Shown here in pieces: positions 1-64,000 of a stretch of 64,000 nucleotides of DNA; position 1 is the first letter of the stretch, and the number at the start of each line of letters is the position of its first letter. The notes under the pieces were generated by a model. That model searched no databases. It was not told the DNA's origin and saw only the letters and a program-made list of their open reading frames with translations. Source of the DNA: an uncultured Bryobacterales bacterium (GTDB lineage: Bacteria > Acidobacteriota > Terriglobia > Bryobacterales > UBA6623); contig CATOTH010000010.1 in the NCBI GenBank assembly GCA_951813065.1, forward strand, positions 124,001-188,000, in the 5' to 3' direction. The position numbers and the translations under genes were made by a program.

Positions 1-48
1 CGGACTGTCCTGGCGTAGCTGGCGATCCGGCTCGGTCCTGATGGGCTG

Positions 49-1491
49 CTATTCCACCCGCACCGGCTTTCCTGCCTTGTAGCTCTGCCAGGCGAACCAG
101 TAGGCGACATGCCCGGGGAGTCGGGCTAGGTTCTCGCCGGCCGGTCCGGCGAGCGCGTCCTCGGTGACGGTCCATAGCGATCCTTCGCTCGCCAGGCGAG
201 ACGGATCCTCCTCGGTGGCGACGAACGTCCGTCCTCCTGATTCGTAGGCGCGCACGGTTTCCGTCTCGGCGTTCCCGACGAGGACTACATCACGCGGTCC
301 GACCCGGTCGTGGAGGACGGCGCCTCCTTCGAAGAGAGCGAGGGCCCAGGCCATTTCGTTGTCGCCGTCCCGCAGAACGAAGATACGGTCCTTCGGCGCG
401 AGACGGCGGTCCCGGATCACCACGGGAAACATGAGATCGGGGCTGGCGAAGTACGCGCCGTAGGGTCGGCCGGGCTGGTAGTCTCGCTCGAAGCCGGTGT
501 CGAGGGAGAGCACGGTGGTGTCGGAATGGGCGGCGAGCCAGTCCTGCCAGCTCGTGATCACCACCGGCAGGATCTTGAGTTCGATCTTGGATCCGGTGAG
601 CTTCCCTACCACCGGCATCCCGGTGAATTGATTCCAGAGCGAATTCGTTTGGGTGTCGTACATGAGCTTGTTCGACCGGTAGAGAAGCCCGGACGAGCCG
701 AAGACGAACGGCTTCCGGCGGCCGCGGACCCGGGTGTCGAAGAGGATGCCCGACCCGCAGAGCGTGCAATAGGCGAGGGACACCGGGACGCCGCCCACAA
801 CGTCGTTGAACATCTCGTGCCAGTCGAGGATGCGGAGCGGATAGGCGCGCGAATCGCCGTTGATGCTGACCCCGAAGACCAGTTCCCGGTCGGTCAGGTA
901 GGTCGCTTCCGCTGCGGGGATCTGTTTGGCGTTCACCAGCGCTGGGATCCCATCCTTCTTGACGCCTCCCCAGACGATCTCCTCGATGCGAATCTTGTGC
1001 CGCACCCCCTGGTAGAGGAAGCTTCGGAATCTAGGGTCGATCTGGGCGAGGATTTCCGCCTTGAGGGAGTCGAACCCCCGGTAGGGACGGATTTCGGCGT
1101 GCTCCTCCTGCCACTCGATCCATGCCTCCCAGTTGCGCGGGATCTCGGCTCCGGCGAGGCGTTGGAGCACGTTGAACACCGGGCCGGCCTGTTCGGGGGG
1201 CAGCAGACGCAGCACGGCGATGAAAGCCGGGATCACGTCCTTCTTGCCTCGCTCGACCAGGAAACGAAGCGCTCGGTCCCGGTCTGCGCCGCTCCTTGAG
1301 AACAACGCGGTGCGCACAGTCGCAGCGATGTTGGCGCCCGGTTGGGGAAGACCGCTGCGGAGTGGGGCGTTGCCTCCGGTGTCACCGGGCAGTCTTGGTC
1401 CCTGGTCAGGGAATTGGGCACCGAGTTCGGCGGTGCTACTGAAGAGCAGCAGTCCGGCGAGGAGCGACGGGAATCGAATCACTCGGAGCAT
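49..1491 (-). CDS. DUF3179 domain-containing secreted protein
   Basis: The N-terminus has a hydrophobic stretch ending near AELGAQ, which reads as a Sec signal peptide, so the protein is probably periplasmic or secreted. The central and C-terminal parts match the DUF3179 family: a DGIPAL / LTDRELVFGV start, the RAYPLRILDWHEMFND segment, and a cysteine pair in SLAYCTLCGSG followed by a FGSSGLLYRSN stretch. The function of DUF3179 is not established; the CTLCG motif suggests metal binding or redox chemistry. Residues about 55-130 look like helical HEAT-type sequence and precede the domain. The ATG at 1491 is preferred over a GTG one codon upstream. It is transcribed away from the polyketide synthase gene, with about 445 bases between them. 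Confidence 0.85.
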   Translation of the reverse strand: MLRVIRFPSLLAGLLLFSSTAELGAQFPDQGPRLPGDTGGNAPLRSGLPQPGANIAATVRTALFSRSGADRDRALRFLVERGKKDVIPAFIAVLRLLPPEQAGPVFNVLQRLAGAEIPRNWEAWIEWQEEHAEIRPYRGFDSLKAEILAQIDPRFRSFLYQGVRHKIRIEEIVWGGVKKDGIPALVNAKQIPAAEATYLTDRELVFGVSINGDSRAYPLRILDWHEMFNDVVGGVPVSLAYCTLCGSGILFDTRVRGRRKPFVFGSSGLLYRSNKLMYDTQTNSLWNQFTGMPVVGKLTGSKIELKILPVVITSWQDWLAAHSDTTVLSLDTGFERDYQPGRPYGAYFASPDLMFPVVIRDRRLAPKDRIFVLRDGDNEMAWALALFEGGAVLHDRVGPRDVVLVGNAETETVRAYESGGRTFVATEEDPSRLASEGSLWTVTEDALAGPAGENLARLPGHVAYWFAWQSYKAGKPVRVE

Positions 1492-1936
1492 CACGGAGTC
1501 CCAGCAGGTCTGGGATCATTCTAGTCCAGCGGAGCCGTCCCCACGATCCTCATGGCGTTGCCAAACCGGACCGAAAGTCTCTCTAACCTGGCGCGGGTGC
1601 CACTGTTCGGCCCCAAGATCCTTCTCGCTGATGAAATCTCCGAGCCGATTCTTCCTGGTAGGCCCCTGCAGATTGACTGACGGCCATCCAGCCATCGGTG
1701 CCCGGCCCAGTGCATACCTCGAAATTCCATGAAGCTGTTCGCGGTTCACTGGTTTCTCATGGTTCAGGCGATCGATACCGCAGTCCAATGGAGCGCGGTC
1801 GTGCCGCGCCGCACCAAGACACTCGATCCTGGGGTTTGTGATTCAATCAGCATGAACCACCCGCGTCCGTATGGGCTTCGCCTCGTTCGGACTGCAACCG
1901 CATTGCAGTTGGCATCTTCGAAGGTGACTATGATCC
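1492..1936. other. Intergenic region, no gene recognised
   Basis: This gap separates two divergent genes. Short open frames on the minus strand (for example one ending at 1521) have no recognisable domain. The region presumably holds the promoters of both neighbours, but I see no convincing -35/-10 pair or operator. Confidence 0.4.
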
Positions 1937-2992
1937 ATGGCCTCTAAACCGATTCCTAGAATCAGGTCGGTCGCCACGGCGGTGCCGGGCAACCGGATGA
2001 CCCAGGACGAGGTCAAGAACTTCAGCGCCTCGTTCTTTGCCGGTGCCGTTTCGGGTCTCCGAAGTCTCTTGGACATCTTCAGCAACGCCGCGATCGGGGC
2101 GGGATATGTCTGCGCCCCCCGGAGCTGGTACGAAAGCGGCGAGCATGGCTTTGAGGAAAAGAACCGTCTCTACCTCGAGAATGCGATTCCCCTGCTGAAG
2201 GAGGCCGCCGTCGAATGCCTGGCTGCCGGAGATCTCGAACCTGAAGACATCGACCTGATCGTCACCGTTTCGACGACTGGCATCGCCACGCCCAGCCTGG
2301 ACGCCAGGCTGATGGCCGAACTGCCCTTCCGCCGCGATGTGCAAAGATTGCCGATCTTCGGGCTGGGATGCGCTGGGGGTGTGCTGGGACTGGCGCGTGC
2401 CGCCGCATGCGTGGGTGCCCGCCCGGGCAGTCGCGTTCTGTTACTTGTCGTCGAACTCTGCACACTCACGTTTCGATCTCGCGATCGATCCGTTCGAAAC
2501 CTGGTGGCGACGGCCCTCTTCCGCGACGGTGCCGCCGCGGCTGTGCTAACGGACCACGGACCGGGACCAGAGGTTTCGGCATGGGGCGAATACACGTGGC
2601 CAGACTCGCTCGACATCATGGGATGGGACGTCGCGGACGACGGGCTGGCGGTGGTGTTCTCTCGAAGCATTCCCGACCTGGTCCGCACGCGGATGCGCGG
2701 TGTGACGGAAGAGTTCCTGGCCTCCGAGGGCCTTGGGCTGCGTGATATCGACAGCTTCATCTGCCATCCCGGCGGAGCCAAGGTGCTGGAGGCTCTCGAA
2801 GCTGCGTTCGACCTTCAGCCCGGCGGCCTCGAGGAGTCCCGGGCCGTTCTCCGCGACTACGGCAACATGTCCGCCGCAACGGTGCTGTTCGTTCTCAAGC
2901 GCGCCCTCGGAGACAGGGCGCCGAAACGCCACTTGCTGACTAGCCTGGGACCGGGTTTTTCGGCTGCGTTTCTGGTCCTGCAATCAACGTGA
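1937..2992 (+). CDS. Type III polyketide synthase (chalcone synthase-like)
   Basis: A 351-residue protein of the chalcone/stilbene synthase superfamily, which condenses acyl-CoA starters with malonyl-CoA into alkylpyrones or alkylresorcinols. The catalytic triad is visible: Cys145 in FGLGCAGG, His277 in CHPGGAK and Asn310 in DYGNMSA. The C-terminal GPGFSA loop is also present. The length is a little under the usual 370-390 residues. The next gene overlaps it by four bases (GTGA) and encodes an isoprenylcysteine-methyltransferase-like membrane protein. This is the same pairing as Bacillus subtilis bpsA-bpsB, in which the second enzyme methylates alkylpyrones. The substrate here cannot be read from sequence. 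Start: ATG at 1937, with no strong Shine-Dalgarno sequence. Confidence 0.92.
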   Translation: MASKPIPRIRSVATAVPGNRMTQDEVKNFSASFFAGAVSGLRSLLDIFSNAAIGAGYVCAPRSWYESGEHGFEEKNRLYLENAIPLLKEAAVECLAAGDLEPEDIDLIVTVSTTGIATPSLDARLMAELPFRRDVQRLPIFGLGCAGGVLGLARAAACVGARPGSRVLLLVVELCTLTFRSRDRSVRNLVATALFRDGAAAAVLTDHGPGPEVSAWGEYTWPDSLDIMGWDVADDGLAVVFSRSIPDLVRTRMRGVTEEFLASEGLGLRDIDSFICHPGGAKVLEALEAAFDLQPGGLEESRAVLRDYGNMSAATVLFVLKRALGDRAPKRHLLTSLGPGFSAAFLVLQST

Positions 2993-3540
2993 CCGTCATC
3001 AGCCCGCTCTATGCGGTCGTCGGTTTCCTTGTGGCCCAGCGGCTGGCGGAACTCGTCTTGGCGCGCCGGAACCACAGGGCGCTACTGGCTCGGGGTGCGA
3101 TCGAAGTTGGCGAGCGGCACTACTTCATCTTCGTCTCCCTGCACGCCGGATGGCTGCTGGCGCTCCTTGTCACGATTGACGCCCGAGCCGCGGTCTCGAT
3201 TCCGTTGCTCGCCTTCTTTGGCCTGCTGCAATGCGGGCGACTCTGGGTGATCGTGACCTTGGGTACACGATGGACGACCCGTGTCATGGTGCTTCCCGGC
3301 GCCACGCGCATTCGTAGCGGGCCATACCGGTTCGTCAATCACCCCAACTATCTGATCGTCTGTGGCGAAATCGCCGTCGTGCCGCTGATCTTCGGAGCGT
3401 GGACTCTGGCGTTGGTCGCATCCGCGCTGAACCTGCTCTTGATTCGTATGAGGATCACCGTTGAGAACAAGGCACTGATGGAGGTCTACGATCAGCCAAG
3501 CGCCACTTCCTCCGTTGGTCCGCGTCCGGCCTCTGACTGA
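2989..3540 (+). CDS. Isoprenylcysteine carboxyl methyltransferase (ICMT)-like membrane protein
   Basis: A 183-residue polytopic membrane protein with about four or five hydrophobic segments. The motif GPYRFVNHPNYL followed by a conserved Glu in VCGEIA is the S-adenosylmethionine/substrate signature of the ICMT/PEMT-like family. The GTG start overlaps the stop of the type III polyketide synthase by four bases, so the two are translationally coupled. By analogy with the B. subtilis bpsA-bpsB (ypbQ) pair, it probably O-methylates the lipid made by the polyketide synthase, at the membrane. The GTG start is chosen because of the overlap; the next ATG would remove the first membrane segment. Confidence 0.85.
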   Translation: MTVISPLYAVVGFLVAQRLAELVLARRNHRALLARGAIEVGERHYFIFVSLHAGWLLALLVTIDARAAVSIPLLAFFGLLQCGRLWVIVTLGTRWTTRVMVLPGATRIRSGPYRFVNHPNYLIVCGEIAVVPLIFGAWTLALVASALNLLLIRMRITVENKALMEVYDQPSATSSVGPRPASD

Positions 3541-3599
3541 GACCAAATGTGATATGGCGTGCCGCGAGAAGGCTCCTGTCTTGTTTCCGGCAATCAGGG

Positions 3600-3790
3600 T
3601 CATGCCGCGCGTGACCTAGCGATCTGGAAGTCGCCTTTCCTGACAGCGGGAACACGTTTGGACAGGTTGATGACTGTGTGTGAGGATCTGGTTTGTTGTC
3701 GCCGAGCAAACGATGCTGTCGCTGATCTACAGCTTCTGTGCTGGCGGCGGGCATCTCAGCGCGGTGGATGCGCTGCTGGCAGTTCCGCCT
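3600..3790 (-). pseudogene. Decayed 3' end of a paralogue of the gene at 7558-8547
   Basis: Read on the minus strand, this stretch gives VINLSKR followed by AVRKGDF. The intact gene downstream ends in VIKLSKH, PVVREGNF and stop. Upstream, in another frame, it gives QRQHRLLGDNKPDP against KQRRDDLPDNEPLF in the intact copy. DNA similarity continues past the stop codon into the flank: CAATCAGGGTCATGCCG here against CAATGAGGGTCTTGCCG at about 7525. At least one frameshift is needed and no start is present. It is the tail of a duplicated segment, and the rest of the copy is not visible. Confidence 0.6.
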
Positions 3791-4041
3791 TAGGAGAGGT
3801 CGCCCCAAGACGCCCGGCAACCGGCCTGCAACGGAAGAATCGCCAGGATTGGCGATTCTGGTGCGGATCCCCCTCGCTGATTGCTCCATAGACGGGTTCT
3901 CGCTCAGACGGCTAACACCTGGGTCGGCGACTCGCGGTCATGAGCCGGGGAGCAAGGTGGGAATCCCCGTGTGACAGAATAGGACGGCCTTGGCAGACGG
4001 TCTCTGGAGGCGTGTCAGCTTGGGAGCTAGGAGAACATGAA

Positions 4042-4737
4042 GTGAGCGAAGAACGCGAAGGACTTGGCGACGGAGGGCAGGGATCCGATGCCGGGTCGCA
4101 GGCTCCTGCCGGGAACGTGCTGAACGAGGCCGAAAAGGAGCGAATCCGATCCGAGGAGATCCACTCTGCGGAAGAGCAGAGGTATCGGGAGGATGTGCGT
4201 CGCGAGGCTCGACAGGAAGCCAGGGGAAGTACGACGTGGGCTCGTGTCGTCGCCATGTTGAAACTCGAACCCGGGATTTCGGATGAGATCGCATCGGATC
4301 CGAACAGCACGAAACAAGGCCTATTGGTCCTGGGCGTCGCAAACGCCGCGGCATTCCTATTGCTCTTGCCGATTATCGTGGTCACGATCCCGTTCTCGAT
4401 CATCTACATTGCGATCAACGCGGGACTTTATTGCTTGTTCTCGCGCCTCTTCGCAAGCGAAGTGCCGGCATATTCCAATTGGTTCCGTGCGCTCCTGTTT
4501 GCCATGGCTCCCTCAGCCTTGGGGATCGTCCCCATCATCGGTGGCCTAGCGGGGGGCATTTACATGGTCGTGCTGAATGTCATAGTCATCCGCGACCTGG
4601 CCAGGATCACAACGGGCGCAGCGATCGTAGTCTGGCTTATCGCGGTGCTCGTGCCGACGATCCTGATCATCGCCGCAGGTCTGTCGTTCGGGCTGGCCGC
4701 ATTCCTCCAGCACATGCCAGCTACCTTCCACTTATAG
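4042..4737 (+). CDS. YIP1-family membrane protein
   Basis: A protein of about 231 residues with a charged, Glu/Arg-rich N-terminal segment (residues 1-75, probably a short coiled coil). Four or five membrane segments follow, separated by short loops, in the pattern of the YIP1 domain (PF04893). The family has no firm bacterial function. The start is taken as GTG 4042, because an AGGAG lies eight bases upstream; the longer upstream reading begins in low-quality sequence. It stands alone between the polyketide synthase operon and a truncated hydrolase gene, so the context says little about its role. Confidence 0.75.
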   Translation: MSEEREGLGDGGQGSDAGSQAPAGNVLNEAEKERIRSEEIHSAEEQRYREDVRREARQEARGSTTWARVVAMLKLEPGISDEIASDPNSTKQGLLVLGVANAAAFLLLLPIIVVTIPFSIIYIAINAGLYCLFSRLFASEVPAYSNWFRALLFAMAPSALGIVPIIGGLAGGIYMVVLNVIVIRDLARITTGAAIVVWLIAVLVPTILIIAAGLSFGLAAFLQHMPATFHL

Positions 4738-4964
4738 CGGCGGGACCGATGATGCGCCTCGCCCCAACGTAACGGCTCAAATTATGTCTCCTGCTAGGAA
4801 TGAGCGCCCTGCTCTGGCACTACTTTCAGTCTCACTGTGCCGGTGCGAAAAGCCCGCCCTTGGCGCGCCCGAGACCCGGATGACGAGCCTGCGGCGAGCC
4901 TTGTTAGAATACCTCGGAAGGATAGATCGGGAAGTCGGAAAGGCCCAGCCAGGGTAGATAAACA

Positions 4965-5840
4965 ATGATGAATGCTTCAGTACTGGCGGCCGGCCAGGTG
5001 CTCGGTGCGATCCTCGCGACTAGCCTATTCGCGAACGCACAGGACGCTGCACCCCAGGGGCACTGGGAAGGCAGTATCAACGGGCCCGAAATCAATCTGG
5101 GGATCTCCGTTGGACTCGCTCAGACATCGCAAGGCTCCTGGGTCGGCGAAATCAGCATTCCAGCCCAGGGACTTCGGGACTTCGCACTTTCGAACATCGA
5201 AGTCGAGGGCAGTCGTGTTGCATTCTCGATGCAAGGGATTCCAGGATTGCCGCAGTTCCACGGCAAGCTATCAAAGGATGCTGAGCGGCTCAGTGGTAAC
5301 TTCACCCAAGGGGGTGGTTCGCTCAGGTTCAGCCTCAATCGCTCAGGGGACGTCGATCCGGCACTGGTTGCCAGGCAGGCGTCTCCTCTTCCGCTGATTG
5401 GAGTCGAGGGTGATGGGTTGGGTGGTTTCTGGCTTGGGCGCCTTGAAGCTGGAGCGACAAGACTCAGGCTGCTCTTCAGAATCAAGGCTGACGAATCAGG
5501 CACCCTGACAGGGACGCTGGACAGTTTGGATCAGGGCGCCACAGGTCTGAAGATTGCTGAAATTCTGGTAGAAGAACAGAAAGTCCGATTCAAACTCAAC
5601 TCCCCGGCAGCTTCGTTTGAGGGCACCTTGAGCGAGGATGGGTCGGAGATCGTCGGCAAGTGGATGCAGAGCGGTCGTTCGATCCCGCTAACGATCAAGC
5701 GCCAGGAAACAGACCCTGGCCAAGCACGTTTGCAGGGACCCAAGCGCCCCTACCCCTACCAGGAAGAACACGTTGTGTTCCGCAATGAAGGCGCGGGCCA
5801 GGGGTTGGCTGGAACTCTGATGACACCGACGGGCACATGA
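4965..5840 (+). pseudogene. Truncated alpha/beta hydrolase: N-terminal domain only
   Basis: The frame encodes a signal peptide (cleavage near FANAQ) and about 250 residues of beta-rich sequence with repeated SGTLTGTLDSLDQG / LSGNFTQGG-type strands. This resembles the N-terminal domain of EstD-like secreted hydrolases. It ends in PYPYQEEHVVFRNEGAG, GLAGTLMTPTGT and stop. In such hydrolases that linker leads directly into the catalytic alpha/beta domain. No catalytic serine motif follows in any frame before the sulfatase at 5983. The gene therefore looks like a 5' fragment left by a deletion or rearrangement near 5840. It could still make a secreted, non-catalytic domain. Confidence 0.6.
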
Positions 5841-5982
5841 GGGCCCGCCGAACTCTCGCTCGGTGATCTGTCTGTCCAGTCCGCACCAGCGGAGCGACAA
5901 TGAACCCGTATAGGATATGGGTCAGGCGGGCCAGTGGTCCGACCCGGCAAGGCACGCCCTAGCGTCTGACGGGTGTATTGAA

Positions 5983-7452
5983 GTGCGGAATCAATGGTCT
6001 TCGGGAACTCTGGCAGCGACACGGCGAATTGCGCTGGCGATCTTGCTGCTGGGATCGATCGGTTGCTCGCACGAGCCAGCCGAAGCACCGTCGCGGCTCA
6101 ACGTCTTGCTCATCACGGCCGATGATCTCGGCCTGCAATTGAGCGCTTACGGCGACAGCGTCATCAATACCCCAAACGTGGACGCCCTTGCTGCCAGCGG
6201 CGTCCAGTTCGAGGTCGCCTACGTGGCGCAAGCGTCGTGCAGCCCGTCCCGCAGCGCCATGTTCACGGGTCTCTATGTGCACAGCAATGGGCAGTTCGGG
6301 CTGACCAACGCCTCGGACTTCAGCCTGCACCCGCACTTGCACGACGCCACGATTCCAAACATCCTCAAGCGATCCGGCTATCGAACCGGCATCATCGGGA
6401 AGCTGCACGTCGCCCCGGAAGAGAAGTTCCAGTGGGACGCCCGTTTGAGGGTGAACGGCCGCGACGTGAAGGGGATAGCCGAGGGCGCGAAAGAGTTCAT
6501 TGGCAGCGGGGAGGATGCCCCCTTCTTCTTGATGGTGAACTACACCGATCCTCACGCCTCCCGCGAGCGAGATCCGCAGACGAGGGAGGTGATTGGTGAC
6601 TGGACTTTCATGGACCAAGTCAACGGCATTCCTCCAACCCTGGTCGAGCCAAGCGAGAAGACGGTGTTTCCATTCCAAAGGATTGATACGCCGGAGCAGC
6701 GCGAGCGAGTGGCCGGCTACTACAACGAAGTCCGGCGCGTCGATATCGGCGTCGGCCTGCTTCTTGACGCGCTCGAGCGAAAGGGACACTCTGGCGACAC
6801 GCTGGTGATCTTCACTGGCGACCACGGGCCGCCGTTTGACCGCGGCAAGACAACGGTCTACGAGGGCGGCTTGCGTGTTCCTTTCCTTGTGCGCTGGCCG
6901 GGCGTCTCGCAGCCCGCTCGAAGCGAGGCGATGGTCTCGACCGTCGATATCCTGCCTACGATCCTGGATGCAACAGGAGCGATCGCTCCTGTCGAAATGC
7001 AAGGGATGTCACTGAGGCCGGTTCTTGAGGATCCTGAAGCGCCTTGGCGCGAATACCTTGTCGGGGAGTTTCATATGCACGGCCCGCCATGGTTTCCCCG
7101 GCGCGCTATTCGGGACGACCGGTACAAGCTGATTCACAATCTGCTGGCGGGGACCGGGACTGCCAGAATCGGCATTGATGGTGACCTGGGCTACGTGACG
7201 GCAAGAGAGCAACGCTACGAGGGGACCCCGGTCCGGCGCGCCTTCGACATCCTTGCCGATCCTCCCGAGTTTGAGCTGTACGATCTGGATGAGGATCCCT
7301 GGGAGTTCCGCAATCTCGCCGGTGATCCGGAACACACAGCGACATTGGAACGATTGCAGGCGGCGTTGGACGACTGGCGTCGCACGACGAGCGACCCGTT
7401 GCTTGATCCTGCTTTCGTTGCAGAGATGCGCCAGCGCGTCGACAGCTATTGA
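5983..7452 (+). CDS. Sulfatase, probable lipoprotein
   Basis: Sulfatase-family (alkaline-phosphatase fold) enzyme that would hydrolyse sulfate esters outside the cytoplasm. The metal site starts at LLITADDLG. The C-x-P-x-R signature is CSPSR with Cys86, the residue normally converted to formylglycine, followed by the usual GIIGKLH. Later landmarks are VIFTGDHGPPFDRGK and YKLIHN. GTG 5983 is preferred over the longer reading from 5917, because it gives a short basic N-terminus, a hydrophobic stretch and a cysteine (Cys28 in GSIGC) that could be lipidated. No intact formylglycine-generating enzyme is in the window, only a fragment at 9649-9924. Natural substrate unknown. Confidence 0.88.
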   Translation: MRNQWSSGTLAATRRIALAILLLGSIGCSHEPAEAPSRLNVLLITADDLGLQLSAYGDSVINTPNVDALAASGVQFEVAYVAQASCSPSRSAMFTGLYVHSNGQFGLTNASDFSLHPHLHDATIPNILKRSGYRTGIIGKLHVAPEEKFQWDARLRVNGRDVKGIAEGAKEFIGSGEDAPFFLMVNYTDPHASRERDPQTREVIGDWTFMDQVNGIPPTLVEPSEKTVFPFQRIDTPEQRERVAGYYNEVRRVDIGVGLLLDALERKGHSGDTLVIFTGDHGPPFDRGKTTVYEGGLRVPFLVRWPGVSQPARSEAMVSTVDILPTILDATGAIAPVEMQGMSLRPVLEDPEAPWREYLVGEFHMHGPPWFPRRAIRDDRYKLIHNLLAGTGTARIGIDGDLGYVTAREQRYEGTPVRRAFDILADPPEFELYDLDEDPWEFRNLAGDPEHTATLERLQAALDDWRRTTSDPLLDPAFVAEMRQRVDSY

Positions 7453-7489
7453 TGCCCGGCGGCGAGGAGCCGAGGGGATAGCCAGCGAT

Positions 7490-7527
7490 TTGGCAAACGG
7501 TGCCGGGACACTCTTGGTGTTTGCCAA
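7490..7527. terminator. Stem-loop between convergent genes
   Basis: TTGGCAAAC (7490-7498) and GTTTGCCAA (7519-7527) form a perfect nine-base stem with a 20-base loop. It lies between the ends of the sulfatase and the convergent conserved gene. There is no clear T-run, so a terminator role is only suggested by position. Confidence 0.35.
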
Positions 7528-7557
7528 TGAGGGTCTTGCCGTGCGTGGCCTCGCGAC

Positions 7558-8547
7558 CTAGAAGTTGCCTTCCCTAACAACCGGACCGTGCTTGGACAGC
7601 TTGATCACCTTTTCCGGAAATAGAGGTTCGTTGTCCGGCAAGTCATCCCGCCGCTGCTTTGACTTCATGGTTGCGACACTATTCAGCTTCGAGAGCTTGG
7701 TGGTCGAAGCCAAGGCCTTGAGGTCAGCGTCGTAGTAATCAAACCACGGAAGGCCTGCGTCGGTATACTCCTGCGCGGTCGGTGGTCGAGTTGGAGGCTT
7801 TTCGCTGGTTACTGAGAAGTACTGCAAGCTGTTGAGAATATGCACGAAGCAGCGCGAACTCTCGGACCGATCCCAAACATTGAATCCGTACGGATCTTCG
7901 TAGATCTCCTGCCGCATCATGCCACCCGGCGCAAGCCCCATCTCCAGCTCGCTTGGCGATGCCGCACACATCACTGTGTGCTCTTCGAAGTGGGTCTCAT
8001 GCCGCATCAGCCGTTCGTACTCCGCAGCCTTCATTGGGTAGGCCACGATCTGTAGCCCACCGTGCTCTCCCCTCCCTGTGAGCTGCTCCTCAGCCGTGTA
8101 GCCCTCTCCGAGCGGCATTGCAACAAACTGCCGGATCAGACCCTTGCCTGCGAAGAAACCGTCCAGCCAGGGTTGTTCGGAAATCACCACATAGTCTTGG
8201 TCTTGGCTCTCGGCGAGGTCGTCATGCCAAGGCTCGCCAGTCAGGGCGGAGACCTTTCCGGCGGCAATCTTCAATGCCATCGGATAGTGGCCGGAGAATG
8301 AGATCCACATGGCCTCTGCCTGGTGCATTGGCATGAAGACTCCCCCGTGGCGGCCCCAGGATTCCGGGGCGTTGCTTGCGTAGTCATCGACATGCTTGAG
8401 CGGGAATCTCGAGAATCCTGGCGGAAGCGGATACTCGCGGTTGTCGTCGGGAATCCTGAGGGTTCTGCAGAAGCTGACCTCGCAACGGGCATCTTGGTGA
8501 ACCTCCGGGAATCTGAAACGGAGAGTGTTGCTGTCTAGTTCAATCAT
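7558..8547 (-). CDS. Conserved protein of unknown function
   Basis: A 329-residue soluble protein with no signal peptide or membrane segment. I recognise its general look (PLPPGFGRFPL-type start, GGVFMPMHQAEAMW, EQPWLDGF, RQFVAMPLG, GYTAEEQLTG, APGGMMRQEIYEDPYG, LPWFDYYD) as a widespread conserved bacterial protein without an assigned function. I do not know a catalytic residue. The ATG at 8547 is fixed by an in-frame stop just upstream; AAGGAGG lies about 16 bases before it. It follows an XRE regulator by 55 bases on the same strand, so the pair is probably one transcript under the palindrome at 8956-8976. A decayed copy of its 3' end lies near 3600-3790. Confidence 0.75.
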   Translation of the reverse strand: MIELDSNTLRFRFPEVHQDARCEVSFCRTLRIPDDNREYPLPPGFSRFPLKHVDDYASNAPESWGRHGGVFMPMHQAEAMWISFSGHYPMALKIAAGKVSALTGEPWHDDLAESQDQDYVVISEQPWLDGFFAGKGLIRQFVAMPLGEGYTAEEQLTGRGEHGGLQIVAYPMKAAEYERLMRHETHFEEHTVMCAASPSELEMGLAPGGMMRQEIYEDPYGFNVWDRSESSRCFVHILNSLQYFSVTSEKPPTRPPTAQEYTDAGLPWFDYYDADLKALASTTKLSKLNSVATMKSKQRRDDLPDNEPLFPEKVIKLSKHGPVVREGNF

Positions 8548-8602
8548 GATTGTTGTCTTTCATTCCTCCTTGGGCCTTCGTGATCTAGTTCGATCGGATT
8601 CA

Positions 8603-8953
8603 CTACCAATCGCCATCTCGAACTTCTCGCACTATCCGCAGGACCGCATGGTCGGGGGCCTCCCTAAGGTTTCGGAGCAGATCCGCGAAAAGCGGCGCCC
8701 GTCGGATGATGATCTCCTGCAAATCCTTGGAAACCTTGCCCGCCATTGCGAGCAGGAGGTCAGGGTTCTCGCCGAGGTCGTCGGCGATCCGGCGGATGGT
8801 TGCCTCGGAAGGCGGAGACGCCACTTCACGCTCAATCTTGCTCAGGTAGGCAGGTTCAATACCGACCCGCTGCGCGACTTGGCGCAATGAGTACGAGCGG
8901 TCGTCGCTGTGCCGACACTCACGGAGGTCGCGTATGTACGATCCGAATGGCAT
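8603..8953 (-). CDS. XRE-family helix-turn-helix transcriptional regulator
   Basis: A 116-residue protein with an N-terminal helix-turn-helix: SLRQVAQRVGIEPAYLSKIE is the classic XRE/Cro motif, followed by SEATIRRIADDLGENPD. The C-terminal 45 residues are helical and probably dimerise. ATG 8953 is chosen over the upstream TTG at 8998, because the perfect palindrome 8956-8976 sits directly in front of it and the residues encoded upstream are unlike a helix-turn-helix leader. It is predicted to repress its own promoter and that of the conserved gene 55 bases downstream. Confidence 0.85.
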   Translation of the reverse strand: MPFGSYIRDLRECRHSDDRSYSLRQVAQRVGIEPAYLSKIEREVASPPSEATIRRIADDLGENPDLLLAMAGKVSKDLQEIIIRRAPLFADLLRNLREAPDHAVLRIVREVRDGDW

Positions 8954-8955
8954 GA

Positions 8956-8976
8956 GTACTGTGTAGTACACAGTAC
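8956..8976 (-). promoter_or_regulatory. Palindromic operator in front of the XRE gene
   Basis: GTACTGTG and CACAGTAC are perfect eight-base arms around a five-base spacer. The site lies three bases upstream of the regulator's ATG, so a bound dimer would cover the start of transcription or translation. The adjoining TTATGT on the minus strand is a possible -10. This is an inferred autoregulatory site. Confidence 0.6.
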
Positions 8977-9159
8977 ATAATAACTGGAAAGATTGCAAGT
9001 CGGATCGCGTGAGGATCAGCGTGCTGCGGGCAGCGGTCTTGCTCTGGCGCCGTAACCGGGTTGGTCCGGCACCGCTAGCGATCCGTCACAGTTGACGCAG
9101 GTGCAAAGCGTAGAACGGCCCGGTGTTCTGCACCCAACGCCATCTCGGTCAGGGAGGCC

Positions 9160-9648
9160 CTAGCGTTTGCACACCAGGACAATCATCAGCAGACGCACGT
9201 ACGCATGCCAGAGCACTCTATTGCAAGGGAATGGATGCCGGTTGCTCAGGCGCCAGCCCACCATGCGAGCTAGCAACAGCACCCAACTGCGGATGTCCGT
9301 CCCGAAGGGCTTGCCTCGTTCCGCCAGGGGCAGCAGCTGGCGGCGCTCGAGGAACGCCCCGATCATTGTCCGCTCGTCCGTGCTCCGCAAACCCTCCGCC
9401 GGCGTCTCCGGCGCGTCCCGCGCTTGGCGCGTCAGGCTGAACACCTGCCACGTGATCGCGTCGAACGCTAGGCAGTTCACCAGCGCGTCCGCCCCCGCAG
9501 TCGCCGGTGTCCTCGATCCGCGTCTCCGTCTTCGGCACCCGGAATTACTCCTCGATCCCCCTGTGCGCCTCGTACCAGCCCACGATCCGCTCCGTCCACC
9601 CCTCCGTCGGCTCTCCTCGCTCGACACCAGCAGCCGCTCCAATGGCTC
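9160..9648 (-). mobile_element. Remnant of an IS4/Tn5-type transposase, frameshifted
   Basis: Reading the minus strand and switching frames gives a continuous IS4-like C-terminal half: EPLERLLVSSEE in one frame, then GWTERIVGWYEAHRGIEE in a second, then PKTETRIEDTGD in a third. The first frame resumes with DALVNCLAFDAITWQVFSLT and a C-terminal VLLLARMVGW segment. The VGWYEA-RGIEE segment matches the region of the catalytic glutamate in this family. Two frameshifts and the loss of the N-terminal half make it inactive. Its upstream side joins directly to a fragment of another gene (9649-9924). I could not define terminal inverted repeats. Confidence 0.6.
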
Positions 9649-9924
9649 TTGCCGTGGCTGCGGCTCGGTCCCCATGACCGCCATGCATTCCGACTGCGTC
9701 ACCTCGTGTTTGCCTAGCCAAAACCTCCGGCCAATCCGCATCCGCGCCGGCTCCAAACCCAAGGATTTCGGGGGGACCGCCGAACCTATCAGGAACTCCC
9801 GCGCCGGGACCCACGCGACCTGCATTCCGTCGAACACCCGCGATTCCCCTACCCGGGGTTGCGCTGTGGCGCTGCTCACTAAGGCGACCGCACTAAACCA
9901 GACAATTAACGAAACACGTGTCAT
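9649..9924 (-). pseudogene. N-terminal fragment of a formylglycine-generating-enzyme-type protein
   Basis: The frame begins with a signal peptide (cleavage near SSATAQ) and then GMQVAWVPAREFLIGS, followed by RRFWLGKHEVTQSECMAVMG. This is the characteristic start of the FGE-sulfatase domain (PF03781): a modified GMxFVWVPxGxFxMGS, then FWLGKYEVTQ. After about 90 residues it runs into the transposase remnant, so the catalytic part is absent. Enzymes with this domain activate sulfatases or modify other proteins; two sulfatases occur in the window. The exact junction near 9648 is my estimate. Confidence 0.6.
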
Positions 9925-10359
9925 GAGCTGAAGGCGATCAATTGAGTTGCTAAGGTGCGACTGGCCGGCACCTACTGATTTGTCCCGTCAGGTGCCGGAA
10001 TCTTGGTGCGGGTGACTTCCGCCTCCAGCGGGCGCACAATCACTCTGGCGTCTCCGGCTTCAACGCCGTAGGCAGCCTTGCAAGTTGCTACTTCGGAGGT
10101 CCTCGATCCAGGCCTCTTGTAAGGTTGATGGAAGGTCATCTGTGGACCGCGTCGCACGGCGGTTCCGAGAATCTCACGAGCCCCCACGAGCAGATGCGCA
10201 TGGTTGGGGTTCCGGCAGGTGGGGGTGATTCGGATCTGCTGCTCTCCGTGCAGCCAGCCTTCGTTGCTCCCGCGCCGTGGCCAAGTGTCGCTATGAGCTG
10301 GGCCGGGCCGGGCATAATACGCTTCTCGCTCTACCTCCCGGATCGCTTACAATGCGGGC
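9925..10359. other. Intergenic region, nothing clear
   Basis: A minus-strand frame (9972-10187) ends in ARVIVRPLEAEVTRTK, which looks protein-like, but no family or start could be assigned. The rest shows no gene, repeat or RNA that I can support. Confidence 0.35.
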
Positions 10360-11019
10360 ATGGCCGGGGCGACGCCACTTCGCGAGTTGGCCGCCGGGGC
10401 CGGAGGCGAGACCCGGGCCCAGCGGCTCTACCGCGCGGACTTCTGGTCCTGGACGCGTGAGCAGGCGGACGCGGTGCGGCGGCGGGACGCCGACGCGATC
10501 GACTGGGAGAACGTGATCGAGGAGATCGAGACCTTGGGGCGAAGCGAAGAGCATTCCTGGACCTCGTACTGTAAGAACGTCATCTCGCACCTGCTAAAGA
10601 TCGAGTACAGCGCTGCGCGAGAAAGCGTCCGCCACTGGAGGGGCGAGATCGAGGCGTGGCGTGACGACATGTTTGGCGTGCTCTCCGGCAATCCGGGTAT
10701 GAAGCACCGGATCCCCGACCTGCTCGCCAAGGCGTGGATGCTTGGCCGGAAGGACGCCGTCAGGGAGCTGACTAGGCACGATGCTCCGCGTGATGCGGCG
10801 GCCGAGAAGAGCTTGCGCCGCAACTGGCGGCTCCGGCTGCCGGTCGAGTGTCCTTACGCCCTTGAGGCCATCGCCGGCTACGACCCATACGACAAGGATG
10901 CCGAGCCGCGCGACGACGTCTGGCCCGCGCCGGTGGCGCGAACTCTGAACGAGGAGCTGGGGACGGACTACCCCGTCCGATTCCGCGAAGTGGAACGCGA
11001 ACCCGGACAGTTGCGCTGA
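10360..11019 (+). CDS. DUF29 domain-containing protein
   Basis: A 219-residue soluble protein matching the DUF29 family: LYRADFWSWTREQADAVRR, then WENVIEEIETLGRSEEHS, then a helical block HLLKIEYSAARESVRHWRGEI. DUF29 proteins are common in cyanobacteria and other environmental bacteria, often near mobile or toxin-antitoxin genes, and have no established function. The family is usually 140-160 residues. The extra C-terminus here (about residues 155-219) includes RRNWRLRLPVECPYALE and an acidic tail, and may be lineage-specific. The ATG at 10360 has no strong ribosome-binding site; a start at a nearby downstream codon is possible. Confidence 0.8.
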   Translation: MAGATPLRELAAGAGGETRAQRLYRADFWSWTREQADAVRRRDADAIDWENVIEEIETLGRSEEHSWTSYCKNVISHLLKIEYSAARESVRHWRGEIEAWRDDMFGVLSGNPGMKHRIPDLLAKAWMLGRKDAVRELTRHDAPRDAAAEKSLRRNWRLRLPVECPYALEAIAGYDPYDKDAEPRDDVWPAPVARTLNEELGTDYPVRFREVEREPGQLR

Positions 11020-11044
11020 GTGGCCTCTCCGCGGGGGGTGCCGG

Positions 11045-11830
11045 GAATTTAAATCTTGCAGTCGCAGTCGCTTTGGCGGCGGGGGTCCGCGCCGAGTTGC
11101 CCCGTGTCGGCCCACAGGGCCTTGTCGGCCAGGTAGCTGAGCGTCCAGAACCAGACCTCGGGGCCTTGCCCTCATCGTGGGAGGACCCCCAGCCTTCGGC
11201 CTGGTGGCCGTCTTGCGCTTGACTGCCATCGTGAAGTCGTCGAGCAGGCGGTGCTTTGACCTGGTGGCGGCGGAGATTCGGGGTCTCTGGGTCGCAGTGA
11301 GGGGGTGGGGTGCGGACATCGCTCCCAGCTTAGGGCGGGCTACAGGCAGTTCCAGCCCGTGGGCGGGGCGGACGGAACCCTCGTGAGGTGGGTAGCCGTC
11401 CACACTGCCGCGGCGGATCCAAGCACTCAGAGCAGCCTGCGTCCGGACGGTGAGGAACCGGTGTGCTCGAGCGTTTCCGGCTGAAGTTGCTGGCCCTTCT
11501 TCGATGCCTGCCGACGCAGGCTCTCGTACGTGGTCCAGATCGCCTCCCGGGTCTTGAGCAGCGCGCAGGCCTGCCTCGCGGCCGCCACGCCAGCCGCATC
11601 CACCACCTACACATCCTACGAACCGATCCTGCCGGCACGCCGCAGCGTCCCGACTGTCGCCAGCAGGTCAAACGGCTGCCCCTCGGCCGTCTCCAACCAC
11701 CAGCGTCCCCGTATTGAGTCGAACGGTCACGAGCCCGCTCGCCTGCACCACTTGCCGTAGGCCCCGCACCGTCGAATAGCCCCGGTCGGCAGTAGGTAAT
11801 CGCTGGACTCGATCGGATTCTGCACACGAA
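11045..11830 (-). pseudogene. Multiply broken remnant of an unidentified gene
   Basis: The minus strand reads as protein only if stops are skipped and frames switched. Segments include RGRWWLETAEGQPFDLLATV, then VVDAAGVAAARQACALLKTR with EAIWTTYESLRRQASKKGQQ, and a C-terminal EVWFWTLSYLADKALWADTG ending in RRQSDCDCKI and stop at about 11050. At least three in-frame stops and two frameshifts separate these pieces. I do not recognise the family with certainty; a transposase is possible because the neighbouring DNA is also insertion-sequence debris. The stated limits are approximate. Confidence 0.4.
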
Positions 11831-12197
11831 GCGCTCCCGGTTGCCCACCCCCTCCGTCTCGGTGAACTGGTTGAAGGTGAAGCCGCGCCGCAGCAGCCGG
11901 AAGGCCGCCAGGGCCCTCAAGAGATATGGACCCGGGCTCGACATTGCAGCCACCAAGAGCATCGTTTCACCTCCTGTTGGAGTCGCTGCGTATTGACGAG
12001 CGATTCTTGCCAACGGCGTGGCAGAAGGGTGTCCGGGGTGGCCCTCCTCATAGGGCCGCATTCAGGAATCTGTCGGTGCGCGGCGTGAGCACGGTTGCGA
12101 GGAGTGCTCCCAACTCCTCGAATCTGGCACAGGGTCGACCAATTGCCGACTCCTGGCGGGAGGACGGCCCAAGACACGGAAGCTAGAATCGTGCCAT
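11831..12197. other. Non-coding stretch before the beta-helix gene
   Basis: On the minus strand a short protein-like piece (RRGFTFNQFTETEGVGN) near 11850-11910 may be the upstream end of the neighbouring broken gene. Otherwise nothing is recognisable. The promoter of the plus-strand gene at 12198 should lie here. Confidence 0.3.
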
Positions 12198-14141
12198 ATG
12201 CGCACGCTACTGCCCTTGCTTTGCCTGCTTGGGGTCACCGCCCATGCCCAGGACACCACCCAGGCGGGCCGCTTTACCGTCGAGCATCCGACACTCCACA
12301 ATCTCGGCTTCGAATGGCCCATCTCCGGCGACGACAACCGCAACGCCTCCGTCGCCGTTGAATTCCGCAAGGTGGGCGACTCTTCCTGGCGCGAGGCCCT
12401 TCCACTGGTCCGCATCGGCGGCGAGCGTGTCTTCCGCAATCGCGAGCATCTCGACTACACCGTGCCCGATGGTTTCGCGGGCAGCATCCTCAATCTCGAT
12501 TCCGGAACCGAATATGAATGCCGTTTTACGCTTAGGGATCCCGACGGCACAATCGGTGACATCACGCAAACCGTTCGGGTCAATACCCGGTCCGAGCCAC
12601 AACCGTACGAGGGCGGCAATGTCCGCCACGTCTATCCCCCGTATCACGACGGGGAGAAGGAGGAACCGAGCTTCACGAGCCTGCTGCAGGCCTACTACGG
12701 CGCCGGGCTCGGCGACTGGAGCGTCGTGTGGGAGCGCCCCGTCGAACCCGGTGACACGATCCTGGTACACGCTGGGCTCTACCGGAATGACCGGCTCAAC
12801 TATGTCGATCCCATGATGACGCCATTTGACGGTACGAACTGGCTGACCATCAAGGCAACGGCGGAACGGCCGATCACGATCCGGGCCGCCGGGGACGGGG
12901 ATGTCGTCTTCGACGGGGCCGGCAACCACCGGCTCTTTGACGTCACGGCCTCAGCGCACCACATCTTCGACGGAATCACGTTTCGCAACACGGACGTCGC
13001 GATCTTCGCCGGATTCAAGAACGTAACGGGAGCGGTCGGCCTGACTGTCAGGAACTGCCGTTTCGAAGATATTGGCTTCGGCGTCTGGACCGAGTACGAA
13101 GGGTCGAGCGACTTCTACATCGCCGACAACGTCTTTCTGGGCCGGGCTGAGCAACGCAACCTGCTCGTAGGGTGGACCGGTCCGCTCTGGCGCAGTGCGG
13201 GCCCCTACGGCTCCCACGAGGTCCGCAGCTACTACGCCGTGAAGGTTTACGGCCCCGGCCACGTGATCGCCCATAACGCCGTCGCCTACTTCCACGACGG
13301 AATCGGTATATCGACCTACGGCACTCCAGAGTCCGATCCCCACCGGCGCGCCTCGTCGATCGACATCTACAACAACGACATCCACCTGTCCGGCGACGAT
13401 TTCATCGAGACCGATGGCGGCGTCCACAACATCCGGGTCTACAACAACCGCGGCGTCAACGCCGCGCATGGCGGCTACAGCGCGCAGCCCGTCTTCGGGG
13501 GCCCGGCCTACTTCATCCGCAATCTGCTCTACCACGTCCCAAGCGGCGTTGCGTTCAAGTTCTCAGCCAAGGCAGCGGGACTGTTCGCGTACCACAACAC
13601 GATCATCGGCGAGCAGGTGGCGGGCGATACCACGTCGAACATGCACTACCGCAATAACCTCTTCTTGGGTCGGGACACACCGGATCGCGGAGTAATGAGG
13701 TGGTCAAACGCCACCACGGCGTACAGCTCGGATTACAACGGCTTCCGCCCCAATCGCGGTGTCGCCGCGCAATATCGCTGGCTCGCCCCTCGCGAGGGCG
13801 CGGCGCAGGGCTCGCAAGGAGCGGCACAGTCCCAGGTGTTTGCCACTCTTGCGGAATTCAGGACCGCCACCGGCCAGGAGGAGCACGGAATCGAGATCGA
13901 TTTCGACATCTTCGAGGACATGGCGCCTCCCGATCCGTCGAAGCGCCACGCCGTCTACCACGCCAAGGACCTGAACTTCCGGCTCAGGCCTGGAGGCAAG
14001 GCTGTCGATGCCGGGGTCCGTATTCCCACCGTCAATGATCAATTCACCGGAGATGCCCCGGATCTGGGCGCTCTCGAAGTGGGTCGGCCGCTTCCTCGAT
14101 ACGGACCACGGTGGCTTGAAGCCGATCCCTTCTATCAGTAG
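12198..14141 (+). CDS. Secreted right-handed beta-helix repeat protein
   Basis: A 647-residue protein with a clear Sec signal peptide (cleavage after LGVTAHAQ). Residues about 25-130 resemble a fibronectin-type beta-sandwich (FEWPISGDDNRNASVAVEFR, then LDSGTEYECRFTL). From about residue 170 there are parallel beta-helix (PbH1) repeats with strands such as DGITFRNTDVAIFAG, LTVRNCRFEDIGFGVW and HDGIGISTYG, as in polysaccharide lyases and glycan-binding proteins. The C-terminus has LNFRLRPGGKAVDAGVRIPT and DAPDLGALEV, the usual ending of PbH1 right-handed parallel beta-helix proteins. It probably acts on or binds extracellular polysaccharide; the substrate is unknown. Confidence 0.85.
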   Translation: MRTLLPLLCLLGVTAHAQDTTQAGRFTVEHPTLHNLGFEWPISGDDNRNASVAVEFRKVGDSSWREALPLVRIGGERVFRNREHLDYTVPDGFAGSILNLDSGTEYECRFTLRDPDGTIGDITQTVRVNTRSEPQPYEGGNVRHVYPPYHDGEKEEPSFTSLLQAYYGAGLGDWSVVWERPVEPGDTILVHAGLYRNDRLNYVDPMMTPFDGTNWLTIKATAERPITIRAAGDGDVVFDGAGNHRLFDVTASAHHIFDGITFRNTDVAIFAGFKNVTGAVGLTVRNCRFEDIGFGVWTEYEGSSDFYIADNVFLGRAEQRNLLVGWTGPLWRSAGPYGSHEVRSYYAVKVYGPGHVIAHNAVAYFHDGIGISTYGTPESDPHRRASSIDIYNNDIHLSGDDFIETDGGVHNIRVYNNRGVNAAHGGYSAQPVFGGPAYFIRNLLYHVPSGVAFKFSAKAAGLFAYHNTIIGEQVAGDTTSNMHYRNNLFLGRDTPDRGVMRWSNATTAYSSDYNGFRPNRGVAAQYRWLAPREGAAQGSQGAAQSQVFATLAEFRTATGQEEHGIEIDFDIFEDMAPPDPSKRHAVYHAKDLNFRLRPGGKAVDAGVRIPTVNDQFTGDAPDLGALEVGRPLPRYGPRWLEADPFYQ

Positions 14142-14169
14142 GCCTCGCTTTTCCGAAGCAAGTCTGCAG

Positions 14170-15018
14170 TCAGGATGCGTGCGCAGCAAGGAACGCACGG
14201 AGATGTTCCGTCAGGATCGCCGGCTGGTCGATTGGGATGAGGGTCCGGCTGTCGTCGACCCACACCAGTTGCGAGTTCTCGAAATGCGCCGCCAGGCGTT
14301 TCGCATGGGCGGGCGGCATCAGCTTGTCCTCGCGTGCCCAGACGATGAGGGTCGGCCCTTGGAACGATCGCTGTTGCTCGGCCCACTGAAGGAGTAGCTT
14401 CTTCGTCGGGACGCTTCGAAGATACTTGGTCAGGTCGCGACGGACCATTGGGTCGTGGCACGCGGGGTGGATCCAGCTCAAGAATTGGTTGTTCGGAACC
14501 CGCTTCTTCGACATGCCGCCGAACGTGAAAGGAAGATGACGGAGCCAACGAGGACGCAAAAGTTGGACAGACAGGAACGTACCGCCTGGCAGGATTGCGT
14601 TGAGGCAAAGCAGCCGTCCGGGGAGGCCGGGCGGGTAGTTGTCGAAGGCTTCGCAAGAAACCAGGACGAGATTCGCGACACGATCGGACCCTCCCGGACT
14701 GATGGCCAGTTGTGCGCCGCCCCAGTCGTTGCACACCAGCGTGACGTTGTGCAGGTCGAGTTCCACGAGGAACTCCGCCAGCATGGTCGCGATTGACTGT
14801 AGGGAGAGGTCGGCGTCATCGGGCATTGGCGTTCGGTGTGCTCCGAAGGGCAGCACCGGAACGATGCAGCGGTAATGATCCCGTAGACCGTCAACGACCT
14901 CGTCCCACAGGGTCTGGTTCATGAGCACCCCATGCAGGAAAACGATCACCGGTCCATCGCCAGCGGTGTCCGAGTACATCAGACCCGCCGTTGTCGGTCC
15001 CTCAGGCTGCATCCGCAT
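14170..15018 (-). CDS. Alpha/beta-fold hydrolase
   Basis: A 282-residue soluble enzyme of the alpha/beta-hydrolase superfamily. The oxyanion-hole HG is in VIVFLHGVL. The nucleophile elbow is CNDWGG with Asp98, which places it nearer haloalkane-dehalogenase or epoxide-hydrolase relatives than serine esterases. A second acid may be the Asp in WAREDKLMP. The position where the catalytic histidine is expected (DSRTLIPIDQP) contains no His, so either another residue serves or the reaction differs from hydrolysis. The ATG at 15018 is the only good start. It is convergent with the beta-helix gene, 28 bases away. Confidence 0.8.
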   Translation of the reverse strand: MRMQPEGPTTAGLMYSDTAGDGPVIVFLHGVLMNQTLWDEVVDGLRDHYRCIVPVLPFGAHRTPMPDDADLSLQSIATMLAEFLVELDLHNVTLVCNDWGGAQLAISPGGSDRVANLVLVSCEAFDNYPPGLPGRLLCLNAILPGGTFLSVQLLRPRWLRHLPFTFGGMSKKRVPNNQFLSWIHPACHDPMVRRDLTKYLRSVPTKKLLLQWAEQQRSFQGPTLIVWAREDKLMPPAHAKRLAAHFENSQLVWVDDSRTLIPIDQPAILTEHLRAFLAAHAS

Positions 15019-15054
15019 ACCTATTGTCGACGCGGGTTTGCCCTGGATGCCGTG

Positions 15055-15402
15055 TCAGGAAAGGGACGGTCCCGGCATGCGTCGATACACCAATGCGTTG
15101 CCATCCTTGCCGCAGATCTCGCTGACGCCCGCTTCACGCAAGCAGAACGCGGCCTGTTGCCCGAGGCGGTGCGACGACCTCATGGCCCTTGCAATGTCGT
15201 TAGTGATAAACCGCTCGGCGTCGACCATGGCGAACAGGTCGGCCATTGACGCGCTGGAATGGGTGGCGACGACATCCACGATCCGGCGGTCCAGGCTGAC
15301 CCAGTTGCGCCGCCGCCGCTTCCGGCTCTCGCTGACTGCTCGAACCTCTTCTTCGACCGTAATCACGACCTCGAGGGTCAGGTTGGGATGCGCGAGCAGC
15401 AC
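15055..15402 (-). CDS. Partial protein with a C-terminal winged-helix-like domain
   Basis: The open frame starts abruptly: reading upstream from the GTG at 15402, protein-like sequence (TGSSTLVSIP) continues to a stop at 15471 without a good start codon. The visible part has a beta hairpin (PNLTLEVVITVEEEVR), a basic stretch (SRKRRRRNW), then a helical domain with TNDIARAMRSSHRLGQQAAF and CLREAGVSEICGKDGNALVY. That end resembles the recognition helix and wing of a winged helix. I think this is the C-terminal part of a longer, widespread family whose N-terminus has been lost or lies in another frame. It lies 98 bases downstream of the SNF2 gene on the same strand, so it may once have been its partner. 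Confidence 0.45.
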   Translation of the reverse strand: MLLAHPNLTLEVVITVEEEVRAVSESRKRRRRNWVSLDRRIVDVVATHSSASMADLFAMVDAERFITNDIARAMRSSHRLGQQAAFCLREAGVSEICGKDGNALVYRRMPGPSLS

Positions 15403-15499
15403 GGGGATGCTGACGAGCGTCGAGGATCCGGTTGGCTGTGCAGGCCTCGGTTCCTCAATGGCCGCAAGCTAGGTCATGTGGCATCACTTGGGTTGTCGC

Positions 15500-17980
15500 T
15501 TAGGACGTGCCAGAGAGCTTCCGCAGAAGGCCACCCACCGCGTGCTCGATCCGTGCCGCATCCATGCCCTCAGGCAAGGGGATGGCCATCACCCGTCGGC
15601 TTGTTTGCGGATCTGTGTGAACCAGGCCTGCCAAGAGTCCATTCCCCCGGGGCGGCATCTCCTCCGGAACCTGTCGTTCCGACTGCCCGGCAGCTGGGGC
15701 CGGCGCAGTGGCAAACGCCTCCATGAATCTCACTCCGGCCTCAAGAAGCCCTGCCACGGCCGTTTCCATCTCGGAAGCCGGGGACGGGCCCGACGGGCTC
15801 GGCTCGGCTGCCGGTAGCCGCGTGGCCGCGGAAGTCGTGGGCGGACGAGTTTCTCCGGGGGGAACCGGTTCGGGTGTAGCGGGTGTGCCTGCCGGGCTGT
15901 CCTCGATCTCAGCGGCTTCGAGAGGCGCATCTGGACGGGGCTCCGACTCCGTCTCGGTGTCGGCCGTTAGTGCCGGGACGTCGTCCACAATCTCCTCGAC
16001 GACCTTGAGCATGGTCGAGCGACCGAGATTCTCGAAGCTGACCTCGTCGGCGGTTGCATCGAAGAGACCAGAGAAGAGCGCCTTCTTGAGTTGCATCGTT
16101 TCCCAGACCCGTTCTTCAATGCTGTCCTCGGTGAGCATGTGAATCACTTGGACGGGATTGGCTTGTCCCATGCGGTGGACCCGCCCGATGCGCTGCTCCA
16201 GCCGTGCCGGATTCCACGGGGGCTCGAAGTTGATCACCGCCGATGCGGACTGCAGGTTCAGACCGACGCCGCCTGCATCGGTGGAGAGGAACACCCTGCA
16301 ATTCGAGTCCGTGCGGAAACGGTCCATCAGCTCGCCCCGCTTGGGTGTGGGGACGCCCCCGTGCAACGACACGAATTCAATCCCGAGCTTTGACAGTTCC
16401 GTTGCTGCCAAGCGGGTCATTCGCTCGTACTCGCTGAAGACAACGGTCTTTCTCCCTTCCTCGATAGCGAGTTCGCGGATGATCTCCCTGAACTCGTCCA
16501 GCTTCGGGGAGTGGTTGGTCTCCTTGTCGAAAAGGAACGTCGAGTTGCATAGCATCCGCATGTTTTGCAGGCAGCAGGTGATCCGTCGGAAATCCACTTC
16601 CGATAGCCATCCCTGCCGCTTCCACTTGTGCATGAGCCGGCCCAGGATCTCGTTCTGCTCCCAGTACGGCTCAGCTTGCTGCTTGGTCAACGGCACTCTG
16701 AACGTCTGGTCGGTTCGCTCCGGGAGTTGCTTGAGAACCTCGTCGCGTTTTCGACGCAACAGAATCGGCTTCAACTGCTCGTGAATCCGCTTCAATCCCC
16801 GGTAGCCAAGCAGCTTGCCTGTGTCACTCGTCTCGACATGCTCGTGCAGGAAACGGAAGGCAGGCCCCAGCACGCGTCCGTCCACGAACTCGACGACCGA
16901 ATACAGTTCTTCGATCTTGTTCTCGAGGGGAGTTCCGGTGAGCACGAAAGCATAGCGGCTCTTCAACTCCTTGACAGTGCGTGCCGTCTTGGTGGCCCAG
17001 TTCCGGATGCGCTGCGCCTCGTCGAGGATGATCAGGTCGGCACCCAGCGCCCGTAGCTCCTCAATGTCCCACCGGACGAGCTCGTAGTTGATCAAATTGA
17101 AGAACTTCGGGCTTGCGTATCTCTTCTTCCTGCGTTGCTTGTCGCCGTCAATAACCTGTACGGACAGATCGCTGAAACGTTCGATCTCGGTCCGCCACTG
17201 GTACTTCACGGAAGCGGGCGAGATCACCAGTACCCGCTCAATGCCGCTGCGCCGTTTCAGCAGCGCGGCTGCGGCGATGGCTTGGACAGTCTTGCCCAGC
17301 CCCATGTCATCGGCCAGCACGACGCGGCCCCGGCTCGCCGCGAACAGGACGCCTCGCAGCTGGTAAGGGAACAGCGAAACCTTGACCAAGCCGCGCAGGA
17401 TCCGCTTGCCATCCTCGATCTTCTTCAATTGCTCCCGCTCCCAAGCGAGACCCTTATCGAGTTCGTTGACGCGGTCTACATGGTCGAGGACGTCGCTGTA
17501 CACCACAGCAGCGCTGTCGGCTCGTCGCAACTCTCCCAGGACAGTCGCGAATTGGGCGTATTTCCCGCGCATCAGGACTCCCGAACTGTCGAAGTACTCG
17601 GCCGCGACGGATTTGAGCGAGGGCTCCGGGGTTTCCGGAAGTTTCAACTGCACATCAAGGCTCTCGCCGTATAGCAGGGACAGCGATGCCCTCTCTCGCT
17701 CGTATCGCTTGCGTTCCAGCTGGGAGCGGTAGCGTTTGCGCAGCCGCTCCAGGATGCTCTCGATGTGCTTGCACGTCCCCAGCGTGTTGCGGGAGAAGTC
17801 AGGGCAGGAGCAATAGTTGTCGAACAGGCCAGGGCCGCGCATCGCCACCCGGTACTCCTGCCCGCTGGTGGAAAGCAGATGATAATCGCCGAACGGCTTG
17901 CCCTTTGGCCTCGAGAGGATGCGCTTGATGGCCTCTTTCGCACGTTCCTGACGTGCGTGGATCTGTTCCTCGATCAGCAT
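15500..17980 (-). CDS. SNF2-family helicase with N-terminal SWIM zinc finger
   Basis: An 826-residue SNF2/SWI2 ATPase. The N-terminus holds a SWIM zinc-binding motif: Cys57-x-Cys59 and Cys70-x-His72 (CSCPDF and CKH). The motor follows: DMGLGKT at 225-231, ISPASVKYQW, DEAQ at 320-323, LTGTPLENK, LRRKRDEVL, then the second RecA domain with VVFSEYERM, STDAGGVGLNLQ and QRIGRVHRMGQ. The last 150 residues are Pro/Ala/Glu-rich and probably disordered, ending in a short hydrophobic helix. Proteins of this type remodel DNA-protein complexes; several bacterial defence systems contain SNF2 proteins, but no defence partner is visible here. The ATG at 17980 gives the full SWIM domain. Confidence 0.93.
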   Translation of the reverse strand: MLIEEQIHARQERAKEAIKRILSRPKGKPFGDYHLLSTSGQEYRVAMRGPGLFDNYCSCPDFSRNTLGTCKHIESILERLRKRYRSQLERKRYERERASLSLLYGESLDVQLKLPETPEPSLKSVAAEYFDSSGVLMRGKYAQFATVLGELRRADSAAVVYSDVLDHVDRVNELDKGLAWEREQLKKIEDGKRILRGLVKVSLFPYQLRGVLFAASRGRVVLADDMGLGKTVQAIAAAALLKRRSGIERVLVISPASVKYQWRTEIERFSDLSVQVIDGDKQRRKKRYASPKFFNLINYELVRWDIEELRALGADLIILDEAQRIRNWATKTARTVKELKSRYAFVLTGTPLENKIEELYSVVEFVDGRVLGPAFRFLHEHVETSDTGKLLGYRGLKRIHEQLKPILLRRKRDEVLKQLPERTDQTFRVPLTKQQAEPYWEQNEILGRLMHKWKRQGWLSEVDFRRITCCLQNMRMLCNSTFLFDKETNHSPKLDEFREIIRELAIEEGRKTVVFSEYERMTRLAATELSKLGIEFVSLHGGVPTPKRGELMDRFRTDSNCRVFLSTDAGGVGLNLQSASAVINFEPPWNPARLEQRIGRVHRMGQANPVQVIHMLTEDSIEERVWETMQLKKALFSGLFDATADEVSFENLGRSTMLKVVEEIVDDVPALTADTETESEPRPDAPLEAAEIEDSPAGTPATPEPVPPGETRPPTTSAATRLPAAEPSPSGPSPASEMETAVAGLLEAGVRFMEAFATAPAPAAGQSERQVPEEMPPRGNGLLAGLVHTDPQTSRRVMAIPLPEGMDAARIEHAVGGLLRKLSGTS

Positions 17981-18615
17981 TTCTGATTCTCCTCAAAGGG
18001 CGCAATATGGGTCGTGGATTTCCGTAAGCTCAGGCCAGAATTGCGAGATCCACCGGGACGCCGTGGTCGAAAGGCAACTGACCTGACCGGCACTTGATGC
18101 TTCGGAGGCCCTCCCGACAATAGGCGCCCAACCAACGAGCCGTGGAGTGCTGCGGCGGACGTGAGAACTGTTCGCGAGCGCGCTCGGGGACGGGTGGCTC
18201 CGGCCCGAGGTGGCATTGAGTGCGGACTCTGACACGGAGGAGGACTTTCGCGGAATTCTTGCCAATCAATGTTCGCCTGTGCCGACCCAAATTGGCCTGG
18301 AAGGATATGATCCACTGACGCAAAGGAGCGTGGCTGGCTAGCCCGAGCCGGACCTCAATTGTAGTGGAAGAGATCAGCTTCATCCTGATTGATCCACCCC
18401 GGAACCAGGCAAATTCAAAGTTCGGTACGGGGATCGGGTTAGGCGGGTAGGTAGGGCATTCTGAATTGCGCAGAAAGGCGACATTGTGCCCGATCACGGG
18501 ACGGCTGGGGCCAGAAGCAGAAACACGGCCTCCATACGCGCGCATTGAGGCGCAGCGGTGGTGGGCTCCACAGCGGGGGTGGGGCTGAGAGTCGGACGAA
18601 TCGGGCTGGGGGGAG
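17981..18615. other. Region between SNF2 gene and transposase, no gene recognised
   Basis: The minus-strand frames here (for example 18030-18545) have no recognisable domain and a composition typical of chance frames. One end of the insertion element must lie in this stretch, but I could not match terminal inverted repeats by eye. Confidence 0.35.
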
Positions 18616-20460
18616 TTAGCTGAGCAGGAGGGCGACGGCCCCGTTCGGGTCCAGCGACAGTTGGCTCATGCGACGCTGGATGTTCTTCGTCTCCAGCAGC
18701 CGCAGGATCGAGATCGCGAGATTCGAAACCGCCGCCATCAAACGCGGCAGCGGGCCCTTGCGGATGCGGCATTTGTCCTCGCCGACGGCCACGTCCCGCA
18801 CGTAGTGGACCCGATTCTCGATGCCCCAGTGACTGCGGTTCAAATGCAGCAACTGCTGCGGTGTCACCTGCTCCGGCCCCAAGCTGGTCACCAAGTAGAC
18901 GGTCTCGGGCTGGCGCTGCTTGCCGGTCTTCTTGTAGGTCACCTCCCGCCGTACCTGCGCGACGAGACGGACACCGGGAAAGTGCACGTACGGGACCGCG
19001 GGGTCGAGTTCGTCCGAGACCCGGATCGAGCGGGTTTCGATCCGTCCGTGATCGCCATCGGTGGTCGTGTACGCCGGCATGCAGTCCCAGTGAAAGCCAT
19101 CGCGCACCTCCTCGAGCAGGGTGGGCTGGTTGTCTTTCACCGTCAGGGCAAAGTTGAGCTGGAGTGCCAGCAGCTTCTCCACCGTGGGGCGCTGGGTGTG
19201 CAGCGCATCCGCCGTCATACAGATCCCGGTGCCGGCGAACTGCTCGACCAACTGGCGCAGCGCCGCCCCTTCGGCATCGTCCTTCTGGCCCGTGAAGCCG
19301 AGTTGGCCGACCACCGTGCCGGAGTGGATCTCCAGCGCCGACAGCTGTTGCTGGGGGGCCTTGTCGCGGGGCTGGCCAGCCGCGTCCAAGTCCCGGTCAT
19401 AGGATCCGCGCAGCACCTTCCCATCGATCGCAATCGCCTGTAGCGGCGCCTCGGAATCGCCGCTGTCAGCTGCCTCGCCCTCGGCGCTATCTTCCTCCTC
19501 ATCAAAGACTTGCTCGGCTGTCCAGGCTGCCAACAGACGCTCCACCTCGGCGGCGTCAATGCGCTTGAGAATGTAGTGCCAGCTACTGATGCCGGGCGCC
19601 TCGTAGCGCCCCGTCTGGGGGCGCCGGCGGGAGCCGATCGCCGCCAGGGTCGCCTGGCTCAGGGCCCGGCCGAAGTCGCACAGTTCGGTCAGGTCCTGCT
19701 GGCCGGCCAGGCGCGCGGCGATCAGGATCGTCAGCGCGGTGCGCAACGGATAGCGCAGGCCCCGCCGCTTGCGGGTTTCGGGAATCTGGTCGAGATAGGC
19801 GAACAGGGACCGCCATTGGGAGGGTTGCAGCATGATACAGGGTCGATGGGGTTGCCAGTGGGGATGCGGCTGGGTCGCCGCGAGCTGCTGCCGCGCGTTG
19901 CGCCGCAGCGGGTAGACGAACACGCGCTTGGGCACGCCGTGGGAGTGATAGCCGATCGCGCCGCCACGGACCCGGCCGAACCCTTGTGTGCTGCCGACCT
20001 CGATCCAGTTGGCGGCGCGATAGCACGTGCCCGCGAAGTGGCTGGGATCAACGAACGTTTCCGCGAGCAACAAGGGAGCCGCGTGCAGGCGCAGCCACTC
20101 GCGGGGCAGTTGGCGCAGGCTGAGGCCGAGCACGCGGGAGGCGAGATGAGGGCAGGAGCCCGCCTCGCATAACAGCAAGAAGCGGGACTGATTGGCGACC
20201 AGGAAGAGCCGCTGGCGACGCTGCAAGGAGGTCCAGCCGATCCAGCGGTCGCGGGCGGCACAGTGCAGGGCGGCGGCATGCCAGCCGATCAAGGCGAGCC
20301 ACTGATCGCCGAGCACGGCGACCTGCCGCAGGCGCTTGCCACAGAAGTTGCGGAACCCGAGATAGTGGTGCTGGCGCATCAGGTCGTTCCAGCGCGGCTC
20401 CTCGTCGGGCCGCACGGTCCGGACCTGCACTTCCCGCAAGGGAATCTCGTTCGGGATCAT
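18616..20460 (-). CDS. ISAs1-family transposase fused to an N-terminal DUF4338 (DruA-like) domain
   Basis: A 614-residue protein with two parts. Residues about 1-205 match DUF4338: RWNDLMRQHHYLGFRNFCGK, then LRQVAVLGDQWLALIGWHAA, ARDRWIGW, and later NRSRFLLL-like and LASRVLGLSLRQLPREW blocks. The same domain occurs in the DruA protein of Druantia systems. From about residue 215 follows an ISAs1-type DDE transposase: FAYLDQIPETRKRRGLRYPL, the first Asp in AIAIDGKVLRGS, the second in MTADALHTQRPT, and the Glu in HWGIENRVHYVRDV. The frame is intact, so the element may be active or recently so. The element lies in an intergenic space. Both flanks are non-coding; its exact ends are not resolved. 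Confidence 0.9.
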   Translation of the reverse strand: MIPNEIPLREVQVRTVRPDEEPRWNDLMRQHHYLGFRNFCGKRLRQVAVLGDQWLALIGWHAAALHCAARDRWIGWTSLQRRQRLFLVANQSRFLLLCEAGSCPHLASRVLGLSLRQLPREWLRLHAAPLLLAETFVDPSHFAGTCYRAANWIEVGSTQGFGRVRGGAIGYHSHGVPKRVFVYPLRRNARQQLAATQPHPHWQPHRPCIMLQPSQWRSLFAYLDQIPETRKRRGLRYPLRTALTILIAARLAGQQDLTELCDFGRALSQATLAAIGSRRRPQTGRYEAPGISSWHYILKRIDAAEVERLLAAWTAEQVFDEEEDSAEGEAADSGDSEAPLQAIAIDGKVLRGSYDRDLDAAGQPRDKAPQQQLSALEIHSGTVVGQLGFTGQKDDAEGAALRQLVEQFAGTGICMTADALHTQRPTVEKLLALQLNFALTVKDNQPTLLEEVRDGFHWDCMPAYTTTDGDHGRIETRSIRVSDELDPAVPYVHFPGVRLVAQVRREVTYKKTGKQRQPETVYLVTSLGPEQVTPQQLLHLNRSHWGIENRVHYVRDVAVGEDKCRIRKGPLPRLMAAVSNLAISILRLLETKNIQRRMSQLSLDPNGAVALLLS

Positions 20461-20905
20461 TCTGCGAGTTATCGCATAACCCAGGCGTGTTTGTCCAGCC
20501 TTCCGCCTTAGTCCTTTGTCATTCAGCCATTGCTACCGAACATTGAAAAGCCCTGACCCCGGAACAGGGTGGTGGCTCTGCGGGCCTCAAGAGTCCCCCG
20601 GTTTCGTCCGCGGGAGTTGCTACGGACGTAGCGTTAGAGACTACCTCTTGTTTGGCGTGGCCTACGAATGCGCCGGCCGGCCGTGATTGTCGGCGAAGTC
20701 ACCAGGCTCGAGACTCGGGCTTGATGAGTCCGTCATGATTCTGAATTGAAGGCCCGATGTGAAGCGAGAACAAAGCAAATGGCACCGAAGAAGCGGAATG
20801 ATCTCGAACTGGTTGACTGTGCGGGAAGCCTCGTGTTGTGGGCTCGTCGGCTGTCGCAAACTTGGGCGCGCCTCCACCGCGCGGTTCGTGCCAAAGGGCT
20901 CGACG
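20461..20905. other. Region between transposase and Uma2 gene
   Basis: This contains the upstream side of the insertion element, with a GTTATCGCATAAC inverted repeat just before the transposase start. The rest has no supportable gene. CCTGACCCCGGAACAGG-type short palindromes are present but I cannot assign them a function. Confidence 0.35.
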
Positions 20906-21820
20906 CTACGAGCCTCCGTCCGTTCCCGGTGTCCTGTGACCGGCCTGCAGCTCGGTGATCCGCGCTTTGAGGCGAGCGATTTCCGATTCGGCGGCCCGCC
21001 TTGCCACAACCTCCGCATTCAGCGTCGTCTCCGCCTCGGCTCTGGCCCGGTCCGCCTGGGCTCTGGCCTGCTCCGCCTGGGCTCTGGCCTGCTCCGCCTC
21101 GGCCTTGGCCCGTTCCGCCTCGGTCCGGCCCTGCTCCGATTCCCGGAACGTCAGCAGGTCCTCGCCGGTACCCGGGTCGCGGAAGCGCAGCAGGTGCTCC
21201 ATGCCCGGCCGGCTGTCCACCCGCAGATCCAGCTCCAGCACCTCGCTGCGAATCGATCCGTCCGCTGCCAGTCCCAGCGGCTCATACCCCAGGCCCGCCA
21301 GCGTACTCCCCTCCAGCCGCTGCCCCGGCCGTGACGCGCCCTCCAGCGCCCCGACCGGATTGAACCGCCAATACTCCGTCACCCCGATCGACGCGTACAG
21401 GACCCGCTTCACGCCCCGGTCCCGCCCCGCGCTCGCCGGCGAGGCCACCTCCAGCACGAAGCCCGGCGGGCGGCCAGCCTCCCATACCCGGTAGGAGGTC
21501 TCCGGCAACGCCGCCAGGCCCCGCACCACGAACAGGTCCGGGACCAGCTTCTTCTCGACGTCGCCTTCCTGGTAGTACAGGTTCATGTTCGCCCCGACCT
21601 GGACCAGGCTGGATTCTGCGAACCGGTTGCGCAGCATGGCGAGCGCATACAGGATCGCGTCCACATGCCGCGGGCTCTCCGCCATTGCCTTGCCGTCCGA
21701 GTACGGGTACTCGATGGCGGCTGCGGATCGCTCTGCGGGACGTGCTGAGGTTCTTGCCATCAGGCTGGCGGCGGCAGTCTTGCCGACGCTCAGCATAACA
21801 GGCAGGCTGACACCCTTCAT
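20906..21820 (-). CDS. Uma2-family (DUF820) putative nuclease with coiled-coil tail
   Basis: The first about 200 residues match the Uma2/DUF820 restriction-endonuclease-like fold: a SPRHVDAILYALAMLRNRF helix, VGANMNLYYQEGDVEKKLVP, then PDLFVV, FVLEVASPAS and KRVLYASIGVTEYWRF. The PD...EVxS pattern gives the acidic residues of a PD-(D/E)XK core. Residues from about 230 on form a long heptad-repeat helix rich in AEAEQARAQ units, ending in ARLKARITELQ. ATG 21820 is preferred because GGGAG lies about seven bases upstream; the longer frame to 21907 has no such support. Uma2 proteins occur in many copies in cyanobacteria and other bacteria; their cellular role is not settled. Confidence 0.82.
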   Translation of the reverse strand: MKGVSLPVMLSVGKTAAASLMARTSARPAERSAAAIEYPYSDGKAMAESPRHVDAILYALAMLRNRFAESSLVQVGANMNLYYQEGDVEKKLVPDLFVVRGLAALPETSYRVWEAGRPPGFVLEVASPASAGRDRGVKRVLYASIGVTEYWRFNPVGALEGASRPGQRLEGSTLAGLGYEPLGLAADGSIRSEVLELDLRVDSRPGMEHLLRFRDPGTGEDLLTFRESEQGRTEAERAKAEAEQARAQAEQARAQADRARAEAETTLNAEVVARRAAESEIARLKARITELQAGHRTPGTDGGS

Positions 21821-22253
21821 GCCCATCTCCCTCTTGGAACGAAAGAGCTGGCGGACCGCTGGGTCGCTGCAAAGCCGCGTTCCCCGGCAGGCGCCTTCAC
21901 GCCGCACACGGTCTGCCCGAAGGGTTACACGATCCGGAACTCGGGACGATATGGAGAGCCTCTCTTAAGGTGCTGGAGGCCAGATGCCACCGGACCTGGG
22001 CCGGCTTGGCGCCAGCGGGTATCGATGGACCAATTGAACGGCAATCCGAATCGCTGCCGCCGCGGCTGGCCCAGGGTGCTGGCGCGTGGATTGGCCCTGA
22101 TCGACATCCGGGCTCTGGAAGCTGGTGTTGAGAATCGGATATGACGGATGTTTCGTGACACCGAAGACTTCTCAACGGAACCGCAGCTTCAAGCGCGCCG
22201 TGAGTTGGGGATTATGCATCAGACCGACTTCCCAGTTAGAGTCGGCCTCCGCT
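21821..22253. other. Intergenic region, no gene recognised
   Basis: Both neighbours are on the minus strand. The Uma2 promoter should lie just above 21820. No repeat, RNA or conserved frame is evident. Confidence 0.35.
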
Positions 22254-23507
22254 CTAGCTCCACCAGGTTTCCCCGTCTGCGAGGTGCGCCTTGACCACGT
22301 CGGGGTCGAGCTCGATCCCAAGGCCCGGCTCGTCCGGAACTTCGACGAAGCCGGCCTTTGCCAGCGGCCCGTCATGCACAATGACGTCGTCCATCCAGCC
22401 ACCGTCGAAGAAAACTGTCTCGCAAGCGAAGTAGTCTCGGACGGTTGATCCCCAATGGACGGTCGCCATGCCGTTCACGATGCTCCCGGTGTTGTGGTTG
22501 GCCATAGGCAGGAAGTACAGGTCCGCGAGGTCTGCCATGCGCTTGTTCTCGAGGAATCCGCCCGAGTTGCGAAGGTCGGGGTGAAGGATGTCGATCGCCG
22601 CGTTGACCACGAAAGGTAGCGCCTCGGCGCGGCGCATCCAGTTCTCGCCGGTGCAGATCGGTACCGGCGACATCTCCGCCAGCCGCTTCCAGCTCTCGGA
22701 GTAGGCGACTGGCAGAGGGTCCTCCAGGAAGAGCGGCTTGACGTCCGTCAGGGCGACCGCCATGTCTATGGCGCTGCGCAGGTCGAACTCCCAGTGGCAG
22801 CCGATCAGGATGTCGTGCTCGAAGCCGAGTGCCTCCCGGCAGTTCTCGAACCCCAGGCGCAACCTACGCAGTTCGTCGCTCGAGAGCATGCGATTGGAGG
22901 GATCGCGGCCTGGGTCCATGCCCGGACTGTTCCGCAAGGGGCCAAACTTGTGCATGTTGATCCCGAAAGGGCTCTCCTTCACCTGCTGCGCCCAGTCCCG
23001 GAGAACGGCCTTGTCGAAGAAGTCGTCCGGCCGGGAGTGGTCGTACAGACGCACCTTGTCGCGAAACTTCCCGCCCAGCAGCTTGTACGTCGGTACGTCA
23101 AGCAGCTTGCCGGCCAGGTCCCAAAGGGCCATTTCGATGCCGCTCATCGCCCTCTGCTGGGCGTGCGCGCTCCCGTCGGTGTAGCGGTATCCGGTATACA
23201 GCCGATCGATCTGCAGCGGGTCCTTCCCGATGAACAACTCGCGCAAGCCGTGAATTTCCTCCTTGATTCCCAAGCCGGGGGAACCGTAGGCCTCGGCGAT
23301 GCCATGCACGCCCGCATCCGTGTCGACTCGGACCAGCGTGTACGTCCGAGGCCCCTGCAGGATCATCGTCTTGATGTCGGTGATCTTGACCTTGTTGTGG
23401 GTGGTCGCGCTGAGTCGGTGGTAGCTCGCCAGCCAGGCGGGAACCGAGGCGCCCGCGAGTGACGCCAGGAACGTGCGTCGGGAGCGTTGTTGCATGTTGG
23501 CCGACAT
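22254..23507 (-). CDS. Tat-exported mandelate racemase / enolase-superfamily protein
   Basis: About 417 residues. The N-terminus carries a twin-arginine signal (RSRRTFLASLAG) and a hydrophobic segment, so the folded enzyme is exported. The enolase N-terminal capping domain begins at VKITDIKTMIL and the barrel near ALWDLAGKLLDVPTYKLLGG. Barrel strand ends show FLEDPLP (Glu), ICTGEN (Glu), DILHPDLRNSGG and ANHNTGS (His), the metal and base positions of the mandelate-racemase group. The strand that normally carries the first metal Asp reads ILIGCHWEFD, without Asp in the usual place. Members of this group dehydrate sugar acids; the substrate is not predictable. Start is ambiguous among ATG 23507, ATG 23495 and GTG 23516. 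Confidence 0.85.
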   Translation of the reverse strand: MSANMQQRSRRTFLASLAGASVPAWLASYHRLSATTHNKVKITDIKTMILQGPRTYTLVRVDTDAGVHGIAEAYGSPGLGIKEEIHGLRELFIGKDPLQIDRLYTGYRYTDGSAHAQQRAMSGIEMALWDLAGKLLDVPTYKLLGGKFRDKVRLYDHSRPDDFFDKAVLRDWAQQVKESPFGINMHKFGPLRNSPGMDPGRDPSNRMLSSDELRRLRLGFENCREALGFEHDILIGCHWEFDLRSAIDMAVALTDVKPLFLEDPLPVAYSESWKRLAEMSPVPICTGENWMRRAEALPFVVNAAIDILHPDLRNSGGFLENKRMADLADLYFLPMANHNTGSIVNGMATVHWGSTVRDYFACETVFFDGGWMDDVIVHDGPLAKAGFVEVPDEPGLGIELDPDVVKAHLADGETWWS

Positions 23508-23581
23508 TATAGGCACTCGCTGGTGAGGGCAATTCCCAGGGCATTGCCTGTCAAGGGCCGATGCTCGGGCCCAGCGGTCAA

Positions 23582-23854
23582 CTATTGGCGCTGGACGATC
23601 CTGGTTAGGACGAAGTTGTAGAGCCAGGCAATGACGAATCCAAAGACAAAACCGTCCACTACTCCGTAAACGGCACTCAGCCCCAAATCCACAACCGGGT
23701 CGGATCCCGAGATTCCCGGATAGATCGACCCGATCAGTTGGAAGTATTCCGACCCGTAGTCCGGGAAGATCGCGTTAACAATCGTGATTCCGCACATCGA
23801 TACTCCCCACAAGATGCCAAGCGCCAAGCCCAGCGCAACCCGCGAAATCTTCAT
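23582..23854 (-). CDS. Small holin-like membrane protein
   Basis: A 90-residue protein with two clear membrane segments (ALGLALGILWGVSMCGITIV and VVDGFVFGFVIAWLYNFVLT) and a loop containing LIGSIYPGISGS. It matches the small proteins commonly annotated as bacteriophage holin (MKL-xALGLALGILWG pattern), which are chromosomal in many bacteria and not necessarily phage-derived. ATG 23854 is supported by GGGGAGGT six bases upstream; the longer open frame to 24094 lacks such a site. Function unknown. Confidence 0.72.
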   Translation of the reverse strand: MKISRVALGLALGILWGVSMCGITIVNAIFPDYGSEYFQLIGSIYPGISGSDPVVDLGLSAVYGVVDGFVFGFVIAWLYNFVLTRIVQRQ

Positions 23855-24201
23855 GCCTTTACCTCCCCAAGCGCCATTTGCGGTTGTCTCGGGAACGAAT
23901 CCCGACCTGACCGTCCGCACTATGGTAGATAACCGTGTTTCAGGCGCTTGGATGTCACGGAAACCTGGCTTGCCGGCCTGGAGACTCTCGGCAGTACTGC
24001 TGTCTTTCGAAGATAGCCGGCCCCGCTTGACCATCCGTGCCAATGCCCACAGCCTCGGGAATCGTTTCCGGTAGGCACCTAGCCGCTGCAACATCTTGCT
24101 TCAACCCCTCCACAGAAGATCATCCTTGTGCCGCAGCCGCTTCCCGCCATCCACCTTGACACCATCCCAAGACTCCGGTAGGCTCACACTCAGCCTCTAG
24201 A
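23855..24201. other. Divergent intergenic region
   Basis: This separates the holin-like gene and the outer-membrane protein gene, which are transcribed away from each other. No clear promoter pair or repeat was identified. Confidence 0.35.
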
Positions 24202-24738
24202 ATGCGAGTCCTAGCCAGAGTCCTGACACTCTGCGTGGCACTCACACTGACCTCCGCAGCCGCCAATGCCCAGACTCATATCCATGGCTACGGCGGCAGC
24301 CTGATTAGCAGTTCCAACAAGGGCTACAGCGGATTCCTCGCAGGCGGCGGGGTGGAGCGGAAGTGGTTCTTCGTTGCAGCAGACGGGCACTCCCTCAGAA
24401 CACCCCCACAGGTACAGACCGTATTGAACCTCTTCGAGGATCTGACCGGAACCAACTTCGGACTCGGACTCGAATTGAGCGGACTGGACCTATCGCTCGG
24501 TATCCCGATCCGGGTCAGCAAGACTGTCTCTCTGATTCCGGCACCGATCGTCGGCTTCACCAACATACGGTTCTGTATCGACACAAACTGCTTCTCAGCA
24601 CCCGACTTGAACTATGGCGGGGGCGGCGTCGCACGGATCATGCTGGCTCCACGCATTGGAGTCCACGCAGGCTTCCGCTATACCAGGCACTATGAACTCG
24701 CCTTCACCGCCGGCGCGGTGTCCCGGCTCTGGGACTGA
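24202..24738 (+). CDS. Small outer-membrane beta-barrel-like protein
   Basis: 178 residues with a signal peptide (cleavage near SAAANAQ). The rest consists of alternating polar/hydrophobic strands with Gly turns (GYSGFLAGGGVERKWFFVAA, VSLIPAPIVGFTNIRF) and ends in SRLWD. The overall look is of an 8-stranded OmpA/OmpW-sized outer-membrane barrel. A cysteine pair (FCIDTNCF) is in a likely extracellular loop. I cannot assign a named family. The frame starts with ATG at 24202, and the next start would cut the signal peptide. Confidence 0.7.
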   Translation: MRVLARVLTLCVALTLTSAAANAQTHIHGYGGSLISSSNKGYSGFLAGGGVERKWFFVAADGHSLRTPPQVQTVLNLFEDLTGTNFGLGLELSGLDLSLGIPIRVSKTVSLIPAPIVGFTNIRFCIDTNCFSAPDLNYGGGGVARIMLAPRIGVHAGFRYTRHYELAFTAGAVSRLWD

Positions 24739-24861
24739 ATGAGCGGGAGAATCAACCACCTCCGACCATTAGCACTCAAGAGCAAATGGTTCCCCTTGAC
24801 AGTCTTCGCCCTTGGCGACTTGGGCAACAAGAAGCGAAGCCGCCCGATGCCCCTGATTGAA

Positions 24862-24935
24862 GGGGCCGTAGCTCTATGGAGAGAACATTGCCGTTGCACG
24901 CACGGGTCCAGGTTCGATTCCACGCTGTCCCTCCA
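24862..24935 (+). pseudogene. Degenerate tRNA-Ala (TGC)-like sequence
   Basis: The 74 bases align in register with bacterial tRNA-Ala(TGC): GGGGCCGTAGCTC at the 5' end, GGAGAG in the D-arm, TTGCACGCA around the anticodon, GGTTCGATTCC in the T-arm and CTCCA at the 3' end. The stems do not hold: the acceptor has a mismatch and a G-T pair, only about three anticodon-stem pairs form, the T-stem has two mismatches and the D-loop is short. It is most likely a decayed tRNA copy and not a working gene. Confidence 0.55.
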
Positions 24936-25593
24936 CCTGCAGCTTGGCTGAACCGGAATCCAGGGAGACCGGGACTGACTCGCCAAGCCTCGGCTCACTC
25001 AACGTGCTCAAAATGAGCAGGTGTAGCAGACTTGACCAGGTCATCCTGTCCTCCCTGCTCCAGTCGCACGTTCTGGTGCTCGATGGCCACTTCCGGCAAC
25101 TCTTCGAGGCATTCCCATTGGGGTAGGCCCTGCGTGCGTGCCGCGATGTAGCGTGCCCGGATCTTGTTGCACGGCACCCCCGGAAACCTCACTTCCGGGA
25201 ACTCCAGCAAGATGTTCACATTGGTCTCAACAGAGTGGAAGTTCTCGAAGAGCTCCAACTGGCTCTCCGGGTGTCTAAGCCCCCCTGAACGACCCGTTCC
25301 TGATTACGATGACCATCACGCCAGCCGCATTGACACAACAATGTCACCGCAGATCTTCACTGTTCGATTGGGAGGGAACGCGGCAGCTTGACCATTCGAC
25401 ATGATTCCGATAGCCACCGGCCTGATCCGGGAATTTGCTCGTTCGCGTATAATCGGGTAGACAAAGAACGAGCAGCGCCGCGGCCGCTTCTCCCCTTCAG
25501 GTCACGCCTTCCCCGCTTATCAGGGGCCGGGAAGTTGAAGGTGATTTCTGCGCTCGTCAGACCGCTGTGCGGACTCGCGGACCCAAACCGGCT
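24936..25593. other. Long non-coding stretch before the E1 dehydrogenase gene
   Basis: A minus-strand frame at 24995-25258 could encode 87 residues (MELFENFHSVETNVN start), with plausible composition but no family match, ribosome-binding site or partner. Otherwise nothing is recognisable. The promoter of the plus-strand dehydrogenase unit should lie in the last 150 bases. Confidence 0.35.
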
Positions 25594-27621
25594 ATGGCAA
25601 CCCAAGTGATGGACGTAACCGAGGCGATCGTTCCCGACAAGGTAGTCAGGGAATTCTACGAGAAGCTCCTTCAGTGCTACTACGTCGAGGAGCGTGCCAA
25701 GGTCTTCGTGAAGCAGGGCAAGCTTGCCTTCTACGCGTCCACCCGGGGTCACGAGCAGGTGCAGGTCGGTGTGCCCATGCTGATGCGGACCGGGCATGAC
25801 TGGTTCTACACCTACTACCGCGAGAAGAGCGTCGCCGTAACGCTCGGCATGTCGTACAAGGACATTTTCCTGGGCTTGCTCAATCGCGAGGGAGACCCGA
25901 ACTCCGAGGGCGTGAACATGCCCGAGCAGTGGTCCTCGGAAGAGCTCAAACTGGTGGCCCAGAGCGCCTGTACCGGCACGCAGTACCTGCCGGCCGTCGG
26001 CGCGGCTCGCGCCTTGCGGTACGACGGCTCCGACGCCATCGTGTACGCCTCCTCCGGTGAAGGTGCCACGAGCGAGGGCGAATTCTTCGAATCACTGAAC
26101 TGGGCAGCTCGCGAGAAGCTGCCTGTCCTGTTTGTCGTCCAGAACAACGGCTACGCGATCAGCGTCCCGCAGAAGTACCAGACCGCGTCCAAGATCCACG
26201 ACATCGCGGAAGGCTTCGGGTTACCCGCGTACAACCTAGACGGCACTGGGTCGTTCGAGACGATGTACCAGTTGTTACCCGGACTGATCCAGGACATTCG
26301 CGATGGAAAGGGCCCGGCCCTGATCGAGTTCAATGTGGTGCGTCTCGACCACCACTCCTCGTCCGACGACCACCGCAAGTACCGCAGCGCGGAGGAACTG
26401 GACGAAGTTGCCATGCGCGATCCGATTCTCCGCGCCGAGGCCCAGGTCCTGAGTTCCGGATTGTTGACCGAGCCGCAAATCGAGGACCTGCGCGCCAAGA
26501 TCAAGGACGAGGTCGACCGCGCCGCCGAAGAGGCCGATTCCCACCCGTACCCGCAGAACTACGACGTCATGCAGCATGTCTTCTCCAAGGACCTTCCGGT
26601 CGAGGAGGAGTCGGAGCCGACGTTCGTGAACGAACGCGTTTCGATGGTCCAGGCCATCAACGCCGGCATCCGGGAAGAGATGCAGCGCAATCCCAAGATC
26701 GTCATGTGGGGCGAGGACATCCAGGATCCCAAGGGCGGGGTCTTCGGGGTGACCAAGGGGCTGACTGACGAGTTCGGAGAAGCCCGCTGCGTCAATTCCG
26801 CGCTGGCCGAGGCTTCAATCCTCGGCATCGCGGGCGGCATGGGCACGGCAGGCTACATGCCCGTGATCGAGATTCAGTTCGCCGACTACATCTGGCCGGC
26901 GTTCATGCAGATGCGCGACGAGATCGCGCCGATGCGCTGGCGCAGTGCCGGAGTGTGGGGCTGCCCCATGGTCTGCCGGGTAGCCTGCGGCGGCTATATC
27001 AAGGGCGGACCGTGGCATTCGGCCAACATCGAGGGATTCTTTGCGAACATCCCGGGCTGGTACGTCGTGTATCCGTCGTGCGCGCAGGACGCCAAGGGGC
27101 TGTTCAAGACCGCTGCCCGGATGAAGGATCCGGTGATCTTCCTGGAGCACAAGGGCCTGTACCGCGCCATGCCCGCGCGCACGCCCGAACCTGACGAGAA
27201 CTACCTGATCCCGTTCGGCAAGGCCAAGACCCGGCGGAGCGGCACGGACCTCACGGTCGTGACGTGGGGCTACACGGTCCACCAGGCCGAGGCTGTCGCG
27301 AACGCCCTGGAGGCGGAAGGCAAGGGATCGGTCGAAGTGATCGACTTGCGCTCGATCATCCCCTGGGACAAGCAGGCTGTCTTCGAGAGCGTGCGCCGGA
27401 CCAACCGCGTCGTAGTGGCCCACGAGGACTCCCTGACCATGGGCTTCGGAGCCGAAGTGGCAGCCGAGATCTCCCAGCATTGCTTCGACCACCTCGACGC
27501 GCCCGTTGCGCGCGTGGGTGCCGAGGATTGCTTCGTCCCGTCCGCCGTGAACCTGGAACGGCAGGTCCTCCCGTCCGAGGATTCGGTGAGACTTGCGATC
27601 GAGCGATTGCTCAAGTACTAG
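25594..27621 (+). CDS. 2-oxoacid dehydrogenase E1, alpha and beta subunits fused
   Basis: A 675-residue protein joining the E1-alpha and E1-beta chains of a thiamine-diphosphate 2-oxoacid dehydrogenase (branched-chain 2-oxoisovalerate or pyruvate type). The alpha part (about 1-345) has the ThDP motif SSGEGATSEGEFFESLNWAA ending in VVQNNGYAIS, and LDHHSSSDDHRKYR. The beta part (from about 355) starts at VSMVQAINAGIREEM and shows MWGEDI, ALAEASILGIAGG, EIQFADYIWPAF and the C-terminal transketolase domain (VVAHEDS, GAEDCFVPSA). It makes the acyl-lipoyl intermediate for branched-chain fatty-acid or energy metabolism. No E2/E3 genes are in the window. ATG 25594 is chosen over the upstream in-frame 25567 start. 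Confidence 0.93.
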   Translation: MATQVMDVTEAIVPDKVVREFYEKLLQCYYVEERAKVFVKQGKLAFYASTRGHEQVQVGVPMLMRTGHDWFYTYYREKSVAVTLGMSYKDIFLGLLNREGDPNSEGVNMPEQWSSEELKLVAQSACTGTQYLPAVGAARALRYDGSDAIVYASSGEGATSEGEFFESLNWAAREKLPVLFVVQNNGYAISVPQKYQTASKIHDIAEGFGLPAYNLDGTGSFETMYQLLPGLIQDIRDGKGPALIEFNVVRLDHHSSSDDHRKYRSAEELDEVAMRDPILRAEAQVLSSGLLTEPQIEDLRAKIKDEVDRAAEEADSHPYPQNYDVMQHVFSKDLPVEEESEPTFVNERVSMVQAINAGIREEMQRNPKIVMWGEDIQDPKGGVFGVTKGLTDEFGEARCVNSALAEASILGIAGGMGTAGYMPVIEIQFADYIWPAFMQMRDEIAPMRWRSAGVWGCPMVCRVACGGYIKGGPWHSANIEGFFANIPGWYVVYPSCAQDAKGLFKTAARMKDPVIFLEHKGLYRAMPARTPEPDENYLIPFGKAKTRRSGTDLTVVTWGYTVHQAEAVANALEAEGKGSVEVIDLRSIIPWDKQAVFESVRRTNRVVVAHEDSLTMGFGAEVAAEISQHCFDHLDAPVARVGAEDCFVPSAVNLERQVLPSEDSVRLAIERLLKY

Positions 27622-27636
27622 GACCCTGTCGCGGCC

Positions 27637-28155
27637 GTGCCGGAACGAACGCTGGCCCACGCGAATTCATCTGTATCCCGTTTGCCGTTGCGCGTCTTCG
27701 CGGCCCAGTTGGCTGTGGCGCTGCTGTTGGGCTGCGCCGGCCCCGCGTCCAGGCCGGCAGCGAGTTCGGCCCAGCCGCGATTGCCGACGACCACCGTCGT
27801 GCTGCCGAACGGCAGCCAGGTCGAGGCGGAACTGGCCATGACTCCCGAGGAACAGGCGATGGGAATGATGTTTCGCTCCGACTTGCCTCCCGACAAAGGA
27901 ATGCTGTTCGTGGGCGATCGCGCGACGCCCAGATCGTTCTGGATGTACCAGTGCCTCATACCTCTCGACATGATCTGGCTGGACGGGGGGCGCAGGATCG
28001 TTGAGATCGTCCACGACGCTCCGCCTTGTCGCGACTCCGACCCGGGGCGCTGCCCGTCTTACGGCGGCACGGCGAATTCCGTCTATGTCCTGGAACTGGC
28101 GGCCGGTCAGGCGGCTGCGCAAGGTCTCAAGCTAGGGGACCGGCTGGAGTTTTGA
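27637..28155 (+). CDS. DUF192 lipoprotein
   Basis: 172 residues. A hydrophobic N-terminal segment ends in LLLGCAGP, a good lipobox, so it is probably anchored in the membrane facing the periplasm. The mature part is a DUF192 domain: AELAMTPEEQAMGMMFRSDL, GMLFVGD, SFWMYQCLIPLDMIWLDG, IVEIVHDAPPC and a C-terminal YVLELAAGQAAAQGLKLGD. DUF192 proteins have no settled function. GTG 27637 follows the E1 stop by 15 bases, so it is probably cotranscribed. Confidence 0.85.
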   Translation: MPERTLAHANSSVSRLPLRVFAAQLAVALLLGCAGPASRPAASSAQPRLPTTTVVLPNGSQVEAELAMTPEEQAMGMMFRSDLPPDKGMLFVGDRATPRSFWMYQCLIPLDMIWLDGGRRIVEIVHDAPPCRDSDPGRCPSYGGTANSVYVLELAAGQAAAQGLKLGDRLEF

Positions 28156-28234
28156 GCGTAACCGCAGAGGCATTCGCCGCGCCTTGAACAAAGGGGAAGG
28201 TGTGCGCGTCCCGCCTGCTTCCCAGTCAACCTCT

Positions 28235-29476
28235 ATGAAACGAATCATAGCCGTCCTGATCGGCATCATGCTCGTGTACCTGGTCGGCTCTAGAGTATAC
28301 GACGCGACCCAGCAGGCCGCTGCCCCGGCCAAGAAGCAGGCTGGCCGGATCATCAACGTGGAGCTGACGGAAGCAAGGACTGGCCAGATCCGCGAGGAGC
28401 TGTTGCTGACGGGGTCGCTCAAGCCCAAGGAAGTTGTCGACGTCAACCCGAAGAACACGGGCCGCATCGAGCGCATCCACTTCCTGGTCGGAGACCGGGT
28501 AACGGGCGGCGCACTGGTCGCGGAAATGGAGGACGACGAACTCCAGCAGCAAGTGAGGCGCTCGGAGGCCGCCCTCGCGGTGAGCCAGGCCAACATCTCT
28601 TCGCGGGAGGCCGAACTCGCCAACTCCATGGCCAGCCTCGAGCGCGCCAAACTGCTGTTCGACGAGGAATTGCTGTCCCCGCAGGAATACCAGCAGGAAC
28701 AGACATCCCTGGAAGTCATGCAGGCGCAACTGCAACTCGCAGAAGCGCAGGCGCAGCAGTCGATGGCGGAACTCACCGAACTCCGCATCCGTCTCGACCA
28801 GTCCAAGATCTACGCCCCGATGAGCGGCGTTGTGTCCCAGCGCTACATCGATCCGGGAGCTTTGGTCAGCCCGAACCAGCCGATCCTGCAGATCGTCAAT
28901 CTGGCGACCATGGTGACGCAGGGCAACGTCCCCGAGCGCAACATTGCGAGACTGACGATCGGCAATCCCGCCAACGTCATGGTCGATGCGGTGCCCGGTC
29001 GCGGTTTCGAGGGGGTCGTCGCGCGCATCGCTCCAGTCCTGGACGCCGCTACGCGCAGCGCCCTGATCGAGATTGATATCCCGAACCGCGAGATGGTCCT
29101 CAAGGCGGAGATGTTCGCTCGCATTTCCCTGGATCTCGGTTCTTTGCGGGACGCGACGCTGATTCCCAGGGACGGCCTTGTCTACCGCGGCCAGGACCCC
29201 GGGGTTTACATCGTTGAGGGTGATGGCAATCGACCAATATTCCGTGTTATCGAGACTGGCATGACCCGGGAGGGACAGATCGAGGTCCTCGGAAACCTGG
29301 ACGCCGGGACGCGGATTGTCGGACGCGGGGCGACGATGCTGCGCGACGGGGATCGGATCAGCACTGGACCTCCACCTGGGCGCGGAGGCGCCGGTGGCCA
29401 GGGCCAGGGTGGCGGAGCCGGCGGGAACAGTGGTGGCGGTGCGACAAAGACAGCACCCACAAAAAACGCGAGCTAG
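28235..29476 (+). CDS. RND efflux periplasmic adaptor (membrane-fusion protein)
   Basis: About 413 residues. ATG 28235 gives a start MKRIIAVLIGIMLVYLV, a single N-terminal membrane segment; the longer frame from 28184 adds unlikely residues. Typical adaptor layout: beta-barrel/lipoyl part (GSLKPKEVVDVNPKNTGRIE), a coiled-coil hairpin (RRSEAALAVSQANISSREAE through about 190), the second lipoyl half (IYAPMSGVVSQRYIDPGALV) and the barrel/membrane-proximal domains. The last 35 residues are Gly/Gln-rich and disordered. It would bridge the downstream RND permeases to an outer-membrane channel, which is not encoded in the window. Confidence 0.92.
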   Translation: MKRIIAVLIGIMLVYLVGSRVYDATQQAAAPAKKQAGRIINVELTEARTGQIREELLLTGSLKPKEVVDVNPKNTGRIERIHFLVGDRVTGGALVAEMEDDELQQQVRRSEAALAVSQANISSREAELANSMASLERAKLLFDEELLSPQEYQQEQTSLEVMQAQLQLAEAQAQQSMAELTELRIRLDQSKIYAPMSGVVSQRYIDPGALVSPNQPILQIVNLATMVTQGNVPERNIARLTIGNPANVMVDAVPGRGFEGVVARIAPVLDAATRSALIEIDIPNREMVLKAEMFARISLDLGSLRDATLIPRDGLVYRGQDPGVYIVEGDGNRPIFRVIETGMTREGQIEVLGNLDAGTRIVGRGATMLRDGDRISTGPPPGRGGAGGQGQGGGAGGNSGGGATKTAPTKNAS

Positions 29477-29489
29477 GTTCCCGCGTTTT
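29463..29489 (+). terminator. Stem-loop across the adaptor stop codon
   Basis: AAAACGCG (29463-29470) and CGCGTTTT (29482-29489) form an eight-base stem whose 11-base loop contains the adaptor stop codon. The tract after it has only four T residues. It could reduce read-through to the permease or stabilise the upstream mRNA. Confidence 0.35.
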
Positions 29490-29572
29490 CGGGCGGTTCG
29501 GCGAGAATCGAGCCTCAAGCCCTGTGGTCTTGGCGCTATGATTGAGCTGCGGGGGTCCGGAAAGCAGCCTCA

Positions 29573-32692
<3,120 letters not shown>

Positions 32693-32841
32693 AGTTCGCG
32701 CCCGGGATGTTCCCGGACCCTTCGCCGTTACTCCGGGTAACCGTAGATAGCCGGAATTACGCCTTATTCTTTGGTGTTCTGGGACGCCCTAGCAGATGCG
32801 GTCAGATGCGTAGCCCGGTCCAGGCGCCAAGGATCCAATAA

Positions 32842-35800
32842 ATGAGCCTTCCTGAGTTTTCGATCAAGCGTCCCGTAACGGTGCTCATGGCCGTGATGGT
32901 CAGCCTCCTGCTCGGCTTCATCGCGTTCACGGAAATCCCCGTGGACCTGATGCCGGAGATCAACTCTCCGACGCTCAGCATCACGACCGACTACGAGGGA
33001 GTGGGCCCGGAGGAGATCGAGACGCTGATCAGCCGGCCGCTTGAGCAGATCGTTTCGGCTGCCCCCGGGGTCGAGCGCGTGACTTCGACATCGAGCGAGG
33101 GCCGCTCGTCCGTGCGCATCGAGTTCGTCTATGGGACGGACATCGAAGTCGCCGCGGATGAGGTGCGATCCCGGCTGGACCGGGGCCGGCGGTCGCTTCC
33201 GGACGACATCGAGCCACCCACCATCTTCAAGTTCGACGTCACCCAGTTCCCGATCATGTTCGTTACCGTGGCGACCCCGGAAATGGACCCGAGGGAGCTG
33301 CGGATGTTCACCGAGAAGAACATCCTGTACCGTTTCGAGCGCATCAAGGGAGTCGGGCAGGTGCGTGTCGGGGGCGGCCTGCGAAGAGAGATCCACGTCG
33401 ACTTGAATCTGGAGAAGCTGCGCGCGCTGGACCTGTCTGTCGCGCAGGTAGTGAACACCATTCGGGCAGAAAACCTCAACCGGCCGGTCGGCCCGGTGCG
33501 CGAGGGGCGCTTCGACGTCCTGCTGCGCACGAGCGGCGAGTTTGACAGCGTCGACCAGATTCTGAATGTCGCCCTGACGTCGCGCGAAGGGATCCCGATT
33601 TATGTCCGCGACATCGCGGACGTTGCCGATTCGCATCCCGACGTGCGCCACTACGTCGGCGTGAACGGTCAACAGGCCTTGAGGCTGATCATGTTCAAGC
33701 AGGCCGGGTCGAACACGGTCAAGGTGTCGGAAGCCGTTTGGGAGGAAGTCGGCGAGATCCACGCGGACTATCCGCACATCCGGATCGAGAAAACCATGGA
33801 TACGGCGGACTTCATCACTGCTGCCATCCGCAACGTGGAAACGGCAGCTGCGGTCGGCGGCGTTCTCGCGGTGCTGGTACTGATTCTGTTCCTGCGCAGC
33901 CTGTCCAGCACCCTCATCATCGGGGCCGCGATCCCCATATCCGTGATCTCGACCTTCTCCTTGATGTACTTCAACGGCTTCACCCTGAACACCGTTTCCT
34001 TCGGCGGCTTGGCGCTGGGTGTCGGGATGCTCGTCGACAACGCGATCGTCGTGCTGGAGAACATCTATCGCCACCGGGAGGAAGGCAAACCGTCCAAGGA
34101 AGCGGCCCTGACCGGCAGCCGCGAGGTGGCGATGGCGATCAGTGCGTCCACCCTGACCACGATCGCAGTATTCGTGCCCGTACTGTTCATCGGGGGGTAC
34201 TCGGCGCAGACATTCCAGCAGCTGGCGTACGTCGTCAGCTTTTCGCTTCTGTGCTCGCTACTGGTGGCGCTCACCGTTGTGCCGGCCCTTTGCTCGCGTC
34301 GGAAGGGCACGAGCCGGCAGGGCATGCCGATCCTGGCGTATGCCGAGCGGGTGATGGACTCGATGTCCACCACGTATTCGGAGACCATCCGCTGGTCGCT
34401 CCGGAACCGGACCGTCGTTACGGCGCTCGCGGTCGGGCTGTTCGTGTGCTCGCTCTGGCTGACCGGCTACATCGGCGTGGAACTCGAGCCGCAGGTGGAC
34501 GAGGGCCAGATCCGCATCAGCTTCGAGTCGGAGCCGGGCACGCGAGCCGAGGTGTCGAAGGAGATCGTCGACCGCATGGAGTCCATCGTCATGGAGCAGT
34601 ATCCGGACGAGGTCGAGTACATCATGACCGAGGCGGGCAGCGACAGCCCGTTCCGTTCAATCGCCACGCACATCGGCGAGCTGCGGATCACCCTGGTGGA
34701 CCAGGCCCAGCGGACCGTTTCCGCGCGCGAGATCTCCAACTCTCTGAGGCCGCGGCTGGCGGCCGTGGCCCCGGGACTGCAGATGCGAATGCGCATCTCG
34801 AGCGGAAACTTCGGCCGGCGGCGCGGCGGGGGAGGGGATTCCGACGACCGTCTGCTGCTCACCATTCGCGGGTACTCTCCGGACGTGACGCAGGACCTTG
34901 CAGTGCAGGTTCGAGACGCCATGAGTTCAGTCGAGGGAGTCGCGGAGGCTTCAGTCAGCCGTCGCCCGGGCCAGCCGGAGATGGTGGTCCGGGTCGACCG
35001 AATCAAGGCGGCCAGCCTGGGCATGTCTGTATCGGAAGTGGCTGAAACACTGGAGACGGCCGTCGGCGGGCGCCGTTCCAGTTTCTACCGGGAAGAGGGT
35101 GACGAATATGACATCGTCGTGCGCCTCCGCGAAGAGGATCGACTGGACTTGTCGCAGGTCGGCCGCATCCCATTGCGTACCCCCGGCGGGGAGCTGATCT
35201 ACGCGGATGATGTCGTCCAGCTGAGGCGCCAGGAGGGTCCGGTCGAGATCAGCCGGGTCGACCAGGAGCGGATTGTCTATGTTTCGGGAACGATCGCTGA
35301 CCGCAACCTTGGAGACATCATGACGGACCTGCGGGGTGAAATCGCGAAGATCTCCCGCCCGGACGGCTACGAAATCCGCTTCGGCGGTGAATGGGAGGAC
35401 CAGCAGGAGTCGTTCCGTGAGTTGACGTTCGCCGCGATCCTGGCTCTCCTGCTCGTCTATATGGTCATGGCCGCGCAGTTCGAGTCGCTACGCGATCCGT
35501 TCATCATCCTGTTCTCGGTTCCGTTAGCGGCGATCGGCGTCGTGACGATGCTGGTGATCACCGAGACAACCTTCAACATGCAAGGCTTCCTCGGTGTCAT
35601 TGTGCTGGTGGGCATTGTCGTGAACAATGCCATCGTCCTGATCGACTACACGAACCAGCTCCGCCGCAACCACGGGCACGGGATCATCGAAGCGGTGGTG
35701 ACATCTGGCCGCCGCCGTCTGCGCCCGATCCTGATGACGACGGTCACGACAATTCTTGGCTTGACGCCCATGGCACTGGGCATCGGCGAGGGCTCGGAGC

Positions 35801-35970
35801 TGCAGGTGCCGATGGCGCGGGTGGTGATCGGCGGGTTGCTGACGTCGACGCTAATCACCCTGGTGTTTATCCCGGTCGTGTATGCCACGCTCGAGGAGTT
35901 CGCCGACCGTTTGGCCCATCGGCGCCGCAAGCCCTTCGTCGGCGAGCCCACGCCAGTTGAAGGCGACTAG
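32842..35970 (+). CDS. RND-family efflux permease, second of a tandem pair
   Basis: 1042 residues, start MSLPEFSIKRPVTVLMAVMV with EIPVDLMPEINSPTL. As in its neighbour, the fourth membrane helix has GMLVDNAIVVLEN, and the second repeat has WEDQQESFRELTFAAILALL and MAAQFESLRDPFII. The two proteins align end to end; a Gly/Asp-rich insertion (RRRGGGGDSDDR, near residue 660) replaces the Ser-rich one in the first permease. It follows by 149 bases on the same strand, so both are likely cotranscribed with the single adaptor. Convergent with a lipoprotein gene, 58 bases away. Confidence 0.93.
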   Translation: MSLPEFSIKRPVTVLMAVMVSLLLGFIAFTEIPVDLMPEINSPTLSITTDYEGVGPEEIETLISRPLEQIVSAAPGVERVTSTSSEGRSSVRIEFVYGTDIEVAADEVRSRLDRGRRSLPDDIEPPTIFKFDVTQFPIMFVTVATPEMDPRELRMFTEKNILYRFERIKGVGQVRVGGGLRREIHVDLNLEKLRALDLSVAQVVNTIRAENLNRPVGPVREGRFDVLLRTSGEFDSVDQILNVALTSREGIPIYVRDIADVADSHPDVRHYVGVNGQQALRLIMFKQAGSNTVKVSEAVWEEVGEIHADYPHIRIEKTMDTADFITAAIRNVETAAAVGGVLAVLVLILFLRSLSSTLIIGAAIPISVISTFSLMYFNGFTLNTVSFGGLALGVGMLVDNAIVVLENIYRHREEGKPSKEAALTGSREVAMAISASTLTTIAVFVPVLFIGGYSAQTFQQLAYVVSFSLLCSLLVALTVVPALCSRRKGTSRQGMPILAYAERVMDSMSTTYSETIRWSLRNRTVVTALAVGLFVCSLWLTGYIGVELEPQVDEGQIRISFESEPGTRAEVSKEIVDRMESIVMEQYPDEVEYIMTEAGSDSPFRSIATHIGELRITLVDQAQRTVSAREISNSLRPRLAAVAPGLQMRMRISSGNFGRRRGGGGDSDDRLLLTIRGYSPDVTQDLAVQVRDAMSSVEGVAEASVSRRPGQPEMVVRVDRIKAASLGMSVSEVAETLETAVGGRRSSFYREEGDEYDIVVRLREEDRLDLSQVGRIPLRTPGGELIYADDVVQLRRQEGPVEISRVDQERIVYVSGTIADRNLGDIMTDLRGEIAKISRPDGYEIRFGGEWEDQQESFRELTFAAILALLLVYMVMAAQFESLRDPFIILFSVPLAAIGVVTMLVITETTFNMQGFLGVIVLVGIVVNNAIVLIDYTNQLRRNHGHGIIEAVVTSGRRRLRPILMTTVTTILGLTPMALGIGEGSELQVPMARVVIGGLLTSTLITLVFIPVVYATLEEFADRLAHRRRKPFVGEPTPVEGD

Positions 35971-36028
35971 CCGTTCGTTCAGGCCCGTGGCGGGAATCAC
36001 CGCCCGGCAGCAACCCAATCCCGGGACG

Positions 36029-37135
36029 CTACTGGCCGACGGGAACCGTGAGCATTGCGTTGATGCCCTCGCGTCCTGCGGACTGCAACGACAGCAGGTA
36101 CGTCAGCAAGTTGAACGTCGCTTTCGAATTCAGGTCTGCGTCATCGATGTAGAACCAGTGGTCACGGTATCGGATGCGCACGAACGCACTGGTCGGCTCG
36201 GAATCCTGGGAAGAGACTCGCAGCAGGTTGCCGGACACGCTGTTCCAGTCGAATTCCTGGTTGTCGCCTCCCTTTGCGACGGTGACCAGGCCCCGCGTCT
36301 TGTGCGTCGGGGGCGCATCGACGCTGTGCGAGAGGAAGAACAAGGCTCCTAGCAGCGACCGGCCGGTCAGAACGATTTCGTCTGCAGCGCGCTCCGCGCC
36401 CCGCGCTGTCAACCGGAATGTCTCGACTTCGGGAGCCAGCCGCAACAACGCGCGCAGGGACCGCAACGTGTCAGCCAGTGGGCTGTCCTCCTCGGGGCTG
36501 TCGATCTTCAGGAAGGTCTCTCCGGTTTGCTGGTCGCGGGCCGCGAGGAAATACAGTGCCCCGGAGATCTGCAGTTCCCGCAGCAACCGGGCCGCTTCCC
36601 TGAATTGACTGTTGTCCGGGATTCTGGACGGTGTCGGCCCGCTGGCGACCGGAGCATTGGCGAGGTTGTTGATGCTGTCGACGCAGCACATCAACAGGCG
36701 CTCGACGCTCCACCCGGACTGTGACAGCAGGATGAGGGTGTGGGGAGAAATCGGAGTCAGCAACCGCTGGGTGAATTCGGCTCCTGAAATCGGCTCGTAG
36801 GTGATCGTGGGCTGCTCGCTGTAGCGCGCCCCGAGGTCGACTCCGACCTCTGTCCCGGCGACACCGTCCACATGGATTCGCGGCAGGACGCCCGCCCTGG
36901 CGTCCAGCGTATACTGCGCAATGACTGTCCCGACATCGAGGAACACGGGGGTGTCCCTGTATCGCAATCGGACCAGGTTCAGGAGTAACTGGTCGTTCTG
37001 CGACCGTGCGATGCGTTGGTTGTAATCGAACCGGGCTGCGGGAATGGTGCGAGGACCTAGCCTGGTGGCGCATGAACTGAGGGCCAGCGCGCTGCACAGC
37101 ACAATTGCGTTGCCAAGACAGACGGTTCTTTTCAT
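36029..37135 (-). CDS. Conserved lipoprotein of unknown function
   Basis: 368 residues. A short basic N-terminus, a hydrophobic stretch and ALSSCATR form a lipoprotein signal. The mature protein starts DYNQRIARSQNDQLLLNLVR-like and continues LRYRDTPVFLDVGTV, which I recognise as a conserved but unnamed family of Gram-negative lipoproteins. The C-terminal part (VRIRYRDHWFYIDDADLNSK, then LLTYLLSLQS) is its other conserved block. No enzymatic motif is visible. It may be outer-membrane anchored. The gene faces the RND operon and is 150 bases downstream of the DUF3604 gene on the same strand. Confidence 0.75.
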   Translation of the reverse strand: MKRTVCLGNAIVLCSALALSSCATRLGPRTIPAARFDYNQRIARSQNDQLLLNLVRLRYRDTPVFLDVGTVIAQYTLDARAGVLPRIHVDGVAGTEVGVDLGARYSEQPTITYEPISGAEFTQRLLTPISPHTLILLSQSGWSVERLLMCCVDSINNLANAPVASGPTPSRIPDNSQFREAARLLRELQISGALYFLAARDQQTGETFLKIDSPEEDSPLADTLRSLRALLRLAPEVETFRLTARGAERAADEIVLTGRSLLGALFFLSHSVDAPPTHKTRGLVTVAKGGDNQEFDWNSVSGNLLRVSSQDSEPTSAFVRIRYRDHWFYIDDADLNSKATFNLLTYLLSLQSAGREGINAMLTVPVGQ

Positions 37136-37287
37136 CGTCGGGCCCGATCGAGCTTTAAGGGTTGGCGCAAACCAGTCACGGGGCCTTCTCCGTGCAAGCT
37201 GGGGACCGGTTCGTGCGGCCGTCCCATCGCTCCCACTATAGGTGAGTGGGGCGTTCCGGGGCCGGTTCCGGCCGAGGGTCGTGGCAC

Positions 37288-39783
37288 CTACTCGGGACGG
37301 TACTCGACCCAGATGGGGGAGGCCCAGGCCATCTGCCCGTCTTCCTGCTGGACTCGGACGTAGTAGTAGCTTTCCCCAGGGGTCGCGTCGGCATCGCGAA
37401 ACGCAAACGACACCTCCCTGACTCCGGGCCGGGCCGAGTAGAGATAGGTGTTGTCCTTGATGATCTGGATCTCATGAATCGGGCCGGTGCCTCGTACCGC
37501 AATCTGCACCTGGGGCTTTTGACGAGTCCGTGTCGAATCGCCCATGATGGCGTCTCCGATTCGCACGTCCACCACGATATTGTCGGTCGCGGCGTATGCG
37601 TGGCGCTGCTGGAGCGCGCGGAAGATCCCTTCACGAGTTGGTTCCTCGGCGTAAACCGCTGCGTAGGAGATGTGAGTCGAGCGATGGTCGGAAGACGCGA
37701 TGAATCCGATCTTGTACCCCTTGGCGAGCGCGCTCTGAGCGAATCCATCAGCGAACCGCTCTCCCGAATTGACCCTTGGAGCGCCATCTGCCTCGTAGCT
37801 CATCCGACATCCCTGATAGATCTCCAGCAACGGCTCCATGGCCGGATCGTTGAACGCGAAGTTCGTGCCGCCGCCTGCGGCTATTGTGTGCGGGATACTG
37901 ATCGCGTCCTGGCCACGAAGGTGCTCCCAGAGCCGCAACTCCTCGGGCTGTCGCGGAGAGTCCTCGTTCTCCATGCTGCTCTCGATTGTCTTATTGAATG
38001 CCAGGGTACCCCGCTCAAGGTTGATGATGTTGCGATGTCCGTAAGGCCATCGGAGGCTCCGCTCGTATCCGAATAGCGGAGAGAATTCCCCCGGTACGTA
38101 AAAGACATCGGCGAGTTTCTGCGTTCGCCACCAGTCGTAGCTGCGGTTCTCCGGCCGGCGCAGCGCGCCGCTACCACCGTAGAAGTGATCCGTAGAAGCG
38201 ATGAAGTCGAGTTCCGCTGCGTCGAGGGCGTAGCGGTACATATCCCACAACGTGCCGTCAAAGCCACCGTCTCCGCTGATCTCGGTATGACGGTGCAAGT
38301 CGCCCCAATAGAGCTGGTAGCGCTTCTCGCCGGCAGCGATTGACTGCCGCCGGTCGGTCCAGGCCGTCTTCTTGTACGGCCGGGCCGCTCGCGACGGAGC
38401 GACAGGGGCGAGTTCGGCCCGTGTGGCTTCGGCCGGATTGATCCGTGCTACGCGAATCTTCCCGACCGTCCGCTCGTCGTGCGTAGTCACGGCTCCGCCC
38501 GGCTCCCAACGATCGTCTGACGGGTACGCGATCCACGTCGCACCATCTGGAGCAACGGCCGTCGAAAGTCGCTGGTCATTGCTTCCGGCGCTGCCGTCCA
38601 GTCGTTCAGGGGCCGACCACTGCTCGCCCGAGTATGTCATTGCGTGAATGTTCCACGCAGCTGGGCGCTCTTTCATCCCCCCGCCGTCGTTGCGTGGGAC
38701 CCAGCGGCGGAGGAATAGGCGCGGCGACCCGTTCGGATCGATGGTCATCTGCGGTATCTCGTACGACAGGGCGAATTCGTCCGTCATCGCGGTCTCGAGA
38801 GAGCCCTTCGGTTTCCATCGCTGCCCGCCGGAAAATGCCGCTACGCCGATTTTCTGGGAGTACCGCAGGCTGACCAGTTGACCGACCGACCGTTCCACGC
38901 TCCACGGCGCGGGCGTTCCCCAGTCGCCTCGTTCGCTCTCGCGATTCCAATAGGGCATGTCGAGCCCCCAGTTCGGACCCTGGTCGTCCCAGGCGATCCA
39001 CGCCCGGCCCTCGCGATCGACGGCCACGGTCGCACGGGCCTCAAAGTTCGGAGAGTTGGTGATCGGGTGTTCCGGCGAGAGTACCCCCTCCTCGAGCACA
39101 CGCAGGTAGACGTCGTAGTCCCCGTGGCGGTAGCTGTCGTACACGATGAACAGCCGGCCCTGCCCGTCCAGTGCGGCGTCTGGTTCCCAGTCGTTCGCCT
39201 CGTGCGTCGTGACCGCGGTGGCGGCCGACCAGCGGTTCCCGTCGAAGCTCTTGAGGTAAATGTTGGCGTCGCCTGTCCTGAATGATTGCCAAACGAGGTG
39301 CAGGCGGCCAGTCGCGTCGGCGAGCAGCCGGTGATGCAGGTCCGGTTGGGGATCTCTCGTCAAGCGCTCGACCGGATTCCAGCGGCCCTCGTGCCAACTG
39401 CGGGCGTAGATGTCCACTTTGCCGCTGACTTGCGCGCTCCATGCGACCCAAACCCGTCCGTTGGGCTGAATCGCGAGTGCTGTCTTGAGATAGTCGCCGA
39501 CTCTGGGGCTCGCGACCATGGGCTCCTGCCAGATCTCGCCCGACATCCTCCGGATCATGATCTCGTCAGAGCCGCGGCCGTCGTATTCCGCCCACGCCAC
39601 CCAGAGGTCTCCATCGGGAGCGACTGCAGCCGACGGCCAGTCGGCATGTTGATCCGGACTCGAAATCTCCTGCGGTTGTGCCTCCGAGGTGGCGACCAGG
39701 GCCACATGGACTCCGACAATGGCAAGGCCTGTCGCGATGCGGCGCATCAATCGCCCGGTACGAGGAGAGCTGAAACCTAGCAT
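37288..39783 (-). CDS. Secreted DUF3604 protein with N-terminal beta-propeller
   Basis: About 831 residues. After a signal peptide (cleavage near ATSEAQ) there is a beta-propeller built from repeats such as DWPSAAVAPDGDLWVAWAEY, LHHRLLADATGRLHLVWQSF and FEARATVAVDREGRAWIAWD. From about residue 470 follows DUF3604, a PHP-like metal-dependent domain: YWGDLHRHTEIS, DFIASTDHFYGG, AISIPHTIA and GFIASSDHRSTHIS are likely metal ligands. The C-terminus is an Ig-like strand segment. DUF3604 proteins are probably phosphoesterases, but no activity is proven. Starts at 39810, 39783 and 39747 are all possible; 39783 keeps a plausible n-region. Confidence 0.82.
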   Translation of the reverse strand: MLGFSSPRTGRLMRRIATGLAIVGVHVALVATSEAQPQEISSPDQHADWPSAAVAPDGDLWVAWAEYDGRGSDEIMIRRMSGEIWQEPMVASPRVGDYLKTALAIQPNGRVWVAWSAQVSGKVDIYARSWHEGRWNPVERLTRDPQPDLHHRLLADATGRLHLVWQSFRTGDANIYLKSFDGNRWSAATAVTTHEANDWEPDAALDGQGRLFIVYDSYRHGDYDVYLRVLEEGVLSPEHPITNSPNFEARATVAVDREGRAWIAWDDQGPNWGLDMPYWNRESERGDWGTPAPWSVERSVGQLVSLRYSQKIGVAAFSGGQRWKPKGSLETAMTDEFALSYEIPQMTIDPNGSPRLFLRRWVPRNDGGGMKERPAAWNIHAMTYSGEQWSAPERLDGSAGSNDQRLSTAVAPDGATWIAYPSDDRWEPGGAVTTHDERTVGKIRVARINPAEATRAELAPVAPSRAARPYKKTAWTDRRQSIAAGEKRYQLYWGDLHRHTEISGDGGFDGTLWDMYRYALDAAELDFIASTDHFYGGSGALRRPENRSYDWWRTQKLADVFYVPGEFSPLFGYERSLRWPYGHRNIINLERGTLAFNKTIESSMENEDSPRQPEELRLWEHLRGQDAISIPHTIAAGGGTNFAFNDPAMEPLLEIYQGCRMSYEADGAPRVNSGERFADGFAQSALAKGYKIGFIASSDHRSTHISYAAVYAEEPTREGIFRALQQRHAYAATDNIVVDVRIGDAIMGDSTRTRQKPQVQIAVRGTGPIHEIQIIKDNTYLYSARPGVREVSFAFRDADATPGESYYYVRVQQEDGQMAWASPIWVEYRPE

Positions 39784-39877
39784 GGTTGAAACTGTTTTCC
39801 GTCCATGCATCGTAGCCTGTTGAATCGACGGTGTCTCAAGTTGCCAACCAACGCCGAAAAGTTTCTTGCCGACGGGG

Positions 39878-39907
39878 TTGACAGCTGCCGCATTCACTCT
39901 GTAACAT
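39878..39907 (+). promoter_or_regulatory. Sigma-70-type promoter
   Basis: TTGACA at 39878-39883 and TAACAT at 39902-39907 are separated by 18 bases, a near-consensus promoter for the membrane protein / regulator pair. Its first operator half-site overlaps the -10. Confidence 0.6.
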
Positions 39908-39948
39908 AGAGTTACTCTGATATACAGAGTACATAAGTAATCCAGAGT
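39896..39948 (+). promoter_or_regulatory. Four-half-site symmetric operator
   Basis: ACTCTG occurs at 39896 and 39914, and its inverse CAGAGT at 39925 and 39943. All four are symmetric about position 39922, with 18-base steps on each side. The inner pair is a perfect TACTCTG-N5-CAGAGTA palindrome. The array covers the -10 element and runs almost to the AAGGAGG ribosome-binding site of the gene at 39962. It is probably bound by the winged-helix protein encoded at 40515. Confidence 0.65.
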
Positions 39949-39961
39949 CAAGGAGGACTCG

Positions 39962-40531
39962 ATGACCGACAATACTCAACTCAAGGAAGACATCGCGTTC
40001 GTTCGTGCCGCGACCGAGCGGTCGGAGGCGCCGTCCGTTCCTGCAATCTATCTCTTGTGGGCGTTGCTCGGAGGCGTTGGCTTCGCACTGGTCGATTTTG
40101 TCGACGACCTTTCGTGGATTGGCACCTACTGGCTCTTTGCGGGGCCAACCGGATTCGTGCTCTCGGTTTGGTTCGGCATTCGCGCGAGCCGCAGCGCCGG
40201 CTTTAGGGATCGCCAGACTGGGGTACGCCAGGGCCTGCACTGGCTGGCGTTCATGGCTGCAGGCGTGCTTGGACTGGCACTCGTCCAGGCTGGGCAGCTG
40301 ACGTGGGCTGGTTTCGGGTCTCTGTGGGTTCTGCTGCTCGGCCTGACCTATTTTCACGCGGGCCTGTATCTCGAGCGGCGGATGATGTCTATCGGTGTCC
40401 TGATGGGCGGCGCGTACCTAGTAACGGTATGGGTTCCGAGCTTCGGCTGGACTACTGCAGGTGCGGTGCTCGCTATCGCGCTCGTGACCGGAGCCTTTCT
40501 CGGAGCACCGAAGCGTGAAACGGCCAGCTGA
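39962..40531 (+). CDS. Membrane protein of the winged-helix pair
   Basis: 189 residues with five or six membrane segments (YLLWALLGGVGFALVDFV, YWLFAGPTGFVLSVWFGI, LAFMAAGVLGLALVQ, FGSLWVLLLGLTYFHAGLYL, VLMGGAYLVTVWV). I do not recognise a named family. AAGGAGG lies six bases before the ATG, one of the best ribosome-binding sites in the window. Its end overlaps the start of a winged-helix regulator by 17 bases. This membrane protein + HTH_34 pairing recurs in bacteria, which suggests the regulator controls the membrane protein or senses through it. Confidence 0.75.
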   Translation: MTDNTQLKEDIAFVRAATERSEAPSVPAIYLLWALLGGVGFALVDFVDDLSWIGTYWLFAGPTGFVLSVWFGIRASRSAGFRDRQTGVRQGLHWLAFMAAGVLGLALVQAGQLTWAGFGSLWVLLLGLTYFHAGLYLERRMMSIGVLMGGAYLVTVWVPSFGWTTAGAVLAIALVTGAFLGAPKRETAS

Positions 40532-40844
40532 CCCCGAGGTGCCAGCTCTTGACGAGCTCGACCTGCTCAACGGCCTTCTTGAGCATCGCGTTCGGCTGGC
40601 GGCTTGCGTCCTGCTTTCCAAGCACGACGCGATGTCCTTCACCAGTCTCAAACAGGTGCTTGGCGAGACGGACGGCAATCTCGGCGCGCATCTCCGCAAG
40701 CTCGAGGAGTCCGGTTACCTGGCTGTGGAGAAGACGTACCGCGACCGGCGGCCGGTAACTTGGTACCGGCTCAGCGAGAGCGGTCGGACCACACTGAAGC
40801 GGCACCTCTCAGTTCTGACGAGGCTGATCGATCAAGCGATATAG
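40515..40844 (+). CDS. Winged-helix transcriptional regulator (HTH_34-like)
   Basis: 109 residues matching the winged-helix group PF13601: NGLLEHRVRLAACVLLSKHD, SFTSLKQVLGETDGNLGAHL (recognition helix), RKLEESGYLAVEKTYRDRRP and TWYRLSESGRTTLKRHL. These single-domain proteins usually bind as dimers. It overlaps the preceding membrane protein by 17 bases and lies under the four-half-site operator, so autorepression is likely. No ligand is predictable. Confidence 0.85.
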   Translation: MKRPADPEVPALDELDLLNGLLEHRVRLAACVLLSKHDAMSFTSLKQVLGETDGNLGAHLRKLEESGYLAVEKTYRDRRPVTWYRLSESGRTTLKRHLSVLTRLIDQAI

Positions 40845-40854
40845 AGTAGGAGTA

Positions 40855-41290
40855 ATCTCCTGCTCCGCATCGGGTGGGCCCGAAGTGCGCTGTCCACGGA
40901 GCGAATGGTTCTCCCCCTGAGGGCAGGTGCACGGCAACAGACTCCCCGGGGGCGAGGTCGCTTCACTGTGTCAGGCCCAGTTCCGTGCCGGTCGACAAGT
41001 GCACCTAGACACGAACGGCGCAGAGCGTCTGTCACGTCGTGTTCTCGACCGTGCCGCCGAAGGCGCTTCGGGCCGGGTCGAACGCCAGGATGAGCCGTGC
41101 TCCACGCCGAGTCTCGTACCGAACGTCCCCGTGTCGGATGTATGCCCCCGCTTCCTCACCTTTGGACTTATGCTCACCATGACCCTCTTCTCGATCGTGC
41201 TCGCGCTCCTCGTCGAGCTGATCGGGAGCCCCGCCTCCATCTGGTTCTCCGCGTTGCCGTGCGGCAGGTTCGGAAAGCTCTGAGACGGTT
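40855..41290 (-). pseudogene. Decayed gene of a small conserved family
   Basis: Minus-strand reading: AGAYIRHGDVRYETRRGARL, then ILAFDPARSAFGGTVENTT and a stop at 41032. In another frame it continues TLCAVRV, stop, VHLSTGTELGLTQ, stop, SDLAPGESVAVHLPSGGEPF with APWTAHFGP. Together these pieces read as one short conserved protein, similar to FxLYD-like domains, with one frameshift and two in-frame stops. I do not know the family name. No start is credible, so it is dead. Confidence 0.55.
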
Positions 41291-41939
41291 CCCGTCGGGT
41301 CGGCGTCCCCGGCAGGATCAAGTCCTATCGCTACGAAGGGGGAAGTCTGCGAAACCAGCCGTTGATCTCCCCTCAGATGTGTGCAATTTGTTGTGAAACA
41401 GAGGGATCGATCGACCAATCTGCGCACGAATAACCTGCCCCGCGATCCAAAGGTGCCCCAGCGGGGGCGAACCGTCGTGCCCGTCGCGAGCGTGCCGAAT
41501 CCAACGGAGCTAAAGGGCAACCCCGATCGATGGCCCATGGCTCCACGTCTCGGACTCCTCAACGCTTGACGATTCAGGCACTGTCGCTCTCTCGAACGAC
41601 GCTACAAGCATTGGAACGTTTCATGCCGTCGGGGTGGGCGGCTCCCCGCTCATGATGTTTCGTTTGTCAGAAGTAAGCAATTCTCGTTGACATTGCCAAG
41701 GCCCCGCTGCCAGGTGCGCCCGCCCAGCCGCCGCTGACATTTCTGATTGAACGCCCGTCGGAGCGCGGTAAGAGCACAGACCTGGTGGCACAATCGGAAC
41801 CGTACATTTGGAAATCCTAGCGGTCAGCAGCGTTGTTTGAGAGTAGCGACTAGACCCAATCTCCCCGGGTCAATTGCACCACGACATCAAGCGGAAAAGC
41901 TGTCCCGTTCGCTGGCCTTTGTTTCGGTCCCAGCGGCAA
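41291..41939. other. Intergenic region, no gene recognised
   Basis: About 650 bases between the decayed gene and the higA stop. Frames here are short and uninformative. No repeat array or RNA was seen. Confidence 0.35.
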
Positions 41940-42320
41940 TCAATCAGACGGAGCCTTCGTGAGGTCGTACTCACGAACCAACACATCGGCCGGGAGGTTC
42001 CAGTTGCCTGACAAAGCGCGGATCATCGCCAGTGTCAGGGGGCGGTGGCGGTTTAGCACCTCGGAGGCGTGGGGCTGGGATCCAATCAGGGCGGCAAGGT
42101 CCCTCTGTCGCAGACCGCGGGCTTCCATCACATGTTCGATCGCTGAAATAGGATCCGGTGACTCGATTGGCCAGCGCTCGGATTCGTAAGCTTCGACGAG
42201 CGTGACGAGAACCTCGAGTTCATCGCCCTCGGGTGTGTCTGGGGGAGCGCACATCAGTCCATCGATAGCAGTCAAAGCCGCTTCGTAGTCCGCGTCGCAC
42301 TTGATGGGCTTGATCCTCAT
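41940..42320 (-). CDS. higA: HigA-type antitoxin (type II toxin-antitoxin)
   Basis: 126 residues. The C-terminal half is a helix-turn-helix: SAIEHVMEARGLRQRDLAAL, then IGSQPHASEVLNRHRPLTLA, as in HigA antitoxins. The N-terminus (CDADYEAALTAIDGLM, then PEGDELEVLVTLVEAYE) matches the HigA group that binds the toxin through its N-terminal helices. It follows higB by nine bases. It neutralises the HigB nuclease and represses the shared promoter. Confidence 0.9.
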   Translation of the reverse strand: MRIKPIKCDADYEAALTAIDGLMCAPPDTPEGDELEVLVTLVEAYESERWPIESPDPISAIEHVMEARGLRQRDLAALIGSQPHASEVLNRHRPLTLAMIRALSGNWNLPADVLVREYDLTKAPSD

Positions 42321-42329
42321 GCTGAGCCC

Positions 42330-42623
42330 TCAGACCCGGGAGGCATCGATTCCGTCGTATTGGGCATGCGTCCCCACGAACCTGACAAATCCGATACGCC
42401 TCTGGTAGTCGAAGCGTACGACAAGCCGGTACCTGTTCCCGCCGATATTGAATACGACCCGGTCCTTGCCAACGATGCTTGCATTTCTGTAGTCCGCCTT
42501 CACGGAACTTGGTGATGGCCACTCGGCCTTCGACGCGACCGCATACCAAGACTTGAGCGGTTGTTCTGCTCGGTGTTCGGTTTCCCAAAACGTGCGCAAA
42601 GTTCGCTTCGCGACAATCCGCAC
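42330..42623 (-). CDS. higB: HigB-type mRNA interferase toxin
   Basis: 97 residues of the HigB_toxin family (PF09907): TLRTFWETEHRAEQPLKSWY, VKADYRNASIVGKDRVVFNI, GNRYRLVVRFDYQRRIGFV and a C-terminal RFVGTHAQYDGI. HigB cleaves mRNA on ribosomes. The start is GTG 42623, with the -10 element about 12 bases upstream, so the transcript is leaderless or nearly so. The toxin-before-antitoxin order is typical of higBA. Confidence 0.9.
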   Translation of the reverse strand: MRIVAKRTLRTFWETEHRAEQPLKSWYAVASKAEWPSPSSVKADYRNASIVGKDRVVFNIGGNRYRLVVRFDYQRRIGFVRFVGTHAQYDGIDASRV

Positions 42624-42634
42624 ACCTGCAATCT

Positions 42635-42656
42635 AGTATATCCCAACATGGGATAT
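42635..42656 (-). promoter_or_regulatory. higBA promoter and palindromic operator
   Basis: TATACT (minus strand, 42640-42635) is a good -10. Directly behind it ATATCCCA and TGGGATAT (42638-42656) form a perfect palindrome with a three-base spacer. A partial third copy (CCCAATATCC on the minus strand) follows upstream. It is the probable HigA-HigB binding site. Confidence 0.65.
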
Positions 42657-43182
42657 TGGGAAAATTGGCCAGCCATCGCCTGCTAGAGGGCGGTCCACGG
42701 ACTCGAGCGACATGGCGATGGAGCATTTCACGTGCGAAACCGTATCACTTGGGAGGCGAAAAGGGTCGCGATGCAAGCCGTAGATTGCGAGGATATGCCA
42801 CGCCCTGAACAATGTGGCAAACAGGTTGCGTTGAGGACAGATACCGGACCGCATGCCGAAGTCCGATTCGGTGTGCAAGGCCTTTTGATCGTGCCCGCCT
42901 CAATGAGGAGGACAGGAATAGGTATGCCCGGCACTACAGGAAACTGCGACGGTGCTGCAAATCGCTTGATCCATGCAAGGGAAAGAAACCCTTTCAGATT
43001 GACTGCGATTCCGAGGGTCGGCTACGCTCTGCAGGAATCGATGCTGATCCCATGACTCGCCCCACTCGCTTCGGACCCAGAGATTGGGTTCGCTCTGGCT
43101 GTGCTTGATTCCCGAGATTCGGATGAAGTGAGGCTGTGATGAAGAATCTTCGTGACGATTGGGCGTAAGGAGGAATGCTCGA
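42657..43182. other. Intergenic region, no gene recognised
   Basis: Between the divergent higBA and the ADP-ribosylglycohydrolase-like gene. Frames here (for example 42732-43055) show no domain and have no ribosome-binding site. The plus-strand gene's AAGGAGG is at its right end. Confidence 0.35.
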
Positions 43183-45201
43183 ATGCAACGAAGCCTGTCA
43201 ACAGTTCTATGGATCCCGGTGATCCTCTCTGCATGCGTTGTTTCTTCGGAGGGCCCTGAATTCAAGAAGATATCGGTCGAGGAATATCGAGACAAAGTAT
43301 ACGGCTCGTGGTTGGCTCAGTGCATCGGGAACATCTATGGGCTGCCCCATGAGAACCGATACATCGACGAGCCAGGACCCGAGACGTTTCCCTACGGCTA
43401 TCGCCGAAATCTCGAGGCGCTCAAGCGGACGAACGGGGTCTTTTCGGATGACGACACAGACATCGAATACATGTACCTCCTGGCCATGGAAAAGCACGGG
43501 CCCGAGCCAACCCTGGCCCAGCTCGCCGCGATGTGGAGGTATCACGTGCGGAACCGCGTATGGCTGGCAAATCGAGCTGCAGTCGCAGCGATCAACCACG
43601 GCTTCACCCCTCCGGTCACTGGCAACAAGAAGCTGAATCCGCACTGGTTCCAGATCGACCCGCAACTGATCAACGAAATCTGGGCTGTCACAGCGCCTGG
43701 CATGGTGCGCTATGCGGCCTCGAAATCAGGGTGGGCGGCGAGAATCATGGATGACGACTGGGGAATCGAGCCGACTGTCTACTACGGTGCGATGTATGCG
43801 GCTGCATTCTTCGAACCAGACGTCTACGAACTCATCGACATCGGGGTCGCTGCGCTGCCCGAAGGCAGCCGTTTCGCCCGGACAGTCGAGGACATGAAGG
43901 CTCTGTTCCGGAAATACCCCGACGATTGGAAGCCTGCCCGCCGCGATATGGCAGAGAAGTACTACCACCGCGAGCCGCCCGAGTCGAAAACGATCTGGAA
44001 TGCAAACCTGAATGCGGCCGCGGGCGTTCTCGCGCAACTTTACGGCGGAGGGGACTTTCGGAAGACGCTGGACCTGAGTTGCGCGATGGGTTTCGACGCT
44101 GACAACCAGGCAGCGACTTTGGCAGGCTTGCTTGGCGTGATACTCGGTAGTGAGGGCCTGCCAGAGGACCTGCTGTTTCCCGTTCCTGAATTGAACTGGA
44201 GCCAGCCGTTCAACGACTTCTACAAGAACGTGAGTCGCTACGACATGCCCGATGCCGGGCTGAAGGACATTGCGAATCGGGTGGCAGAGCAGGGAGAGAG
44301 GATTGTTCTCGGGAACGGCGGACGGCGGATCATCGAAGACGGAAAGGAGTCATATCTCGTCAACACGGAAGCGTCTTTCATGCTTCCGCTTGAGTTTCCG
44401 GCGGGCCCACCCCCGTACATCGAGATCGGTCAGGAGATTGAACACGAGTTGCCCGCGTTCGGCGGCCAGGCGCCGTTCCGCTGGACCTTGCGGAGTGGCG
44501 ACCTCCCCGAGGGTCTTGGGATTTCAGACGGGAAACTGACCGGCGTGGCTTCATCGACCGGTGTTTTCCCGATTACCTTGAAATTGTCCGCGAGCGATCG
44601 CCAAGAGATCTCCAAGAGAGTGAAGCTGGTCGTCCGGGGGCCAAATCTGGCTCGGGCCGCGGTGAGCATCCTGAGCAGTGTTCGGAACACGGATACTGCC
44701 CGACGGGATGCGATGTGGTTGACCGTTCCGCGTTCGCTCTACGCCGGAGAGGTCGAAATCATTCGAGATGGGAAACGCCTTGGCGACGGGTCAACGTTCT
44801 ACAGCATTGAAGACCACGGAAGCCCGAAGCAGGACTTCTTCGGATTCGAGTGGAGCCAGCCACAACTCGTCGGCCTATTGGCGTACCACACGGGAGCCGT
44901 CGAGGAGACCGGCGGCTGGTTCACGTCCCTGAACGTCGAGCATCGAGACACCGACGGGAATTGGAAGGCGGCGGAAGGCTTGTTGATCAGCCCCCCCTTG
45001 CCTCCGGGCTCACTTCCCTTCAACAAGCCTCACTTTGTCGAATACCTGTTGGCCTTTCGACCGGTGACAACGACGGCGGTTCGCATCATCGGAGACGCCG
45101 GAGGAACGGCTCACTGGCGCAGCAGCCCAACATACTTCACTTCGATTACCGAGTTGAGCGCCCACGGCCCGTTACCAGGATACGAGCTTCTCAATCGCTA
45201 G
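43183..45201 (+). CDS. Secreted ADP-ribosylglycohydrolase-like lipoprotein
   Basis: 672 residues. A lipoprotein signal ends in VILSAC. The first 360 residues are an ADP-ribosylglycohydrolase domain (PF03747): KVYGSWLAQCIGNIYGLPHE, the metal motif FSDDDTDIEYMYL, and the second metal motif MGFDADNQAATLAGLLG. After about residue 405 there is an Ig-like domain (IEHELPAFGGQAPFRWTL through LPEGLGISDGKLTG), then beta-rich sequence. Related cytoplasmic enzymes remove ADP-ribose from proteins; an extracytoplasmic location is unusual and the substrate is open. ATG 43183 is supported by AAGGAGGA nine bases upstream. It is next to higBA but divergent from it. Confidence 0.85.
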   Translation: MQRSLSTVLWIPVILSACVVSSEGPEFKKISVEEYRDKVYGSWLAQCIGNIYGLPHENRYIDEPGPETFPYGYRRNLEALKRTNGVFSDDDTDIEYMYLLAMEKHGPEPTLAQLAAMWRYHVRNRVWLANRAAVAAINHGFTPPVTGNKKLNPHWFQIDPQLINEIWAVTAPGMVRYAASKSGWAARIMDDDWGIEPTVYYGAMYAAAFFEPDVYELIDIGVAALPEGSRFARTVEDMKALFRKYPDDWKPARRDMAEKYYHREPPESKTIWNANLNAAAGVLAQLYGGGDFRKTLDLSCAMGFDADNQAATLAGLLGVILGSEGLPEDLLFPVPELNWSQPFNDFYKNVSRYDMPDAGLKDIANRVAEQGERIVLGNGGRRIIEDGKESYLVNTEASFMLPLEFPAGPPPYIEIGQEIEHELPAFGGQAPFRWTLRSGDLPEGLGISDGKLTGVASSTGVFPITLKLSASDRQEISKRVKLVVRGPNLARAAVSILSSVRNTDTARRDAMWLTVPRSLYAGEVEIIRDGKRLGDGSTFYSIEDHGSPKQDFFGFEWSQPQLVGLLAYHTGAVEETGGWFTSLNVEHRDTDGNWKAAEGLLISPPLPPGSLPFNKPHFVEYLLAFRPVTTTAVRIIGDAGGTAHWRSSPTYFTSITELSAHGPLPGYELLNR

Positions 45202-45388
45202 CGTCCATCATCATCTATCTTGTCGGATATAGGCTTTGCAGCTTGATCCATCCGTCCTCCGTCCTGAACTGCCAACTGATCTCGATCCGTCCCGCCGCGT
45301 GCGCCGCTCGCTGGCCTCCACATGGCAGCGACCGGTTTGCGGGAGGCGGTGCTTCGCGCCACTGCGCCCTTGTGCCAAGCTGAATGCG

Positions 45389-46942
45389 ATGTCGGCCGTG
45401 CCGATGCTCCGGTCCACGAGCGAGCCGCCTCCCAGCAAGCGCGGGCTCGAGCCGCTCCGCCGGGTCGCCGTTCTTGCTCTGGGGGTTGCGATTGCCTTCG
45501 CGGGGCTGGGTGCCCAGACTCCCGATCAAGTCCGCGAGATTGAGTTTGTTACCGATCCCATGAATCCACGCATTCGCCCGTACGAGAGCATCGTCGTTCG
45601 AATCGTCGCGTACGGCCTCGCCACGGACCAACCCGCCGGGCCCGTCAGGGTAGGCCTCCGGCGTGGGCCGGCTGCAATGCACTTGCGCGATGCCTCCCTG
45701 GGCTGGCTGTCGAAGCCTTTTCGATTCCAGGGTTCCCCGGGTCGGCCGGTTCGCGAGCGCCCCCAATCCGGCTTCGAGGCACCGCTCTTTACCATGGCCG
45801 ACCGCCAGTCGCGCCTGCAAGACGCCGTTCTCTTCACCGCGGCAGGCAAGGAAGGCGTGGCAGTGCTGTCCGCGACCCTCGAAGGAGTGACCGCCTCGCT
45901 GACCATCCGGGTCGATTCGGACGCCCCCCGGGTCATGCAGGAAGAACGGGTCACGTTCGGCCCCGAACCGCGGTCCACGGATCCGTACCGCCCGTTGGCC
46001 GAGCACTACGCCCCGTTCATCGCCCAGGGGACCTGGTACCAGCCCAAGTCCGACTACATCACAAGATTTGACATGGACGGCGACTGGCGCGGCGACAACA
46101 ACTGGGTCAACGCGCCGCAGGGCAGCACCCAAGCCTATGTGTACTACGCCGTGATCGAGACCCACACCCACTGGTTCCTGATCTACAACTTTTTCCATCC
46201 TCGGGACTACTCGGACAAATGTGTCGTCGGGGCCTGTCACGAAAACGACAACGAGGGCATGATCCTGACAGTGGAAAGGGATGGGACCCCCACGGGGCGG
46301 CCCGTCGCCATGGAAACCCTTGCGCACAACAAGGTCTATTCGTACCGCGCGTCCTCCGACGTCACGGGGAACTTCCACGATCTCGAGGGCGAGGTGCAGT
46401 TCTTTGACGGTTCGCATCCGGTCGTGTTCGTGCATGCGGGCGGCCACGGCGTCTACGGACCGGGTCGGCATTCCGGCTACGTGTTTCCGGACGACCGGTT
46501 CCTGGAAGGGACGGGGGTGACCTATGTCTACAAGGGCGTCGCGGAACGGCCCCGGCATCCTGCGGACCGGATGGTCGGCTACGATCTGCTCCCGATCTAT
46601 GACCACTGGTGGTTGCTCGCCCACGAGGGACAGGGTAGGCAGCAAGGCACATTCAGCTCCTACTATTCCTACCGACCGTACGGCGATCGCCCTGCGGCGC
46701 GGTACCCTTCCATCGCCGGTGCGTTCCACGGGCGGATGCACGGAGAGGACATGGCCAAGCCGTTCTGGGGGTGGCACGACAACGAAACCCGGGACAAGAA
46801 GGTACTAGCGACCGGCCAGTGGGCGCTTGATCCCGCGTACGCCGTATCCCGCAATCTGACCCTTCCGGGCCCCGTTTCCCTGCGCTACACCTTCAATCCC
46901 TACTTGTTGGATCCGGAGAGCGGGTCCGCAGCGCCGGAGTAA
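45389..46942 (+). CDS. Secreted Vps62-related protein
   Basis: About 517 residues. A signal peptide-like segment (RRVAVLALGVAIAFAGLGAQ) follows a basic N-terminus. Residues about 50-170 are a beta-sandwich (DPMNPRIRPYESIVVRIVAY and on). The C-terminal part resembles Vps62/necrosis-inducing-like folds: DYITRFDMDGDWRGDNNWVN, YYAVIETHTHWFLIYNFFHP, VFVHAGGHGVYG and FWGWHDNE. The role in bacteria is unknown. The ATG at 45389 is preferred over the very long upstream reading. The minus strand also carries a long open frame, which I take to be a shadow. Confidence 0.75.
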   Translation: MSAVPMLRSTSEPPPSKRGLEPLRRVAVLALGVAIAFAGLGAQTPDQVREIEFVTDPMNPRIRPYESIVVRIVAYGLATDQPAGPVRVGLRRGPAAMHLRDASLGWLSKPFRFQGSPGRPVRERPQSGFEAPLFTMADRQSRLQDAVLFTAAGKEGVAVLSATLEGVTASLTIRVDSDAPRVMQEERVTFGPEPRSTDPYRPLAEHYAPFIAQGTWYQPKSDYITRFDMDGDWRGDNNWVNAPQGSTQAYVYYAVIETHTHWFLIYNFFHPRDYSDKCVVGACHENDNEGMILTVERDGTPTGRPVAMETLAHNKVYSYRASSDVTGNFHDLEGEVQFFDGSHPVVFVHAGGHGVYGPGRHSGYVFPDDRFLEGTGVTYVYKGVAERPRHPADRMVGYDLLPIYDHWWLLAHEGQGRQQGTFSSYYSYRPYGDRPAARYPSIAGAFHGRMHGEDMAKPFWGWHDNETRDKKVLATGQWALDPAYAVSRNLTLPGPVSLRYTFNPYLLDPESGSAAPE

Positions 46943-47014
46943 TGCGGCCAACCGGCTGGCGTCTCCGCCTTCAAGCGCTGGATCCGTCGTCTTGGCAGGA
47001 CAGGCGAGGGTAAG

Positions 47015-48052
47015 TCAGGGTACGAAGGGTGGGACAGCGAGCAGCCCTCCCGGCGGGCTCTCGTTTCCGTTCGCATCAATGGCCGTTACCTCGTATTCGT
47101 ACGCCGTGCCCGAGGCTGCGGTGCCATCGCTGAACGAGGTTCCCGTCACGAGCGGCCCGAGTGCGGTCCCGCTGCGGAAAACGCGGTATCCGGCAACACC
47201 GTTTTCATCGACGGGGAGCCACGACAGTTCCACGGTGTCCGCCGTGCGCACAGCCCGCAAGCCACTTGGCGGAGGCGGCGGAAACGTGTCGATGGGTGTG
47301 ACGGAAACCGTTTCCGAGAGCGGGCCCTCGATCCACCCGGCGTCCGACATCCTGTACGGTCGCAGTCGATATCGGTGAAGATCGCCCCACGCGGCCGTAC
47401 GGTCCAGAAACGACTCGGAGGCCAACCGCCCGAGAGTCTCGAACGCGCCTTCCTCGGAACCTGCCCGCTCGATCGCGTACTCCTCGGCAAGGTCGGCCGG
47501 ATGCCACGTGAGAGCCACGCCCTGCGCGGTCACGGCGGGTTCCCGCAGGCGAGGTGCGCCCGGGGGCTGCAACGGCTGGATCGGGACCTGGTTCGAATAG
47601 CCGCCGTCGCGACCGGCCCGGTTCCAGGCCGTGATCACCAGGATCGCTGGCTGTCCCAGTTTCCAGGCGTTCAGTGGAGAGCGCAGTTCCAGGCGGTCGC
47701 CGGGCTCGCTGTCGGCGAAGGCCGGCGCCTCCAGGGTCGCGACCTGCCGGCGGTGATCGTCGATCGTGTCGCGCCCGAGTTCCGCGGGAATACTCGGCAC
47801 GTCCACAGCCCATAGCGTGAAGCCGCTCATGTCCCGGGCGATCTCGCCTTCTGTCGTTGTCACCGGCCAGGTCCAGGAGAGATCAATCCCGTCGCTGACC
47901 TGTCGAGCGGACAGGTCGTGAACCGGATTCGGCAGATTCTCAAGAGGCGGGCGCGGATCGCCGATCGCCCCGCAGGCACAGAGAGCCGCCGCCAGCCCGC
48001 AGAGAGTAGCGCCGCGATGGAAACCTCGCGTATCTCTCTCCCTGTCGGGCAT
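47015..48052 (-). CDS. Fibronectin type III domain lipoprotein
   Basis: 345 residues. Lipoprotein signal: LCGLAAALCACGAIG. Three fibronectin-type III modules follow, starting near LPNPVHDLSARQVSDGIDLS, QPPGAPRLREPAVTAQGVAL and PPPPPSGLRAVRTADTVELS, each ending in Y-E-x-x motifs such as TAYEYEVTAIDANGNESPP. It probably sits on the outer membrane. ATG 48052 lies four bases after the hslU stop, so it is cotranscribed with hslVU and is the last gene of that unit. Confidence 0.8.
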   Translation of the reverse strand: MPDRERDTRGFHRGATLCGLAAALCACGAIGDPRPPLENLPNPVHDLSARQVSDGIDLSWTWPVTTTEGEIARDMSGFTLWAVDVPSIPAELGRDTIDDHRRQVATLEAPAFADSEPGDRLELRSPLNAWKLGQPAILVITAWNRAGRDGGYSNQVPIQPLQPPGAPRLREPAVTAQGVALTWHPADLAEEYAIERAGSEEGAFETLGRLASESFLDRTAAWGDLHRYRLRPYRMSDAGWIEGPLSETVSVTPIDTFPPPPPSGLRAVRTADTVELSWLPVDENGVAGYRVFRSGTALGPLVTGTSFSDGTAASGTAYEYEVTAIDANGNESPPGGLLAVPPFVP

Positions 48053-48056
48053 GCCT

Positions 48057-49430
48057 TTAAAGGATGTAGCGGCTGAGATCCTGGTCCTTGACGATTGACG
48101 CGAGCTGCTCACTCACGTAGCCGGCGTCGACCTTGACCGTCTTCACGTTCATGTCCGGCGCATCGAAGGAGATCTTGTCGAGCAGCTTCTCCATGACAGT
48201 GTGCAATCGGCGGGCTCCGATGTCCTCCGTTTGCTCGTTGACCAGCATTGCTGTCCTGGCGATTTCCTCCACCGCGTCCTGGGTGAAGTCCAGTCGCACG
48301 CCCTCGGTTTCAAGCAGTGCGACATATTGCTTCGTGAGTGCGTTCTTTGGCTCGGTCAGGATCCGGATGAAATCATCCTTGGTCAGGGACTTGAGCTCGA
48401 CGCGGATCGGGAAGCGGCCCTGCATTTCCGGGATCATGTCGCTCGGCTTGGAGACATGGAACGCCCCGGCGGCGATGAAGAGGATGTGGTCGGTGCGGAC
48501 CATTCCGTGGCGGGTGTTGACCGTCGTGCCCTCCACGATGGGTAGCAGGTCCCGCTGCACGCCTTCGCGGCTCACCTCGGGGCCGCCGCGCGCGACCTCC
48601 CGCCCGGAGATCTTGTCCATCTCGTCGAGAAACACGATTCCGGACTGCTCGGTCCGTTCCACCGCCATGCGAGTGATCTGCTCCAGGTCGACGAGCTTGT
48701 GTTCCTCTTCCTGCGTCAAGGTGTCCAGCGCTTCGAAAACCGTCATCTTGCGCCGTCGCTTCTGGCCGCCGAAGATCCCGGGCAACATCTCCTTGATGTT
48801 GATGTCCATCTCCTCGACGCCCTGATTGGTGATGATCTCGATCGGGTTGCCCCGGTTTTGCGTCTCGATTTCAACCATGCGGTCGTCGAGCTTGCCGTCG
48901 CGCAGTTGCTTGCGCAGCTTTTCGCGGGTCTTGGCGGTCGTGTCCTGGGAGCCTTCCTCATCGGTCTTCTGGGGAGGCATCAGGATTTCGAGAAGACGTT
49001 CCTCGGCGTTCTCCTCGGCCCGTTCCCCGACCAGCAAGATCTTCTCTTCGCGAAGCATCTCGATCGCCATCTCGACGAGGTCCCTGATCATCGAGTCCAC
49101 GTCCCGTCCGACGTAGCCGACCTCGGTGAACTTGGTCGCCTCGATCTTGACGAATGGCGAGTTGGACAGTCTGGCCAGGCGACGGGCCACTTCTGTCTTG
49201 CCGACGCCGGTTGGGCCCATCATCAGGATGTTCTTGGGCATGACCTCCTCGGCCATTTCCGGATTCAGCCGCTGGCGGCGGACGCGGTTGCGCAGCGCCA
49301 CGGCGACAGCCCGCTTTGCCTCGCCCTGTCCGACGACATGCTTGTCGAGCTCTTCCACGATTTCGCGCGGTGTGAGCTCATCGAGCGCTGGGGAATCGGT
49401 GTCGGAGTTGCCCGGCAGGTAGATCACCAT
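48057..49430 (-). CDS. hslU: HslU, ATPase subunit of the HslVU protease
   Basis: 457 residues. N-terminal [20 protein letters not shown], Walker [10 protein letters not shown], the family-specific [19 protein letters not shown] pore-loop region (GYVG), an inserted I-domain and Walker [11 protein letters not shown], then sensor motifs and C-terminal LSRYIL, the tail that docks into HslV. It unfolds and threads substrates into HslV. It lies four bases downstream of hslV. Confidence 0.97.
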
Positions 49431-49434
49431 GGGG

Positions 49435-49980
49435 TCAGTCCAGTTCTTCGAAGGCGATGTTCGAGTTGGTGTAAATGCAGATATCTGAGGCGACCTTCAT
49501 GGCGGCCTCGGCCACTTCCCGGGCGCCGAGTTCCGTGTGCTGCAGCAAGGCACTCGCGGCGGCGACGGCGTAGGAGCCGCCAGACCCCACCGCGGCGACA
49601 TTGTCGTCCGGTTCGATCACGTCTCCGGTCCCGCTCAGGAGCAGGGTCGCGTTCGTGTCGGCGACCAGCAGCAGGGCCTCGAGGTGCCTGATTGTCTTGT
49701 CCATGCGCCAGTCCTTTGACAGTTCGACGGCCGCGCGACTGAGATTGCCGCTGTAGGCCTGCAGCTTTTCCTCGAAGCGGGTGAACAGGGAGATTGCGTC
49801 CGCCGTGGAACCGGCAAAGCCCGCCAGCACCTTTCCGTCATGCAGGAGGCGGACCTTTCTCGCGGAGGACTTCATTACCTCCGAGCCCATCGTGACTTGG
49901 CCGTCGCCTGCCATCGTGACCTTGCCATTGCGGCGAACGCACAGCACGGTTGTCGAACGAATCTGGGGATGGGCAGCCAT
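49435..49980 (-). CDS. hslV: HslV, proteolytic subunit of the HslVU protease
   Basis: 181 residues. The mature N-terminal threonine is probably Thr10 in [10 protein letters not shown], after a short propeptide of nine residues. Conserved blocks: [50 protein letters not shown] and CIYTNSN. Six-fold rings of HslV cleave substrates delivered by HslU. First gene of the hslV-hslU-lipoprotein unit. Confidence 0.97.
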
Positions 49981-50059
49981 CGGCCTCCGAAGGCGGAAAT
50001 TCCATTATAGGTAGAACCGCCTCCGCTGGATTCCGGATCGCTGGCCGAGTCGCCCCCCG

Positions 50060-51520
50060 TCAGTCCTTGCGCGTCCAGGAGTACTCGGCCGGATCGAACC
50101 GGTAGGCCGACTTGAGCGGAGCCGGGGAGGCGTCGTGGGTCGGCAGCAGCTGGCGCAGCGTCCGCTTGACCGCCCGCAGGCTGTCCGAGGAGGCGAGGTT
50201 CACGTGTTCGGCCGGGTCGGACTCCCGGTCGTAGAGCTCTTCAGTGCCGTCCCGGTAGCGGATGTACAGCCATTTCCCGCGGCGAACGGCGTGGTTGCCC
50301 TCAAGGTACGTCATTCCCGCGTGGCGGGCCGGTTCCGATTTTGGGTCTTCCAGCAGCCCCCGCAGGCTCGTGCCTTCCAGTTCCGGGCGCTGCGGGAGTC
50401 CCGCGAGGTCGAGCAGCGTAGGATATACGTCCAGCAGGCTGACAGGACGGTCGCATATCGTGCCGGCTTCGATTCCGGGACCGCGGACGATGAGCGGCAC
50501 ATGCGTCGAGCGCTCCCACAGCGTCGACTTGTACCAATGATTCTTCTCGCCGAGGTGGAAGCCGTGGTCGGAAGCGAACAGGACGACGGTGTTGTCGGCA
50601 TGGGCGCTGGCGTCGAGCGCGTCGACCAAGCGCCCCACGAGCCCGTCGGCGAACGCGATGTTGGCTGCGTAAGCCGCCACGGCCTCCCGCCATTTCCCGG
50701 TCTCGCGCAGCAACTGGAAGACCTCGGCCCCCCGGTCGGCCAGGCGGCGCCCTTCCGCCGGGATATCGTCCAGGTCGTCCGACGGCACAATCGGCAGCAT
50801 GGCTTCTTCGACAGGGAACTGCTCGAAGTAGGGAGCTGGGGCGTACCACGGCAAATGGGGGTGGAAGAGTCCCACGACTAGGAAGAACGGCCGGGAATGC
50901 GCCTCATGCAGGAACGCCTCGGCGCGGGCAACGGACAGAACGTCCCCGTATTCCTGCTCCGCGATGGCAAGCGTTCCCCAGTCCAGCTCGTGGCGAAACG
51001 GTTCGACGCCAGCCAGCGGATGCCCGGGCGGGGCGGAGCTCGGGTCGATACCGGGGTAGGCGCTTCCCCGGCGGTCCCACGGATCGTCGAACTGGAGCGG
51101 GAAGTACTCGTCCCAGAGGTCCGGCGGATTGAATCCGGCAGTGTGATGGAACACCTTGCCGGCACCTGCGACCGTGTAGCCGGCCAGGCGGAATGCCTCC
51201 GGCAGCGTCACGGCATCGGGCAGGTGGGGCCGCCACCAGTGACCGTTGTCGTAGATTCCGGTTGTCGAGGGACGCAGCCCTAGCAGGATCGCCGTGCGGG
51301 AGGGGTTGCACTTCGGCGAGGCCGCGTACGCTTCCCGAAAGAGCGCCCCTCCTAGAGCCAGCCGGTCGATTCGCGGCGTGCGGGCCGTTGGCCAAGTGCC
51401 AAGTGCCCCCACCCAGTCATTGAGGTCGTCGGCGAGGATCACGAGTACGTTCGGGCGGTTCGCGGCGCAAGCCGGCGAAAGGGCAACCAGTGCGAGCGTG
51501 ACGAGGGCGACGGTCTTCAC
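50060..51520 (-). CDS. Sulfatase, iduronate-2-sulfatase-like
   Basis: 486 residues from GTG 51520. The upstream extension in the same frame to 51916 overlaps the MerR gene and is not real. A signal peptide (VALVTLALVALSPACAA) leads into NRPNVLVILADDLNDW. The formylglycine site is CNPSR with Cys71. Iduronate-2-sulfatase-like features are GLRPSTTGIYDNG, GKVFHHTAG, LFHPHLPWYAP and FASDHGFHLGEKNHWYKSTL. It would act on sulfated glycans outside the cytoplasm. It diverges from the MerR gene. Confidence 0.9.
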   Translation of the reverse strand: MKTVALVTLALVALSPACAANRPNVLVILADDLNDWVGALGTWPTARTPRIDRLALGGALFREAYAASPKCNPSRTAILLGLRPSTTGIYDNGHWWRPHLPDAVTLPEAFRLAGYTVAGAGKVFHHTAGFNPPDLWDEYFPLQFDDPWDRRGSAYPGIDPSSAPPGHPLAGVEPFRHELDWGTLAIAEQEYGDVLSVARAEAFLHEAHSRPFFLVVGLFHPHLPWYAPAPYFEQFPVEEAMLPIVPSDDLDDIPAEGRRLADRGAEVFQLLRETGKWREAVAAYAANIAFADGLVGRLVDALDASAHADNTVVLFASDHGFHLGEKNHWYKSTLWERSTHVPLIVRGPGIEAGTICDRPVSLLDVYPTLLDLAGLPQRPELEGTSLRGLLEDPKSEPARHAGMTYLEGNHAVRRGKWLYIRYRDGTEELYDRESDPAEHVNLASSDSLRAVKRTLRQLLPTHDASPAPLKSAYRFDPAEYSWTRKD

Positions 51521-51628
51521 TGCGGTGTCAAGGCGAGTGTACAGGACGTTCCGTTTCCGCGGCGGCGGGTTGGACGGCAAGCGGACCGATTCGGATCCTC
51601 GGTATTGCGGTAGGATGATGTTTCGCTC

Positions 51629-52039
51629 ATGGCCGGGGAACGTAGCGGCGGGCGTCAGGATCCGGTGATTCCGGACCGGATGTTCTTTCGGATCGGGGAC
51701 GTCAGCGCACTGGTGGGCGTGGAATCCCACGTGCTGCGATTCTGGGAAAGTGAGTTCCCGTCTCTCACCCCCCGCAAGACGAACAGCGGCCAGCGTCAGT
51801 ACCGGCGCAAGGATGTCGAAACTGTGATCGCCATCAAGCGGCTGCTCTATGACGAGGGCTACACGATTGCCGGAGCCCGCCGAGCGCTCCGTTCGAAGCG
51901 CGAGCCCAGCGACCAAGCCTTGAAGGACCAGAGCTCCGCTGGCCCGGCTGAGCGCGCCCCGACGGCATCGCCGGACGCTCTCCAGGAGATCCGCGCGAAG
52001 CTGACGCAGATCCTGGAACTGCTGGGGCCCTCGCGCTGA
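51629..52039 (+). CDS. MerR-family transcriptional regulator
   Basis: 136 residues. [20 protein letters not shown], then [20 protein letters not shown] and [20 protein letters not shown] form a complete MerR DNA-binding domain. It ends with a short helix ([16 protein letters not shown]) and no effector domain. The group with WESEFP usually occurs near ihfA/phenylalanine tRNA synthetase genes in proteobacteria; here it is next to a sulfatase and mqnE. Convergent with mqnE, 13 bases apart. Confidence 0.88.
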
Positions 52040-52052
52040 AGGCGTCCGCGGC

Positions 52053-53198
52053 TCAAACGGCCAGCGTCATCAACGCTTCGTCTCGCGACACCTCGCGATA
52101 GTGGGTGTCGCGTTCCACCGGCTCCCGTCCCGCGTGGCGGATGAGTCGGATCAGTTGGTCCCGTCGGAGCGCCTGGGGCGTCTTGGCGCCCGCGTCGTGG
52201 TAGATCTTCTCCTCCACGACTGTCCCGTCAAGGTCATCCGCCCCGAAGCGCTGGGCGACCTGGGCGATCTTGGGCGTCATCATGACCCAGTACGCCTTGA
52301 TGTGGGGGAAATTGTCGAGCAGCAGCCGGGCGACGGCGACAGCCTTGATGTCCTGGAATCCCGAGGTCATGGGCAAGTGGCTCATCGGCGTGTTCTCTGG
52401 ATGGAACGCCAGGGGGATGTAGGTCTGGAAACCGCCCGTGTCGTCCTGCAGTGCCCGCAGACGCATCAGGTGGTCGACGCGGTCCTCATGGGTTTCGATG
52501 TGCCCGTACAGCATCGTGGCGTTGGACTTCAGCCCGAGCTGGTGTGCCGTGCGAGCGGTCTCGATCCACTCGTTCCCGTCAATCTTGTGATCGCAGATGA
52601 TGCGCCGCACCCGCTCCGAGAAGATCTCCGCGCCGCCGCCGGGCAGTGAATCCACGCCGGCATCGCGGAGCTGTTCGAGAGTCTCGCGGATCGACAGCTT
52701 CTCGCGCCGGGCTAGGTAGCCGATCTCGACCATCGTCAGCGCCTTGAGGTGAACCTTGGGGAATCTCTCTTTCAGCCCGCGAAACATCTGGGCGAACCAG
52801 TCGATTCCGAGTTCCGGGTGGAGCCCGCCGACGACATGGAACTCAGAGACCTCTTCGGTATAGCCCACTCCCGCCGTATGCCAGACCTGCTCCAGCGACA
52901 TCGTGTACGCCGACGGGTTGCGCTTCTGCTTCCCGAAGGCGCAAAGCTTGCAGGCCGCCACGCAGACGTCGGTTGGATTGAGGTGGCGGTTGACGTTGAA
53001 ATAGGTCTTGTTGCCGTTGAGGCGCTCGCGCACGGCGTTGGCGAGGTAGCCCAGCGTCAGCAGGTCGCTCGTGCGATACAGGGCGACGCCGTCCTCGAAG
53101 GACAGCCTCTGGCCCGCCAATACCTTATCGGCGATCGGGGCCAGTTTCGTATCGGCGATCCGCGGAACCAAGGGCTCCTCCGGATCCCAAGATACCAT
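52053..53198 (-). CDS. mqnE: MqnE, aminodeoxyfutalosine synthase (radical SAM)
   Basis: 381 residues. The radical-SAM cluster motif is CVAACKLC (Cys79, Cys83, Cys86). It is flanked by the MqnE/CofH-type sequences YFNVNRHLNPTDVCV and YTEEVSEFHVVGGLHPEL. Further landmarks are DSLPGGGAEIF and FQTYIPLAFHPENT. It joins the enolpyruvyl product of MqnA with S-adenosylmethionine in the futalosine route to menaquinone. ATG 53198 is chosen because the longer frame adds an unrelated low-complexity leader. Confidence 0.93.
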   Translation of the reverse strand: MVSWDPEEPLVPRIADTKLAPIADKVLAGQRLSFEDGVALYRTSDLLTLGYLANAVRERLNGNKTYFNVNRHLNPTDVCVAACKLCAFGKQKRNPSAYTMSLEQVWHTAGVGYTEEVSEFHVVGGLHPELGIDWFAQMFRGLKERFPKVHLKALTMVEIGYLARREKLSIRETLEQLRDAGVDSLPGGGAEIFSERVRRIICDHKIDGNEWIETARTAHQLGLKSNATMLYGHIETHEDRVDHLMRLRALQDDTGGFQTYIPLAFHPENTPMSHLPMTSGFQDIKAVAVARLLLDNFPHIKAYWVMMTPKIAQVAQRFGADDLDGTVVEEKIYHDAGAKTPQALRRDQLIRLIRHAGREPVERDTHYREVSRDEALMTLAV

Positions 53199-53244
53199 GC
53201 CGAACGGGCCCGGAATTCTACGCTGCGAGTGCTTTCGGGGCATG

Positions 53245-53279
53245 CCGCATGCTCCTCGAGACCGCCCGGGAGCATGCGG
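53245..53279. repeat. Eleven-base perfect inverted repeat
   Basis: CCGCATGCTCC (53245-53255) and GGAGCATGCGG (53269-53279) pair perfectly around a 13-base loop. It lies between the metallo-beta-lactamase gene stop and the mqnE start on the same strand. No T-run follows on either side. It could be a terminator lacking a U-tract, a processing site or an operator. Confidence 0.5.
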
Positions 53280-53306
53280 GAGCACCCGTCCGGGAGCGAC
53301 CCGGAC

Positions 53307-54149
53307 CTACCGCCGCTCCTCCTCGAGTTGCCTCAGGTACAGCGATTCCAGTCTCTCCACCGCCGCCAGGAAGCCTTCCGGGTCGACGAACGTGTCGGGG
53401 TCGTACGCCTGGCCCGGGTGGTATTTTTCGTGCAGCCCGTACTGCGAGCCATGGGCAGACACCCAGATGTCGATCTGCATCGCCTTCTGCCGCCGGAACG
53501 TCTTCGCAAAGTCTTCGGCGACCCCTGGATAGGTTGGATCGACGACCAGCTTCTTGCCCCGGTTGATCGTTCCCATGTTCGCGATCACGACCCTGAATTC
53601 CCGGTCGTCCTCACGTACCGTCATGGAGTAGCTGGAGCTTCCGGCTGTGTGGCCCGGCGTCTCGATCACGGTCAGCCGGGTCGATCCGAGCTCGATCACC
53701 TCGCCGTCAGAGAGGACCCTGTCCACGGCCACGGGCTGAAAAGACACCCTGCCCCCGAAGTGGGGGTCGCTGAAGCCGCCGTCCTCCAGCACCGGGGCGT
53801 CACCGGCGGTGGCCCACATCTCGGCTCCGGCGATTTGCTTGATTTCGGCGAGCGCCGCGGTGTGGTCCCAGTGCGCTTGCATCGTGAGCAGGATCTTGAT
53901 GTCTTCGAGCCGGAATCCGAGCGACTCGATGTTGTCACGGATTGACGTTGTCGAGTCCTCCAGCGCGGTATTGATCAGGATGTGGCCGGCTTCGGAAGTG
54001 ACCAGGAACACTCCCAGGTCGTACGTGCCGACGGCGTAGAGGTTGCCGACTACGCGATGAGCGGGAAACGGTCGCGTCCAGCCTTCCGGCTGCGCTCCGA
54101 GTGGCAGGACTGAAACGGCAAGAAGGCAGGCTGTGGCCAAAGCGCGCAT
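53307..54149 (-). CDS. Subclass B3-type metallo-beta-lactamase-fold protein
   Basis: 280 residues with a signal peptide (cleavage near LPLGAQ), so periplasmic. The zinc motif is QAHWDH: Gln91, His93, Asp95 and His96, then His167 in ETPGHTAG and His233 in VSAHGSQYG. The Gln in the first position is as in GOB-type B3 enzymes, in which His116 is replaced. Overall layout matches subclass B3 (NLYAVGTYDLGVFLVTSEAG start). Whether it hydrolyses beta-lactams is unknown; many family members have other substrates. It is upstream of mqnE, with the 53245-53279 stem-loop between. Confidence 0.88.
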   Translation of the reverse strand: MRALATACLLAVSVLPLGAQPEGWTRPFPAHRVVGNLYAVGTYDLGVFLVTSEAGHILINTALEDSTTSIRDNIESLGFRLEDIKILLTMQAHWDHTAALAEIKQIAGAEMWATAGDAPVLEDGGFSDPHFGGRVSFQPVAVDRVLSDGEVIELGSTRLTVIETPGHTAGSSSYSMTVREDDREFRVVIANMGTINRGKKLVVDPTYPGVAEDFAKTFRRQKAMQIDIWVSAHGSQYGLHEKYHPGQAYDPDTFVDPEGFLAAVERLESLYLRQLEEERR

Positions 54150-54240
54150 GCTGTCTAGTATCGCGATTTTCCTATCGAAGGCTGCTGGTTTCCGCCCGGG
54201 CTATCGTTGGACCCGCCGGTCACCCTGGTGGTCATCCGCG

Positions 54241-55122
54241 TCAGGACACCAACCACAGGTCCGCGGCCCAGGACGCGAAGAAAAGTACGCTCACCCAGCC
54301 GTTGATCGCGAAGAACGCCGCGTCGACCCGGGACATGTCGTCCGAGCGCACGAGTGATTGCTCGTAGACCAGCAAGGCCGCCACCACCGCGATCCCGGCC
54401 ATGGCCACGAGGCCGAGGCCCATTGCCCGCCAGGCGGCCGCAAGTAGAGCGATCATGCCGGCGTGGAAGATCCGTGATACCAGCAGGGCTTTCGCGATGC
54501 CAAACCGGGCAGGAAGGGAATGCAGACCGGCCGATCGGTCGAACTCGACATCCTGGCACGAATAGATGATGTCGAATCCGGCCGTCCACAGCGTCACGGC
54601 CGCCGAGAGCAGCAAGATGGCCGGATCGATCGTGCCGCGAATCGCGATCCACGCCGCCGCGGGCGCAATTCCGAGAACCGCTCCCAGCACGAGATGCGAA
54701 AGCGCCGTGAAGCGTTTGGTGAAGGAATAGCCGAGGGCGATGGCGAGGGCCAGTGGGCTCAACTTCAGGCAGAGCGGGTTGAGCTGTGCCGCTGCCGCGA
54801 CGAACGCCACCGATGCCAGTGCCACAAACGCGGCGGCGAACCGCTTCGAGAGCGCCCCGGCCGGCAGCGCCCGACCGGATGTCCGCGGATTCCTGGCGTC
54901 GATCGGTGCGTCGAGCAGCCTGTTGAAAGCCATTGCCGCCGATCGCGCCGCCACCATGGCGACGATGATCCAACCGAACTTCCAGGCGATCTCGCCGGAT
55001 TGCGGCTCAGTGCCCCGCAACGCGAGCAACGCGCCCGTCAGCGCGAACGGCAGCGCGAAGATCGAATGCTGGAACTTGATCGCTTCGAGGACTTGCCCTG
55101 TCTGCCGGACCAGGCCGTTCAT
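54241..55122 (-). CDS. mqnP: UbiA-family prenyltransferase, probably MqnP
   Basis: 293 residues and about eight membrane segments. The first Asp-rich motif is in AFNRLLDAPIDARNPRTSGR (NxxxDxxxD) and the second is SCQDVEFDR. It belongs to the UbiA-like group that prenylates the futalosine-pathway acid. This is inferred from the motifs and from mqnE in the window. Its ATG overlaps the trpC stop by four bases (ATGA), so it is the last gene of the fabD-fabG-trpC-mqnP operon. Confidence 0.85.
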   Translation of the reverse strand: MNGLVRQTGQVLEAIKFQHSIFALPFALTGALLALRGTEPQSGEIAWKFGWIIVAMVAARSAAMAFNRLLDAPIDARNPRTSGRALPAGALSKRFAAAFVALASVAFVAAAAQLNPLCLKLSPLALAIALGYSFTKRFTALSHLVLGAVLGIAPAAAWIAIRGTIDPAILLLSAAVTLWTAGFDIIYSCQDVEFDRSAGLHSLPARFGIAKALLVSRIFHAGMIALLAAAWRAMGLGLVAMAGIAVVAALLVYEQSLVRSDDMSRVDAAFFAINGWVSVLFFASWAADLWLVS

Positions 55123-55910
55123 TGATCGATTCCGAGCAGGGCCGACAGCGCCCGACCCCGGTCCGGCTGGCGCATGAGGCTTTCCCCGACCAGGAATCCC
55201 TGGTAGCCCGCGTCCATCAGCTTCGCTAGGTCGTCCGGCGCGTGGATTCCGCTCTCGCTGATGCGCAGGATTCCTTCCGGAAATCGACCGGCCAGGTCCA
55301 GCGAGGTGTCCAGGGATACTTCCATGGTCTTGAGATTGCGGTTGTTGACCCCCACGAAGTCCGCGCCGGCCCTTAGCGCCCGTTCGAGCTCGTCGGCGTC
55401 GTGCACTTCCACCAAGGCATCGAGGCTCAACTCGCCGGCTGCCGCGAGCAGTTCGGACAACTCCGTGTCCTCGAGCACCGCCACGATCAGCAAGACGCAG
55501 TCCGCCGAGTGGGCCGAGGCCTGCAGGAGGTGGTAGCGGTCCAGCGTGAAGTCCTTTCGCAGCACCGGCAGGGAAGTGGCCGTCCGCGCCGCGACCAAGT
55601 GGTCGAGCGAGCCCTGGAAGAACTGCTTGTCTGTCAAGACGGACAGACCCGCCGCCCCTGCTTTTTGATAGCCCCTGGCAATTGCCGCCGGGTCGAAGTC
55701 GTTCGCGATCAGACCTGCCGACGGTGAGGCCTTCTTGATTTCCGCGATGACTGCCGGCCTCTTGGACCCGACCGCCTCCCGGAAGCCGCGGCGCACCGGA
55801 AGGGATCTGCGCTCCAGGTCCTCCTGCTTGACCAGCGTGCGCTCCGAGACCAGTTCCGCCCGCTTTCGCACGACGATCTGCTCCAGGACCGTCAAGTCGC
55901 GTGCTGGCAT
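55119..55910 (-). CDS. trpC: Indole-3-glycerol-phosphate synthase
   Basis: About 263 residues. TIM-barrel landmarks of TrpC: VIAEIKKASPSAGLI (catalytic Lys), SVLTDKQFFQGS, LPVLRKDFTLDRYHLLQ, DFVGVNNRNLKTMEV and RISESGIHAPDD. It closes the indole ring in tryptophan synthesis. No other trp gene is in the window. The ATG at 55910 gives a TGATG junction with fabG; a GTG at 55913 would give a four-base overlap. Its position between fatty-acid and quinone genes is unusual. Confidence 0.95.
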   Translation of the reverse strand: MPARDLTVLEQIVVRKRAELVSERTLVKQEDLERRSLPVRRGFREAVGSKRPAVIAEIKKASPSAGLIANDFDPAAIARGYQKAGAAGLSVLTDKQFFQGSLDHLVAARTATSLPVLRKDFTLDRYHLLQASAHSADCVLLIVAVLEDTELSELLAAAGELSLDALVEVHDADELERALRAGADFVGVNNRNLKTMEVSLDTSLDLAGRFPEGILRISESGIHAPDDLAKLMDAGYQGFLVGESLMRQPDRGRALSALLGIDQ

Positions 55911-56635
55911 CACATGTACAATCCGCCGCTGACGTTGAGCACGTGCCCGGTGATGTAGCCGGACTCCTCGCTCGCCAGGAAGCAGACAGCCCCCGCGATC
56001 TCGTCGAGTTGCCCCATGCGGCCCAGAGGCACTTGGGAGAGGATCCTCGCCCGCGCCTCCTCATCCAGCTCTCCCGTCATGGCGGTGTCCACGAATCCCG
56101 GCGCCACAGCGTTGACCGTGACGCTGCGGGCGGCGAGCTCAAGCGCGAGCGACTTGGTCAGTCCGATGATGCCCGCCTTGGAAGCTACGTAGTTCACCTG
56201 GCCGGGGTTGCCGGACAGCGCGACGACGGAGGCGACATTGACAATCCGGCCCCAGCGCTTGCGGACCATGTTCCGCATGAAGGCCCGGGCGCAGCGGAAA
56301 CTCCCGGTGAGATTGGTGTCGAGAACGCGTTGCCAATCATCGTCCCGCATGCGCATCGCCAAGCCGTCGCCGGTAATTCCGGCGTTGTTGACGAGGATAT
56401 CGATGGACTTGCCGTGGCTGGCCGCGACCGCGTCGATCGAGGCCTGGTCTTGCACGTCAAGCTGCACCGCGTCGGCATTCCCTCCGTCGGCGCGGATCTC
56501 CTCGACCAGCGCGGCCAGCTTGTCGGCCTGGCGCGCTCCCGCGACTACGTGCGCTCCCCTGGAAGCCAGCGCCTTGGCGCAGGCCCTGCCTATCCCTTGG
56601 CTTGCGCCGGTAACGAGGGCGACACGATCCGTCAT
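55910..56635 (-). CDS. fabG: 3-oxoacyl-[acyl-carrier-protein] reductase
   Basis: 241 residues, a short-chain dehydrogenase. NADP motif TGASQGIG, DILVNNAGITGDGLAMRM, catalytic Ser in VASVVALSGNPGQ and the YVASK Tyr/Lys pair, ending in LNVSGGLYM. The sequence is typical of FabG. Its ATG overlaps the fabD stop by four bases. It reduces 3-oxoacyl-ACP in fatty-acid synthesis. Confidence 0.95.
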   Translation of the reverse strand: MTDRVALVTGASQGIGRACAKALASRGAHVVAGARQADKLAALVEEIRADGGNADAVQLDVQDQASIDAVAASHGKSIDILVNNAGITGDGLAMRMRDDDWQRVLDTNLTGSFRCARAFMRNMVRKRWGRIVNVASVVALSGNPGQVNYVASKAGIIGLTKSLALELAARSVTVNAVAPGFVDTAMTGELDEEARARILSQVPLGRMGQLDEIAGAVCFLASEESGYITGHVLNVSGGLYM

Positions 56636-57555
56636 GCTGCGATCTCCTCCACGCTCTTGACATCATGCGTGCTACTACCTGGGAGCGTGCGGTCGATAGC
56701 TCGCAGCAAGCCGGTAAGCACGCGTCCCGGGCCGACTTCCACAAACCGCGAGACGTTGCGGGACGCCAGACGCTGCACGCTGCGCGCCCAGAGTACCGGG
56801 TTCGGAATCTGCTGCTTGAGCCCTTCCCGCGCTTCCGCGCCGGTGGTGATCTCGCGGGCCTCCCAATTGTTGACGAGAGGGACTTGCAGGTCCTTGAAAT
56901 CCGCGCCGTCCAGGTCCGCGGCCATCGCGTCGCGGGCGGGTTCCATCAAGGCGCAATGGAACGGCGCGCTCACTTCGAGCAGGACCGCCCGCCGCGCTCC
57001 CGCCGCCTTTGCGGCCTGGACAGCCCTACCGACGGCTTCGGCATGACCGGCTATGACGATCTGCATCGGAGAGTTGAGGTTGGCCGGTGAGACCACCTGG
57101 CCTTGCGCCACGGAATTGCACACCTGCTCGGCTGTCTCCGCGCTGATGCCCAGAAGCGCCGCCATCGCGCCCACTCCCGCGGGAACGGCCTCTTGCATGC
57201 ACCGGCCCCGCTTGCGCACCAGACGCACCGCGTCTTGAAATCCCATGGAACCGGCCGCCACCAAGGCTGAGTACTCCCCGAGGCTGTGCCCGGCGACATA
57301 GTCCGGCTGAATCCCTTTCTCGCGCAGTACTTCAAAGGTAGCGATCGATACCGTCAGGATCGCCGGCTGGGTGTTCTCCGTCAGCTTCAGAGCGTCGGCT
57401 GGCCCTTCGAAGCAGAGCTGTGACAGCGGGAAGCCGAGGGCTTCGTCGGCTTGGTCGAAGACCGCCCGTGCCGCGGGATTCCGCTCCGCCAGTTCGCGGC
57501 CCATGCCGGGTGCCTGCGAGCCCTGTCCGGGAAACAAGAACGCGGTCACGGGCAT
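56632..57555 (-). CDS. fabD: Malonyl-CoA:ACP transacylase
   Basis: 307 residues. FLFPGQGSQAPGMGRELAER start, active-site Ser in GHSLGEYSALVAAG, the arginine in RLVRKRGRCMQEA and His in SAPFHCALMEPA. It loads malonate onto ACP. ATG 57555 is preferred over the upstream start at 57642, which overlaps the divergent methyltransferase gene. It is the first gene of the four-gene operon; only about 80 bases separate it from that divergent gene. Confidence 0.95.
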   Translation of the reverse strand: MPVTAFLFPGQGSQAPGMGRELAERNPAARAVFDQADEALGFPLSQLCFEGPADALKLTENTQPAILTVSIATFEVLREKGIQPDYVAGHSLGEYSALVAAGSMGFQDAVRLVRKRGRCMQEAVPAGVGAMAALLGISAETAEQVCNSVAQGQVVSPANLNSPMQIVIAGHAEAVGRAVQAAKAAGARRAVLLEVSAPFHCALMEPARDAMAADLDGADFKDLQVPLVNNWEAREITTGAEAREGLKQQIPNPVLWARSVQRLASRNVSRFVEVGPGRVLTGLLRAIDRTLPGSSTHDVKSVEEIAA

Positions 57556-57634
57556 GGGCGGGCCGCCAAGATTCGAGTGTACCAACAGGCCGCCCAGCGC
57601 TTCGCGCGACCGAGGGGGTGCGAGAATCGGAGCA

Positions 57635-58843
57635 ATGCGCACGACTGTCCGGATCGAGAAGCTCGTCTACGGCGGAGCTGGGTTGGCCCGGCACGAGGGG
57701 CAGACCATGTTCGTGCCGTTTGTCCTGCCTGGAGAGCAGGTCGAGGTCGACGTTTCCGCCGGCAAAGCGGTGTCGCGGAGCGCACCCGCTGCCTGGGTGG
57801 AGCGGTCCCCCGAACGCGCGGAGCCGCCCTGCCCGGTGTTTGCGCGCTGCGGAGGGTGCCACTACCAGCACATTCCGTACGAGCATCAGGGCGAGTTCAA
57901 ACAGGAGATATTGCGCGAGACCCTGCGCAGGATCGGTGGATTGCAGTGGAACGACGATATTCCCGTCGTTTCCGCCGAGCCCTGGGGCTATCGGAATCGG
58001 TCGCAGCTCCGCTTCGCCTCGCTGAACGGAACGGTGCAAACAGGTTTCTTCGCTGCCGGGTCCCATCGCCTGGTCGCCGCGGACGAGTGCGCCGTCAATT
58101 CCCCGGCCCTGAGCCGGGCACACCGGGTCCTCGCCGAGATGGCGGCCGACCGCAGATTTCCGAGGGCGCTGCGACAGCTCGAGCTCGTCACGAACGAGAG
58201 CCAGTTGCAGATCAACCTGCCGAGGCGTCCAGGCCCGATGCCGGGACGGTTCTGGCGGTGGTGCTCCGAGCGCCTCGGAGTGGATCGGCCTGGAGCGCCG
58301 ATCACCTTCGAGTCCCGCGGAGATCGTTTCCGTGTCAGCGGGCGCTCGTTCTTCCAGGTGAACCGCCACCTTGTCGGGAGCCTGGCCGAACAAGCGATCG
58401 GCGAGGCCATGGGTGCGCTTGCGTTGGATCTCTATTGCGGCGTGGGGCTGCTGACGGTACCGCTCGCCCGCCGCTTTTCCGCGGTCGTGGGAGTTGATTC
58501 CGGCCCTTCGGCGTCACGCGACCTGCACGCAAACGCTCAGAAGGCGGGCCTGCCGGTGCGCGCTGTGCAAATGGATGTCTTGGAATTCCTGCGCGGGTTC
58601 GGCGAAACACCTGACTTGATCGTGGCCGATCCGCCTCGCGCGGGGTTGGGAGACGGCGTGGTTGAACAGCTCCAGCGCATCGGTGCGCCCCGGCTTCGGC
58701 TGGTTTCCTGCGATCCGGCGACCTTGGCGCGAGACTTGAAAGGGCTCCTCGCTGGCGGCTACGAGGTGGAGACCTTGGCGCTGGTCGATCTATTTCCCCA
58801 GACCTACCATGTCGAGACAGTCGCCGCGTTGCGGTGCCGGTGA
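57635..58843 (+). CDS. Class I SAM-dependent rRNA uracil methyltransferase (RlmD/TrmA group)
   Basis: 402 residues. A TRAM-like N-terminus (VRIEKLVYGGAGLARHEGQ) is followed by the iron-sulfur cysteines CPVFARCGGC (Cys66, Cys72, Cys75). The C-terminal methyltransferase shows ALDLYCGVGLLTVPLARRF, VADPPRAGLG and the catalytic Cys in LVSCDPATLARDL. Members make 5-methyluridine in 23S rRNA or tRNA; which of RlmC, RlmD or TrmA applies cannot be decided here. ATG 57635 has a close GGAG. It diverges from fabD. Confidence 0.92.
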   Translation: MRTTVRIEKLVYGGAGLARHEGQTMFVPFVLPGEQVEVDVSAGKAVSRSAPAAWVERSPERAEPPCPVFARCGGCHYQHIPYEHQGEFKQEILRETLRRIGGLQWNDDIPVVSAEPWGYRNRSQLRFASLNGTVQTGFFAAGSHRLVAADECAVNSPALSRAHRVLAEMAADRRFPRALRQLELVTNESQLQINLPRRPGPMPGRFWRWCSERLGVDRPGAPITFESRGDRFRVSGRSFFQVNRHLVGSLAEQAIGEAMGALALDLYCGVGLLTVPLARRFSAVVGVDSGPSASRDLHANAQKAGLPVRAVQMDVLEFLRGFGETPDLIVADPPRAGLGDGVVEQLQRIGAPRLRLVSCDPATLARDLKGLLAGGYEVETLALVDLFPQTYHVETVAALRCR

Positions 58844-59175
58844 GAGCGCCTTGACCTGGTCATACCGCGGAGCGGCTGACCGGTTCGAGGTGCCCGGCCG
58901 TGCCGCAGTCTGGGGAACTGTCAAAGCCAGCACCGGCGATATCGAGGTCGATCGGGATGAAGGAGAGAGAGAACGCTTCGCCATCAAGGCTACAGGAATG
59001 AAGCTCGCATGGGTTCGTGATGGTGGGGGCCGCGCTACAGTGACACCCGGACTCAAGCAGCCCGGAGACTAACCGAACCAGTTCAAGTCGTGGTGTCGGC
59101 CACAGCAGCCAGTGGCGCTGCCCGACTCCCGGCCCCCTGCGAAGATCTGGTGTCCTCCAAACAGTCAAGAGGTAC
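58844..59175. other. Intergenic region, no gene supported
   Basis: A plus-strand frame (58809-59072) overlaps the methyltransferase end, has no ribosome-binding site and shows no domain. Nothing else is recognisable. Confidence 0.35.
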
Positions 59176-62100
59176 TCAGTTGTCCCGCAGGAGCCCGAGC
59201 AGCTCGTCAGCGGACATCTTTCCGCTCAGGTCCGTCCCCGCAAGGAGATTGTCGGCAAGATCCCGCTTCGAGCGGTGCAAATCGACGATCTTCTCCTCGA
59301 TGCTGTCTTTCATCACCAACCGGTAGATGGTCACGGGCCGGGTCTGGCCGATGCGGTGGGCGCGGTCGGACGCCTGATCTTCGACTGCGGGATTCCACCA
59401 CGGATCCAGGTGAACGACATAGTCGGCTGCGGTTAAGTTCAGGCCCTGTCCTCCCGCCCGCAGGCTAATGAGAAACAAGCTGCCGCTGCCTGCCTGGAAG
59501 GCATCGACTTCTTGCTTCCGCTTCTTGGATGGAGTGCTTCCGTCCAGGTAGCGGTAATCGATCTTGCGCCGATCCAACTCCCCTCGCACGATCTCCAAGT
59601 GGCTGACGAACTGGCTGAACACCAGGGCCTTGTGCCGGTTCTCCATCAGCTCTTCGACGGTTTCGAGGAACGTCTCCAGCTTGGAACCCTCGATCTTCGC
59701 CTCAGGCATGACGAGCCTTGGATGGCAGCAAGCCCGGCGTAGCCTTGTGATCTCGGCGAGGACCTTCAAGTGCTGCGGAGTCTTGGCCTCGGCGTCCGAA
59801 TCCGACTCCAGCTTCTCAACGGCCCGCTGCCTCATCGCCTCATAGAGCGCCCTCTCCTCACGACTCATCTCGATCCGCAGTGTGATCTCAGTCCTGGCGG
59901 GAAGCTCGTCTAGTACGGCCGACTTCGTCCGACGCAGGATGAACGGTTGGATCAAGCGCCTCAGCCGAGCCTTCGCGGACTGGCTGCCCGACTGGTGGAT
60001 CGGGCTCGCGAAATTCTTCGCGAAGGAATCAGCAGTCCCCAGCAATCCTGGGTTGATGAAGTTGAACAGGTTGTGGAGTTCGCCAAGATGGTTCTCGATC
60101 GGAGTTCCCGTGGTAATCATGCGGAAGTCGCCCACCAACCTCATCGCCGCCCGCGAGCGCATGGTCTCGCGGTTCTTGATGGCCTGGGCCTCGTCGAGGA
60201 CGATCGTGGACCACTGGACACCAGCCAGGTCATCCGCTTCCTGGTGCAGCAAGCCGTAACTGCAGACAACGACATCGAAGGGGCCCGCGAGCTCCAGCAT
60301 CCGCTGACGGTTGCCGGGCCCGAACAGCCGACAGTTGAGCGTGGGGGAGAAGCGGTGCGCTTCGTCGATCCAGTTCGGGCAGACGGACGTAGGCGCGACA
60401 ACCAGCGTCGGTCCGGATGGAGCCCTCGACAGCGCCACGGCCAGCGCTTGAAGCGTCTTGCCAAGACCCATGTCGTCCGCCAGACATGCTCCGGCACCCC
60501 ATCCGGCGAGACGGGTCGCCCACTTGAATCCTTCGACCTGGTACTCCCGCAGGTCGGCTTGGAGAGTGGAGGGAACGTCCGGGTCCAGCGACTGAGCATC
60601 GCGAAAGCGCTGGATCTGCTTGGCCCAGGCGGCGTCGGAATCCACGGAGCCCGCATCTTCGACGATGGACTCCAGTGCATGGGCCCGCGAAGCGTGTAAC
60701 CGCAATTGCTTCCCCTGTCGGTCGACGAGAGCGGTCAAGTCCTCGACGCGCTGCCGGAACCGGTCTGTAAGCGCGAGGAACTCGTTGCCTTTGAGAGGCA
60801 GGAAACGCCCGGTGGCGCTTTCCATCAGATCCAGCACCTGTCGCAACGTCAGGACCAGTCCCGAGTCCAGCTCGACCTTCCCTTCGATGCCGAACCAGTC
60901 CCGGTGGCGACGGATTCTTAGCGCGAGCCGGTCCGTGTTCGCACTGTCATGAACCTTCAGCTTCTCGCCTTCGGGCCACGACACCTTGACGGCATCGCCC
61001 AGCAAGCGCAACTCCTCCAGCAACTCTAGGCTCGATTGGGGATCCGGAAGAATCCAAGCCGTGCCATTCCAGCCCGACGCGGAGAGAGACGGACAAGCGG
61101 ATGCTGCGGCTTCAAACCGTCGTGTCTCGTCCGCCAAATCGCGCTGTGCCCGCGCACCTTTGCCGTCGACGTATGCGAAAACCGTCACGCCGCCGTGGCC
61201 CGGGGACAACGATGGACCCTCGTCTCCCAGTGGCCGCACAGCCGGCTCGACCTGAAGGCCGTCCTCGAAAGGGGTGAGGCGAAACTGGGGTGTGGTGTCC
61301 GCGGCCACCTCGGTCGATCCAGTGTCGGCGGCGGCGAGGTCGGAATGCACGGTCAGGAGGCTGCTGACAGAATGGATGGCCGGGCCGATCTTGTGGCTCA
61401 TGTCCGACGGGACACCCAGCCCATCCGATCCGAGCACCTCCGCAATCTCCCAGTGCTGGCGTTCGAAGACGGAGACAGCCAGGCGCGTCTCCGATTGGAA
61501 TTCAATCACGGTATCCCCGGAATCCGGCGGCTCCGGGACGAGCCTCATGCGAACTACGCCCCCGTCGGTCGTCACCCGCAGTTGCGGGTCAGACCGAACG
61601 ATTTCCACCTTCTTCGTAGGGGTGTCTTGTCGATAGACTTGGGGGTGCCCGACGAGAGCTTGGAACGCCGCATTGTAGTCGAGGTAGTATACCGGGGCGT
61701 ATCGCAGGTACTGCTCGGACTGAATCGCCGCGCAGACCTTGAAGTCCTGCGGCGATAGAAACTCCACGTTCGTCCGCGTGTGGAGGCGCTTGAGCCCGAC
61801 CGACCTTCCCTTGGACCACTTTCCCGTCTTGCTCAACTTCTGTTCAACCGGTTCGATAGCCGGTCCTGCGTCCGACAGCGAGACGCGCCAAACCAACCTC
61901 GACTCGGAGACGCGCTTGGGTTTGGCGGCAAAGGATTCGGCTGTCATGCGCTCCAGCGCAGCCAGACCTCGTTCCCACGAACTGACTGTCTCCAGAGAGT
62001 TCAGCAGTGCATCCGTGCCCAAGGCGTCGACCGGTTCGTCATCAGGGAAGAGGTTCTGGCTGGCTGGCACCACCCGCCGACCAATGCGACGAAACTCCAA

Positions 62101-63342
62101 GGCCACCCATCTGTACCCGGCACGGCTGGCACGGGTCTCCAGCGCTCTGATCTCCTGATAGGAATCTCGCGCGGCCGCATCATCGCACCAACAGAAAACG
62201 ATGTAGACCACGAGTGCATCCAGGGGGGCCAACTCGGAAACTCTCAATCTGTCGATGTCGCCGACCGTCGACTTCGCGATCTCGACTTTGCCCTCGGCTA
62301 GGTGAATCGCGCACCGCAGCGCCTTGTGCAGCGGCGTGGCCACTTCTTCCCGCAACGCTCTGTCGACGTACTTGGTCGCGACTGCCAGGCGAGATCTGTC
62401 CCCGGTGCTGATTAGCGCGAACACATAGAGGGGACCAAACAACCCTGCCAGCACTAGATCCCGTTTGCGCTCGAGCTTCCTGAGTGTGGCAAGTGCGTCT
62501 TCGAAGTGGGTGATCGCGGCTTCGCGTTGTCCTCGAACCGAGAAGAGCCATCCCCGGTACAGCTCGCGCACTGAGTTCGTGTTGCCGTGCAACCACTTCT
62601 CCGCCGCTTCCAGGTTCCCGCACAGCAGAGCGTGCTCGATGGCCAGGCTGCACAACGGATGATCCGACTCAAGTTGACTAGCAGCATCGTTTAGGAGACC
62701 TGACAGCTGATCAACCGGTAACAGTCCGTCGTGGGCATCCCGGACCAGCCTGTATACTGCTGCGTCCCGAATTAGCGGATCTCTGGATTGGAGCCAGTCC
62801 AAATCCAATGGCTGGCCGAAGAGGCGTGTTTCCCAGGCGAACGGCGCGCCGCCGTAGTGCCAGCTTCGACGGGCCCACTCGTCCCGAAGCATGGCGAAGC
62901 TCTGGACATCGTTGCAGTAAACTGCGATACGAAGACTCCCGTAGATGCTCTCGTAGGTGTAGTGAACGCCATAGGAACTGCTGTCCGGGTCCATTCCCGG
63001 GCGGCGCTCATACAAGATCCGCAAGTGGCTGCCCAGGCGTCCCTCCCGTTCGGCGTTCCTTGTGATCGCTTCAACGATGTCTGGACTGCACTGAAGACTG
63101 TTGATTGTCCCTTGCAACAACCCGCCGGACCGCAACTTCTTGGCGAGTTGCCTCCATCCGGCTAGAGTGAGTGGCTTGACGGATTGGCTCCGTCCGCTGG
63201 CACGCCTCACGAGTTCTAGCACCTCGGAGGAATGCACGGGATTGTAGTAGACCGACAGCAGTTCGAGCACGATCTGCTCGTTCAAGGTCAGCGATGAGAA
63301 GGTTGCTAGCAGTGTGTTGACAAGGGGCTGACTCGTATTCAT
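59176..63342 (-). CDS. Large SNF2-family helicase
   Basis: About 1388 residues. The first about 900 are a long, mainly helical region with TPR-like stretches, including HGNTNSVRELYRGWLFSVRG. The SNF2 motor is C-terminal: ACLADDMGLGKTLQALAVAL (near residue 958), VVAPTSVCPNWIDEA, the DEAQ box (VLDEAQAIKN, near 1050), ITTGTPIENHLGELH, RRTKSAVLDELP and helicase C with LVFSQFVSHLE, DGSTPSKKRKQEVDAF, SLRAGGQGLNLT and DRAHRIGQTRPV. It is the type found in many environmental bacteria, often isolated. Its cellular role is unknown. ATG 63342 (third codon of the open frame) is the likely start. Confidence 0.92.
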   Translation of the reverse strand: MNTSQPLVNTLLATFSSLTLNEQIVLELLSVYYNPVHSSEVLELVRRASGRSQSVKPLTLAGWRQLAKKLRSGGLLQGTINSLQCSPDIVEAITRNAEREGRLGSHLRILYERRPGMDPDSSSYGVHYTYESIYGSLRIAVYCNDVQSFAMLRDEWARRSWHYGGAPFAWETRLFGQPLDLDWLQSRDPLIRDAAVYRLVRDAHDGLLPVDQLSGLLNDAASQLESDHPLCSLAIEHALLCGNLEAAEKWLHGNTNSVRELYRGWLFSVRGQREAAITHFEDALATLRKLERKRDLVLAGLFGPLYVFALISTGDRSRLAVATKYVDRALREEVATPLHKALRCAIHLAEGKVEIAKSTVGDIDRLRVSELAPLDALVVYIVFCWCDDAAARDSYQEIRALETRASRAGYRWVALEFRRIGRRVVPASQNLFPDDEPVDALGTDALLNSLETVSSWERGLAALERMTAESFAAKPKRVSESRLVWRVSLSDAGPAIEPVEQKLSKTGKWSKGRSVGLKRLHTRTNVEFLSPQDFKVCAAIQSEQYLRYAPVYYLDYNAAFQALVGHPQVYRQDTPTKKVEIVRSDPQLRVTTDGGVVRMRLVPEPPDSGDTVIEFQSETRLAVSVFERQHWEIAEVLGSDGLGVPSDMSHKIGPAIHSVSSLLTVHSDLAAADTGSTEVAADTTPQFRLTPFEDGLQVEPAVRPLGDEGPSLSPGHGGVTVFAYVDGKGARAQRDLADETRRFEAAASACPSLSASGWNGTAWILPDPQSSLELLEELRLLGDAVKVSWPEGEKLKVHDSANTDRLALRIRRHRDWFGIEGKVELDSGLVLTLRQVLDLMESATGRFLPLKGNEFLALTDRFRQRVEDLTALVDRQGKQLRLHASRAHALESIVEDAGSVDSDAAWAKQIQRFRDAQSLDPDVPSTLQADLREYQVEGFKWATRLAGWGAGACLADDMGLGKTLQALAVALSRAPSGPTLVVAPTSVCPNWIDEAHRFSPTLNCRLFGPGNRQRMLELAGPFDVVVCSYGLLHQEADDLAGVQWSTIVLDEAQAIKNRETMRSRAAMRLVGDFRMITTGTPIENHLGELHNLFNFINPGLLGTADSFAKNFASPIHQSGSQSAKARLRRLIQPFILRRTKSAVLDELPARTEITLRIEMSREERALYEAMRQRAVEKLESDSDAEAKTPQHLKVLAEITRLRRACCHPRLVMPEAKIEGSKLETFLETVEELMENRHKALVFSQFVSHLEIVRGELDRRKIDYRYLDGSTPSKKRKQEVDAFQAGSGSLFLISLRAGGQGLNLTAADYVVHLDPWWNPAVEDQASDRAHRIGQTRPVTIYRLVMKDSIEEKIVDLHRSKRDLADNLLAGTDLSGKMSADELLGLLRDN

Positions 63343-64000
63343 GACCAATCCGGCGAGCCTTCGAGAGAGACAGTCGGCGCGGGCTCAACGATGCGACCGA
63401 TGCAAAGAGATATTGTGCCAGCACATCCGAACGACTTTCCGCCAACTACTTCTGAAGCGGGCGTCCGGCTCCACGGCAGTACGTATGCGAACTCAACATC
63501 AGGCGGATGCGCGGGGTGGTCGGGATCGGTTCGCGCTCCCGCTTGAGGCCGAGCAGGTCCGGCGCCAAGCTAGGGCTCTTCCTCGGTGCGTTCCCGGAGC
63601 CCGGAATTCAGCGAATGGCACGGATCGAGTCCAGCCACCAGCCTGCGTCTTCCCTGCTGCTGCTCCGTTTGCCGCGCCGCCACCGCCAAGATCCACTTCA
63701 ATTTGCGAGAGGAGTGAACTGCAGTTGCGTCGGACTCCACGCCGTTCACCCACCCGTGGCTCCCAGCAATCCAGACTTACCACATCGGTTCTTCCGAGTC
63801 CTCGAGTTACAGATTCTCTGCGCGTCCATCGATGTTTCACAATTCAACTCGCGGTGCAAGCAGGGTGTCCCTGGACTGGCTCGGATCGAGGGAACGACCG
63901 CAAGTGACAGGACTCCCACGAGGCAGCCGAAGGACTGCCAGTTCATCGTATGGTCGGGCTGGTTCGCCTACGTCAGGATTCCCCCGATCACGTGCCCGTG
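63343..64000. other. Window end without recognisable gene
   Basis: Short frames here have no domain. A minus-strand frame beginning at 63946 starts with a signal-peptide-like MNWQSFGCLVGVLSLAVV but then becomes uninformative and ends after 66 residues. It may be the remnant of a secreted protein. The sequence continues beyond the window. Confidence 0.35.

Follow-up and report, generated by a model that had tools for sequence, protein, structure and literature searches.

Tandem 17-bp dyads over the promoter of a membrane-protein/HTH_34 operon: a predicted autoregulatory operator that recurs across bacterial phyla

In autoregulated repressor systems, tandem dyad operators are placed at a fixed step across the -10 element, the transcription start, and the leader. 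A small winged-helix repressor may also share its operon with a membrane protein, as in Listeria, where the PadR repressor LltR represses the operon that encodes both it and a DUF1700 membrane protein (PMC6624303). For regulators of the PF13601 (HTH_34) family, which includes PH1061 (1ub9), the literature searched yielded neither an operator nor a description of a membrane-protein partner, and nothing relevant on ACTCTG/ACTTTG dyads.

The window, i.e., the whole 64-kb stretch of DNA analyzed here, carries a two-gene operon (hereafter the home locus) whose elements are listed in Table 1. As in the tandem-operator systems, the home dyads stand at a fixed step over the -10, the start, and the leader; in contrast to widely spaced operators, adjacent dyads nearly touch, being separated by 1 bp here and by 0 bp where a 17-bp step occurs elsewhere. 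As at the LltR locus, one operon combines a small winged-helix protein, here a putative repressor, with a membrane protein of several spans and unknown function; however, the two genes stand in the opposite order, no DUF1700 model matches the membrane protein, and the regulator stays under the PadR cut-off (PF03551, 20.4 bits vs 27). It likewise remains under the cut-offs for MarR (PF01047, 22.1 bits, cut-off 24.6) and ArsR (PF01022, 19.1 bits, cut-off 22).

The affinity to PF13601 is clear, with 74 bits against a cut-off of 27 (E 1.1e-20) over profile positions 1-80 of 80, and PH1061 of Pyrococcus horikoshii is both the best PDB sequence match and the closest PDB fold (1ub9, TM 0.83/0.90). 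AlphaFold2 modeling of the regulator produced a confident winged helix (pLDDT 91.8) with the element order H25-36, H42-49, H53-65, E69-76, E79-86, H88-108, which comprises a recognition helix (about residues 53-65, including Gly57), a two-stranded wing, and a C-terminal helix. The gene starts at 40515, 567 bases downstream of the array, in agreement with the roughly 570 bases given in the initial annotation of this DNA, and its 17-bp overlap with the membrane gene is retained in most close relatives. The 189-aa membrane protein was predicted with a pLDDT of 85.7; it belongs to no family in Pfam or NCBIfam, and a fold search gave nothing significant (best E 1.1).

Table 1. Coordinates of the promoter, operator, leader, and coding elements of the home locus in the window.
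Feature	Position	Strand	Remarks
-35 element TTGACA	39878..39883	+	6/6 in a consensus scan; kept in the closest genus relatives
Operator O1 ACTCTGTAACATAGAGT	39896..39912		Complete 17-bp dyad (6-5-6) with the -10 inside; kept in all array-bearing genus relatives
-10 element TAACAT	39902..39907	+	Within O1; its final T also opens the right half-site TAGAGT
Operator O2 ACTCTGATATACAGAGT	39914..39930		Complete 17-bp dyad, both arms perfect; covers the inferred transcription start
Operator O3 CATAAGTAATCCAGAGT	39932..39948		Right half-site intact, left decayed; loci L042 and L044 have ACTCAGTAATCCAGAGT
Shine-Dalgarno AAGGAGGA	39950..39957	+	1 bp past O3; kept in relatives
Membrane-protein gene, 189 aa	39962..40531	+	Predicted N-terminal helix and six further membrane-type helices
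HTH_34 (PF13601) winged-helix regulator gene, 109 aa	40515..40844	+	GTG start; 17-bp overlap with the membrane gene

The initial annotation described four hexamers arranged symmetrically over the promoter, and all four are present: ACTCTG at 39896-39901 and 39914-39919, and CAGAGT at 39925-39930 and 39943-39948, with a common centre at 39922 and steps of exactly 18. A search for the same symmetric layout with any hexamer (X, X, X', X', span up to 60) found this as the sole match in the window, and such a layout arose in only 2 of 300 dinucleotide-shuffled versions of the window (mean 0.007); the symmetry is far beyond chance. A fifth half-site, TAGAGT at 39907-39912, had been overlooked; it differs from CAGAGT by one mismatch and pairs with the first ACTCTG, so that O1 becomes a complete 17-bp dyad. 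The array is thus a series of tandem 17-bp dyads in one period, two of them complete (O1 and O2) and one half-decayed (O3), with their centres 18 bp apart and one base between neighbors. The symmetry about 39922 follows from this arrangement, since any three-dyad array is symmetric about its middle dyad. A minus-strand intrinsic terminator called at 39931-39913 was rejected, being merely the dyad; shuffles yield 1.2 such hits.

The promoter hexamers are separated by an 18-bp spacer, score 10/12 matches, and form the only promoter-like site in 39700-40950. The dyad lies across the core promoter of the operon that encodes the regulator, an overlap that is kept across relatives, and the earlier statement that the half-sites overlap the -10 is borne out, with the -10 sitting within the first dyad. 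Both in the window and in 11/11 relatives compared, position 12 of the dyad is occupied by T in O1 and by C in O2; no other half-site base shows a consistent difference between the two operators in this set. A T at this position of O1 is expected if the base doubles as the last T of the -10 (TAnnnT); a single base thus appears to serve polymerase and repressor together.

To place the motif in its genomic context, the pattern ACTCTRN5YAGAGT was searched in the 5.59-Mb genome. Three matches were returned, namely O1, O2, and one within a coding region, so that outside coding regions the pattern occurs at O1 and O2 alone; no genome-wide regulon was found for this pattern, and the operator seems dedicated to its own operon.

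Conservation within the genus was assessed in 11 genomes, and the sequences of O1 and O2 were compared between the window and 11 relatives. Eight of the 11 genomes hold both genes together with the tandem array at its 18-bp step. Two (G004 and G006) lack the array, the membrane gene, and the regulator alike, and in one (G008) both genes have diverged (69% and 58% identity) and a degenerate dyad pair stands at a 17-bp step. Absence of the arrangement from close relatives had been proposed as grounds for discarding the original observation; the genomes without it are those in which the genes, too, are missing or diverged. The O1-O2 distance is exactly 18 bp in the window and in all 11 relatives compared. 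O3 is retained in the closest species with a variable left arm (ACTCAG, CCTCAG, or CATCAG). In sister loci L046, L048, L160, and L161 it is missing although O1 and O2 are still present (L048 and L160 are perhaps one genome). In L042, both arms of O2 carry symmetric changes (GCTCTG...CAGAGC).

To extend the comparison beyond the genus, distant HTH_34 loci were gathered by protein similarity alone, so the upstream site was not selected for. The dyad ACTYTR-N5-YARAGT was present with at least 11/12 matches in the expected upstream stretch of 110 of 145 loci, vs 0 of 145 shuffled, while about a quarter of this first set had no clear dyad. In a larger set analyzed without a position prior (n = 220), matches of at least 11/12 occurred in 159 loci (4 shuffled) and perfect 12/12 matches in 115 (0 shuffled). 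These loci span Acidobacteriota, Chloroflexota, Gemmatimonadota, Planctomycetota, Latescibacterota, and Gamma- and Alphaproteobacteria, and the dyad is nearly always located 5' of a small membrane gene that itself precedes the HTH_34 regulator. In most classes it touches or overlaps promoter elements, lying around the -10 at the home locus and at gammaproteobacterial and Latescibacterota loci, directly after the -10 in Chloroflexota, and directly before the -35 in many Acidobacteriota. Many lineages and relatives have one clear dyad only. In lineages such as Chloroflexota, flanking half-sites are often directly adjacent, with a step of 17 bp, and by sequence comparison multimeric site layouts recur in other lineages with a different step.

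Several subgroups showed particular features. In Ser-type Acidobacteriota loci (L021, L024, L026, L174, L177-L187, and others), ACTTTG-N5-CAAAGT often stands directly 5' of the -35, and a further half-site (ACTTG) overlaps the -35. Loci L220 and L130 encode KGNLS recognition helices and have the shifted dyads AGTTTGTAGTGCAAACT and GGTTTGTATTGCAAACT, which suggests that these HTH_34 relatives form a third specificity class. Seven gammaproteobacterial loci with Asp at the Gly/Ser position (L221, L223, L224, L226, L227, L229, and L230) have no such dyad upstream, and their HTH_34 proteins may use a different operator.

The identity of the protein that reads the dyad was addressed by relating half-site position 4, with its partner at position 14, to recognition-helix residue 57 (DGN-L-G/S), and the former was found to track the latter. 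Proteins with Gly57 have C:G at position 4 in 81 of 90 cases and never T:A, whereas those with Ser or Ala at this residue have T:A in 60 of 65 and C:G once. On a regulator tree built without the residue-57 column, the residue switches about six times, with three independent pairs on well-supported branches; all three are concordant for position 4, and a phylogeny-corrected test was not significant, the switches being too few. The site co-occurs with the regulator and follows its recognition helix, though through few independent changes; among the computational evidence, the residue-57 association points most strongly to the HTH_34 protein as the reader of the dyad. The earlier assignment of the winged-helix protein as the predicted binder is supported by this half-site/recognition-helix match, by the co-occurrence of array and genes, and by the presence of the same dyad before the same gene pair across phyla.

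Considering these observations together, we hold it highly probable that the array is the autoregulatory operator of the membrane-protein/HTH_34 operon, which would be bound by HTH_34 homodimers that shut off their own transcription. The dyad symmetry of the sites suggests that the regulator may bind DNA as a homodimer. One homodimer would occupy each 17-bp dyad, with one recognition helix per ACTCTG half-site; the two half-sites of a dyad are offset by 11 bp between centres, roughly one turn, so that both recognition helices could lie on one DNA face. With dimers on O1 and O2, and more weakly on O3, the DNA from the -10 through the start and leader as far as the ribosome-binding site would be covered; up to three bound dimers would occlude the promoter, resulting in negative autoregulation of the operon. 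The sequences show the anatomy of the array, its conservation, its exclusive tie to this operon, and the agreement of half-site and recognition helix; binding, repression, and multiple occupancy at the array are what we infer from them. Cooperative contact between neighboring dimers is possible and would fit the invariant 18-bp step; as 18 bp corresponds to about 1.7 turns, such dimers would be rotated and not face the same side. The membrane partner might sense an envelope signal and then release or sequester the repressor, a guess prompted by the operon structure and by analogy with autorepressed PadR/DUF1700 operons such as that of LltR.

The initial annotation had envisaged a different geometry, in which exactly two dimers bind cooperatively about 39922 and the outer half-sites are essential. 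The 18-bp step, invariant in all genus loci that retain the array, would suit this scheme, but O1 is completed by the fifth half-site, the outer right half-site belongs to the separate, decaying O3, the four sister loci without O3 keep O1 and O2, and many lineages have a single clear dyad; we consider it unlikely. In place of two dimers sharing four half-sites around one centre, the unit would be one 17-bp dyad per dimer, repeated every 18 bp, with the fifth half-site and the third, half-decayed dyad included. The proposal that the downstream winged-helix protein binds these sites therefore survives in part: they are very probably HTH_34 operators, while the dimer scheme as worded is not supported. 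The possibility that another regulator, e.g., a global one, uses the dyads and that the HTH_34 gene is a co-regulated passenger draws on the fact that dyads of such shape are common among winged-helix and other repressors. It is very unlikely given that the motif is confined to the HTH_34 operon in the genome, barring one coding-region site, is absent wherever the gene pair is absent, precedes HTH_34 genes across phyla, and has a fourth half-site base that tracks the recognition helix of the HTH_34 protein.

An activator or dual-function site, at which HTH_34 on one dyad would aid RNA polymerase, is suggested by the Ser-type dyads, often immediately 5' of the -35 and thus in a possible activator position; at the home locus, however, the -10 falls inside O1 and the inferred start within O2, where bound protein would keep polymerase out, and such a role is highly improbable. 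Least credible is an action of the inverted repeats as RNA, in the form of a leader hairpin or attenuator beside the Shine-Dalgarno: although in the leader O2 would form a hairpin (6-bp stem, 5-nt loop) and the leader fold reaches -13.6 kcal/mol (z -1.8), 14 of 200 shuffles fold equally well, no Rfam family was found at threshold, the equally conserved O1 is mostly 5' of the inferred start and would stay outside the transcript, and the dyad lies 5' of the -35 in other lineages. Autorepression by HTH_34 is argued from the position of the dyads at the home locus and is not claimed for the whole family, because in the large Ser-type class, most of it from Acidobacteriota, the dyad is just 5' of the -35, where activation is also possible.

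Autorepression by occlusion is in itself an ordinary mechanism. Judged from the sequence comparisons, the array is one instance of a widespread module of site, regulator, and membrane protein, for which the literature searched gave no description, and the home array represents a single copy of this phylum-spanning pairing. Since the same literature has no operator for PF13601, the motif can serve directly to predict operators for many unannotated HTH_34 regulators, and the match of Gly/Ser with C/T would allow a one-residue, one-base specificity swap. A more far-reaching and rather doubtful reading is that HTH_34 and the small six-TM protein constitute a widespread, undescribed envelope-sensing module with one conserved operator, ACTYTR-N5-YARAGT, in which residue 57 would set specificity (Gly57 reading C and Ser/Ala reading T at position 4) and the N-terminal helix of the membrane protein would control the repressor directly.

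Two further loci were observed in the window. An XRE-type HTH gene on the minus strand (8603-8998) carries at its 5' end the palindrome ACTGTGTAGTACACAGT (in full, TACTGTGTAGTACACAGTA) at 8958-8974, likely the autoregulatory operator of this unrelated regulator. On the minus strand at 41943-42623, a HigB-type toxin gene (PF09907, 107 bits) is followed by a gene for an HTH protein resembling the HigA antitoxin.
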